Part shown: piece by piece, positions 1 through 64,000 of the stretch
Layout of the letters: each line of letters starts with the position of its first letter
Numbering within the stretch: the first letter of the stretch is position 1
Assembly: GCA_014871385.1 (NCBI GenBank)
Contig: CM026424.1
Span: forward strand, 9,096,847-9,160,846
DNA from: Ceratodon purpureus
Taxonomy: Eukaryota > Streptophyta > Bryopsida > Pseudoditrichales > Ditrichaceae
DNA length: 64,000 nucleotides
Reading direction: 5' to 3'
The notes under the pieces: model-generated
Told to the model about the DNA's origin: nothing
Seen by the model: the letters and a program-made list of their open reading frames with translations, nothing else
Databases searched by the model: none
Program-made: the position numbers and the translations under genes

Positions 1-2674
1 TGACCTAATTAAGTTAGCAAACCTATCTGACGAAATGAAGCTTCAGCCCTTATGATAGTTTGTCCACTGTCAATTATAATAAATTATTGCAACAGCTCAA
101 CGACTGGAGTACAAAATGCTATTTCGCATGAGCGCTGCGATCAGATTTCTATCTAAAACTATAGAACTCTTCCAATTAGAAACATGTGAAGTATGCAGTC
201 ACCCTAAGTATAAACGTCCCGCTTCAACAGAACAGAAAAAATCGAGGCATGGGTTTCTTACTGACAGGCTCGTGATTCTTGACAAGGCTAAAACGTATGA
301 ATTTATGAATCTAAGAATCTCATCGAATTCTACATATCACGAACTCGCTAGTGCTAAACCCTCAAGGCCTCGAAAATACCCTTCCAGTGATTGAACTAAG
401 TGTGTATCAAACGGTTTCGAACGCATAACTACTGCAGACATTGTCTGCAAAACCATCTTACACATTAAACCACATTTTCATAGAGAACTTCATTTGATTG
501 TGATATCAAGTTTGTGAAATTTAGGTTTGCGCTGCAGAACTTGCACGAACACTACATGGTCTTGTCACTAGTACTTATGCTTAAACACACTTGAAGGCCA
601 TCTACAATATTATCAATAAGTATGTAAAGCCTTACTGGGTCTGTGCGCAAGCTTCCCTACACTACAAGGATGTGGTTTATATCAGCTGATTGGTGGCGGA
701 CGGAGGCAAAGAGGTTACAAAGGCTAGAGAAATGGGAGGGCATGAACAAAAATCATGTAAGGAAACGATTCATTCAAATCAAATGCAGGAAACCACTACT
801 TGCAGATGAAATTTACCTTTCACAAGTCCGATGACGAGCAGGATCGCACACAAAGTAATAAACCATAGTAGCCTGGCAATTGTGCCTAAAGGCCCTGCCG
901 AGATAGCTGCTGTAAACCCCTTCTCGGCAGCCTCGTCCGCCATAGCTTCAAGCCTGCCTTCCACTTCTCCGACTTGGAATTCGCTCTGCTATTTCACAAG
1001 CATCCTTGGCGCATCTAAATCACAATAAGAATCAGCTGCGATTTCCCACATGGATTAATCGCGAGATTCTCCATTCCCAAGCCACAGAGTGCCCCATCTA
1101 GAGTAGTGTTACGGTACCATGTTTCCAAGTTTTTCTACAACCTGCCTCTCTACTCGGAACCCACTCATTTCCATTCTTCCCAAGCGCGCTCCTTCTACAA
1201 CAGAGCCTTCCCTTCAGGAACTTCGAACCTCTTCCTGTTCTGCTTCACAAGCAAAACCCGTGTCGGAAATCGATCTGTCACAACACACGCTGTCAACAAT
1301 TCATGGGACCTTCAAATTAAAAAGTCCAACAAAGGTTCTCCTTCGGAGAAATTCAGCATCAAAACTGTCTTCACGTTAAAAAATCGCAGCTAACACTGCA
1401 TACGTCACCCACTCCTCAACCCTACAAAAACCAACCCCGACAAAATTCCTTTCAGAAAACTCGGTTAAAAATCACATCTCCTCAAGCTTGACCTTCACCA
1501 AGCAGTACTAAGGTGCTGCAATGTTTTCTATTCAACTTCAACATCACCTAGTACATTGCATATCAGTTCCTGCTTGAAACCGCCATCACTCTAACACTCA
1601 CGCAGCAACTAACCCACTACCAACCCACCTTCTCAAAACCAAAAACACACTCCGGAAACATTTCCGAATCTGAGAACCCTACTATCGATTCAACACAAAA
1701 GCTCCCATGAACAACATCCCAATGACAGTCACTGGTCACTTTCTCACGAACCTACTAGGCGAGATTCACACCCTTCCACTCGGCTCGCTATCCAATACTC
1801 AGACATCAAAATATCCAAACATCCTAACCATCAATGCAGCTCCAAAAACGTGAACACTAACCACTGTAGACCCTCACACACACTGCACTCCCTCGTTGCA
1901 AGCTGAAAGAAGTTACTAGCCTCACCTGAACACAGTAACTCAACATGAAACCTTGAAGCTGTAACCTTGATTACCACAATCAAGATCAGTTCATGATAAG
2001 TTAACACCTTGATTCCACAAACGAAACCAAACCAGTCTCTGACATTCCTTCACATGAAGCCGAAACCACGCACTGTAGAACCTAGATTATCAAATCCAGT
2101 GATTAACGGAGCACACACTCAGGTCGCTCAGGTCCAGTAACTCAAGTAAAGTACAATATTCGGACACTTTCTGAGACAGCTTCGAGGCACGCCGATCCCA
2201 TTGCTCAACGCTCCGGCACCTCGGCCAAGCTTCGACCTCAGCTTTGGTTGACATCAGCTTCAACAGCCTGACCGTCGCCGTGTCGTTCGCTCTGCAGCTC
2301 CCTGCAACGTATCCTGGCATGAATAAAAAGGATCGATCGGCAACGGATTGCCAGCGGTGTACACCACTGTAGGCTAGCAACTGTAGCACAAGTTGCAGTC
2401 ACCTTTAGGCAGTGGTGGACCTCGGTTCTATGATAAGTTAGCTCATGAATGACATCAGGCGTTGTCTTCCGGGCATCTTTCTCAGGCTGGATGGACCCCA
2501 TTTGGTACTGACTTTGCAGGTCTTCTGTGTGCGTTCCGGCACAGGCTTCGGCAACTTAAGTTATTCTACACTTGGCCTGTGTATCATCTGTTAAGAAATT
2601 GCAGATTATTCTCAGTGGGGGATCTGTGCCAGTTTCCTGCAAATGCATCTTATGTCGAACATCTTAGATACTAG
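1..2674. other. Left edge, mostly without a recognisable gene
   Basis: Mixed sequence in which I recognise no complete gene. A candidate minus-strand exon (817-985) is listed separately. A minus-strand open stretch around 2090-2389 is protein-like, with a charged segment followed by a leucine-rich one. I could not connect it to a family or to good splice sites, so it is not called. The remainder holds short open frames on both strands with no family resemblance. Confidence 0.4.
817..985 (-). CDS. Possible exon of a small single-pass membrane protein
   Basis: A minus-strand stretch bounded by a plausible acceptor (AG just above 985) and a good donor (G|GTAAAT just below 817) stays open throughout. 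It encodes an acidic, alanine-rich segment followed by a hydrophobic stretch of about 20 residues (ARLLWFITLCAILLVIGLV) that would span a membrane once. The opposite frame is also open but has no such pattern. I do not recognise the family, and I could not place the neighbouring exons with confidence. It could be the last or next-to-last exon of a gene starting to the right, or a fossil. Confidence 0.3.
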
Positions 2675-3275
2675 TCCAACATTTTTATATTATATTAATG
2701 TTTTTATATTAGATTATGGAGGGGAACGATAATTTTTTTACTGAATCATCATCTTAGATACTAGTCAAACATCCTGATTCATTTACTTTTATGTTTGATT
2801 ATGGAGTGGAATATTTCTCCTGTGGTGGTAGGTGGGTGTTGGATGGTGTGTACACGAATGGAGTGTACAAAGATTTATTTCAATTTATTTCAATTTATAG
2901 GAAGACTGTTGTATTAAAAAACGGTTTTGAGCTTCTCACCCAAAGTTCTATCCGTGGATATTTTTCTTTCAAGAATATCATACTGTAAGTCTGCTGCATG
3001 GCTTGGTTAAAGGGAATAGTGTTCGGTAATTTGTTTTGATGAGGTTCGAATTTCAGAGGCTCTCATCCACTCAGCGCTGGGATCACCTTGAACAGATTCA
3101 TGGTAATGGAAGGGGCTCTTCTTATGCTTTCTGCTATGGTTGCATAATCCATTTCCAGATGATGTGATTGGCTAATCTCAAGAGTTAATTTATAAACCTC
3201 ACATCAAGTGTCATGATCCCAATTCCTTCTGATCTCATTTCTACATATTGGAATAATGAATGAATCTTGGTTTAA

Positions 3276-4108
3276 CCCCTAAAGTTGAAAGGCCTCAAAA
3301 CTGCCAAAAAACCCTCAAAATTGGACTCTTTCAATACAAGGTGTAAGTTTTTAGGTTTTGGTATATTTTGGGGGGAAATAACCATAGGATTTAGTACCTT
3401 ACTTGTACATGTATATGTACCTTGAAACTTAGATTCAAACTTCTTACCGTTTGTAAGATCATAAGGTTCTAAGTTGAAAGAAAAGTTTTTTTTCCTTGTT
3501 GCAAAATGGGTTTCAAGTGTTTCGTGAGCTAAAAAACCAATTTCAAAAGCAAAATGAATGTGAGGCTCTTCAAATTCTTGTTCCTAGATGAGTTCGGAGT
3601 ATGTCCATGCACTTTTTTCCCTCATACGACCTACAAAACCTAAAAAAATGCTATCATAGAGGTATGCTAAAATTCAAATGCAAAGGCCGTCTATGATAGT
3701 AAAAAAAAGGCATGAGGAGAAATATTGGATTGAAAATCCGAGCGGTGAGATCATGCCTTCAAATTGTATTTACGTGTAGAAAAAATAAAAATTGAAAAAA
3801 AAGTAAAATCTCGATTTTTGGTGAATTTTTGAAGTTTCTATGATCTAATTCATTTTGGGCAGATTTTGAGCATGTGACTACAGTTTTGGACAGATTTCAG
3901 CATGTCCGAATAGTGTTTTCAAATTTTGATTGCGGATATCTTCTAATGTATGAGGAATTTTGAAGCATGAATGGTCTTGTTAGAAAGATGCATGTGAGAA
4001 TTTACCATGTTGTGCCAAAGTTACAACCACATCCGGTAAAATTTGACTCAAAGGGAGCTTGATCGGACCCTAAATCATACCAAAACTGTTGAGTTGATGT
4101 TGTAGGGG
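3276..4108. mobile_element. MITE-like element with TTAA flanks (copy 1)
   Basis: An 833-bp AT-rich segment starts with CCCCTAAAG and ends with the inverted counterpart TAGGGG. It is flanked on both sides by TTAA (3272-3275 and 4109-4112). TTAA target duplication and C-rich ends are hallmarks of piggyBac-superfamily elements. No transposase coding is visible. A segment of nearly the same length with the same kind of ends lies at 60304-61149, and the two share short internal motifs near corresponding ends. The terminal repeats of this copy match for only about six bases, so it is old or the call is partly chance. Confidence 0.4.
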
Positions 4109-4528
4109 TTAAAGTAGCTGGTATCAAGCTAGTACCTACTTCATGTAGCAAATAGAATGAGTTTACTAGTAAGTGTGAGTAACAAAAGAGATCATTGGTT
4201 ATATTCAAGTCTACTTGCATGGAGAAGAAGAAAGATTGAAGTGGCCCCTTTCCAAAGTAAGTGATATTTTATTTCCAATACGCGACATTGCAAGTCTCAA
4301 ACAAGTATGTTTTTTTAATGTGAATAAACAATTTATCAATCACTCAAAATTTGAAAATAAAGAGTTTTGAAGATTTTCATAATTTATATAAAAGTCTTAT
4401 TCTTTATTTCATCAAAAGTTAAATCCAAGCAATCTGCATTCATGATCTTGAATTGCAAATTTGAAGAAAATTGAGGTTGTGATAAACAAATATTGCAAAA
4501 ATTTAGTATTAATAAAAATATGTAGGTC

Positions 4529-4870
4529 ATGATTACTTATTCAAATATTCCAAATGAAGTGAAGTCTAATTTAACTGAAGAATTATTTTTTGGAAAGAAG
4601 GAACATCTTGAAGAGAATTGGCAACAACTTTTTGAGGATAATAATTTATTTCCATTGATAATCAAAAATTTATTGGTATTAAATGAACTTCACATCATTC
4701 AAAAAAACATCTTGGATATTGAAACCTTAAATTTGAATCAAGTTATATTAATATATGTGGCCAACATGTGGCAAAATGAGCTTTTTAATAAAAATGCTTT
4801 AGTAAAGGCCAATCATTATTATGAAACATCTCCATATAAGGTTAAACATAATAAAAAAAGATCTAAATAA
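4529..4870 (+). CDS. Unrecognised 113-codon open frame in AT-rich DNA
   Basis: The frame is ATG-initiated, 113 codons long, rich in Asn, Lys, Leu and Glu, and surrounded by DNA in which other frames are closed. I recognise no domain. A short stretch resembling its C-terminal part (an Asn-Lys-Asn-Ala-Leu context) recurs near 59190-59225, which suggests a fossil of a repeated element rather than a host gene. With this AT content an open frame of this length may also be chance. Confidence 0.2.
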   Translation: MITYSNIPNEVKSNLTEELFFGKKEHLEENWQQLFEDNNLFPLIIKNLLVLNELHIIQKNILDIETLNLNQVILIYVANMWQNELFNKNALVKANHYYETSPYKVKHNKKRSK

Positions 4871-7324
4871 AGATAAATATAAATCCATTAGCCATTGTTA
4901 CTTTGCATATGGTGGTTTAGGATCAAAAAACAATGTAGTCAAGTATTATTAAAGCAAATTTACCAGAAAGTGTACAAGAAAGTTTTATCAACCTTGGTGT
5001 TAGTGTTGTCTCCTCAATTTATTAGCACTTGAATCAATTTGGAGATCAAAAACAACAGTTTTTTCAAGACCTATTTACTTCTATATCTTTTGTTTTAATA
5101 GGAATAAATTATTTTTTCACAAAAGTGCATTAAATGCACATTTCGAAAAAAAAAAATGTATTAAACCTTACATAGATAAATATGATATAGATGCTTCTTT
5201 AAAATCTTGTTTCACAAAAAAAATCCGAAAGGAGGCAACTGTGTAGTATCTCAGTAATGCCTAAAATTTGATACAATTAATGGAGTACAAATATTTGTTT
5301 GTAGGAAATATATTACATGTACAACATTAAAGTTTGAAGAAAAATCATTGTAGCTTGATGTTTACAAAATAAAAGTAGCACTAGTTAATAAGCAGGAACT
5401 TAGTACTAGAATTAGAAATCAATTACAAAAGAGTCTGCAGTGACGAGGAAAAAAATGATTATTCACATAGAGAATTGGATAATAATGGTGAGTAATATTG
5501 CAAATATTTAATAAAGATAAATAATCATATTGAACTATTTGTAAAAGTCTATTATAACATTCATTTTTTTAACAACAATATATTTGGTATTCGATTTATT
5601 TAGATTCATTATTTAAAAAAATAGAAAACCTTGTTGATTTTGGATCATTTTCTTTTGGTGCATTAAATTGGAAAAAATCACATTGCTCTATTCTTGCAAT
5701 CTCTTAATCTAATTTGTTATTTCATAAAAATCCATATTGATTAATATTATTGTAGTTATTTGCTTTGTGTTGATTATTTATCTTTTTGATAATAGATAAG
5801 GTTTACACGTCAAAAACTAATTTTATAAATTATTTATTTTTACAAAAAAGTACTTTGTAAGCTAAAATTGACCTTTAATGATTCTTAAATAGATCATATT
5901 AGTGAAATTCAAGTATTATGTTTAATCTTTTATTGTCTTCATAATTTTGATGACTCATTGTTGGATAATTTTGAGCATCCGCAATTGAAATGGCTGGATT
6001 TGACCAAGTGATTTCAAAGAAGGAAACAAAGTTGAAACTTAATATTTTTCAAGTTCTTCATAGCTGTAATAACATTAATGTCATCAAAGTGCAAAACAAT
6101 CAATAAATTGGTGTTTTGACATCCATTTGGAACCATATCATCTTCAACAAAAATAAATAATTAATAAAAATCAATTTCAGGCCTCTTTTGACTTTATAGG
6201 TTTGAAAAAAAAAATGATTGAATTTGAATGGCAAATTGATGAAGAAGGCAACATGTGCTGAAAAGGCACTTTTGAAAAGGTAGATTACATTGTAAACGAA
6301 GGGAAATAAACAAGGTAATTAATTGGTAAAGATTGAAGTGAAAGGGAATGGACGTATCTTTCAATAGAGAGGTACCATCCATGAAGAGATACCACAAAAA
6401 ATATACAAATAATTTGTAGAAGGTTATTAAGATTCACATTAATTTTTTGTTTTGTAGATTATTTAATTGAACATTAGTATATTGAAATTTAATTTTGAAT
6501 ACATAGGTTTGTTTCTAAATCTATCTGATATTTATTTAACAATATGTTTCAAGAAAATATTTGAAGAATTGGTTCTGTCAAGGATTTCTTCCCAATTACA
6601 ATTTCTTGCAATTGTTTAATCCTTAGAATTGTTACAAAGTAGCAAGAAAGTATTTGAAGAATTAGTTCAAGAAATTATTTCAAGTTTTATTTCAAGATTA
6701 TTTCAAGTTTTGTATTTAGATTTATTTCAATAAATTTATTTTGAGACTTATTTGTTAGACCAAACTTAGGAGACAAAGACCAAGTATATCATAACGACCA
6801 ATTCATCACTTAAAAAAATGCATATTGAGAGACAAATCCCCTCACTGTGCTTAAATAGCAATCAAAGAGGCCAATAGTTGGCATAATTACTGGCACAACC
6901 GCCCAGTCGCCACTAACTACCTAACTGCCCATTAATCTTATTCCCGTTGTTCCTATTATTAACCATGTTCCCACAATTCCTAACATTATTTTTCCTTAGA
7001 GGATTTATTTGTTACTTCAAAGTACTAAATTGTTTTTCTCATTTGACAAAGATGACCCCAATTCACAAATTTGATAAAGTATGTGACATGTGTAAAACAA
7101 AACATGTGGTCATCAATGGAGAAACAAGTTTTCCAACAATCTTCACCTGCGAACTTCCATTCTAGTAAGACTTCTACAATTTATCCATCCAAAAATTCTA
7201 TGCTATATCTTGTATAGATTTTTCTTGTTTTATTTATTTTTATTGGTTGTTTCTAATTATGATATCATGTCTAATTTTGAAGTTTTCTTTAATGTTGTTA
7301 TATTTATTTTCAAACCTCTAAATG

Positions 7325-7412
7325 GACCTTTAGAGCAGCCTAGTTCTTTAGAGAGTGTTTATGCAAATGACCTTTAGAGCAGCCTAGTTCTTTAGAGAGT
7401 GTTTATGCAAAT
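7325..7412. repeat. Two perfect tandem copies of a 44-bp unit
   Basis: The unit beginning GACCTTTAGAGCAGCC occurs twice head to tail (7325-7368 and 7369-7412) without visible differences. This indicates a recent tandem duplication. No coding role is apparent. Confidence 0.9.
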
Positions 7413-9480
7413 GACCTTTTTATTCCTCACCAAATCAATCAAGTAATGAAGTGCACAATCTTTTCTCAACCTACTAGCACATTGGACATCACAAAATATA
7501 AAGAGATATTGAGCTTATGCGTTTTGATGGATGGAGAGGAAAACATTGGCATATTGTGCCATGACTATATTCTAGAGAAGAAAGACAATATTGTTTCAAA
7601 ACTTTAATTTCAATTTTCCTTTTATGATGAAGGAAGATTTGTGTTTAAAAGGAAAGCTAAGGTTGGTAGAAACATGATAATGTGTGGCTGGTGTCACAAC
7701 AAAGGTTCTCCACAAGCCATGCATGTAAGTTACTTTAGTTATGTAATAAATGATAATATAAAATACATAAGCACTATAAAATAGTGGTTTAACAAAAATT
7801 GGCATTCAAAGTTATTTAAGTTTTGAAGCACTAAATTTATATATAGTTATTTCCAAATATGCCCAATCTAAAGGCAATAACAAGGCCAAAAAAGCAGATG
7901 CTATTGTTATGCATGAAAGTAAACAATCATTTTAATGCATAGATTCTTACAAAAAGTAAAGATAAATAATAATTTCAGAATTCATGCATCAAGTTACTTG
8001 TAGAAAATGTCTTCATTAATTTTGAAGAAGAAAGGGCAGTGAATTTTTTCTAATATACTATGGTGTATACATCAAGCCACGTAATGGAACAATTCTAACC
8101 CCTATTGGACTAATAGACCCAAAACGGGTCAGTAGTAATTTTAGGCATGTATATATGATTGCAATAAAAAAATTCTTTTTTCTAAAATTTTTGGCAAAAA
8201 TAGATGTTTATAAGACCTTCCAAACAAAACATTTTTCATCAAAGTTTGATAAAAATTGTGAAAGTTATGAGGTTTTTAAGATTTCAGCTTAAACCAAGGC
8301 ATCAAGTGCAAGGCTAAAAAAATCTCAAATTATTTTTTAATTATTTAAAAAAAAAGAATCATACTCTGTAGGTTTTTATAAATATATGAAGCTTTGATTC
8401 ATTGCATTTTGATAAGACAAGCAAATGATACAAAAATCATTTTTTTGCAGACACTTATCAAAAATATTAACAAAAATAAACTTTAAAGTCTCATCTTGAA
8501 TTCAATTTTAACAATTTTCAAATAATAAAAAATGGAAAATTATATTTGAATCATATAATACTCTCACTATTGGAATTTACAATACTATATTTCATGTCAA
8601 GAAAAATAATGATTTAGGTTTAACTATCATTTTATACCTTTATCACTTTATATTCTTTTGAGAGGCAAATATTGAAGTTTCTTATTTTGAATTTTTTTTG
8701 GTGAATCCTCAAGTCATTTACCTATTACAATATCAAATTCTTCAATTGAAAACACAAAGCCTTTTTAAAAAAAATTAAAGACATTTGAATTTTTAGCTTC
8801 ATATATGATTGAAAATAACTTGTTCTTCATGTTTAGAGGCTAAGATCTTGCAATATGTTTTGTTTCTAATTCTAAATTTTGAAGAGGGATTTTTTACTAC
8901 GTTAACTATAAGATCCTACGGTTGAACTTTTAGCAAGAAATGTCTCAATGTTGAAAAGAATTATGTTTTTCAGCATTGAACTTTGAATTCTTGGCTCCTG
9001 AGTTTGTTAATGTTATATATGTGCAGAATTTGTATTGTTATGTTTATGCAACAATTGTAGTTGTTGTTTTTTAGTATGTTGCATAGCATTTGATTTCAAT
9101 ATGTTTTTAATTGCATATTATAGAAAAAAACACGCCCTATTTTCTATATAGATGTTTTTAGTTTATCATAGACTTCAATTTTGCTATACATGTGTTTTAA
9201 AAGTAAGGCTTATAGTTTATCCTTTGATGTAAGAGAGGTGTCTAACTAGGAAAAAAATTATATGTATATATAATACATGGTACCATAACATCATCCACTA
9301 ATTTTTTTTATAATTAGTTATAAGGTGCAAACAATCACAACTATTACCATCATTTAAAATAATACCATGCCTAATAATTCATTCTTGATGGTAAATAGCC
9401 TTCAAATAAATAGTAGATTATTGTACGTGTATACAATTTTTAAGAAGTGCCTTCTTTCCCTCCTCCGCTACCCCTCGAGA

Positions 9481-9850
9481 CTTTTATACAAATTATGAAA
9501 TTTTCTTTTTAGATTTACATTATTACTCATCCTTTCTAATATCAAGTGTTGCAGAGCTTCAATAATCACTCTACTTGCAAATCTTAGAATCTTTACACTA
9601 TGAAAAATCTTGAAACTTACAAATTTCACTACCTAGTTGTTAGATCAACCTTCCATCTCGCCTTTCATACACATTATAAAATTTTCTTTTTAGATTTACA
9701 TTATTACTCATCCTTTCTAATATCAAGTGTTGTAGAGCTTCAATAATCTCTCTACTTGCAAACATTAGAATCTTTACACTATAAAAAATCTTGAAACTTA
9801 CAAATTTCACTACCTACTTGTTAGCTCAACCTTTCATCTCTCCTTTCATA
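9481..9850. repeat. 181-bp tandem duplication
   Basis: Two adjacent copies of a unit of about 181 bp, with the first few bases of a third copy at the right end. Landmarks such as TTTTTAGATTTACATTATT recur with an offset of 181. The copies differ at a scatter of positions, so the duplication is older than the 44-bp one at 7.3 kb. It lies in AT-rich DNA about 800 bp upstream of the aldolase gene. Confidence 0.85.
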
Positions 9851-10643
9851 TTTCACAAAATAAGATGCAAATCATGTAAAACTTGAATCCATGGTAAAAA
9901 TCTCATACAGTACATTCAACACTAAATGGATACAAAATCCAAATGTTATCTCTGCACTAAATGGCTATTTTCTTATTCAGATGGATCCTGAAGAGAAGAT
10001 AAATTCTAGCGTGCTTTAGAATGTATGATTGGGTAGCATGTTATAGTCATCCATATATCAACTTATCACTTGAGTTACTTAGCCATCCATATATCTCCAC
10101 TCCAGTGTCTTCCGGTCACAGTTAAGGTAAGGATGGAAAATATTTTTTAGGGATTTCAGGTCAAAAGTGGAAAGGAACTGGTACAATTTCAAATTCCACA
10201 TCCCTCATAAATTCCACACATTGTGGTCATGTCTGAAAACGAAAAGAGAAAATTGCCTTGGTGAGCGACGAAGAGAAAGCCACATCCATGATCCATCCAA
10301 GAGAAGTAAGTTGTTCCTGAGTCCACACAACAGCAATCCTGACTGCCTGCCCTCAGCCACATCTGCAGCCTCCGAAGTCTCAGGCTGCTTCACTCACTCA
10401 GTGGAGTCTGTACTACTCATTCATCAGAAACGCACACACATTCAGTCAGTTCTGAGCTCGGAGCTCATCTAGAACTGCTCCTGCCTCTGTTGTTGCACAC
10501 AATTTCAATCTAGATGCCACTTCAGACAGATATATATCACATCACACATAGCAACCAGCAGCTAGCATTCAATAAAGTTAGTACACACAGACAGAGAATA
10601 TACGGGGAGCAGGTAGTCGATTAGCAGGCAGACAGTCGCAACG
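9851..10643 (+). promoter_or_regulatory. Upstream region of the aldolase gene
   Basis: This is the 5' flank of the aldolase start codon at 10644. GC content rises towards the gene. A TATA-like TATATATC lies at about 10531, some 110 bp before the start codon, which is a sensible distance for a plant core promoter with a short leader. No experimental support is possible here. Confidence 0.35.
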
Positions 10644-13600
10644 ATGGCAGCAGTTGCGTTGTCGAAGAGTGTGTTTCTCGGCACTGGTGTGGCCGAGTCC
10701 ACCATGTTCAAGTCCACTAGCGTGGTCCCGGTGAGGGGACATATTGTCATGACCTCCAATTTCGAGAAGACCAACCGGTATGCGGATGAGCTCAAGCAGA
10801 CTGCAGCTTTCATCTCGGCTCCTGGGAAGGGCATCTTGGCCTCTGATGAGAGCAATGCCACCACTGGCAAACGGTAATTCACCAATTCACATGTGTAGTA
10901 GTGCAGCCCAATTCACTTAGCTGTGCAGTTTAGAGACAGTCTCATGACATCTAGTGATTGTTCATTCGGCTGTTTTTGTGTACATTGCTTGATTTTTGTT
11001 TGAGGTAAGTGATCGAAGTGATCTGGTTGTGATTTGAGTGGTTTAGAATTGGGTAGGTTTGGGAGAATTGGGCATGAGGGAGGGAGTTTGTGAGGTGTGA
11101 GTTTGTGAGATGGAAAGGAAGTGATGGGGATAGTGGATGATGAATTGCAGGTTGGCGACGGTAGGCATGGACAACACGGTAGAGAATCGACAGGCTTGGC
11201 GTGAGCTGCTCTACTCAGCTCCTGGTCTTGGCAATGTGATCATCTCATACCGACTCCATTTTTGCCCTTCTCGCAATCATCTCTCTGGGAGGAATCTGAT
11301 TCTTCGATGTCATGATCTGGGTGCGCACTAGGAATTGAATGTTCGAGTGAACTCACGAGAGCTAGCACGTTACATGCGGTGAATGGTTTTGTTCCTGAAG
11401 TTGAATTCAACTGGCAATTTGAGAGACCGTGAATGCTGAATGCCGTCTCCCCTTGTGTGGCCCCGTGCAGTATATTAGCGGCACAATCATGTTCGACGAG
11501 ACTCTATTTCAGGATTCGAGGGCAGGAGTGCCATTCGTCGACATCCTGAAGAAACAGGGCATCTTGCCAGGAATTAAAGTGGACACCGGCCTGCAGCCCA
11601 TCGATGGCACGGACGGAGAGACCGCCACTCAAGGTCTGGACGGTCTTGCAGAGCGCTGCCAGAAGTAAGTCAAATCACCCCCTGCCCTCACTTCTGTGCA
11701 GTTTGGATGCACACAATTCAGGTCACACCAGAGAATCAGATTGAAGGGCTCAAGGGTTGACGATGTGGTATCGTATCTCTTGATCGTCGAATTAGGTACT
11801 ACCAGCAGGGAGCTCGCTTCGCCAAATGGCGTGCCGTGTTGAGGGTCGACAACGAAGTGCTTCCCTCCTCCACAGCTATCCTGGAAAACGCCCACGGGCT
11901 TGCTCGCTACGCTCAAATCTGTCAGGTATCGGCTTCTGCGTGTGCTATTTTACCAGCTCACAATCAGCCAGAATGTAGGATTGGTAGAAACTTAGGCTCT
12001 GCATTTGAGCTTGAATAATCAGCTGATACCAAGTTTTGGAAATCGAGTGTAGGCTAACGGCCTCGTCCCCATCGTGGAGCCCGAAGTGACTCTTGGTGAG
12101 GGTGACTACAGGTACATTTTTTTGGACACGGAAGCTCTCAGGGTCTCCAATTTTGCTATCTTTTATAGTCTACTTTGACGAGACTCTGCAGCATCTGAAA
12201 TTTACGAACATCTTGTGTGCAGCATTGAGCGAACAGCCTACATTTCTGAGAAGGTTAACTCTCACGTCTTCCGGCTGCTGAACGAGTACAAGTAAGCTTT
12301 CTTCAAACAGATCTGAGCTTTACTTTCGTGCAGTGATCAGATGCTGTCGATCTGAATCAAATTGTCGTGAACTTTGTTCTGACTTCTGTTTGTTCTAAAC
12401 GTGCTGCAGTGTGATTCTCGAGGGTATCTTGCTGAAACCCAACATGATTCTTCCAGGTACGAGACCTAGGCCAGAGCTGATCGAATTTTAGGGTGTTGCA
12501 GAATAGACAAAGCCATAACCATGCTCTAGAAAAAGTAGAACATGCCCTCGATGTGTAAACTGCGGAACTTACAGTCTGAAATGTTGTTGTCACCGAAAAC
12601 AGGTTTGGATGTGCCTACGCCTGCTCCTGAGGAAGTGGCGCGTTACACTGTACGCACGATGCTTCGGTCCGTCCCAGGGGCTGTTCCCGGTATGGTCCTT
12701 CAGTTTAAAAACCCCAGTGTTTCAGTTCAACCTAATGCACTCAGAATTTCAGAATTTCACGTTTAAAATTCGATCACCTCTCGCCTGCACTGACGAACAA
12801 GAGCTTGTGGGATGGAACGATGTTCACAGGTATCCACTTCCTGTCTGGTGGCATGAGTGAAGAAGAGGCAACTTTGAATTTGCAGGCTCTCCAGGTACTT
12901 TGTTAATGGATATGGTTCTGCACACCATCAACGTTTTGACTGCTTGTCCGCATTGTATCATGACAGAAATTAGTTTTGACCCTCACTCCTCTTCTATGCT
13001 CAGGCCTTCGGACCCACGCCGTGGTCTCTAACATTCTCCTACGGAAGAGCGCTGCAATCTAGCACTCTCAAAACATGGTCAGGGAAGGTATGCATTGCTT
13101 TTCTGACTACGCCTCCTTATGATCCGGACATTGATTAACCTCACTCGAAACCTTCTAAGTTGTTGGATCCAAACTACAATGAGACAACTAATCTTCTGTA
13201 TATCCGCCCTGGTAGCTAACCTGCTGTTTGTGATTGTAAAGTTGTTGCTTTTTATTGACTGAAAATGCAGAAAAGGATCGCTTTTCCTTATCTGCTGTGT
13301 CCGTCCCGACTCACCAACGTTTGCAATGGTTCAAAATAGGAAATAAAAACTACTAGTGCCGGACTTCGCTTCATATTGACATTGCTTGTGTTTGCGCATT
13401 CTGTTCTAGGAGGAGAACTGGGATGCAGCTCAGGAGAGGCTTGTGGCGCTCGCCAAAGCCAACTCCGAAGCTCAGGCAAGTCTTTGCCATAATCTGGGTA
13501 GATCAAGTCTCTTACAACAAGAGTTTCTTTGAGTGTGTCAGTTTCATTTTGCTTCTGCTTCTAACATGGTGGCAATGCTGTGTCTTTGCAGCTTGGAAAG

Positions 13601-13675
13601 TACAAAGGTCCGCACCCATCTCCTGGAGGTGAACGAATTCTGCAGGCTCTCAGATTAGGTGGAGCAGGCAAGTAG
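10644..13675 (+). CDS. FBA: Class I fructose-bisphosphate aldolase, 12 exons, 399 aa
   Basis: It cleaves fructose-1,6-bisphosphate (or condenses DHAP and glyceraldehyde-3-P) in glycolysis or the Calvin cycle. Exons, all in phase: 10644-10873, 11151-11235, 11471-11664, 11796-11925, 12053-12111, 12223-12291, 12410-12456, 12603-12689, 12830-12894, 13004-13087, 13410-13475, 13592-13675. The active-site motifs are intact: the [12 protein letters not shown] segment, ARFAKWR (Lys180), VEPEV (Glu222/Glu224) and the Schiff-base Lys265 in ILLKPNM. About 40 residues rich in Ser, Thr, Val and Ala precede the core and may be a plastid transit peptide, though the core resembles cytosolic-type enzymes. The intron after exon 11 uses a GC donor (CAG|GCAAGT). 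The C-terminus ends in Gly-Gly-Ala-Gly-Lys and lacks the usual terminal Tyr, so a further exon or a divergent subclass is possible. Confidence 0.95.
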
Positions 13676-14716
13676 ATTGTATCAATGCTACTCTCAATTA
13701 GGCTTTTAGGTCACCGTGCACAGACATTTTGTGCAACAATAGTTTCCATCCCTGTACTCTGGTTCTCGAAAACACACCAGATCAACATTTATATTAATGT
13801 GCAAAAAAACTCTCAATTTGAAAAATGTTGCTTTGACTATCATGTTCTATTGTAATTTTTATCATACCTTGAGTTCTTTGACGAATGAAGAGATGAGTGA
13901 ACTGCTTCTGGAATTAGCATGAAATAGTGAGTTCAATACTGTCACAAATTTTCATAATAACTAACAAATGCAATAGATATTTCATTTCAAAGTGAAGCGA
14001 CGCTGTCATTTATGATTTTGTGTGTGATAATTAATTAGGAGGTGGCTGAATTATCTATGGATTTAGCATCAAAGATAAACAAATTTTTGTTTCAAAATCT
14101 TAAATTACGTTAAAATCATACAAAATATACAACAAAACTCAGTCCCCGTTCACTTTTTCATTCGTAATTTGAGATTTACTAAGAACGAGGAGAGTTTTCT
14201 ACAGTTTGAATCATGTAAAAAATAACATAAGATACATGTCTCAGATGTGCAGTTTGAAGAAGATTTGAAGGAAATGTCTTAAACTAACTTATAGCACTAT
14301 AATGAAAATGAATTTGTTAGATTAATGAACATTTTTATAATTACCAATGGAAACATCTACTGATGTTGTAATAGATGTTTTTCCTAAGGGCAACCATAAA
14401 ATTGTTTCTGCCCAACACAACTCAGCCATGCACAGCCCATGCCCACCCCCAACACCCAAAACCGACATCCCCTACACAACACTTAGATTCAAAAACAAAA
14501 ATGTTCTCTTACTGTAGATAATACAATAACGGGGACAGGTTCCGAGCATTGCCATCACATTCAAGTGAAATGTGAAACTGTAAGCATGCAAACTGTATGA
14601 ATTGAAGGCTTCGCTCAGGAAGGATCAGATCACATTTCGGCGGATAATCTTCACAAGTGAGCACGGCTCTACAAGCAGGAAGAGATTTGGGTTGCAATCA
14701 GTTGTTGTTGTGAACC
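13676..14716. other. Intergenic between aldolase and QCR7
   Basis: The sequence is AT-rich downstream of the aldolase stop and becomes more mixed near 14500 as the QCR7 promoter is approached. It holds the 3' UTR of the aldolase and the 5' flank of QCR7. No further gene or structured repeat is seen. Confidence 0.5.
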
Positions 14717-15858
14717 ATGCCGAAGTTCGTGTGGGCAGAGAAATGTGCTGAGATGATTCAGAAGTCCATGGGAAACAGTTTCGGATGGTGCTCCAATTGG
14801 TACCGAGCCAAGGTTGCCAAAGAGCTCAAGAAATACGGTAAAATGATTCGCAGTCGTCATGTAGAGATTATGTCATAATAATGTTGTTCTTCAAAAAAGC
14901 TGAGAATGGGATGTTGTTGTCACTTCATGACTGCATTGAATCGAATGCATGCTAGAGTAGTTGATATATAAATTTATCTAATGGGTGATGCATTTTGATT
15001 GTCATGTATGCTCGGTAGTTTTCAAATATGCGAGTTTGGGCAATTTTTTAGTTAGGGTTGGTGTTCATACAACAGCGTGGAATTGGATTTTTGGTGATAT
15101 GTCTTAGAAGAATATTTGGTGTCGTTAGGTTTGCGTTACGATGATCTGTATGACGAGATGTATGATTTTGATATCATGGAGGCATTACACCGCTTGCCTC
15201 AACAAGTTCAAGACCTTCGTAATCAGCGGTTGAAGCGGGCGATGGATTGCGGGTACAAGCACAGCTACCTGGACAAAGAAATGCAGGTTTGAAAGCACAT
15301 ATATTTATGGCATAGTGTTTGGTTCTGGAATTTTGATGACATGAATATTCACTTTTTAGTTTGACAATAAATGTGGAGGTAGTAGATCTGTGCAAAGAGT
15401 GGAATATTTTGGTAATCATACAGAGCAACCCGTATGATTGAATAGTGTTTATTTGCAGTAGCGTCAGTGAGAATTATGTCACTTCGGTCTTTATTTGAAT
15501 TAGGAAAAAATGAAAAATTATGATTTCTGGAGTGCAGGCTAAGCAGACTCCGTATGAATTTTACATACAAGACATGTTGGCACAGGTCGGTGATCATTTT
15601 CTTGCACCTCTAGCTGATGATCACGAATTTAAAATTGTAGTAGACTCTTGAGTTTCACACAAATTAAGAGAATATTAAAACATTTGGTGAGTTATGTCTG
15701 TGTATAATTTGATAAAAATTACCCATCTTGTTGAGGAGTAATTTCGGAGACACCGGAGTATCTGTGTGCTGTTCTGATTGTGTGCGCAGGTGACATGTGA
15801 ACGAAAAGAGCGAGAGGCACAAGGCTCGTATATGCCATACGAACGTGAGATGCCGTGA
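14717..15858 (+). CDS. QCR7: Mitochondrial complex III 14-kDa subunit (QCR7/UQCRB), 4 exons, 131 aa
   Basis: This is the 14-kDa ubiquinol-cytochrome c reductase subunit on the matrix side of complex III, needed for bc1 assembly. Exons in phase: 14717-14837, 15129-15286, 15538-15585 and 15790-15858. The hallmark LRYDDLYD is visible, followed by ALHRLP and the NQRLKRAMD block, and then QTPYEFYIQDML in exon 3. The end has the short charged tail typical of plant QCR7. The 131 aa length matches the plant family (about 122). The N-terminus is slightly longer and divergent. The gene lies 1 kb downstream of the aldolase on the same strand, with no sign that the two are functionally linked. Confidence 0.94.
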
Positions 15859-16479
15859 TGTCAGAGTTGTGATCTGCAAGCAAACCAATTTGCGTAGCAA
15901 CCTCAAGTTTCCTAGACTTAGCAACCATAGCTTTGACAGATCAGATGTTTACCCTGCATTTTATTGATTAAAAAAATACAGAGTTCTTGATCAACGACTC
16001 TCACAGTTCGATTCTGGAAATGTAGATGTACCGGTTCAGTTATCCAACATTTGGCGCGTTTAACAACCTTAATTGTGATCCATTTCCATGATATTCTTGT
16101 GATGCGAGGTTTTGTCATTTGTAGTTTCATGTCGCTTGAGCTATTATCATTTTCTCGCAAAGCTGGTGGCTGTAAAGCAAGAGCACATGCTTTCAGGTAC
16201 TGTCAATCTTCTCTGAATACATCGCAATCCTTGCTAGCCGTTTCTGCCAAATGACACAGACAGAGCACTTCTGCCCACTGATTACTAGAGTTGGAAAACA
16301 TATTCGGTGAGAATTGAGAAACAGTTGAGCCAATTAATTAGACTTAGATATACTCGCTGTTACTGTCAAAATTCGATGATATGATGACGATCGAGAGGCA
16401 GCATGACGCTCACGAGGCTATCTAATCAACAATCTTCGATATTGATCTACCAAGGATGGGCAGCTTTCGTGTCTTTACT
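15859..16479. other. Convergent intergenic spacer
   Basis: A spacer of about 620 bp between the QCR7 stop (+) and the ZNF474-like stop (-), holding the two 3' UTRs. No open frame in it resembles a protein family. Confidence 0.5.
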
Positions 16480-17871
16480 TCATTTGGTTCTGATTTCAAC
16501 AGGTGTGTTGACGACGACTTTGTCCTTATTTTTGGCAAGCCATGGCTTGGTCTCAGCCGACCTTGAGGATTGACCCTGAGAGCAAGTGAAAGATCTGTGA
16601 GCATAAATCTCAACAGTAGGGTGGAGTTAGCTCCTATCAAATGCCTCAGATCACCTACAAAACCATCAAGGCTGGATTCATTGAAAGGACGAGATTGTTT
16701 ACTCTGATCTTACAGGGTCCTTGCGAACAGGTGACGAATAATCTTTACCCCCAGGTGCTGGTCTCGTACCTGCCGCTCCTTGTTTCAACTGCAACTTCAG
16801 GTATTTACCCGTCATTTTGTAGAGTGGTGGAGGCTGTTCAGCTGTGTCACCCCAGTTTGGAACTCTGTAAATCATTTATTAGATTGGAACAAACTAAAGG
16901 GTTTTGAATAACACATAACCAGAGTTCGACCACAGACATGACGTTTGGCTTAAGCGGAGGGCAAAATCCATCTGAAATTGTGAAGAAACGAAACCATCAC
17001 TCACTTGCTTTTCCATGCTGCGATCCAGCAATTGCACCGGGAACTAATCTGTTTGTCAATGACATGGGAGTGAGGCCAGTGCCGGCCGGCTTAGCCGGAT
17101 TTTTGGAAGTGCATGCTTTGGAGTGATGCGTCAAGGCCTTGGGAACAAAACGTCGCTGGCAATTAGGGCATTGTTCCAAACTCGCCTCAAACGCTGCTCG
17201 GGCTCTGCATCGTGTCACCCAAGTGGTTATGATCTTTCATCCAGCTTTTCTTCAGAACACAGTTTAGATAACCGAGTTGAAACTTGAGAGAATCATTGAT
17301 GAGTTGGTGTATCCCTTGAATGTCCGTTACCTTTAAATACTAGCGTGATGAAGCGACAACATGATCAGAATTGAATGAGAGTTTCAAGAAAGAACAAACA
17401 TGACTTGATAGCAAGAACCGTTTAGGTGAGCCGATGACTCGATCTGACCCAGAAATGACAATGAGGAAACGTGATATAAGGAAAGGCACTGCTTCTACTT
17501 ACTCGTCGTTGAAGTCGTCGATCGCTTGAGCGCTCGGAGCACCGCCACCAGTCGTGATAGGCTGCTCAGCAGCAGGCGGAAGTGGCAGAGGACGACGATC
17601 CTTTTTGGGTTTCTGCTCTTCTTCCTGCAGCCACTTCTTCTGGCATTGTGGAATGTGGATTGGTAAACTGCGCTGAACACGATGGCTATTAGAGCTCACA
17701 TGCCACTCTGCCACTCAGTGATGATGGTCCTCCTAATGCCTATGTCAAACCCTAATATGGTGGTTGCAAGGAGGATAATAACCTCTTACTACCAAATTCC
17801 CGACTACAGAGGTAGCAGACAAGCATGCGAGGTCGCTGCCCAGGTTTTCTCCCAGGTGGAGGAGAGGCCAT
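16480..17871 (-). CDS. ZNF474/ZC2HC1-like two-finger zinc-binding protein, 5 exons, 232 aa
   Basis: Assembled from minus-strand exons 17871-17783, 17667-17503, 17204-17005, 16862-16714 and 16575-16480; every junction keeps phase. Two fingers with identical spacing are seen: C19-x2-C22-x11-H34-x3-C38 (CYLCSREFGSKSLPIHIPQC) and C97-x2-C100-x11-H112-x3-C116. A Lys/Pro-rich linker and a polar, Pro- and Lys-rich C-terminal tail complete it. The SLPIHIPQC signature followed by a KKW and a Pro-rich stretch is that of the animal ZNF474/ZC2HC1 family, which in animals is mainly expressed in ciliated and sperm cells. In a plant this fits a lineage with motile sperm, but the cellular role is inference. 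The start is the ATG before the first finger; the frame is also open upstream. The splice into exon 4 (acceptor GAG) is the least certain. Confidence 0.85.
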
Positions 17872-19837
17872 TGCTTCAGAGCAGTGCGAACTCCTGGGTT
17901 GTATCAAAAGGGAGGATAGATTGTGCTAGTCATGGCAAACGTACTCAAAGAATCCTCATCAAATGGCGTCAGCATCTTGACAGGACCAGTGCGGATGGAT
18001 GTTCTTCCATGCCTTTCTGCATTAAACGCAGAATTTGGGCACAAAGTCTAGGGTTATTCTCAAAATTTCCTCCACATTCTATGCCATGCTTCATCAAACA
18101 CCTCTCGTAATAGAAGTCGAGGGCTTCATATGAGACAACCTCCAAGGCTCTACTTCCAGAAGCAAAGCAACCCCGTCCAAGCATTCAACTCCACAGTCAC
18201 CAGTGACTTGCTACCACCCTGCCAATTCCTAGAAACATACACAACACATTCTACAGACACATTGAATCCTCTGAAGAGCTACAAGCTCGAAGGCATGGGA
18301 AATTCCATCACTACCACATCAGGAACAATAACCTCAACACTTCAGCTAGCATCAAATCTATAACTTCGAATGCATGAGCCTGAGAGTCACCCAACTGGTA
18401 CATGAGGCTCAAGTGGAAACATGAACTTGCCATTGAAGCAGTACCTCAAAATCCCACTGCAGGAGGCTTATAACAAGCTGTTCGAGTACTATCAGAGGGA
18501 CCAAAGACTGCGCATCTGCACATGGCTCTTGCTCTCCTCCTGCTCATGTAGGTTAATGTAGCTTGGGTTGAAACTCATCTAGCACGATGGCGTCCAGAAG
18601 CACAAATCTGTTCAAGGTCCAAGACTAGTCCTGTTCTTCCGCATATTCACATCCTCGATCCCAGCCAACGCCTCAAACCCGACGGACACGATGCATATCC
18701 TTGACAGACGACCTGCGGACGTACATGCAGAGAAGTGCGCCGCTTCGGCACTGGAAGGTTTTAATCCTCAGGTTTTACGAATACTTGTATTTTCGTGGTG
18801 CTGTAGTTTCTGCACACTGGTTGGCAAAGACTAGCTGAGATTAATTTACTGTATATTACATGATTTCAATTTTGCAAATGCCCATCTGATTGAACCATTG
18901 GAAAATGCAATTTAATGCTGATTGAGTTACTCAAAACATGGCATGTTATTCGGCAATTGAGCTGCTGTAAACTTACAATTCAGGCAGCACATGTAAACTT
19001 CTGAGGCAAAAATCTTTGATGTGGAATTCGTAAGCTATCACAGACTAAGAAATGGGTTGTCACTCAAGAGACTTATGAATAGATCACTTGGCATGCTCAC
19101 TCACAGATGGTTGTGGAAAGCTTTTTATTGCTTAGTGCCACAAGCAATTGAACTGGAAGGGGCCGCATGCCCAATCCTAGGGTTTACCCTGCTCCATCGA
19201 AAGCAAAACCATCAAAAGGTAGATTAGATTTTGGGACATACTCTCTTGCGATGATGTGGGCTTAACGAACAGCTTGCAGAGTGGTCTCGAGGAGTTTCGC
19301 GATGTGGAGCATGCTTTGAAGCTTGAAACTGCTCTCGGGGCCTTGAGCTGCTAAAAGCGGCATGAGCGTTGCCTAATATTCACATGAAATCGTCATACAA
19401 ATGGCCACCTGGGTTTGCACACCGCATCCATCTCTGCTGTGTTTACCTTGCTAATCATAATCATGTAATTTTATGCAACTTCTACAGAAACTGTAGTGCA
19501 ATCCCTCGCACACCACTGCATGCTTCAGAGTTAATTCGATCGAAAAAATCTGCTTCAACAAGTTTCAAAAAGAACTCCACGAGAGCTCATCAACACACAC
19601 ACACACATACAGACACACTTCGATTGATACATAGACAGTACTCATGCAACATTGATACCATATCCAAGTGACAATCACCGGGTCATCTCCAAAAAAATCA
19701 TAAAATATCACAGCACCAAATTACAAAAACACCCGCAATTCCAAAAACATCGTTGACATGGGGAAACTACAAAATCAAACACATTCTACAGCTTGACTCT
19801 CAAACGGCAGAACCTCAAGTTTCCAACATCACAAACA
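17872..19837. other. Intergenic, no recognisable gene
   Basis: The upstream flank of the ZNF474-like gene and beyond. Several plus-strand open frames up to 142 codons occur (for example 17682-18110), but they are the antisense of the zinc-finger gene or of low-quality composition. A short (CA)n-like run lies near 19590. No family match is recognised. Confidence 0.5.
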
Positions 19838-19902
19838 TCAAAACTTGTTCCACGCAAAAACGTTCACCACTCTCTCATGTGTGCAGACGTGCAGACGCTC
19901 CG

Positions 19903-20490
19903 TCATAGCCATGTGCGCTCCAGGCGCCCATCTGGGCCATGAGTCAGGCTCACTGTAGCCATGCAGGCTCGCAATCCAGCACCATCGATCCGGACATGGG
20001 AGGATATCACCAAGTAACGGAGTGGTGTCACTTGGGTTTTGGGCAGGTATGAGGAAAGCAGGCTGTGCGGTGCTGTGCCGCTCTCCTTCTTGAGAGGCTC
20101 CCCTGTTCCCCTTGCGCTCTTCTTCTTCGTCATTCGGAAGGAGGGTTGTGTGCGCATTGTTGATGCAGTAGCCATGTCGCCGTGACTGATTCTTCTCGTA
20201 CCCACATTTGCTGCCGGCGGCGTTCTCGTCTTGTCGACGCCCTTTCGTCGCAGGAGCAGCGGCTCTGCGTGTCTCTTGAAGGTGCCTAATCTCCTTCCTG
20301 GGGTTTCCTCGCATCTCTCATTGTTCTTAATTTCGTGCAACGAGCTTTGTCTGAAATTTGTGCGAAATTTCGATGGGTGGGTTTGACGTGAGAGTTGAGT
20401 TTGATTGACGAGGGTAGTGGTGAATTTGTGTAGTTTTTTGAGTTTGAGGGGGTTAGTTTTTCCTGGATAAGTGTATGTTGGGTTACTCAT
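19903..20490 (-). CDS. Unrecognised open frame, 195 codons
   Basis: An ATG-initiated minus-strand frame of 195 codons, overlapped in another minus frame by a second long open frame (to 19838). It is basic in its first two thirds (many Lys, Arg, Thr, Ser) and has no recognisable domain. Two overlapping open frames in one GC-rich patch can arise by chance. A lineage-specific gene or a transcribed leader diverging from the F-box gene about 660 bp to the right is possible. Confidence 0.22.
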   Translation of the reverse strand: MSNPTYTYPGKTNPLKLKKLHKFTTTLVNQTQLSRQTHPSKFRTNFRQSSLHEIKNNERCEETPGRRLGTFKRHAEPLLLRRKGVDKTRTPPAANVGTRRISHGDMATASTMRTQPSFRMTKKKSARGTGEPLKKESGTAPHSLLSSYLPKTQVTPLRYLVISSHVRIDGAGLRACMATVSLTHGPDGRLERTWL

Positions 20491-21153
20491 GGAGGTTGAT
20501 ATGATGAGATGAGAATCAGGGCGTTTAGGCAGTTTTTTTTGTGGTTTTCTTTGGAGCAGTTTTTTTAGTTATACAGGATGTGGTGAGTGATTTTTTCTCG
20601 CGAGGCAGGGTTTTGAGGTTTGGAGTAGGTAGGTGACTCATCCAGCTGGAAGCTGTGGTTGCTTGAAATTTCTGTGCACGTCGGGATTTACTTGTATCAT
20701 AGTGACTGGAAGCGTGACATCAGAATTGTTGAGAGGGTTTTTTGTGATTAGGGACATGGGATAGATGGAAGGAAGGTCTTTGAATAGTGCAGGGTAGAGA
20801 TGCAGAGACTCGTCTCTCTCTCGTCCTCGCTCTGAGGAGAAACCCTAACGTTGAATTCGGAGCTTTGACGGGCAGAAGCTAGGTCTTGATAACGCCCTGG
20901 AAGCATAACGAGTGTTGGCCGTCATTGAGGCACAAGTGGCTACTGAAATATCAGCCTTCAAAGTGGCTCCGATGTTAGCATATGCAGTGGTATACTAGAA
21001 ATGTTTGGGATGTTGGTATAAGAACTGACCCCGTCTGCCAATTTGGTTTCCACAGAAACGCAATTTGGGAAGAGGAGTCTAGCGAGTAGAAACGCCTGCT
21101 TTAGGGTTGGAGGCAGTGCACATATCAACCGTAAGAAAAGGGCAGCTTGATTT
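20491..21153 (+). promoter_or_regulatory. Upstream region of the F-box/WD40 gene
   Basis: The 5' flank of the intronless F-box gene. It contains an AAACCCTAA (telobox-like) motif near 20842, which is common in promoters of plant housekeeping genes, and pyrimidine-rich TCTCTCTCTCG just before it. No coding signal is seen. Confidence 0.35.
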
Positions 21154-22929
21154 ATGGCCTTGGGCTCTCAAGTCGGTTGGAAAGCTGAAGATGGAGCAGC
21201 AGACGATGCTTGGAACGACAACACCCCTGTTCCTGCGAGTGTACCCGCACCGGCCACTATCATTGCCACCAAGCTGAGTTATTCCAAAGTTGTCAAGGCA
21301 GACACTTTTGTGAACAAGAATTCGAATCTCTCCGAAGCTGATGCTGATCGCTGCCACTTTCTGGAGTTGCCACCTGCTCTGATTCTGGAGATTTTCCAAC
21401 ATCTAGATGCGCGTGCGTTGTGCCTCCTTTCGTGCGCCTGTGTCCTATTCAGGCGTCTGGCATCAGATAGCCATGGATGGAAGAATTTCTACTGCGAGCG
21501 TTGGGGCCTTCCGGCGAGCCCAACCACAGGGGCGCTGTCAACCTCGCCTGAGAAATCATGGCGAGAGCTTTACATGGCACGCGAAGAGAGATGCAAGGTC
21601 TTGATGGGGCGCTTCCAGATGGACATGCTCCACGGCCACACGGCCGCTGTGCGTTGCATCCGCCTCCTTCCGGCCGCCAACCTTGTAATCACCGCAGGGT
21701 ATGACCAGGTGGTACGCGTGTGGAATTTGGAGGAAGGGTTGCCCTTGGTGTGCTCTCGTCCTTTGGAGGAAACCCTGCGCGCCATTGCAGTGGACATGGA
21801 GCTCCTTGCAGTAGCAGGCAGCAACGCCGTAATACGCATCTGGCGTGCGATTCCTGAATGTCCTCAGCTCTTCGACGTGGCAGGGATTTGGGGCGGACCC
21901 AACAGCAAGGGCGCTGAAACGTGTCTTTATGGGCACACGGGTCCCATCACATGCCTCGGTCTCGATGCTACCAATATCTACAGCGGCTCATGGGACATGT
22001 CCATTCGCGTGTGGGATCGTGTTACTCTCCGCAGCGGGAACCAGCTCTTGCATAACGATTGGGTGTGGGCATTGGTACCTCGAGGACGCCGGATTCTTTC
22101 CACTGCCGGCAGTCATGTATATAGCTGGGACATCGAGACAGGGCACCACCGAATGCGTGCAGGGGCACATGTAGGACAAGCATATGCAGTTCAGGGCAGC
22201 CGCTCCGGCGACTTCGTCTTCACAGGGGGTGAGGATGGGGCTGTGCGCATGTTCGATGATCGGCTCATGTCACGGCAAAAGCGTGCAGGTGGGTCCAAGA
22301 GTAGTGGTGCTACAGGAGATTCATCAGCTCTTGCTGTTTGGATGCCTCAGAGAGGGGCTATTCATTCTTTGGCTTTCGAGGATCCATGGCTGGTTGCTGC
22401 CTCGGCAGATGGTAGTGTAGCCATGATGGATGTGAGACAGATCATGGAGAAAGCCAGTGCAAGTGGGAAGAGGCTTCCCTCAAGTTCTATGTTAAGATCA
22501 AGGACTTCTACTTCCGCATCCCAAGTTTCAGTTGGGAAGACGGGCGAAGAAACCGTGCAGCGATTTTTGGTGCCTGGCACTCATCAGTGTTTATTTAGTG
22601 TAGACCTAGGTGCAGATCGTGTAGTGAGTGGGGGGGACGAGATGATGGTGCGCATTTGGGACTTTTCGCAGGCCATCGAGATCGAGCGTAGTATTCAGGC
22701 ATCTAGAAGAAACAGCCAGCGTAGTCGTCGTAGGAAACAGGCAGTTCAAGCGCCTGCTGTAGATCAGAAGCCACTCAGTTCTGAATTAACCAGAGGTGCG
22801 ATCAGTCAAAGGCGACCTGAAGTAGTGGCAAGCACTTCAACGAAAGCAGCGGGATCACGGCAGGGGTCGAGTTCGGGGTGGGTTACGCTTGGAAGGATCA
22901 GGAAGAGCCAGACTGTTGGGGGCTCTTAA
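21154..22929 (+). CDS. F-box/WD40-repeat protein, intronless, 591 aa
   Basis: Predicted substrate receptor of an SCF (SKP1-Cullin1-F-box) ubiquitin ligase. The F-box spans about residues 69-115 (ELPPALILEIFQHLDARAL, then the conserved Trp and CERW). From about residue 155 to 505 there are WD40-type blades, recognisable from GHTAAVRCIRL...VRVWNLEEG, YGHTGPITCLGL...IRVWDR and VFTGGEDGAVRMFDD, ending with GGDEMMVRIWDF. The C-terminal tail is basic and low-complexity (runs of Arg, Ser and Gln). The domain order resembles the Arabidopsis F-box/WD40 proteins of the At5g21040 (FBX2) type, which is a recollection and not a search result. The single exon contrasts with all neighbouring genes and could reflect retroposition or an ancient intronless state. 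The start is the first ATG of the frame. Confidence 0.93.
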   Translation: MALGSQVGWKAEDGAADDAWNDNTPVPASVPAPATIIATKLSYSKVVKADTFVNKNSNLSEADADRCHFLELPPALILEIFQHLDARALCLLSCACVLFRRLASDSHGWKNFYCERWGLPASPTTGALSTSPEKSWRELYMAREERCKVLMGRFQMDMLHGHTAAVRCIRLLPAANLVITAGYDQVVRVWNLEEGLPLVCSRPLEETLRAIAVDMELLAVAGSNAVIRIWRAIPECPQLFDVAGIWGGPNSKGAETCLYGHTGPITCLGLDATNIYSGSWDMSIRVWDRVTLRSGNQLLHNDWVWALVPRGRRILSTAGSHVYSWDIETGHHRMRAGAHVGQAYAVQGSRSGDFVFTGGEDGAVRMFDDRLMSRQKRAGGSKSSGATGDSSALAVWMPQRGAIHSLAFEDPWLVAASADGSVAMMDVRQIMEKASASGKRLPSSSMLRSRTSTSASQVSVGKTGEETVQRFLVPGTHQCLFSVDLGADRVVSGGDEMMVRIWDFSQAIEIERSIQASRRNSQRSRRRKQAVQAPAVDQKPLSSELTRGAISQRRPEVVASTSTKAAGSRQGSSSGWVTLGRIRKSQTVGGS

Positions 22930-24026
22930 CGATGTGGTAGCTGGGGATTCACCTATGTTCATCGATTTTGAAGAGACTCTGGCAGGAAACTGGTTGCATA
23001 CTTCAGCACATGCATGAATTACGTCATGCCAGCCTTCAGTGCATGGTTTAGCAAGTCATGGCAACTGATTTTTTGTAAGATAATTGTTTCCCAAGTTATT
23101 AGATTTTGTTACTCTTGCCAGGGGCACAGCAGGATGAAGACTGCTTTGAAACATTAACTGACTTTGAAGAAGGCGTTAGTTGTTGATGTGAACCCATGTT
23201 GGAGACAAAAATGAAATGGCGTCAATGATCTAGCGTCCAGAATGATAATTTTATACTGAATTGTATACCAGTACAATGTGATGAGACAATCAGATTGGAT
23301 ACATTATTGAAGTAGATATCAAACTGGTTAATGGGATTGACTACACCTCTCCGTCCATGTGGTTACTAGAATTACTAAATGCATCTGTGGGTAGAGTTTT
23401 CCAACTATTGGTTAACGGATTACATAGCAGAATGGGTAAGGATACCAAATGCTCACAAGCGTCCATTGAGTTATGATATCCATCCGAATCTTAGTATATG
23501 TCAAGCTCACAAAGAAAAGATCACGGAACTTTGTACGAATTTGACCGAAGTTATGCTTCAAGTAAATGGATACAACTGTGGTTTTATAGCTAAATGCACA
23601 GATGGTGTAGGTCTCAGACGTTCAACTCATTCTGCGTTTTATGAAAGGTTCAATCGTACAGGTCAAGCCGAAGAATAAGCTCTTGCGTGCAATGGCGATC
23701 AAGAATATTGATGAACAAAAGTTTTGTCAAAATCCTCACGAGTGGAAAATGAATGGCACAACCTGGGAGCGGATATATGGCACAATCCTAGAAGAGACAA
23801 GTGGGAAAAGCAAGTAATGCACTTGAAAGATATTCATAGAGCCTGAAAGTTACATCATGACCGAGAGATATCCCAGTCAAGTAAGAAGCATCTTCTTGAA
23901 ATCGACAATGCATCTGTTCTACTGAAAAAACTTCAACCACTGGTGTACAACTGATGTGGCCCTAGACAAATTTTGGAAGCAAATCTACAAGATAAATAAG
24001 AACTTTGAAAGATTTACTGATGCATT
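22930..24026. other. Convergent intergenic between F-box gene and ITPK
   Basis: 3' flanks of two convergent genes. A plus-strand open frame of 99 codons at 23379-23678 has no recognisable domain and sits in AT-rich sequence. Nothing else is called. Confidence 0.5.
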
Positions 24027-28628
<4,602 letters not shown>

Positions 28629-30969
28629 GGTCGCAACTTAGATCCTCTGTCCCTGCGAACCCAGAGTAAAATAAACCAATGCACTTCCCTCAGCGAAGAC
28701 CTCCAAGGAACAATAAAAATCCAACAGAAAGCCCTAGCTTTGCCCTGTTTCAAAACAACAACTCACACATGGCAGATAAAACTCACCCAAATGACAACTT
28801 AAACGAAACACTCAGACTAACTTAGGATCTCAACTTCACTCACCCAAATGAAAAACCTGCAACAACTTAAACGCAACACCCAGATTAACTTGGAGAATCA
28901 AAGGATCTGAGCTTCACTCACCCACTTGAAGCTAAACACGAGATTCCGGGGGAGCAAGAATCCGGGAGCGAGTAATTTCGCACTTGGTGAGGAGAGGTCA
29001 ATGCACGGCAGCTGCATCTTCATAAAACGCAATTGTTCACGCGCTTTCCTGTCAAACACTGTTGCACGTGATGTCAATGAGTTCACCAACATGTGGAAGC
29101 TCAATTCAAAGATCATGTAGTTGCAGTACCTTCTTCAGGTTTAATTTGAGAATGTGTTTCGCCTACTGTGACTCCCCGACCGGTTCACAGATCACTCACA
29201 CTCAGCAACTGGTCCGAGAATGGTGATGACGAAGAGTGTCAAGTCGTTGTCATATGCTGAAGTGAACCTGGAGGTGGATTCAGACAAAAAAAATGGTGTC
29301 TGTCGTTCCTGCAGGGCATCTTTTGCGGTATGGATGTAATGTTGGTGCAACAGCAGGTGGTGTTTGCAGGTATGGTTCATTGAGAGATTTCACGTTAGAA
29401 AGTTAGCAGAAATGATGCACTTCCTGGTTTTTCTCTGAACTTGAAGTTCATACCATTCTTGTCTTTCGATTCGCATGTTCAATCCTGTGATTTGAGGTGG
29501 AACAGAGAGAGACCATGTGCAGCAAACTCCTTAGCTTTGTAAGAATTATCTCCCGGGTCGTGTCCTCCAATGACTCAGTTTCAATCTATGTCTTAATTCT
29601 AATTGCTGTTGCAGCATTCTGTTGCTGCATTCTGGGCGTTCTCGTAGCGGTCCTGCCTTAAAAGTATTTGTCGTTCTACTTGGAAAAGTAAAGTCGGTAA
29701 CTACGATCTTTAATTAGCGAAAGAACATTAGATTTGAGCATGTAATATGAAGGCTTAATCCTCTTGAAGCTTTATAGAGTCCGTTGGTAATGAAGTTGGT
29801 GACATGCCGGAGAAACTGTGGGTGAGCGTTGTCTTCTCACCGTCGATTTTTATGCAGATTGGTTAACTTCTTGGACATCTATGTTGATTTATTTCTGTCA
29901 AGATATAAGTCGATTGATGCAAGGGGCTAGTGTAGTTGTGATTTGCAGAAGAGGATCACATGGGCATAGGCCACAGGTTCGTGAAAGGGCAACTGTGAGC
30001 GTGAAGCAGTCTACCATGGTGCGCATCACCAGATCGCATTCCTTATGCTCCTCGAACAGATTCGCAGGTAACTCTGCTCTCCGTTGCTGATTCTCCTGTC
30101 CATATTCACTTAGGAATCCTGCAACGTCACAAAAATTTTAGGAAATCGTTGAATCTCTCAGAAAGGCAACCACTTAAAACCTCAGTGGTGTGCTGTTGTT
30201 GGGCGTGGACAGGTCTTCATGGCGAGAAATATCATCACTAAGTAGTAAAGCCTCACAGTTTTTCCAGTGGATTTTGATTATGAGTTAGGTCAAAATGAGT
30301 TCCAAGAATATGGGACGTTAGTAATGGCTGATTGTTCACAGTTGACATCATGCGTGCAGAAGTCCCAAAACCTTGTCCTGAGTTAAGCTGAGCATGGTGT
30401 TGGACGTTGAAAGCCGAAGAAACTGGAACACTAGAGAGTAAAAGATTGAAGAAACTACATCAAATTCTACCAGACTGACAAATTTATCAGCACTAGCAGC
30501 ACTCCACTCCGTACTTCGTGTTAGAAAAGCCAAAAGGTATGCAAGGAGCTCATAAACATCACAAATAAGTCTAAATTTGTACCTAGAGGCTCATGCCTTA
30601 AACCATTTTATTTTTGTACTCCAAGAATTTGGAAAAGGATTATACATGTAGATACAGTGAAAATTAATGCCCAATTGGAGAACTCAATGTGTCCAAGCCC
30701 TCGCACCTTTCCTTCCGTAAAAAACTTGAAACGAGCAGAGGATGCTGCAGCAGTGATATACGTCCTGATTCTTGAAGTTCCATGCATGACTGAATCAATC
30801 AAAGCCAATCCAAGATTATTGCGAGTGCCCTGCGCCCACCTGGTGTAAGGCTTTTGTTCTTATTTACATTTTTGGTACAGTTGTACTGCTGCAGTGACTC
30901 CTCGGAATCTCCCTTCGGATCCAGAGATGCACGAGAAGCAGTCTAGCTTGCGGCCACTCCAGATTCATT
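28629..30969. other. Intergenic between ITPK4 and TMEM230 genes
   Basis: Both flanking genes run leftwards, so this holds the ITPK4 promoter at its left end and the TMEM230 3' UTR at its right end. The first 500 bp are moderately GC-rich. Scattered open frames below 100 codons have no family resemblance. Confidence 0.5.
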
Positions 30970-32300
30970 TCAAACAGCTGGGATGTTAGAAAATGAGAAA
31001 CCCTTGTAACCCTTATATGCATAGTACGCAATCCTAGTGTAGTAAAACCCTGGCATAAACAGAAGTGTTCCAAGAATGGCAAAGGCGATGCCTGTCACAC
31101 ACCACACAAAGAAACGAAGAATCAGCGTTGTGCCGTGTGAACCGTAGTCTTGCCCAACAAGATGCTGCTAACACATCCAAACTGCCACTGATGAAATACC
31201 AGATAGGAAAAGCACAATTCGGAGAAACTATGAAAAAAACTGGATCATGGAAAACCTGACATTATCCGAATCCATCCATAATATTATCAAAATATCATAA
31301 AGGTTTTACGACTTCACTAGTTAGCCGAACTCTATAGACACCAACTAGGTCGTCCAAGGAGACGTGAGCAGGCAGATTACATAACAAAGATAGGGTTAAT
31401 TTAGAATTATACCGTACGCTCCCATAAACGTACCAGCCACGCAATGGTCATTAATAACAAACTTCCTCATGTATGCATATGTTCGGCATGCATATACATG
31501 TAATGTACTTTCATCCAACAGTAACCAATCTATCTACACGCAGTAGGATGTCAATCAACGACGTGTGAATAATGCGGCTCATTAAAATAACCAAAGGGGC
31601 GTGACCAGTCAGATCCCTAAAGCACGAAAAATTATAGAAAATCTCCAAATCCTGTGCACGACAATGAAATTCCACTACCAGATCATGCTTCTCCTCGTAT
31701 GTAATCAAAAAGATCAGAGAATTAGTCTGCGCAAGCCCTGATCATCAGAGGAAGGCTCACAAACTTCAATTGAGAAACCACGATTTCTAAAAACTGATAC
31801 TCACACAACCAAAACGCTGCCCAGAAATCCCACTATCTACCGTCCTAAACGTAACGCCTGGCAGAACCCTGACAACTCGTTCATCCGCCTCCTCACCATT
31901 CAACAACCCACAAGCCCCCAAACCCTATCTACTCATTCCACGACATCAAACTCATCCAACCCCTCAAATTCAACAAGATCCACAACACTAAACCCCCAAT
32001 ACCTCACTTCACACACCCAAGGGTTAACAAACACAACCCCCAATCAAAAAGCCACTCCAAAATCACCAACCCTCACGAAAGAATGAACACATCACAACCA
32101 CAACAACCAAGCTCACCGTGACCCGAATCTCCGCCCACTTTGTACACCGACATGACAACCCCGAAGACAATCCCCAGCGTGCCGAGCGCCAGCAGCGTCA
32201 CGGCCAGCGCAATTTCCTTCACAGGCGGCCCGTTGTGAACAATGAACGTCCCCCCGCTCACGTCGTCCCGGATTGAAAACGTATGGTCTACGTACGCCAT
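30970..32300 (-). CDS. TMEM230: TMEM230 (DUF872) membrane protein, 2 exons, 101 aa
   Basis: A small two-pass membrane protein of endosomal/secretory trafficking; in animals TMEM230 is linked to Rab vesicle transport. Minus exons: 32300-32117 and 31091-30970, joined in phase (G|GC). The plant-type start [13 protein letters not shown], the [10 protein letters not shown] segment, a first hydrophobic helix (about residues 29-50), the KVGGDSGHG loop and a second helix ([23 protein letters not shown]) are visible. The end is the conserved [13 protein letters not shown]. The length equals the usual plant homologue (about 100 aa). A single intron of about 1 kb carries half of a segment that is duplicated upstream of the purple acid phosphatase gene. 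Confidence 0.95.
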
Positions 32301-33169
32301 TGCAACGACCTACCGCAACAAAAACCCCACAACTGACCTCCAAACTCTCCAACCCCAATCTCTCAGCTCCAAACTCTGCAATCAATCAACCAAAGCGCAA
32401 ACTCCCAATGCTCTTCACCTCCTGCTCCTCCTCCTGCTCCTCCTCCTTCTCCTCCTCACTCTTCCTCTCTCTCTCTCGCTCCCACTCCCTTCGCTCAAAC
32501 CGCCTCGCCTCGCTTCGTCTCCGCTTCGAGGTTTCTTCGAGCTCTGTTCTCTGCGAGCTATTGCCACCTTCGCTCTGCTTCGACACAGCTACCGGAAAGC
32601 CACCATTTAAGACCTGTTTCTTCTCTTTTTGAACATTCAGAGGAGATTATGTACGCGGACGTTAGATTTTGGTGGTATTAGGTGACATGACGGTTTTGGG
32701 TCTGGTTACAGGAGCTTGACGTGAAGGAAGTCAGAGCGACGAAGTGAGGCTTCAAAGTAGGGAACCCAAATGTGTTTGATATCTTCAGGGTCTAGATATT
32801 GTGATGAGATTCTTGGCTTTTTGTAGAATTTGGGCGGACTTAGGTGTGCGTCGGAACCGGGTGGAGTGACTGGTCGGATGATCATGTCAGGAGTCGACGT
32901 GGGAAGGAAGACTGGAGGGTTGGCCTGGTGGCGACGTAAGACCGGGTCGGGTAGGTCCGGGTATCGGTTGGGTATGGTGGGACCGGGCGCTTCCTCCGGG
33001 AGCTTGCTAGGTTGGGGGCCCCTTTGTGTTCCTTTGAAAGGCGTTCAAGTTCATGGGAAACTGCAGCCTGGATTCCTAATTATTTTCCATGGGGGCCACT
33101 TGGCGATGGGTTAATGGTGGTTTGTTTGCTTTTGATACCATGCGGTAAAGGATTCCATATTTTGTACTA
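31627..33169 (-). repeat. Duplicated segment, complete copy (TMEM230 intron, exon 1, promoter)
   Basis: A segment of about 1.54 kb that recurs in shortened form at 53762-54882 in the same orientation. It covers part of the TMEM230 intron, exon 1, the leader and about 850 bp of upstream DNA. The two copies are nearly identical over long stretches (for example 32830-33114 against 54543-54827), so the duplication is recent. This copy keeps the functional exon and is presumably the source. Confidence 0.9.
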
Positions 33170-33217
33170 AAATCATGCAGTGCTACATTTAGTGCTGGCA
33201 AATTCGCTAAATGTTTA
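32301..33217 (-). promoter_or_regulatory. TMEM230 leader and promoter
   Basis: Upstream of the TMEM230 start codon lies a purine/pyrimidine-biased leader (plus-strand CT-rich run at about 32418-32485, GA-rich on the coding strand), typical of plant 5' leaders. Further upstream is a G-rich stretch of about 300 bp (32830-33114) that is open in one plus frame. It is conserved in the second copy only because of recent duplication and is not treated as a gene. Confidence 0.4.
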
Positions 33218-33221
33218 TTAA

Positions 33222-33237
33222 CCCTTTAGTGCCCAGC
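33222..33237 (+). repeat. piggyBac left terminal inverted repeat
   Basis: CCCTTTAGTGCCCAGC directly follows target site TTAA. A second, internal copy in inverted form (GCTGGGGC) lies about 20 bp further in, a subterminal arrangement that could add transposase contacts. Confidence 0.93.
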
Positions 33238-34416
33238 AGACCCATTTGTGGTCGCTGGGGCATCGGAAACTGGAATTCCGGTGACGCTATTCCGGGACAG
33301 CAAAAGTGTATACCGGGACGGACCAGGGCGTGAACATTATCTGCAAGTTGGAAAAAAAAATTTCGAATCGGATCATGAGAGACCCCTCAAATACATGATT
33401 ATACTGGAACACCGTAAGAAAGAAAACTAGCGTGGAAGGGAAAAGAAGAACCCCCTACGTATAATTTGCGCTAAACAAGTGCTTGGGTTTCCAAAGTGGA
33501 CTTCAGTGTTCCCACGTGGTAAGGGGAGGCGTTCTCATTCGGTGGGAACAAGAGTTCACCATAACCGTCCCCTCGTATTCGCGGGTGGACCGGGGGCACC
33601 CGACGAGAGAGCTTTTCTTCCGTTCGCGGGCCTGCGTTGAAACCCTGAGCGGTGTCGCGACCACAGCTGGTTCACAGAAGGGTTTTGAGGGATATGGGTT
33701 CAGGAGGTTGCGTCGCGACCGAGGTGTGGGTGCATTTAATTGCGTTGCGTAAGTTTTCGGGTCGTGTCAGGTATTTGCAGGGGATTCCTGTGGTTCGAGG
33801 TTTAGGGCGGAGCGATGGGATTAGGAGGCGGAAGGGGATTGGGAGAGAGACGCTGCGGCATTTGGACGATTGCGTATGGGCATGGTGAAGGGGGCAGTGA
33901 ATGGGTGTGTTACGCCAGTGGAGGAGATCGTAAGCGGGCTGCGCAGACTCAGGGAATTTATCAGGCCAGTCGGCTACATCAGCCTACTCAGCTACAAACA
34001 CTAAAGCCCAGGTATGTTGCGTGCTGTATGCAGTTGTTTTATGTGTTCAATTCATGCTTGAAGTTGGCGGCTGTGGCAGAGGGGAGGAAGGACTAGGAGT
34101 GAGGGTAATCTTAGAGTTAGCTACGGAATTCGCTGATCTACGGGGGGAAATATTGATAGGGCATGCAATCGAAGGCGGCGTCACGGCAAGGTGCACTACT
34201 AGGCGACCTCCCAGGCAATCGAGGCGTGCAATGCAGTGGCCGCCCCCACCATCAAGTCCCCCCCCCCCCCCCCCTTCCCCGACGCCCACCGGATCCTGCT
34301 GGAGTGGGGACAGGAGCAAGGTGCGAGAGGACATGCGCAGGAGGTATTGGGAGCACTGCTTCGGAGGGAGTACCTCTCACGATTGCCGCTGCCCCGAGGG
34401 TGCAAAGGATGCTCGG
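33238..34416. other. Left arm of the piggyBac element
   Basis: Moderately GC-rich DNA between the left end and the nested retrotransposon. Several plus-strand frames are open. One between 34236 and 34416 is coding-like and contains a CKGC motif; when joined across the insertion it continues for about 15 codons into 40849 onward. A poly-C tract at 34258-34274 lies inside it. No family is recognised. Confidence 0.45.
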
Positions 34417-35107
34417 TGTTGCGGACGGCATCTCTAAGATAGAGCAAGGGACTAAATTGAGGGGATACCTCAAAGGGAGACAAGAATAGACTAGAAGTGA
34501 GGGGATTCCTCACACAAGACTCAGAATAACACTTGAAGTGGGAAAACTAGAAGTGATATTGATAACTGAAAGAGTATGTACAACTGGTGTTGAAGAGAGT
34601 GAGGAGCAATGGCCCTCGACTCTCTATTTATACTAGGCTAGAGGAAACTTCCGAAGAAAGGTCCTAGAGACCTTGGGAAGCATCCATAGGACCTTCCGGA
34701 AGCTTATGGGAGCTTCCGGAATCTAAGAAGGTCAAGCGGAACCTTCTGGAAGCTTATGGAAGCTTCCGGAAACAATTGGATCCGTATGGAACCTTCCGGA
34801 AGCTTGTAGAAGCTTCCGGAAGCTTGTAGAAGCTTCCGGAAACTGCTAGAACTATAAGGAAGCTTGTAGAAGCTTCTAGAAACTACTAGAACTACAAGGA
34901 AGCTTGTGGAAGCTTCCGGAAACTACTGGAAGGTTCTAGAAAGTAGTAGAAGCATGTAGAACCTTCTAGAAAATAATAGCATTTAAGCACGCTTAGCCAC
35001 CGCAGTTTGGGAAAGCTCTTGAGAAGCTTCCGTGTTGCGGATTCGGTATAGGTCCCACGGTAAACTCGTGGGGCGTGGATGAAGTCCGGTATGGCACGTC
35101 CGTGACA
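34417..35107 (-). repeat. 3' LTR of the chromovirus
   Basis: This LTR is 691 bp, the same length as the other. The differences I can find are two near its left end and one C/T change within the GAA array region. It carries the same GAA array (34699-34971) and TATA box (34625-34632). Confidence 0.95.
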
Positions 35108-35120
35108 TCACCCCCCTTCA
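35108..35120 (-). other. Polypurine tract
   Basis: The minus-strand GAAGGGGGGTGA directly abuts the 3' LTR, as expected for the plus-strand primer of LTR retrotransposons. It confirms the minus orientation. Confidence 0.8.
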
Positions 35121-35539
35121 AGGAACGAGTTCTACGAGTTTCTCTGGAAACCATTAATAACACAGGAAACAAGAATGTTCACGTGGGATTCACGTGAATA
35201 GGACAAAAAAGAAGAATTTACATGGTACGGAATACCGTTAAATCAAATGTCGGCGCTGGCGACGAGAAAGTCATGCGGTCGTCGTCGGGCAAGAGAGTTG
35301 CGGACTGGTATAAGACCCTTGGGCTGGCAACATGAGACATCGGCGAGGTGGCGATCGCAATCCTATCATACTTTCGGCCGACGTGAGTTCGAAGGCCTGT
35401 CCCCGCAAAACTGAGCTAGACAAGTGCGTCGTCGCCTCGTCGATACCACCACCGTTTGAGTTCAAAGTCTCTGCATCTGCACCTGCACCAATGGAAAGGC
35501 ACAGAGCTTGGTGCTGGTGGCGGTCCAGACGCATTGAAC

Positions 35540-36990
35540 TCAAATGTTTCTTGGTTTTTGAGGATACTGCCGATGAAACTCCTGAATCATTTCAGGGGCA
35601 TTCTGAAGGTTTGAGACAGGCTCCCAGGTTCTTTCGCTGATGTCATAGCCATGCCAATGCACAAGGTATTCTAGCCGTCGACGGTGGATGCGAGAGTCCA
35701 GAATCTCCGAGACTTCAAATTCTTCATCTCCTTCAATTTCAATTGCATGAGGGGGTTCTTGAACTCTACCTGGTAATGTTGACTCTTTATATGGCTCGAG
35801 GATAGAGACATGGAATACGGGGTGGATCTTCATAGAGGCAGGTAACTCCAACCGGTAGGCCACCTTATTGATTTGCTTGACCACTGGGAATGGTCCAAGG
35901 CGACGGTAGTCAAGTTTGTCAGATGGCCGTCGAGTCTTCAAGTTCCGACGAAGTAGCCATACCTTGTCTCCAACAGAGATCTGAGGATGATCCTTGCGAG
36001 ACTTGTCGGCGTTGGTCTTCTGATGTTGTTGGGCTTGAATGAGGCTCTGCTTCATCTCTTTCTGAATATCAAATAATCGGGTAGCAAGCTCAGCAGCAGC
36101 GGGATTTTCAGAAATGTTCAAGTTGAATTGATCAAACCTTGGATGACGACCGTGGTTTGCAAAGAAGGGGGTCTGTTGAGTAGACCCTTGTAATGTGTTG
36201 TTGTAAGCAAACTCGGCAAGCGGCAACAAGTCCACCCAGTTATCTTGATGATAGTTGATGGTGCAACGCAAGTACTGCTCCAACACTTGATTGACGCGCT
36301 CGGTTTGGCCATCGGTCTGAGGATGGTATGCTGAAGACAACTTGATCTCAACTCCTAGAATCTTGAATAATGATTGCCAAAACTTGGATGTGAATTGCGT
36401 ACCGCGGTCAGAGATGATGTCGTTAGGCAGGCCATGGAGTCTGTAGACGTTGTTTACAAAAAGTCTTGCTGTCTCTTCACCGGTCACAGTCTTGTGGCAC
36501 GGAATGAAGTGTGCCATCTTGGTGAGCTGGTCAACAACAACAAAGATTGAATCAAAGGTCTTGGATGGTGGGAGATCCACAATAAAATCCATGGATATGG
36601 ATGTCCATGGGGCTTCTGGAATCGGCAACGGTTGAAGTAACCCATATGGCCGATGACGAGGGATCTTGGATCTAGAGCAGGTGTCACACGTTGTGACATA
36701 ATCCTTCACGGTTTTCCACATTTGTGGCCACCAAAAGTCTCTAGATATCAGCTCCATGGTCTTGTTGTAGCCAAAATGTCCCGCCGATGGAAAGTCGTGT
36801 CGGGACTGGAGCACTTGAAGTCGGCAGGGGCCTTCAGGGACATAAAGTAATCCCTGATAGTATAATAGCCCATCTTTGAACTCGAATCTTGGATCAGCAT
36901 CGTCTTGGGGAGTCTCACGCGATCTAGAAATCCGTGAACTGGGAGTAGACAACTGGATATTGAGCTCCTTCGAGGAAGTGACGCCACTCT
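35540..36990 (-). pseudogene. Chromovirus pol part 2: integrase with chromodomain
   Basis: Out of frame with pol part 1 after the internal deletion. Integrase is otherwise well preserved: the HHCC zinc domain (ending TTCDTCSRSK), the catalytic core (SMDFIVDLP, SDRGTQFTS and HPQTDGQTERVNQ), and a GPF/Y-type module (RRLGPFPVV). The C-terminus is a chromodomain (FEVSEILDSR, YLVHWHGYD, TWEPVSNL), which in this group directs integration to modified chromatin. The open frame ends at 35540. Confidence 0.95.
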
Positions 36991-38762
36991 TGGAAAGAGT
37001 CGACAATGGCTAAAAGCTCCTTGTCGTGAATCTCGTAATTGATCTCGGCGGCTGTGAATTTTCGCGAGTGGAACGCGACGGGATGAAGGCGTCCTTCTTT
37101 GTCGGGTTGTGAGAGGGCCGCTCCAAGGGCAAAGTCAGAAGCATCCGTTTCTAGGAAGAACGGCTCCTGAAAGTCAGGGTGTGTCAGAATAGGCGCTGTT
37201 GTAAACGCCTTCTTCAAAAATTCAAAGGCTTGGCTTGCTTCCGCATTCCACTCGAGCTTTTCCTTGCAAGTTAATCGTGTCAACGGAGCTGCAATCTTGG
37301 AATAGTCTTGGATGAAGATTCGATAGAAGTTTGCAAAACCGAGGAAGCACTGTACGTCTCGAACGGTGATCGGCTTCTTCCAATCAATGATTGTCTGAAT
37401 CTTCTTAGGGTCCATCGATAAACCCTCTCCAGAAATGATGTAGCCCAGAAATTCAACTTGGAGTTGGTGGAAAACGCACTTCTCCAGCTTGGCGTAGAGT
37501 CCTGCAGCGCGTAACTTTTCCAATACCAGTCGGACATGTTTGATGTGGTCTTCTTCATTCTTGGAGAAAACCAGTATGTCATCGAGGTAACAGACAACAA
37601 AATCATCTAGAAACTCGCGGAATATGTCGTTCATTAGGTGTTGAAAGATGGCAGGTGCGTTGGTAAGACCAAAAGGCATGACATTGTATTCAAAGTGTCC
37701 ATACCTAGTTCGGAATGCCGTCTTCCATTCGTCACCTTCCTTGATACGTACTAGGTTGTACGCTCCACGAAGATCGATCTTGGTGTAGATCTTTGCTTGA
37801 CCGAGTTGGTCAAGAAGTCCTGAGATAAGCGGCAATAGGTACCGGTTCTTGATTGTGACCTTGTTTAGTCCACGATAGTCCACGCACATCCGAAGGGAGC
37901 CGTCTTTCTTCTTGACAAATAGGATAGGAGCTCCGGCAGGTGACTTGGAATGTCGAATGAAGTTCTTTGCAAGATTTTCATCAAGGTACTCTCGCAACGC
38001 AGCAAGCTCATTCTGTGAGAGGCTATAGATTGGACCAAATGGAGGTTGCGCACCTTCTTGAAGTTCGATGCCGCAGTCATAAGGTCGATGTTGGGGGAGT
38101 GTATCGGCGTTCTTCTTCTCAAACACATCTCGATACTCCTCATACTTTGCTGGTAACTTGATTGATTCTTGAGCCGGTTGAGATGTTGGAGTTGCATAAA
38201 TTGCAAAGACACTCCCATTCTTAGCCGCCTTCATAAAGGCTCGACCACCGACCATCAACGGAACCTTGACCTCAGACTTTTGGATTTGGTAAGGGTATAG
38301 ATTTGGACTATTTTTAGGGTTTTTAAAAGGAATATGAGAAACTACGGTTGGATATGTTAACCTTCGATTTTTCCAATCTATATCTGGATTGACCACCTCT
38401 AACCAGGAGAGACCTAAGACGAGAGGATTAGAGGGAGAACTAATGATATTGAATACGATAATACTGCGTTGCCCTTCTAGGATAATGTCTAAGGGTTTGG
38501 TTTCGTGGGTGACATCTCCTGAAATCAAGGGTCTACCGTCGATAACCTCTACTGCTACAGGGTATTTTTTGGAGACTACAGGGAGATTATGACGTTTTAC
38601 AAGACCCCTATCAATAAAACAAGCAGAGGCTCCGGAATCTAACAAGGCTTTAACTTTTACGTGATGTGGATGACAATCTATCTTAAGCGGGATATGAAAA
38701 CAACGAGAGGGTTCATAGGATAAGATAGGACCTGATGACGTGGCAACACTTGTCAGCCGCAC
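36924..38762 (-). pseudogene. Chromovirus pol part 1: protease, reverse transcriptase, truncated RNase H
   Basis: This frame opens inside the gag 3' end in a different reading frame, so gag and pol would be linked by frameshifting. Aspartic protease is seen as LLDSGASACFID. The reverse transcriptase shows VKKKDGSLRMCVDYRGLN, MPFGLTNAP and the catalytic YLDDIL. RNase H begins with LETDASDFALGAALSQ and keeps the ELLAIVDSFQEWRHFLEG helix, then is lost abruptly after YPVV. About 100 codons of RNase H and linker appear to be deleted and the frame changes at the junction near 36940. Confidence 0.95.
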
Positions 38763-38767
38763 GGTCC

Positions 38768-39754
38768 CTAATGTGGCTGGCAGCTGTCGTTTTCCGACTC
38801 GACTTCCTCATGGTTTGGCTCAGAAGTGCTTGAGGTGCTCCGAAACTTGTGTGGCTTTGGTCCCTGAGGTTTCACAGGGCAGTTCTTTACGCTATGGTCC
38901 TTCCCTCCACAATATAAACGCAACTGCTCCTTGCGACGCCACTCTTTCTCTTCTTCGCTCAACTTTCTAACTTTAGAGGTGTCAATTTGCATCGGCTCTG
39001 CGGTCGAAGTGTTCGAAGATGTCTGATGGATTGGAGTTGCGTAATCCGCTCGATATGATCCGAAGAGCAATCGTTGCTCTAGTCGCTGCTCAAACAACCG
39101 ATTGTCGCAGTCGATTGCTTGAGTAATGGCTTCAGACAGAGTAGTTGGCTTGGGCAAATTCAGCAACAAGGTCTTGATATCGTCGCGGAGTCCCCATCGA
39201 AACATGGTGATGAGAGCCGCATCGTTCCAACTGAGGTCACATGCAAGTTGTTGGAATTCTGCAACGTACGCTGAAGCTGGGCGCGATCGCTGTTGCAGTG
39301 TTCGAAGTTTTGTTGTTGCTATAAGGGCTCGATCTCTCTCTCCAAAGGTTCGGTTGAGTTCTTCCAGGAATTGGTCAAGATGTGCTAGAAGCGGAGAATT
39401 CTTCTCCAACAAGGAAGAAAACCAAGATGACGCGGCTCCTGTGAGCAACGTTCCAATGAATCCGACTTGTATTTCTCCTGTTGAATACCTCTAAGGTTGG
39501 AGACGGAAGATGAGCCGAATCTTGTTGATAAAATCCCGGAGTTTCGTACGATCTCCCTCAAATTTATCCGGCAAGGCTACTCGAGGTTCCTTTGGCGCAT
39601 GTGGAGCAGGATCTACTACACTGGTTGGAACAGGGATTGGAGTTGGAGCAACTTGAAGCTGTTCCATGGCACTTCGTAGGTTGGCATTCTCCTGCTGTAA
39701 GTGCTGTAGCATGGCAAACATGTCATGCATCTCAATGTTCGGAACGTCACCCAT
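38768..39754 (-). pseudogene. Chromovirus gag, interrupted by one stop
   Basis: Gag supplies the capsid and nucleocapsid. The frame starts at an ATG at 39754 (MGDVPN), runs through a coiled-coil-like stretch (FAMLQHLQQENANLRSAMEQ), meets TAG at 39493-39491 and continues in the same frame with the conserved capsid region (LTGAASSWFSSL, then a TFGERDR segment). It ends in a zinc knuckle and an acidic tail. The knuckle reads LRLYCGGKDHSVKNC; the first of the three Cys is replaced by Arg through a single base change. Both defects are single transitions. The pol frame overlaps the end of gag. Confidence 0.9.
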
Positions 39755-40095
39755 CTTGAATTCGATAGGTCTCACAAGTAAATAAAGAAGCAGAGTTTCG
39801 CATCGTGTACTTTCGGAACGACTATAAGAACTGAAGACCTCAAGAAATTCAAATAAAACTCTTCGCTCTTCTCTCGAATGATGATATCTCTAAGTTCGGT
39901 CTTTAGCCTAAAGAAAATACGTATTTCTAAAGTAACTGGACTTGACGAAATAGGAAGTCGGTTCAAGTCCAGGAAAAAACTCTCATAGGGATGACTATAT
40001 GACGAATATCAGCTTAAGGGAGGGAAATCCGCAACCCTTAAGGCGTCACGACTCTCCTGAAGAAGAGGGGTAATCCACACTCTATCTTACAAGAG

Positions 40096-40110
40096 CAGAC
40101 TCTGATATCA
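40096..40110 (-). other. Candidate primer binding site, displaced
   Basis: On the minus strand TGATATCAGAGTCTG resembles the common plant primer binding site for initiator-Met tRNA (TGGTATCAGAGC), with two or three mismatches. It lies about 43 bp inside the LTR end instead of directly next to it. Either the site is atypical or the true primer site is the unrecognised sequence adjoining the LTR. Confidence 0.35.
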
Positions 40111-40360
40111 GGAAGAACCCGAGACAGAACTAGGAATTCACTCTCTTCAAACTGTTGCGGACGGCAACTCTAAGATAGAGCAAGAGACTAAATTGAGGGG
40201 ATACCTCAAAGGGAGACAAGAATAGACTAGAAGTGAGGGGATTCCTCACACAAGACTCAGAATAACACTTGAAGTGGGAAAACTAGAAGTGATATTGATA
40301 ACTGAAAGAGTATGTACAACTGGTGTTGAAGAGAGTGAGGAGCAATGGCCCTCGACTCTC

Positions 40361-40368
40361 TATTTATA
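40361..40368 (-). promoter_or_regulatory. LTR TATA box
   Basis: TATAAATA on the minus strand, placed between the GAA array in U3 and the presumed transcription start about 30 bp further left. The same sequence is present in the other LTR at 34625-34632. Confidence 0.75.
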
Positions 40369-40434
40369 CTAGGCTAGAGGAAACTTCCGAAGAAAGGTCC
40401 TAGAGACCTTGGGAAGCATCCATAGGACCTTCCG

Positions 40435-40707
40435 GAAGCTTATGGGAGCTTCCGGAATCTAAGAAGGTCAAGCGGAACCTTCTGGAAGCTTATGGAAGCT
40501 TCCGGAAACAATTGGATCTGTATGGAACCTTCCGGAAGCTTGTAGAAGCTTCCGGAAGCTTGTAGAAGCTTCCGGAAACTGCTAGAACTATAAGGAAGCT
40601 TGTAGAAGCTTCTAGAAACTACTAGAACTACAAGGAAGCTTGTGGAAGCTTCCGGAAACTACTGGAAGGTTCTAGAAAGTAGTAGAAGCATGTAGAACCT
40701 TCTAGAA
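40435..40707 (-). promoter_or_regulatory. 10-bp-phased heat-shock-element array in U3
   Basis: GAA triplets (plus strand) start at 40435, 40455, 40475 and then at nearly every tenth base to 40705, about 25 in phase, with only isolated gaps. Where TTC falls in the opposite half-turn, the 13-base pattern GAAnnTTCnnGAA is perfect. I count nine such sites, starting at 40475, 40495, 40525, 40545, 40565, 40605, 40645, 40665 and 40695. This is the binding site of trimeric heat-shock factors. The array is immediately upstream of the TATA box on the transcribed strand. The other LTR has the same array. Heat inducibility is inference from the motif. Confidence 0.8.
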
Positions 40708-40947
40708 AATAATAGCATTTAAGCACGCTTAGCCACCGCAGTTTGGGAAAGCTCTTGAGAAGCTTCCGTGTTGCGGATTCGGTATAGGTCCCACGGTAAA
40801 CTCGTGGGGCGTGGATGAAGTCCGGTATGGCACGTCCGTGACACTCGGATCCAAATTCCCTAGAGCCTCGGCAGCTGCGGTATTTATTTTGAAGACAAGC
40901 GGCCCGGATTCCGGGTTGGCGGGATCGAATTCAGGAAGGGGATCAGA

Positions 40948-42732
40948 ATGGATTCAGTGCCCCACTCAATCGGGCCATCCGGGAGGAGGTATACCCGGAT
41001 GTGTAGTTTGTGCTACAATGGAGAAGTCTGTTCTTGTGGGCATGGGGAGAAATGTGGCCATGATGGGGATTGCCAATGCCGGAGCCATAGCTCATTCCGT
41101 GATCAGCCCGTCGGGATGGTGGGAGAATGTGCATTGGGAGACGCAGCCCCAGAATGTGACTCTGTTCATGCAGTGCCGTGCAGTGTGCCTGGAACGCAGC
41201 ACAAGTCTTCCTTTCAGGTGAAGAGGGAGAAGGTCGCTGCAGAGGGGATGGGGAACTTGATAGATGGGGGCAATGTTCAGGCCCCCCTACATGACACTAA
41301 TGGGGGGCAGATGGGGAACTGTATAGGACTTGAACGAGAAGGGCGGGGACATGCATGCGACCCGAGGGTGTATGGGCTGGAGCCTCATCTTGTGGCGGTA
41401 CGCGATGGAGGAATGCCTGGAAAGGACTTGGAGTGCAGCACGCTTCAAAGACAACCCGATGCACAGGCTTCGGAGGGTGCATTCACTGCTATGGCAGAGA
41501 CCACTGCGAAGGGGGAGGGCACTTTGGCAAGCACCGCAAGGGTTGCAGGGCAAGAGAATGGGCCGCCAGGGTCAGCATCGGATGTGAGGATTAGCAAACG
41601 TACTGGAAAGCCAGTGAGAAAATACGAGAGAAAGGAAAAAAAAGGGTCCCAGGTAATTGACAGCAAGGGCAAGGGTATGTCGTTTGTTGGCGAAGTGACG
41701 GCCATGATCGAGAAGATTACTCACGGTGTCATGGAGGAAGCTCTGGAAGGGGTGATAGGGGAACATGTCCCGCCTAACTCGGCTCTGCAGCAAGTAGGGG
41801 GCAACAATTCCGCGGAAAAAAGCACGTGGAAGGGAAAGCGCAAGGTGGGAGAAGGGGGGCTGCAAGATGGGAGTGCTGCATCTGTGAACCGGGGAGGGAA
41901 AGGACTGCATGCCACAGTGGGAGTCAGAGATACGAAGGGAGCTCTTGGCGGAACAAAAGCCAAGCTGAAGACAGCGACTGCGTACCATCATGTGGATGCG
42001 GTCGTCCTTGACGGGGGGGATGGAGTGGGAGAGCCCTCTACAAAAGAGAGGCGATTTACATTGCGTAAACCATCCAGCTCCAGGGGACGAGGGGGTTCAG
42101 CATTGGGGGGGCGAGGGATGGGCCGACTGGATGTCCCGGCGGTGGAAGTTGCTGACGAAGATAATACTCCGGTGCATGTTGAACCTGAAGGGCAAGTGGA
42201 GGTTCCGATGGACTACTGTCCTTACAGCCCCCCAATCACACGGAGGAGTGCGGCTCGGAATGGGCAGCCCATACATCCGCTACGTCGCTGCTTGTTTGGG
42301 ACGAAGGGAGTTCCGGAATGCGAGGAGGCAGGCAAAGGAGGAGTGGGCTTCGAACATCCCCTACCAGGTACTGCCCTACCATGCAGAAATGACAGGATTT
42401 TTTATTTTCCAGCATTGTCTTAGGCTGGTTCCGGATGTAGGAAATACAGCATAACGCCACATGTGCCCGGATGTTGTGGCATTCCTCAGGAGTCATCGCC
42501 CCTTCGGAGATTGAGGCCGAGCTGCTTGCCGAGGGGGATGCTGTACTCAGCACGGCCGGGACTCGACCAAGGGAGGGCCAATCCTCGGAAGAGGTTCTCC
42601 AGGTACCACAACGTCGTGGGCAGTTGGAGGGAGACTTGCAGCCGTCAGACTTCCTGGACCCGGCAGCCAGTATCGCAGAGCCATCTCCGGAGAGATTAGT
42701 CATGGACGACTTGACAGAAATGTCTCTTGAAG
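40948..42732 (+). CDS. piggyBac accessory or N-terminal coding block, two candidate exons
   Basis: Exon a (open frame from the ATG at 40948 to 42367) and exon b (42490-42732) can be joined by a GT-AG intron that preserves phase (CCAG|GTACTG ... CCTCAG|GAGTC). Exon a starts with a Cys- and His-rich stretch (CSLCYNGEVCSCGHGEKCGH) and continues as a Gly/Lys-rich, low-complexity region with RISKRTGKPVRKYERK. Exon b is acidic and Glu/Ser-rich. No known domain is recognised. It may be the N-terminal part of a long transposase or a separate accessory protein. The true start may lie left of the nested retrotransposon. Confidence 0.45.
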
Positions 42733-42786
42733 GTAATGATCTTCGAAAAATCTCAATAAGAATTGTAGACATGCAGTGGGGGGGGG

Positions 42787-42927
42787 GAGTTCATAGCTGC
42801 TCCATGTCAAAGGGTCTTCGGGTATGTCATTGGCATCTGCACAGATGCCGAGGGATCTCCATGCTATGAGGTGGACTTTGGAGGCGACTTTGGAGTGCAG
42901 ACAGTCAAGAGAGCGGACTGCAGTGCA
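42787..42927 (+). pseudogene. Tudor/SH3-barrel-like coding fragment before the transposase
   Basis: A 47-codon coding-like segment (GYVIGICTDAEGSPCYEVDF and a VQTVKRADC end) has the pattern of a small beta-barrel of Tudor or SH3 type; this is judged by eye only. It is separated from the exon on its left by a run of ten G that leaves the splice one base out of phase. It is separated from the transposase frame on its right by an in-frame TAG at 42928-42930. The frame continues coding-like immediately after that stop (SQLEIAALEKRV). The simplest reading is a once continuous protein broken by a homopolymer slip and one nonsense change. Confidence 0.4.
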
Positions 42928-43008
42928 TAGGTAGCAGTCCCGCCGAGCCAGCTGGAAATCGCGGCACTTGAGAAACGGGTGGCCACTGCGGTAGCGAAGC
43001 CTTGCACC

Positions 43009-45063
43009 ATGGAGGACTTGAGCGTGGATCCAAGAATCCAATGGGATGGTGTGTCAACGGAAGACCATGTTGGCGGGGCTACGAGGGGGCCCGATTTCCA
43101 CCAAGCCGGGACTGCCCAAGATGAGGAGTCAGACCCGGAGTGGATCCCGACATCTGCGTGCGTTGGGGCAGGGGGCGCGGGTGGAGGAGATGGCGGAGTG
43201 CCCCGTCCAGGCTATGACCCCTCCAACGAAGACGACGACGAAGAGGGACCGGAGGCGAGGCACACATTGCTGGCCGGGCTGGGTCAGTACGGGGCCGGAC
43301 CAAGAACCGAGGAGGAGGAGCGCTTTGAAGTGCGATACGAGGAGACGAACTGGCATGAGAAGACGTGGAATCTACTCCCACGGAATGAGTTCAGTGGACC
43401 GCCACACGGCTCAAAGATTGAATACTCGGAGCCTATTACCCCTCTGGACAGTTTCCTCCACATCTGGACGGACGTTATTCATCGGAGAATTGTCAAAGAA
43501 TCCAATGCATACGCGGATTGGATCGACCCGAAGACAGGAAAGAGAAAGGGAGGGCAGGAAGTGCAGCCGAAGATAACTTTGAAAGAGCATCGACAGTTCT
43601 TAGGAATCTGTATCCTAATGGCAGTAAGGAACCAGCCGAGGGTACGGGATTTTTGGGGACAGCAAAGTGATGCCCTTCACTGTCAGCCAGTGGCAGGTAC
43701 AATGAGAAGAAACCGATTCCTTTACATGTTGCAGTGCCTACATGTGACCTCCAAGAGCGCCCTGAAGTATAAGAAACCGGATCCCAGGTACGACCCCATT
43801 GTGCAGATCAGGTGGCTTCTAGAGACACTCGTGCAGAACTTCCAGTCTCTATGGAACGCGTCACCTTACCTCTGTGTGGACGAGTCAATGGTCCCGTACA
43901 ATGGACGGTACTGCAGCTTCAAGCAATATCTCCCTCTGAAGCCCATAACGCATGGGATCAAAATGTGGTGTATGTGCTGTTCAGTCACGAAATATGTTCT
44001 CAACCTCGAGGTGTATGTTGGAGCTGCAAACGAGGCCAATGCCAATCTACCGCAGCACGCTTGTGGGGCAGGAGCAGGAGAAGTGTCGAGGCTAACAAAT
44101 GGCTGGGAAGGCCATTGGTATACAGTGGCGATGGACAATTACTTCACCAGCCCAATGTTGTTTGAGAATTTGCTGGGCAGGGGATTCTATGCAGTCGGGA
44201 CCGCAAGGCAGGGGCGGGTGGGCTTCCCCACGAGCTTGAAGGTTCCTGACAATGTGCCCAGGGGCTGCCTGGAGATGCGCGTCCACAGAAAACGGACCAT
44301 GGCAGCCATTCACTGGCAAGACACGAAGGGAGTCAGTTTTTTGTCTACTGCTGCGGACCCCATGGTAAGGGGAGGCATCACTGTGACACGCCATCACCGA
44401 GGGGGGAAGTCCGAGATACCTACTAGCCCTATCCCGATGTTGTACAGTGCCACGATGAGGGGTGTCGACACCCAAGACCAGCTTCGGGCAAGTTATACAA
44501 CACAAATATTCACCAAGAAGTGGTGGCACAGACTGTTTTTTTTTGGAATGGACTCAGCTACTACCAACGCGTACCTCAGGTACAAACACATTTGTTTTCA
44601 GTTCGGAAAGAAGCCAGTGGATCACGAAAGGTTTATGCTCTTGCTGGCTCACGGGTTAATGGAGTGTCCCCTTGTAGGGGAGCTCAGTTCCATGCCTAGT
44701 ACCAGGCGGTCCAGCATGGGGGACATGGGAGGCGGTACTCAGGGTGAAGACAGCCCGACCATAGCGGAGGGGGGCCCCGAGCAGGAGCTTGAGGACTTCA
44801 TCCTCTCACAAGATTCGGTGAACCAAGTACCCGTGGAAGGCCCGGATGACGGAGGTGCCCCGGCTTTAGGCGTTAGTGACGCCCGAGCCCCCGAGACCCC
44901 TGTTCCGGGCAGAGGGCGTCTACCCACTCACGCCCCCCGGAACGCCATAACGCTCTCAGCCGGGGCTGCATTAGGCTCTCTCAACCGGAAGGGGGTCTTC
45001 CAGCGGAAGGGAGAGTCGCAACGCTGCCTCAACCACCCCAAAGAGGTCGCCTCCTTGCCATAG
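43009..45063 (+). pseudogene. piggyBac transposase (DDE_Tnp_1_7), DDD core intact
   Basis: A piggyBac transposase cuts at TTAA and moves without leaving a footprint. From the ATG at 43009 the frame gives 684 residues: an acidic, low-complexity N-terminus (SNEDDDEEGPEA), then the conserved domain (WTDVIHRRIVKESNAYADW, EHRQFLGICILM and NRFLYMLQCLHV). The three acidic residues are present in VDESMVPYNGRY (codon 43879-43881), MDNYFTSPM (44134-44136) and GVDTQDQLR (44467-44469). The normal C-terminal cysteine-rich domain is missing from this frame but is found just downstream in another frame. Sequence upstream of the ATG is in frame and coding-like back to a TAG at 42928. Confidence 0.93.
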
Positions 45064-45196
45064 TGTTAAGGGAACACTCCGTCGACGATGCCGAGTATGC
45101 AAGATCCGAACCTACTGGATATGCCTGGGCTGCAAGCTTCAGTCCATGTGCCCTGGGCATTGTTTCCTTGAATTCCACGGGAGCACCACCTTATGA
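45035..45196 (+). pseudogene. piggyBac C-terminal cysteine-rich domain, out of frame
   Basis: In the frame one base off the transposase, the sequence reads as a typical piggyBac zinc-binding tail (CHSV, RRRCRVCKIRTYWICLGC, MCPGHCFLEFH) and then stops at TGA (45194-45196). This domain binds the subterminal repeats in active piggyBac. A single-base insertion or deletion between about 44930 and 45040 would explain the frame change. A short unrecognised intron is the alternative. Confidence 0.85.
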
Positions 45197-46460
45197 CTCC
45201 TCCTTGGTCTACTGTGTGCAGAGTGGAAGCGGCTGCTGGACCAGCCAGGATTCCGGCGCTGGATGCACCGCTGGAGGCAAGACAATTTACCAATGGCCGC
45301 ATTCATTTCCTACATTCTACCTGTTGATGTGCGGTTTTTGGCAGTGGCAATGCTGGTCGTTATCATTTTCTTGTTGCTCGATTATCTTCCTAACCTCTGG
45401 TTCCACCCTTGCAGACAGAAAACGTGGGCAATTTATGACGCGTCGGTGGAGAGAGCCCGGCGTGCTGTACTGCATCCGGCGCATGGGACTGATAACGCCG
45501 GGTTAAACTGACAGGGCCTTCAGCGTGTTCTCCACAGTCTTGTGGTACTGGACTTTATGGTTGGAACTTGGTGTTCGGGTTCATGCCCTTACCTCGATTG
45601 GATTGTCGGAGAGTCCATGTGTTTTTTTTGGTGGTCTAATTCTTCTTCTCGGAATGTAGCCTTTCTGTCTTTGTGTTTTTTTTTTTTAATTTTGGCCCGG
45701 CCCAATCCTTGCCATACTCGGCATCTACGGCCGTTGCTTCTAGAGAGAAGCCCTTACTTCCCATAGCCTCTGCTGGGCGAATTCCTGGTTCTTTTACCCT
45801 CTGTTTGGGCTTCTCATGTTCTCTCCGTTTGTACATGATGTGCTGAGTACAACACGGGGATCCTTTATGTTGTTGTTGTTTTTTTTTCGCCTCCTCTGTG
45901 TAAGTGTTCGAATGTGGGGCACTCGGTTCGTCTTGACCCTCTTCCTTCGGAGGGAGTACCAGTTCGTACTGAGGGGGGGTCCGATGGAGATGGAATTTGT
46001 TTAGCGGCCCCTTCATGCGTAGTACACCTTATATCCCACCCCATGTGTACCTTCAGGCAAGGGCTAATTGTCAATAAAGTCGAGTGTTTCACAATGATGT
46101 CGCCTTGATCTTGATGTGGATGTGTGTAATTATGAAAGTACAATTGCGTACCATGTAGGCAATGATTGTGTCCCCCCTAATGCTGGTACTTCAACCCCCC
46201 CCTCCCCCCAACAGCCCTAGCGCCCATCACGGTAGTGCTTTACCATTGCCCTAATACTAACCGAAGCTGTGGGGCATTTGTGCTTGCTTTAGTATCGTGT
46301 GCCTGCAGAGTACGTCGGGGAGCGACTTCTCGGTCCACGACTTGGCGCTCAATGCGCACTTCTTCTTCTGCGGTCAACAACTACGACGGACGGCGCAACT
46401 CCGGCCGTGAAGACCCTATCGAAGTTCCCCTCGTCGGTTGAAGTTGGCAGCTGCAATGGT
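45197..46460. other. piggyBac 3' region after the transposase
   Basis: A T-rich, GC-poor stretch with a hydrophobic 82-codon open frame at 45263-45511 and several poly-T runs. A likely poly(A) region lies near 46070 (AATAAAG at about 46072 on the plus strand). No recognised domain. Confidence 0.4.
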
Positions 46461-47606
46461 GCGTGGGGGTCACTCCCGAAGCCGCAAGCCCCAGCACCCG
46501 AGGTCCGCCTCTGAACTCGCCCCATAGCTCTCCGCCATTGAGGATTGGCGTCACAGCACCGTGCGTGCGGTGCCTCCCCCGACCCTCCTCCCTGACCTCG
46601 TTGTCCCCGGCGCTGCTTGGTGGTGGACCGTTGGTGCAGAAGTAGAGCGCCTCGAGATGGAGTGGTACTCGGGCATCCCATATCCGCTACCTGCCGCTCC
46701 GCTACTTGTCGCAGATACCAACGACGGCCCGGACCAGAAGGCTTCCTCGGAGAGCGAGGCGCGCGCCCACCCCAACCTGCCACCGTCATCCCCCCCGCGG
46801 TCTGCCCAAACTTCTGAGTGGGTGCGCATAGTGGAGGAGGGCATGCTCAACTCGCCGCCGGACAGGTATACATCCGATTTGCAGTCTACTGCCTTCACGC
46901 GGCCGGCACACTCCGATTCACCTCCTACTGCGAGCACCTCCCACCGTTCTACCTCCAGTGCCACGCTCGACTCCGAACACTCTTCTTTCCCACCGAGAGG
47001 CGATACTGACAACAGCAACTCCTATGACTACCGTGATGGCATGGAGGCCGTCTTCGCGTACCTCGCTAGACAGAAGGCAGGAAGTGAGTGCCCATCGAAC
47101 ACCCCCGCCCCCCCCCCCCCCCCTCCCCCCCCCCCCCCCCCCAAGCTGATCTTACTCTATTCTTGTGCATTCATGCTGAATTGCAAGTACCCTAAACCCT
47201 ATACCTCGGCACCCTGACACTAATAGTGCTTCGTCCTCCCTTGCAGATTCTCGCCGGCCCTCCCGCGGTTGCTGAGGATCCTCGCCCCACGGCTCACATT
47301 CTCTCCGCAGACAGCCCCTACACTCCCCGAATCTACTCTTTCTCTCCTCAAGTTTTCATCCCCCACGTAGTGATCATTTCGGAAGGTGGTCGCACGTGAA
47401 CAGTGCGAGTTCCCAAGCGACCAACCGCTTTTCTTCCAGCCCGGGTCTGCTGAAGGGGACATCACCTCCCCAACCGCCACGGCCCTGCTCTACCCCGGGT
47501 ACCCGACCTGACTTGTTCGAGTTCCCGCTGGCTCCCTACAACTCCACTTGGTCGCTCCCATCCGAACCCTCCTGGCCGTGGTCGCTCCCCAAAGGGCATC
47601 CGTAAG
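46461..47606 (+). CDS. Second passenger coding-like block in the piggyBac element
   Basis: The long plus-strand open frame 46561-47217 reads as a Ser/Pro-rich, acidic protein to about 47087, where a good donor (GAA|GTGAGT) lies before a poly-C tract. A following open stretch (about 47247-47399) starts after TTGCAG, and another ends at a good donor (CATCC|GTAAGC, 47605). The pattern suggests a multi-exon gene of Pro/Ser-rich composition downstream of the transposase. I recognise no family, and the exact exon junctions were not resolved. The same GC-rich block could in part be chance open frame. Confidence 0.35.
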
Positions 47607-48260
47607 CAATTTCATTCTCTGCGGGAAAGATATGCCAGGTGTCTGCAGTTGTTTCGTGGGCCATGAAGGTGGAAGGAAATACACTGGCGGTCCGAAGTGT
47701 ATAGAGCCTGTTCGGTATTTTTTCAATTTTGGTGAACTTTGCGGTGTATTAGCTTGAAGTTTGGGATCCCTTTTGTTGTAGGTGTGATTTAGTCCACAGT
47801 AGCCGTTGCAATTTCGTGATCACCTCTCCGAAGGCATTGAAATCCGCCGTGAACTGTGTTGGCTGGATCGTATCGGGATGGATGTCTTCGGTGTGAATAA
47901 TTGTATATCAATTCAAAAAAATAAAAATTTGAGCTTATTCTTTTTGCCACAGATCTCTATACATGTTCAGAGTCCGGTCCAAGTGCCTCATGATTTTACG
48001 GCTTTTTTAGAACTCGATTTCGTTGCATGGCCCGGGAGCACCGTCACTGTATTCTGAATTTCAGGATAGTAAACATGCTCAAATACATGCCAAAAACTCC
48101 TAATACAATGCTTAGATTCACCTACGAAGTCAAGCATTGGGAAGCAATTCTAGTTGGCTTCCGTTTCCAACATTCCGATTCTGGAAATTCATCTAACTCC
48201 GCCAGCAGTTCAATCGTGATCACGCTGGGGTCTCGAAACAGAGCTTTTCCCCCAAAAGTC
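47607..48260. other. piggyBac right arm
   Basis: Mixed-composition DNA leading to the right terminal repeat, with only short open frames. Nothing is recognised. Confidence 0.45.
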
Positions 48261-48276
48261 GCTGGGCACTAAAGGG
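48261..48276 (-). repeat. piggyBac right terminal inverted repeat
   Basis: Exact inverse of the left terminus, read on the minus strand, followed by TTAA. The subterminal DNA next to it is not similar to the left end beyond the 16 bp. Confidence 0.93.
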
Positions 48277-48280
48277 TTAA

Positions 48281-50366
48281 ACAAATATGGTTATCTTGAT
48301 AACAACAATATCATCACTTGGAGGAAATATTTCTCTATATCAATCACTTCATGCATTATTGTTTTGCAGTAAGTTGACCTTCATAGGTACGTTGGTTCTT
48401 CAGGAGGTTTTTTGGTGTATCTCATTGGAATCATGTGATTTTTTATTTTTTTTGGTGTAAACAGGGTTTGCACTTGGATCCGTCAATTTACCTCATGACT
48501 GAAGAAAGCGGAGCTGGGTTTGGGTTGGTGCAGTTCCCGTAGCGCCCAAAGAACTGGCTAATATGAAAATAAACCAAAACCTATTGCAATGGAAGTTCAC
48601 CATTTCACTCAAAAAAAAAAATCAAAAAAAAAATAAAAAATAAATTAAATTAAAAAAAGTAAAAAAAGTAAAATAAACCAAAACCCTGATGCTGGCAAGG
48701 ATTCCAACGTGCAAGCAGGTAATACGAATCTGACGGATAATGTGTCATTGCATTTTTTTGGACTGAGATAATAATTAAGCAGATAGCGGAGAATTCTAAT
48801 CGGAGAGTTCATTGATCATTCAGAGAATTCGACAGATGTTGTAGGAAAGGATGAGAGAGCGAAACCTGCAGAACAAGCCGCACCGAAATGCATTGTTGTG
48901 CCTATTGTGCTCAAAGTGGCAGACGTGGATCATGAAGTAATGCATCTATCTCACACTTTGTTGAAAATTTTGTAATACAGTGTCTTCAAGAGCTGAAATT
49001 TTATTAAACAGTCTAACTTGGGGTACCTGTTTAGAGTCCTCACAAACGGGTGCGCTTGCAATATTAGGTGCAATTCTGTCAAGTACTTATAGCTTCTTTG
49101 ACTAGCTCAATATACCAAACCGTAATAATGCCCTTTTGATCTTAGAGAACTAGTAGGTCTAGAAGTAGTATATACTCGTGGGAACTCTGAAGCTTCTCAG
49201 AGGAGGGCAAGCGGATGGTGTTATGAAGTCTTGTTATCAATTCATAGTTCTAACTTGAAGTTCCAATAATCATTCTTTGAGATTGAACAAAAGGATGGCT
49301 TTTGGTTGCTTGAAAATGTTATAATTGGCAGAGCCGTCACATTCCTGTGCTTCAAAGGAAGTGAGATAGTCTGTCAAGTAAAGAATTTTGCTCAGACCTG
49401 TGAGTATGTTGCTTCGTATCTGCCTCATTTTGACACGAAGTACTCCGGTCCCGTTTGACATGAAACTGGGTTATTGCTGTAATGCAGGGCATGACGGTGG
49501 TAAATCTATCAGCTACAACTTTTCCACAAACACTGGATTGGTTGCATAGCTACCTCCTAGAGGTATTTGCTTTCACCTAAAATGCATTCTCCTGCAATAA
49601 ATCAGTGTAAAATCTAGATCTCTTACAATATCTTTGCATGATAATATTGATTTGAAATGTGTTGACATCTCATTGTTACACAGTCCATTCAAACGCATGT
49701 GATTAACTTCAACCAATTATGCTAGTAGGGCAGGCTGCCAAGCAGTGACTGGCCAACCAGATCTAGTTGTCTAATAGCGCAGTCTTCAAAATTTAGAATG
49801 CGGATCTGGTCTTCTGGCTAGCCCGAGTACTCACAAAGGGCAGATATTATTTTGCACATCTACAGATTTTCTCTACTTCAGATCTGTTGGTAAACATTGC
49901 AATTGAATTGAATGTGGATTGTTCTGTGCAGTGTATTGAACATGGATGCAGCACTTCTCCTAGCCCTGGAGCTGGCTCTTAATGGCATCAAGAAAAACCT
50001 TGGGACTCTTTCTTGTCGAAGCTTGTTCCTGAGAGAACTCTTCCTGAAAATGCACACGCTCCTGAAGAGACGTGTAGTTGGATTCTTGTGCAGCCATGTG
50101 TACAAGGTAGAAATGTGATAATACAGAGTGACGAGTGTCTCCGTTCAGGAGATTAGTCCATAACCAAGATACTTCTTACATCGTATTTTCCGACAAGGGG
50201 CCTCCATTTCAGAATCTTAAGTTATCTAGCTCCTAGCTTTTCAATGACTGTAGTATGCAAGCCCCTCAAATCAGGGGAATAATGTTCAAATCAGAGAAAT
50301 TGTTCTCTGATCGAGGAATTCAACTCAATTTTGAAAAGTTTCTGAACTTGTAATAAGACAGTAGAG
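48281..50366. other. Intergenic right of the piggyBac insertion
   Basis: An A-rich low-complexity tract (about 48609-48680) and ordinary AT-rich DNA. It ends in the 3' flank of the purple acid phosphatase gene. No gene or element is recognised. Confidence 0.5.
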
Positions 50367-53252
50367 TTATCCTTGCACTCTCACGTAGAGAGGCTGGCGC
50401 GAATACATCCAAAGAGCAACTCCAGTCACTGCTCCACCAAGAACAAATGCAACAGTAAGAGGAAACATACTGATTCCAGTAAACATTGAATCAGCTTGCA
50501 CCGAATGAGATGCTTCTCCAAAGCTCTCCCTTGCACCAAGATCTGGATCAGCACTTTCATGATCCTCCAAAATTGGGGAGCTGAACTCAACCACATCGTG
50601 CACTTGCCCATCGTGGCTACCAATGTACCGAACCGTCATCAAGGTCTTGTTTGCATGCAGTTTGATGTAGCCAAATTCGAAGCTGCGGAACATGGACCAA
50701 GGTGGTTGTGGAAAGATAGGTGCCGAGGGCCGATCTGAGCGGGGCTGGTCTATAGGTTGCCAATCCTGACCTCCCATTCCAATCACCAAGTGAACAGGAA
50801 AAACTCCTTTGTCCATGCATATCTTGTTCTGCAATGGGCATGTGCGCTCGTACTTGTGCACATGGCCCCAAAGGGCGAGGCTCACTTTGTGTTCCACCAA
50901 CAGGGGCTCCAGATACTCGATCAGTTTTGTAGTAAACATTATCCTCATCGCCTTGTTGTCAGTAGAGTACATGGGCCTGTGTCCTTGCAACACAATAAAT
51001 GGCGTCTTCTGCCGATTTGTGTTCTTCAAGTCTTCGGCAATCCAGTTGTATTGGTCGCTACCTGGAGTGAAGTCTGTCTCGGTGGAGATCCAGACAAAGT
51101 GTACTACCCCAGAGTCTAGAGAGTAGTACAAGTTCTTCGTGTCTGGGACGTTGGAAGTCTTCGCAGGCAATGTCCAGCCGGGCATTGCAAAACGCATGCT
51201 GTAAGGGACTCCACATTCTCCACCGCCATCTTTCCCGTATGGTGCCCAGTCAGGCTTGAAAGGCTGTGAAGGAAAGTTGTACTCGTGGTTGCCGATGCAG
51301 ACATGCCATGGTGTGCTCGCTGCAACAGGCTCCACCTGCTGGAAGAAGCTGTCCCAGAGCCAGGAGTAGCCTCTTGCGTAGGCGATGTCACCGATATGGG
51401 ACACCAGGGTAGGTTTTGTGCCAAGCTCCTCGAGGTCACGTTGCAACCATTTCATGGTGTTCACGCTTTCGTATTGCACCCAGTTGAAGGTCTTGTATGG
51501 GACGTATGTGCCCATGTCGCCGAATAGAAGGGCATTGGTCTCAGCTCCGTTGATCTCGGGGGCCACAAAACTGAAGATCTTGCTCCACCCGGATTCCGTA
51601 CTGCCTACCTGCACAAGCACCCATTTCTTAGCACCAGTATGACAATGATAAGTACGAGATGAAGCTGGCAGATTGTGTATCTTTTGCCCATCACCGTGCA
51701 AAGTCATCCCCACTATCGACGAAACACGTACTATCAGACTCCTCATAACAACCCTCATGAGGTGGCCCGACATTTTCCAGCATTCAACTGATCAGGATCC
51801 AGGAGGCCTTCTACGATCACCAGACAATTCACCAAGTGAAGCAAAGAGGACCAGGCCTTGCACAGACGAAGAAAACAGCGTCGATGTCGAAGCTCTACAC
51901 CATTAGCTGCTCCAAGAAAACGGACAAGCAAAATACAGCTATCACTAGGGGAACTGCAAGAAACGAACCAAGTCTACAAATCTTAACGATCTAATTACAA
52001 CCCTACAGATGCAATTAAGGAAGAGATTCTATCAAAGCTAACAGGTATACATACAGTTACCACATCTAAAACTGCCAGTGTAAGCCCAGCAAACACCTCC
52101 CCAGAATACACATCAATATACAGAATGTCTCTCAATTCCAAACGGACATCAGCGACATGAGAATGAGTTCCGGAGCACTGAAATGGATGCGCAATCGTCG
52201 CAGAGGTGCACATAAATTACCGAATGGTGAAAGTTTGTAAAATGAGGAGAGAATGACGTGCCTGGTAGAAGTATCTAACTCCAGGTTCCAGTTCAATCAT
52301 CTTGGAAAAATGCGTGTACCCCGGGTCTCGCCAGCCAAGAGAAGAGTTAGCCGGTGCATGGCACATGTCTTTCTGCTCGTACGTGTGTGCAGATGCAATG
52401 CTAGTATGTGACAAATTGTCGCTCTCTTTTCCATATCTCACAGAGGTCTTTACAGGCTCCTTCGTCACATACATGACGGCCATCTCTGTCGGATTCGAGG
52501 TGAGCGAAAGATGCACTTGCGTGGGTTCGTTGTAATTCGAAAACTCAACCACATGGCTGACGGCCAGACGCGTTACCGTGCTCGGTATTGGCAATGAATC
52601 TTCGTCCAGAGCGGTGTCTGCAGTGGGTGGGTAGCCTCGGAACAGACGAAACTCGTATGGAGCTCGCATATTCACTGATCCACACGAATAAAAAATCAAT
52701 AACAATGCATATTACTCCTCAGTAACCAGGCTCACAGCATAATAAAACTATGTACACTAAAATCTATCATTAACATATACCAAACTTATCCAATAATCAC
52801 ACACTAGTTTGATCTTACACGCACTACTACAAGCTCTAAAAACCTAACCCTCAGACTACAATCATCTTCAAACCCACATCATCTACACATCCATGCACGT
52901 ACTAGGTTTCAAACTAGGTTTCAAATGAGAGGAAAAGTACTCAGAGCTGAGTAAACTTACCAGCAGGAAACGAGAAGAAGCCTTTTCCATCGCTAGTGTG
53001 CTCCGACAAATTGATGTATCCTATATAGTGATTATCCAAGGACTCTGGTGGTGTATAGATTCCGAGCCAGTCATACTTCGTCAGAGATTCAAGGTCATTC
53101 CAGGAAATGTTCACGGTGGCCCCGGAGGATGTCAGTGTAGTGGTAGAGAGCTCCAAACTCACAGCCCCTACCAGAGTCACCTTGACGAAGAGCACAACCA
53201 TGCTAATGCACAGAATATGATGTACACTAGCATGCCCCATCCTATTCCACAT
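50367..53252 (-). CDS. PAP2: Purple acid phosphatase, PAP2/PAP9 type, 3 exons, 648 aa
   Basis: A metallophosphoesterase with a dinuclear metal centre. Minus exons in phase: 53252-52961, 52674-52262, 51608-50367. All five metal-ligand blocks are present: GDMG (Asp266), GDIAY (Asp309), GNHE (Asn342), VLQGH (His445) and GHVH (His484 and His486). An N-terminal signal-like helix (residues 12-30), the MCHAPANSSLGWRDPGY block and a C-terminal hydrophobic anchor (about 616-637) followed by a short tail place it with the plant PAP2/PAP9 clade. Arabidopsis PAP2 is tail-anchored to plastids and mitochondria. Its length (656) is close. Intron 2 begins with GC (CAG|GCACGT). The ATG at 53252 was chosen because the frame upstream opens only with non-ATG codons. 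A partial copy of the TMEM230 promoter lies 500 bp upstream. Confidence 0.96.
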
Positions 53253-53761
53253 GGTACCTGTCTCAGCCAAAGCCCAATCACATCAGAACATCAAAAAACA
53301 AAAATCCAAATAAAATATGCACCTCCATAATGGACGAAAATCATATAAACAAAGCTTCCAATCCCACTCCTTGAAACCTCAAAACCAAATCTCATTCAAC
53401 TTCCATTCTAGAGCTCAGACTTGCCACAACTGAGCTAAACCAAACAACACCCAGAGATTCATCACCAATTAGGGTTTAAGAAAACCCCAATTCTCAGTAA
53501 AACCCTTCGGTAATAAACCCTAAACAAACTCCCTGAGAATCCAAGCCCATCAAAACCTTCAACCATCATCACCTCATCATAATCTCCGTTGAATTGGACT
53601 ACTCATAGCCTCTGTTCTACTCTCCTTTTCCCATCGACTACACTTACCCACATACTCAACCAAGCAGACGAGAACATCAAACTGCACCGACCACACAAAC
53701 ATGACAAAGACATGAAATTGAGAACAATTTCCTCAGCTCACAAAACTCTTCCCAAAATTAC
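53253..53761. promoter_or_regulatory. Proximal upstream region of the phosphatase gene
   Basis: A C- and A-rich flank with an AAACCCTAAAC telobox-like motif near 53514. No TATA box is obvious. Beyond it begins the duplicated TMEM230-derived segment. Confidence 0.35.
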
Positions 53762-54882
53762 AAAAATTATAGAAAATCTCCAAATCCTGTGCACGACAAT
53801 GAAATTTCATTACCAGATCATGCTTCTCCTCGTATATAATCAAAAAGATCAGAGAATTCGTCTGCGCAAGCCTTGATCATCGGAGAAAGGCTCACAAACT
53901 TCAATTGAGAAACCACGATTTCTAAAAACTGATACTCACACAACCAAAATGCTGCCCAGAAATCCCACTATCTACCGTCCTAAACGTAACGCCTAGCAGA
54001 ACCCTGACAACTCGTTCATCCGCCTCCTCACCATGCAACAACCCACAAGCCCCCTAACATCCAACCCCTCCAATTCAACAAGATGCACAACACTAAACCC
54101 CCACACACCCAAGGGTTAACAAACACAACCCCCAATCAAAAAGCCACTCCAAAATCACCAACCCTCACGAAAGAATCAACTCACATCCAACACATCACAA
54201 CCACAAGAACCAAATTCACCGTGTCCCGAATCTCCGCCCACTTTGTACACCGACATGACAACCCCGAAGACAATCCCGCCCACTTCTCGTCTTCGACACA
54301 GCTGCCGGAAAGCCGCCATTAAAGACCTTTTTCTTCTCATTTTGAACATTCAGAGGAGGTTATGTACGCAGGAATTATATTTTGGTGGTATTAGGTGACA
54401 TGACGGTTTTGGGTCTGGTTACAGGAGCTTGACGTGAAGGACGTCAGAGCGACGAAATGAGGCTTCAAAGTAGGGAACCCAAATGTGTTTGATATCTTCA
54501 GGATGTAGATATTGTGATGAGATTCTTGATTTTTAATAGGTTTTGGGCGGAGTTAGGTGTGTGTCGGAACCGGGTGGAGTGACTGGTCGGATGATCATGT
54601 CAGGAGTCGACGTGGGAAGGAAGACTGGAGGGTTGGCCTGGTGGCGACGTAAGACCGGGTCGGGTAGGTCCGGGTATCGGTTGGGTATGGTGGGACCGGG
54701 CGCTTCCTCCGGGAGCTTGCTAGGTTGGGGGCCCCTTTGTGTTCCTTTGAAAGGCGTTCAAGTTCATGGGAAACTGCAGCCTGGATTCCTAATTATTTTC
54801 CATGGGGGCCACTTGGCGATGGGTTAATGGTGGTTTGTTTGCTTTTGATACCATGCGGTAAAGGATTCCATATTTTGTACTA
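53762..54882 (-). repeat. Duplicated TMEM230 segment, shortened copy
   Basis: Matches 31627-33169 in the same orientation with about 400 bp missing, including the TMEM230 start codon and most of exon 1 (source interval about 32174-32573). About 57 bp of exon 1 remain (near 54220-54277) next to a changed donor. Small deletions also occur in the intron part. As a TMEM230 gene it is dead, but it retains the upstream promoter DNA and points towards the phosphatase gene. Confidence 0.92.
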
Positions 54883-55224
54883 TTATTATGGGAGTTTGTA
54901 AATTTTAAAATCTGGGTAAAGTCGTTATGGTTTTAACTTTTGGTTTGTTGTTTTTGTGGCTTTAGTTGCTTGAAATAAGGAAGATGGTGCTTAAACCGTG
55001 GACTTAAGGGATTTGAGCAGCTTGAATCAAGCATAAATAATTGCAAAAAATTCACATACTTGCAAGAAAAAGACGATTCATTAGGCAGTGTTTACATGAG
55101 CATATCAAACCACCTCAAATAATGAAAAATGTTCAAAAAGAAATCAACAAAATCCCCCATAGACATGCCCTAATGCTACTATTGACAGTCAAGACTAAGG
55201 TGAGAACTGGCCATCTTGGTATAC

Positions 55225-55350
55225 AAATCCACCCACTTTGTATCCAAATCCACCCACTTTGCATCCAAATCCACCCACTTTGCATCCAAATCCACCCACT
55301 TTGCATCCAAATCCACCCACTTTGCATCCAAATCCACCCACTTTGTTTCC
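55225..55350. repeat. Minisatellite, six 21-bp units
   Basis: Six head-to-tail copies of a 21-bp unit (AAATCCACCCACTTTGCATCC), the first with TATCC and the last with TTTCC. Because 21 is a multiple of three, it gives spurious periodic open frames on both strands. Confidence 0.97.
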
Positions 55351-57196
55351 TACATGCAACTGCGAGTGTATCCAACTTACAAACACTACTAGGTTGGTTC
55401 TTAGTCTTGCAGTGCATGGTTTTTCTGCTCAAACCACATGCACGGATTAAGGAGACGCACGGATTTAGCACTGTCTACCTTAGTCGTGATTTCATTGCAT
55501 GGAATGAGAGAAGTTATAACAGTTGAAGGCAATTTTTGAAACTCATATTGCAAGTTCCCTTGGTGAGTCAAATTTGGCACCGTAAGGAGCACATAGGGGT
55601 CCACGACTTTCAAAGAGTCCCACTTATCTTGTCGAATTCATCTTTAAGAAATGATTTGAGAGGGAGGCGGGGAGAGGCAATTAACCCAAGATCCTTGAAA
55701 CATGTTTTTATTTGTATCACTATTTTAGATGATTTTTTAAGGATGAGAAAAAGATTTATAATCTATTGTGAAAGTGAAGTATTTCAAAAGAAGACTAATT
55801 AATTTTTTTTATCAAATTGAATTTTTTAAAATAAAAACTAGCCCTTATTTTTGTAGTGTTCAATAACTCATTATTTCCAAAATTCAAATGATGTTTTAAA
55901 TATGATGTTACACAAAGTTTTTTTTTTTTTTTTGATGCAGTTTATGATTTCAATCCATTGTACCACAATAATATACTAAATATAAAAATTATCATTCTGA
56001 TGATTTTCTGAAGACATATTATTTCAAAAAGATTTGACAAAGATTGAATCTGATTTTGAACTTTCAAAGTTATAGAGAATTGCTAACCATTACAAACCGA
56101 TCAAATTGTATTAGCCTAAACTATTGGCAAGTATCAAAGGGAGTATTTCGTCATGAATAATATCTAAGCTGGGTGAGCTGATAATGACGATATAAAATGA
56201 TAAAAACTTCAATCAGACCTCTTGTAACTGTGTTTTTAACTCTTTGAACTTGTTTGTTCAGGCTTTATATTGTATAGAAAAGCAGTCTCCTCAACATTTG
56301 TAGCTACTTCAAAATAGAAAATGCAATTGCCAATATTCTTTGCCAATATTTTTTGTCAGTATCAATTAAATCTTCTAAATCAACCACAGTTCATGGACAC
56401 TATTAGAGTTATTTGTAAAGTCCCTCAAAACCTGAGTTTTCGACCTATAATTTGAAAAGGACCGGATCGGCTGTAGACCCAAAATAGAATATTGGATAGA
56501 TTGGAATTTTTATTCATAAAAATTTGGAGGGAGGGAGTAGAATTGGGTAGAGGGGTGGGACCGTGAGGAGGAGGAGGAATGGTACTAAGGTGGTTACCCC
56601 ATCACCAACTGGCTCCTTTCACCAACAGTTAGGAGTATTTTCCGCAATCAATGCTCTAATGATGTTGGTTGTAGCATGAGTTCCAGTTGGTAGTGGGTTT
56701 TCTTTTGTTGGTTTTAGCACATGTAAGTGTGGTTATGGATTTGTTGTAGTTGGTTTAAGCATCTGTAGTACACAGAAAGAGGTGTACTTATATGATGTGA
56801 ATGAAATGGGTCATACTACAACTCTGAAAATTTATAACTAATTCATTCTTCATCCAAAAATTATGTTTCAACTTTTGTTGGATTCCATTTTTCTTGCGTA
56901 CCTCTAAAAAATAACAACACCAAATAATATCAATGGCTCATATCTGTATTTCTTATTCAGTTGGGAATGGGAAACCACCTTAGCTCTGGTCCATGAAAAA
57001 AGGAGGACAAAAGACTGGATGCCTTTACAAATAACTCAATTATGTGGAATATTTTACATCATTGCATGGTATAGATCAAAAGCTTTGTAAGACGATTGAG
57101 CTCTCTTTTTTTCAAATGAAAACTAGTTCCATTTTTTTTGGAATTCTCACCTTTTGTAATATTTATTGTTTGCAAAAGATTGTGATTTATTGCTTA

Positions 57197-57328
57197 GAGT
57201 TGTTGACTCATGCCGAGGAAGACTTATTGATATTATTGAATGAACATGATGAGTCCATTAAGGAAGATGTTGTGCACCTTATGTCAAGAGCCAGTGCATT
57301 CTTCCGGAATAAAAAGATCATTGACTAA
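57197..57328 (+). pseudogene. PDS5-like cohesin-associated protein exon remnant
   Basis: The frame reads LLTHAEEDLLILLNEHDE and then a SIKEDVVHLMSRA segment. This resembles the HEAT-repeat region of plant PDS5 (sister-chromatid cohesion), where a HAEEDLL/NLL-type helix precedes an IKEG(V/I)LHVLAKAGGTIRE helix. An AG acceptor precedes it, but the exon soon stops at TAA and no neighbouring PDS5 exons are recognised nearby. It is probably an exon captured and decayed in a repeat. Recognition is from memory of the family. Confidence 0.45.
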
Positions 57329-58279
57329 GAGGAGGTGAAAAACTAGGCACCATTTACCCTTTTAGTTGATTTTTGTAAATGTTCATCATCACGTTGTTTT
57401 GGAGTAATGTTCATTTGATACTATAACAACTTTGTTTAAGGTGGGTGTATGTGCAGCTTTTGCACATGTATCCAACTTACGTTCCTTGTGGTTTAGAAAG
57501 TTTTTTCTATTGAGTTCATTTCATACTAAAAACAACCTATGCTGCGAAAGTTGTCAATTTTCTATTGAGTGCTCACTTCTATGGATGTTGATGGAGCATG
57601 TTTTGTATTCCAATGATATAAAATTGCTGAAAAGTGTCCTTTACTTTTAGATATGGAAAGTGAATGAAGTTACTTCATTTGTGCACTTCCTACTCTACTT
57701 TTTTTTATTGAAATTCTCTTCACAAGTATTTTCCATTAAGACATGTATAAACAAAAGAAGGAACTAGAGACTCAACTTGTTCACAAACTCCATTAACTTC
57801 CATAAATTTCTCATTTTGGGTTGCAAGAGCTCCTAGGTTGTTGACCTAACTCCAATTATGTGGAATAAAAAAGACTTCTTCCATTAGTTGTTTGAGTAGT
57901 TTTAAGTAAGGTAAAACAGATGGACTTGGACATTGCCTAAGTTGTATATTAAAGTGCAAGTAAATCAAAGTGTCTTGTACCTTTGGTTACCTAAGCCAAT
58001 GAATTTTTCATTATCTTAGGATAGAGCTCCAGAGTTGTAATTTTTTGGTAATAGAAAGTTTCCAACTACATGTAAGTTGTAACTTGTATGCCATAATTCA
58101 TTCATAGATAATGTATTTTTCAAGCTTAGGAAAGAGTGGTTGGACTTCAATTAAAGAAGGAGAAGAACTCCGGCCCTTGAAGGGGCCCATGTGAATATAG
58201 TGTTTGTTCATTCTATTCACTAATCCAATGGTCACTAGACAAAAGATAATGAATTTCGAGCAACTCATCCGTTTCAAAA

Positions 58280-58498
58280 GTAAACACTTTTCTACACTAA
58301 GTGCCTCTAGACTAAGTGCCTTGAAGACAATCGACTTGTCATCCCCCCAAGGTCTTTTGGATACCCATACAACGAGGTCTCAAGAACCCCCACCACAATT
58401 GGATGGACTATGGTAGTAGGCACTACGTTGGCATTGGAATTCAAACTCACAACCACCTCGACCGTGTGCCATGTCTCAAACCACTACACCACGACCAT
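58280..58498 (-). mobile_element. tRNA-derived SINE
   Basis: On the minus strand the segment begins like a tRNA gene. It has an A-box-like GTGGTGTAGTGG (plus 58481-58492) and, about 40 bp later, a degenerate B-box (GAGTTTGAATTCC). Beyond this lies a non-tRNA body rather than a tRNA 3' half. This head-body structure is typical of plant SINEs transcribed by RNA polymerase III. The left (3') boundary is approximate. A true tRNA is excluded because the acceptor stem does not close. Confidence 0.6.
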
Positions 58499-60303
58499 TT
58501 GGATTATCTACGTGACAATATGTCTGGAATTGACTATCAATAAATTAAAATTTTAAGAGGTTCCTTCAAAAAGTACCAATTGGCAAAGACAATTCTATAT
58601 TCTTTCATATACTTGCAATACACCAATCTCAAAATTTAGTGCAGACTTGGCTATACTAAAAATTTGCAATAATTTTAAAAAAAAATTACAATATAAATAA
58701 TAAAAACATATATTATTGTAATAAATATTTAAAATAAATATGAATTTTCAAACTGCTGTATTGCCCCTAAGCGCCTCTCTATGTTCAATAAGGTCCTTCT
58801 TTAAAGCAAAGTGAATTCTTTTATCTTGAACGTCTATAATTCCTTGTTGGTAGTCTTCAAAATTCAAACCTCTTTTCATATTGATTTCTTAAGGCTCAAC
58901 AAAACCCTCGTTTGTTAGACCTATATCCATTGGTCGACAAAAATTGCATGGAAGTTGCCGTGAAGCTCCAAAGAAGCACAATTTGAAGCAAAAGAGCTAA
59001 AGAGTACTAAACGAGGTAAACAAAAAAAGATAAACTTATAATAAAACTAGATGAAATGAATGAAGCATTTGGTAATCTTGTAAATGTTGATGATGTGGGA
59101 AGTTTTGAGAGACCAATAAGAGAATCAACTAGTGACAATGGTCATTTTACCGCATTACTTGATTCTAAATGATTTTTGAATTGCAATATTTATTAAAACA
59201 CACTTTTAATAAGAATGCTTTATTAATCCTCGGATTTGTTGAGCTCATTGTGATTTTTTGAGATGTACAGCGTGTAAGTTAGCCATTTCCAGATTGGAGA
59301 ACTTCAACACATCAGAAATTGTAAAACTAAAACTACAACACTTGCATTTGAATTTCAACTACAATACTTACGTCTCTTCTTCTATTTTTCATTCAAATCA
59401 CAAGTGCTACTTGATCCTTGAACACTTTGTGAAGACAAATTGACAAATTGACTTGTTGATCATTTGAAGAATTTGGCTTCAATTCCTTGCCAAAGAGAAT
59501 CGTAATGTCCCTTTTCTTTCGTGATCACCGGCACGGATCGCACTCAAAGGTAGATAATCAATGTAAATACAATGATATCTTACAAAACGTGTCAATTTTG
59601 CTGCACTAAATTTTAATTTCTTCAAATATCAGAATACTTGCATGGGGTTCTGTACTCAAAAAATTTTAACTTTGAATTCCTCCCCTCACTTTGACTTGTT
59701 CCCATTAATTATATCCGTGAGGGGTTGGATTTTGCATAACTTAACCCGTAAAGGCGCCAAGTTTGTTGGATTTGAACCATTTTCAAAGAATTATTATAAA
59801 ATTGAGGACGAAGACATACTTAGGTCTTGATGATTAATAAAAGTTAGAGCTTCATATTTTTAAGTCAAATCCGTACGGTTGGATTTACTATTATTGTCAC
59901 TAAATTTTTTCCATAAAATTTGAAACAAAAAATTCAATTTTTTTCTTAATTAAGTTATGAAGAGAATATTCATGATTTTTGATGAATATTCATGGAATGG
60001 ATTTGGAATGTAGTGATCTCACACCTATATTTTTGGAGAATTTTTTCATTAACTCGAACTAAAATCTCATTATTTTGATGGCCATTTTGAACTAAAAATC
60101 AACGAACTCAACCTCTAACTTACATCTATTCTCAAAATTTTATAGAATTATGCAATAAAGCAATATCAAATCCAACCGTCGATTAGTGAAATAAACTTGT
60201 CAAGGTACTTTATAAAAAAACCAGCCTAAAAAACTCTTGATTAGGGAATATTTGCTCTCTGAAAAATGTCATTGATCCAAAACGGGTTGATTTGGCCTTT
60301 AAC

Positions 60304-61149
60304 CCCTAAAGGACAAAGTGGCAAAATCAGGCTTTTTTAGAGTTTGGACATGTACATGTGACTTCAATTTAAGTTGAGATTTTTGGATTTTTTTGTGAAC
60401 ATATGCCGTAACAAAGACTTTGAAGGAATCTATTTTTTTTTCAATCAGACATTTATAAAAATAGTTATAGTACCCAAGTGGAAAAAACTGTTCGAGGGGC
60501 AATTTGGGCAGCCATGCTAAATGTATCAGTTAATTCTCAGAATGTTTCTATAAATACTTCATGTTGTCATCTTTGAGGTTTCCAAAAGAAAGCAACTTTG
60601 AGTGCATAATGTTCACTCCACAAAATATCAAAGTTTTCTCACAGTTTCAGGAAGTGTACTAAAAAAAACTTCTTCTTTCCTTCATAAAAGTTAGAAAAAA
60701 TATTATTTTAGGTTTTTTCTTTTTTTTCACTTAAAATATCAACATCAATCTTTACATTGACCGTTTGGATTGGGACTTCATAACATAATGGAATTTCTAG
60801 AAAAGAAATAAGACTTAGCATTCTTGTGTATTCAACTTAATAAAAATATTGTTTCAACATGCTACACTTGTCTTTTGTGTGTAATTTTTTGTAAAAAAAG
60901 TTAGAGTGTGTTGACCTAGTCAAAAACTGTGTAAAAAATGTTTGTTTTTAAATTTCAATCGTTATAATCTTCTAATCTCTATGGTCGATTATGATGAAAT
61001 TTATTGAGCTATCTACTACAATAATCTAGTTGAAGATCTTATGGTTAGAATTAAAAAAAATCATGTTTTTTAGTCATTCATGGTTTGTACATTAAAAATG
61101 GCAGTTTTGAAGCATTTTTGGGTAAAACATAGTCGAGGAACTTTAGGGG
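60304..61149. mobile_element. MITE-like element with TTAA flanks (copy 2)
   Basis: An 846-bp AT-rich segment with inverted ends CCCCTAAAG/CTTTAGGGG (9 bp perfect), flanked by TTAA at 60300-60303 and 61150-61153. Similar in length and ends to 3276-4108, with weakly matching internal motifs at corresponding positions. No transposase coding, so it would depend on an autonomous partner. The ends begin like those of the full piggyBac element (CCC, then TTTAG or CTAAAG) but are not the same family. Confidence 0.5.
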
Positions 61150-61153
61150 TTAA

Positions 61154-62940
61154 GGGTTAAGATTTTTCTAGGGAATGCAGGCCTGGTCTGTTGATGACTA
61201 ATACGAGTTTAGCAAATGAGATGTGCATGACATGGGGCAAGCTATTGATATTTTGCAGCAGTCTACCTCCTATTAGTTCACTCAATTGCTCATAATTTGC
61301 AAATGTAAGCCAACAAATTACAGAAATTTGGACATAGTTTAATTTCTGAAATTTAAACAACCTTTTTCCAAGATCTTCAAACCCTAGTGCTCTGTTGATT
61401 TATAAGGTTAGTTATTCCTCCTCTACTGTACACTGATGCTTACATATTATGTGAGGTAGAATTTCCATGATGTAACTCCTTCCACAAATCAATCACACCC
61501 ACTTCACAAATTTCTACATAACTCAATGTTCAACAGCACGCAGTCAAAGGCTATTCAGTTCTCAACACCAAGAAGCAGTCCACGAACTCCAGGGCCGTCC
61601 AAATCCACGAACTCAACACAAAATGCCATGAATTGTGGGCAACTCAGGATGTGAGTGGACAGCCAGCGCTACTGGACGAACAACTGGAGTCTGGAGTACT
61701 TGTCCTCACATAACTTTTCCAGTATTTTGGAATATATCACTACGTGACCAAATATAGACCAAGCCCAAAGTCATCTGGGCCATTGCTATAAGAAGCATTC
61801 TATACACCCTATACTTCATGTTTCAACATACATACTATAATTAAAAACACAATATCAAGACTCAAGTTATCATTCAACACAAGCCATGGTCATTGGTGGT
61901 CTTGTGAGCGGGAGGTTTCCCAGCAGTCACGGCCACATTGGGCGCATACGAAAACTGAACAGGAGCAGCACTTCCCAATCATCATTCCCAAACTTCCTGG
62001 TCTTTGTACCATGCCCAACCTGACCACCTGGTCACTGATAAACTGATAGTGGTGTCTCAGCCCAACAGGCTTTCCGGGCTCTTTGATGACCTGCCCCATT
62101 CCACCCCTGCATGCACTCATGGTAATGACATGATACAGAGTACGCTGCACAAGCCAGTAGCCCCAGCCCCTAACCTATTCTATTTCAGCATCATTCCGGT
62201 CCAGGTTTCAGAATGTCATTTCTTGTGAGGCTCTCAACTTGTCAGTGCCTGTTTAGTTGAATAGGATAATCTTGGTTAGGTTTGCTTTGGGGCACGTAAC
62301 ATGATTGCACGCTTAGGAAAGAATTTATATATTAAATATTAAATATAATATTTTTCATTTATTTTTGAGGGTGAACAAACCTGCTATCGACATATAATAT
62401 GTCAATATTGACATGATAATATAGTGATATGTAGGTGATGTTTGGAAAATACTTTAGCTATTGACCTTAACCTCTAAATTCTTTTTGCCATTTCTTACCA
62501 CAATTTTCAAAAGAGTAAAAACACCAAAGCAAAGACTTTCTTAGCATCTCCAATTGTAGTCTCTTAACCTAAGATACTAAAATCATATGTATAAAAATTC
62601 ATTAATCCCTAGAGTTCATTGAAACTGGCTTTGGATTGGCTTTAGATTATAAGACTATTGTGTAGGATTATTACGGATGAAAAACACTTTTCCTTGACTT
62701 TTTCAATTTAGATATTTAATGAAAAAAAATGGAAAATATTATACATATATATTATATATATATATAATATTTGAAAAATAAATTTTGTTTCTCAGTAATT
62801 TATTTTTTTAATTTATTTTAAAAAAAAATCACTATAAACCTAAGATGGATTTAAAATGAACAAATATCATATGAAATATTTTTTTGTATTTGTATTTTTT
62901 CATTTTTTTCAATTTTTGTTTCTGAATTATTTATGACCAA
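61154..62940. other. Intergenic, no gene recognised
   Basis: AT-rich with a (TA)n microsatellite near 62742-62770. Open frames near 61890-62228 on both strands are short and have no family resemblance. Confidence 0.5.
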
Positions 62941-62945
62941 AGCTG

Positions 62946-63506
62946 CTACCAACGTACGGTAGCATCACATAATAAAAGTGAGTAACATATCATGGGATAG
63001 ACAAATGGACAAATGGACTCTTTACCGTATTCACGCCGATCGGTTGAAACAACGAGCGCCCTTCTCCTCCTCAAGGCGCAAGGAAAGGACGACGGTCCAA
63101 GAATGGTTCCAATCTCGTCCCCCTCGAAAATATCGGCGACCAAGCCCCTGTTCAGTTGAACCAATTCACTGTATTCAAGTACAGCACAACTCCACTCCGT
63201 CGCTCGCAGCTTCTCACGCACATGCGGCGGACGGTGCCAGTGTCGCCCCCGCAAAACCATGAACCCAAAAATCCAACACCAACACACAAAATTCCCCATC
63301 ACCCCAAAATAAAAAACAAAAAAACAAAAACGAAGGAAGGAAGGATCGCAGGCAAAAACCTCCCCAAAAAACAAAACATTCAAAGCAACGACCTCTCCAA
63401 CTCCACCTCTCTCGCCCCAACACACCACTCCACTCCACTCCTCCCCATCCCGGAGCACACCTCTGTGCGCACAGCCTGCACGGCTGCTGCTGTGCTCGCT
63501 CGGCAA
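62946..63506 (-). CDS. Unrecognised open frame, possible exon
   Basis: A minus-strand open frame with a coding-like stretch near 63030-63180 (VQLNRGLVADIFEGDEIG and then LGPSSFPCALRRRR). The rest of the frame is of poor composition, so the real exon may be only the inner part. I recognise no family. The surrounding patch is more GC-rich than its flanks, and two TTGCTGCTTGGCAATTCTC copies lie at about 63512-63560, consistent with a gene 5' region. Confidence 0.28.
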   Translation of the reverse strand: MPSEHSSSRAGCAHRGVLRDGEEWSGVVCWGERGGVGEVVALNVLFFGEVFACDPSFLRFCFFVFYFGVMGNFVCWCWIFGFMVLRGRHWHRPPHVREKLRATEWSCAVLEYSELVQLNRGLVADIFEGDEIGTILGPSSFPCALRRRRALVVSTDRREYGKESICPFVYPMICYSLLLCDATVRW

Positions 63507-64000
63507 CTCTCCCTCTTGCTGCTTGGCAATTCTCTCTCTTGCTGCTTGGCAATTCTCTCCCTTTGCTCTTTCTCAATTGCTGTCTCTGCATTAAGAGTAG
63601 CATGTGCTATCTCAGTCCTAGTCCGTGCGCGCGGTCGGAGTCAGTAACTAACATTACTTATGACTCATGAATAGACCAGAGTCAGTCTTCTATCAATTGT
63701 CTAGCTTTAAGAAAAGACATTCTTCTTCTGTCAATTGTCTAGCTTCAAAGAATTAAGAGCAGTATCTATGTCTCAGGTGGCTTATTTAGTAGAACAACTT
63801 TAGACTTGACTAGTTGAACAACAGCGGACTTGATTTTCTCTAAATTTTAGTGTTGTTGCTGTGTAAATTATAGAGGTTGTGAGAGGTGGTAGAATATTAG
63901 CTAGGGAGGAGTTTGGGGGAGGGGCGATGGTGGAGGGGAGGGGGGAGGAGTGAGAGATGAGGGAGGGGAGTGGGGAGAGGATGCATGCGGTGGTGCCGGT
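63507..64000. other. Right edge
   Basis: Mixed sequence ending in a strongly G-rich, AG-biased stretch (about 63900-63980). Nothing can be assigned without sequence beyond the window. Confidence 0.4.

What the first reader, a model, noticed from the sequence alone, without database searches (positions are those of the whole stretch)
40435..40707. Retrotransposon LTR carries a 10-bp-phased array of about 25 heat-shock half-sites next to its TATA box
GAA triplets recur at exactly 10-bp steps over 270 bp, and nine positions fit the perfect three-unit heat-shock element GAAnnTTCnnGAA. The array lies in U3 directly upstream of TATAAATA on the transcribed strand and is kept in both LTRs (also 34699-34971). 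Heat-responsive LTRs with heat-shock elements are known for the copia element ONSEN in Arabidopsis, but there the number of sites is small. A uniform array of this size in a chromovirus of an apparently seed-free plant would be a strong, independent case of heat-shock-factor capture. The strict phasing puts all sites on one face of the helix.
Basis: partly seen in the sequence, partly recalled or inferred. Interest (0 to 1): 0.9.

Follow-up and report, generated by a model that had tools for sequence, protein, structure and literature searches.

The report
Retrotransposon promoter with giant heat-shock array
A family of jumping genes in what is likely a moss carries about 35 copies of the heat-shock-factor recognition motif, in strict register, just upstream of its TATA box, so heat would likely switch it on; short versions of this trick are known from flowering plants and suspected in fungi, and here the array is several times longer and a similar one sits in a sister family.

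Summary
The array is real and far beyond chance: 25 GAA and 10 TTC triplets share one 10-bp register over 273 bp, with nine perfect GAAnnTTCnnGAA elements, in U3 of a young Tcn1-like (self-priming, chromodomain) Ty3/gypsy element. It is a family trait: all 40 LTR copies scored with an array-free query (of 145 candidates) hold it. A sister family in the same genome (81.6% identical over RT-RNase H) has its own array (22 GAA at unbroken 10-bp steps, seven contiguous half-sites) in the opposite orientation. Four further relatives whose contigs hold U3 keep one or two perfect sites upstream of TATA. In the same genome 11 of 19 HSP20 genes examined have the same perfect element upstream. Best reading: the LTR is likely an HSF-driven, heat-inducible promoter whose ancestral short site grew by tandem duplication. 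HSF binding and heat induction are untested, and a within-family test for selection on half-site letters was not significant once CpG columns were removed. HSE-bearing LTRs are known (ONSEN, TERESTRA; putatively Cryptococcus TCN12/TCN3), so this is an extreme variant of a known kind. The "one face of the helix" claim fails over the full length.

The parts
34412..34416 (.). target-site duplication, left copy (CTCGG)
34417..35107 (-). 3' LTR (691 bp)
   Evidence: 688 of 691 identical to the other LTR, TG...CA ends
34699..34971 (.). heat-shock-element array in the 3' LTR
   Evidence: 18 perfect elements in the window, all in the two LTRs
35108..35119 (-). polypurine tract next to the 3' LTR (by eye)
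   Evidence: internal 3' end reads GAAGGGGGGTGA
35540..37006 (-). integrase (H2C2, core, SH3-like) plus chromodomain; in another frame than the RT part
36924..38762 (-). protease, reverse transcriptase, RNase H
38771..39652 (-). part of gag that aligns to L001 gag; one in-frame stop codon at 39491-39493 in this copy
40138..40150 (-). predicted self-priming primer-binding site, TTGAAGAGAGTGA
   Evidence: 13-nt complement of the predicted RNA 5' end; 0 of 2000 shuffles reach 13 (maximum 11)
40153..40843 (-). 5' LTR (691 bp)
40326..40338 (-). predicted RNA 5' end / self-primer (TCACTCTCTTCAA), 30 nt downstream of the first TATA base
40361..40368 (-). TATA box TATAAATA
40435..40707 (.). heat-shock-element array in U3: 25 GAA and 10 TTC in one register, nine perfect three-unit elements
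40844..40848 (.). target-site duplication, right copy (CTCGG)

Best explanation
The LTR of this chromovirus family, in what is likely a moss, carries an array of about 35 sequences that match the heat-shock-factor half-site, upstream of its TATA box, and is likely a heat-inducible promoter: on heat stress HSF trimers would bind many sites at once and drive transcription of the element. Shown by sequence: the array, its place in U3, its presence in all 40 family copies scored with an array-free query, young insertions (identical LTR pairs), a separate array in a sister family, and the same perfect element upstream of HSP20 genes of the same genome. Inferred: HSF binding, heat induction, and that an ancestral single site (as in three relatives that are probably from a fern) grew by duplication of a 10-bp unit. 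Gain and loss of whole 10-bp units would keep the sites in register, so occupancy could scale with array length.
For: Register and counts against shuffles. Array-free query (R-U5): 145 candidates, 40 scored, all 40 next to an array with 14-26 GAA in phase and 3-10 perfect elements. Fifteen LTR pairs: 0 substitutions in three, 1-3 in eleven, 10 in one; exact 5-bp target-site duplications in 14 of 15. Positive control: 11 of 19 HSP20 genes (9 of 15 distinct promoters) have a perfect element within 400 bp of ATG, 0 of 19 in the -1200 to -800 control, 0.06 expected from shuffles; at most two per gene against nine here. Relatives: the four contigs that hold U3 all carry perfect sites upstream of TATA (L001 two; L003, L007, L010 one each), reached by 0, 6, 11 and 4 of 4000 shuffles; spacer letters differ while GAA/TTC/GAA stays. 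Sister family: 22 GAA at unbroken 10-bp steps, seven contiguous half-sites, opposite orientation, in paired 475-bp LTRs. The promoter position is anchored by TATA plus the self-primer 30-32 nt downstream, in the window and three relatives. Genome-wide: 222 hits of a seven-block array pattern against 4 for the reversed pattern. Precedents: predicted 3P up to about hundred-fold, 4P up to thousand-fold transcript rise; HSFA2 binds the ONSEN LTR in vitro; a moss gypsy family, RLG2, induced by heat.
Against: No expression or binding data. Within the family, half-site columns change less often than other array columns (35 of 105 against 79 of 168, p = 0.032; by events p = 0.073), but not significantly when CpG-touched columns are left out (31 of 101 against 58 of 142, p = 0.14); the first test on 36 distinct copies gave p = 0.09, and 0.18 for GAA alone. 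Whole-unit gain and loss follows from slippage alone, so kept phasing is not proof of selection. No perfect four-unit run in any of the 40 LTRs. Eight of the 19 HSP20 genes have no perfect element in 400 bp. P. patens RLG1, also a chromodomain element, is repressed by heat. This copy has a stop in gag and a frame change in pol.
Confidence: 0.72

Rival explanations
1. Neutral minisatellite: an HSE-containing 10-bp unit expanded by slippage in U3 and hitch-hiked with an otherwise successful element; most copies of the site add nothing.
For: Array length varies mostly by whole units (LTR lengths 620-721 bp; three of 15 elements have LTRs that differ by exactly 50 bp; six of the seven gap kinds in or at the edge of the array are multiples of 10). 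No firm selection signal on half-site columns.
Against: Two sister families have long arrays of the same motif with different spacers and opposite orientation; in both the GAA triplet is the least varying three-column block of the unit (5 deviations in 81 cells; 0 in 66). Single or double sites are kept in relatives.
Confidence: 0.14
2. HSF-bound, but the trigger is another HSF-using programme (dehydration, ABA, UV or development) rather than heat.
For: In P. patens RLG2 is induced by both ABA and heat.
Against: The same perfect element sits upstream of HSP20 genes here, which are classically heat-induced (recalled).
Confidence: 0.09
3. RNA-level role: U3 is transcribed at the 3' end, and the palindrome-rich array folds strongly, for example for dimerisation, packaging or RNA stability.
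For: Predicted folds far below shuffles: z -7.6 for this array, -6.4 for the sister family, 0 of 200 shuffles as low in either.
Against: Alternating GAA/TTC blocks can pair with each other in RNA by their nature; strict 10-bp phase, place upstream of TATA and match to host HSP20 promoters are not explained.
Confidence: 0.05

Closest known systems
ONSEN / COPIA78, TERESTRA, COPIA37, ROMANIAT5 (Brassicaceae Ty1/copia)
   Same: HSF-type elements in the LTR coupled to heat; ONSEN's strong site arose by duplication of a proto-site (PMC5059998, passages; PMC3907296, passages).
   Different: Those are copia elements; the largest cluster in the passages read is six nGAAn motifs (A. lyrata TERESTRA). 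Here a Ty3/gypsy chromovirus with 35 half-sites in register. Heat response is shown there, untested here.
Cryptococcus TCN12 and TCN3 (LTR elements of a fungus that mobilise at 37 C)
   Same: Putative heat-shock elements in the LTR; TCN3 is Ty3/gypsy (PMC12810828, passages).
   Different: One putative site (TCN12) or two (TCN3); no array mentioned; HSF role is suggested there, not shown.
Tcn1-clade chromoviruses of mosses and club-mosses
   Same: Chromodomain with aromatic cage, self-priming in most members, non-seed-plant hosts (PMC6317226, passages; PMC2864245, passages).
   Different: No heat-shock element is mentioned in the passages read; 'heat' occurs 0 times in PMC2864245.
Physcomitrium patens RLG2
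   Same: A moss gypsy family reported as strongly induced by heat and ABA (PMC7466625, passages).
   Different: Its LTR was not examined here; 'motif' and 'cis-regulatory' occur 0 times in that text.
Human satellite III
   Same: A tandem repeat that HSF1 activates on heat shock (listing and starts of abstracts only).
   Different: Pericentric satellite, not an LTR promoter.

Membership tests
Tcn1-clade chromovirus | gag, protease, RT, RNase H, integrase, chromodomain in this order | tested here: met
Tcn1-clade chromovirus | chromodomain with aromatic cage residues | tested here: met
   F, W, Y at the positions aligned to the cage residues of CBX5 (cage positions recalled)
Tcn1-clade chromovirus | self-priming instead of a tRNA primer site | tested here: met
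   13, 12, 11 and 11 nt complementarity in the window, L001, L007, L010, with changed letters on both sides; 12 nt in the sister family
Tcn1-clade chromovirus | RT groups with Tcn1 / Tf1-Sushi elements and not with seed-plant chromoviruses | tested here: inconclusive
   groups with unnamed relatives near amphibian and fungal rows; no labelled Tcn1 or seed-plant reference was in the tree
HSE-driven heat-responsive LTR retrotransposon (works like ONSEN) | three or more adjacent nGAAn blocks in the LTR upstream of TATA | tested here: met
HSE-driven heat-responsive LTR retrotransposon (works like ONSEN) | HSF binds the LTR | not testable with these tools
   needs DAP-seq or gel shift
HSE-driven heat-responsive LTR retrotransposon (works like ONSEN) | transcript rises on heat, dependent on HSF | not testable with these tools
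   no expression data held
ONSEN (COPIA78) family itself | Ty1/copia domain order | tested here: not met
   integrase after RNase H, chromodomain present, so Ty3/gypsy

The most novel reading that the evidence does not exclude
HSF-array escalation: at least two sister chromovirus lineages of one moss each grew arrays of 20 or more heat-shock half-sites out of a short ancient site, in opposite orientation. Together these many arrays (222 hits of a seven-block pattern, often several per array) would form a dispersed HSF sink and switch that fires a synchronous burst of retrotransposition, and possibly draws on the host's own heat response, at each heat shock.
Probability: 0.25. Interest if true: 0.82.

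Novelty: new variant of a known kind. Interest (0 to 1): 0.64.

Why it matters
It would extend HSF capture by LTR elements from copia elements of flowering plants (and, putatively, fungal elements) to chromoviruses of seed-free plants, and it shows a graded series (one site, two sites, 20-plus-unit arrays) in which the evolution of a stress-responsive promoter can be read from sequence. Natural unit-number differences, even between the two LTRs of one insertion, give a ready series to test whether HSF response scales with site number, and whether a host with many such arrays pays for it.

Tried and rejected
Isolated microsatellite in one copy: rejected. Other relatives as contrast: L005, L006, L008, L009, L011 (41-44% identity) have no perfect element outside coding sequence (the one in L006 lies in pol), but whether they hold U3 was not established, so they are no proper negatives; L002 and L004 do not reach U3. 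Viral contigs: the protein scans gave no relative; a pattern scan gave 10 contigs that I did not examine. Selection on half-site letters within the family: no firm result (one search used 61 copies, 56 distinct, about a third of them found by the array pattern, and left out the diverged L091, L093, L094). C3:1480634 (L086), nine contiguous half-sites, looks like a simple repeat; its open frames were listed but not searched. The LTRs L063/L064 were dropped from dating: 12.2 kb apart, and L064 has its own target-site duplication (a solo LTR). Not done, for lack of answers from the tool: HSF gene count, and a pol-based census of related families. The statement that no such array was found in print rests on searches (open-licence papers only).

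Full report
What is there. The window holds one Ty3/gypsy element on the minus strand between 34417 and 40843: two 691-bp LTRs with three differences, TG...CA ends and a CTCGG target-site duplication. Pfam finds gag, aspartic protease, reverse transcriptase, RNase H, integrase and a chromodomain; this copy has one stop in gag and a frame change between RNase H and integrase. Just inside the 5' LTR lies a 13-nt complement of the R region that starts 30 nt after the first TATA base; the best of 2000 shuffles reached 11. In L001, L007 and L010 the same arrangement is kept with other letters on both sides (12, 11 and 11 nt, starting 31-32 nt after TATA; 0 of 2000 shuffles each). Self-priming of this kind is predicted for most elements of the Tcn1 clade of moss and club-moss chromoviruses (PMC6317226, passages). 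It also marks the likely RNA start and so places the array in U3.

The array. In 40435-40707, 25 of 26 GAA are in one 10-bp phase and all 10 TTC are 5 bp out of it; nine GAAnnTTCnnGAA; 5000 shuffles never exceeded 10 in phase or one perfect element. There is no perfect element in the window outside the two LTRs. Over 27 ten-base units the three GAA columns deviate from their commonest letter in 5 of 81 cells, the other seven columns in 67 of 189 (counted). With 10.0 bp per unit and about 10.5 bp per helical turn (recalled) neighbouring sites face the same way, but the array as a whole winds round the helix.

It is a family trait. A search of the window's own genome (362 Mb, 151 contigs) with U3 gave 182 candidates, 40 scored; I fetched 38 of these LTRs, the other two being the window's, and all 40 hold the array (15-26 GAA in phase, 3-10 perfect elements, no perfect four-unit run). 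Because that query contained the array, I repeated the search with R-U5 only: 145 candidates, 40 scored. Of these 40, 28 were already characterised (24, window included, and L098, L107, L113, L114) and 12 were new; all 40 hold the array, the lowest having 14 GAA in phase. The scored copies are those most like the window's, so older copies were not sampled without bias. Fifteen LTR pairs differ by 0 (three pairs), 1 (one), 2 (four), 3 (six) or 10 (one) substitutions; 14 of 15 have exact 5-bp duplications and one matches in 4 of 5. In three of the 15 the two LTRs of one element differ by a gap of exactly 50 bp. In the first alignment (40 rows, 36 distinct) there are 11 kinds of gap against the window LTR: six are multiples of 10 and lie in or at the edge of the array, four are single bases (one of them, at 40656, inside the array), and one is a 26-base end effect.

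A second array family. A seven-block pattern from the array has 222 hits in the genome against 4 for the reversed pattern (only the first places, on C1-C4, were listed). Of 20 stretches fetched at such places (one of them an internal piece), most align to the LTR of the window's family or of a second one; L086 and L087 align to neither. The second family (L076-L078) has 475-bp LTRs, a CATAT duplication, gag-pol related to the window's (gag 43%, RT piece 69%, integrase piece 66% identical; 81.6% over RT-RNase H) and a 12-nt self-primer 31 nt after a TACAAATA box. Its U3 has 22 GAA at unbroken 10-bp steps, with 0 of 66 GAA cells deviating and seven contiguous perfect half-sites; 3000 shuffles reached at most 7 GAA in phase. 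GAA lies on the sense strand there and on the antisense strand in the window's family, and the spacers differ, so separate growth of the two arrays is likely, though one origin with inversion is not excluded. Its copies were found by the array pattern, so array retention among the 13 loci (seven-block run in 12 of 13) is not an independent count.

Other relatives. A scan of prokaryote contigs for the RT piece gave 11 loci in MAGs and isolates, evidently contamination by eukaryotes. The four that hold U3 all have perfect sites upstream of TATA: L001 two, L003, L007 and L010 one each, starting 78, 77 and 88 bp before TATA; 0, 6, 11 and 4 of 4000 shuffles reach the count. L003, L007 and L010 come from one Trichormus MAG, which suggests the fern Azolla as their source (recalled), and are related to each other, so they are not three independent cases. 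In the careful RT tree the window, the sister family and L001 fall in one clade of 12 rows (100/99) and the Trichormus-MAG rows in another. The simplest order is one site first, arrays later; this is inferred.

The host reads this motif. Of 20 HSP20 loci cut out (34 matches in the genome), 19 had a start codon in frame: 11 have a perfect element within 400 bp upstream and 8 do not; 0 of 19 in a control stretch, 0.06 expected; four of the 19 promoters repeat another one, so 9 of 15 distinct ones. None has more than two. The host is likely a moss: the best named match of the F-box/WD40 gene at 21154-22929 is Sphagnum tenellum, 59%, with unnamed matches up to 89%. At least thirteen contigs over 16 Mb, one of 110 Mb, would fit Ceratodon purpureus, which is a recalled guess.

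How it likely works. HSF trimers bind alternating GAA/TTC blocks (established knowledge); in Brassicaceae elements predicted 3P sites go with up to about hundred-fold and 4P sites with up to thousand-fold transcript rise (PMC5059998, passages), and HSFA2 binds the ONSEN LTR in vitro (PMC3907296, passages). Nine perfect elements interleaved with direct GAA blocks upstream of the TATA box would make this LTR a strong heat-inducible promoter. A gypsy family of the moss P. patens, RLG2, is reported as strongly induced by heat and ABA, while the chromodomain family RLG1 is repressed by heat (PMC7466625, passages). Steps shown: sequence, position, presence in every scored copy, young insertions. Steps inferred: HSF binding, induction, selection.

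Against. Selection on half-site letters could not be shown within the family; slippage alone keeps units in register; the RNA of the array folds strongly (z -7.6), which could matter by itself; and there are no expression data.

Verdict. Observation confirmed; interpretation supported as the best reading; an extreme variant of a known kind, with family-wide and cross-family evidence.

Noticed in passing
L001:97-293, L007:1555-1716, L010:2705-2861, window:40138-40368: Self-primer and primer-binding site co-vary between relatives while staying complementary, 30-32 nt after TATA. For SM-Tcn1 of Selaginella neither tRNA priming nor self-priming was found (PMC2864245, passage).
   Followed up: yes
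L079, L080, L092 (G000 C2:17536093-17559175): Five hits of the second family's array at about 5760-bp steps: elements seemingly in tandem, sharing LTRs.
   Followed up: partly
L086:1035-1118 (G000 C3:1480634): Nine contiguous perfect heat-shock half-sites outside the two families, in a GAAGATTCYA-type simple repeat.
   Followed up: partly
window 42979-45063: Long piggyBac-type transposase ORF (DDE_Tnp_1_7, E 7e-72, 694 aa) next to the LTR element.
   Followed up: no
window 31614-33177 and 53750-54890: A second repeat pair, 87-96% identical, about 22 kb apart in direct orientation.
   Followed up: no
L001-L011: Chromovirus contigs of eukaryote type sit in GTDB species genomes labelled cyanobacteria, Neobacillus, Shewanella and others: likely contamination.
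   Followed up: no
L007:1555-1600, L010:2705-2750: The predicted RNA start of these relatives lies in a hairpin (GTTCGCCTTGA...TCAAGGCGAAC, perfect in L007, one G-U pair in L010; read).
   Followed up: no
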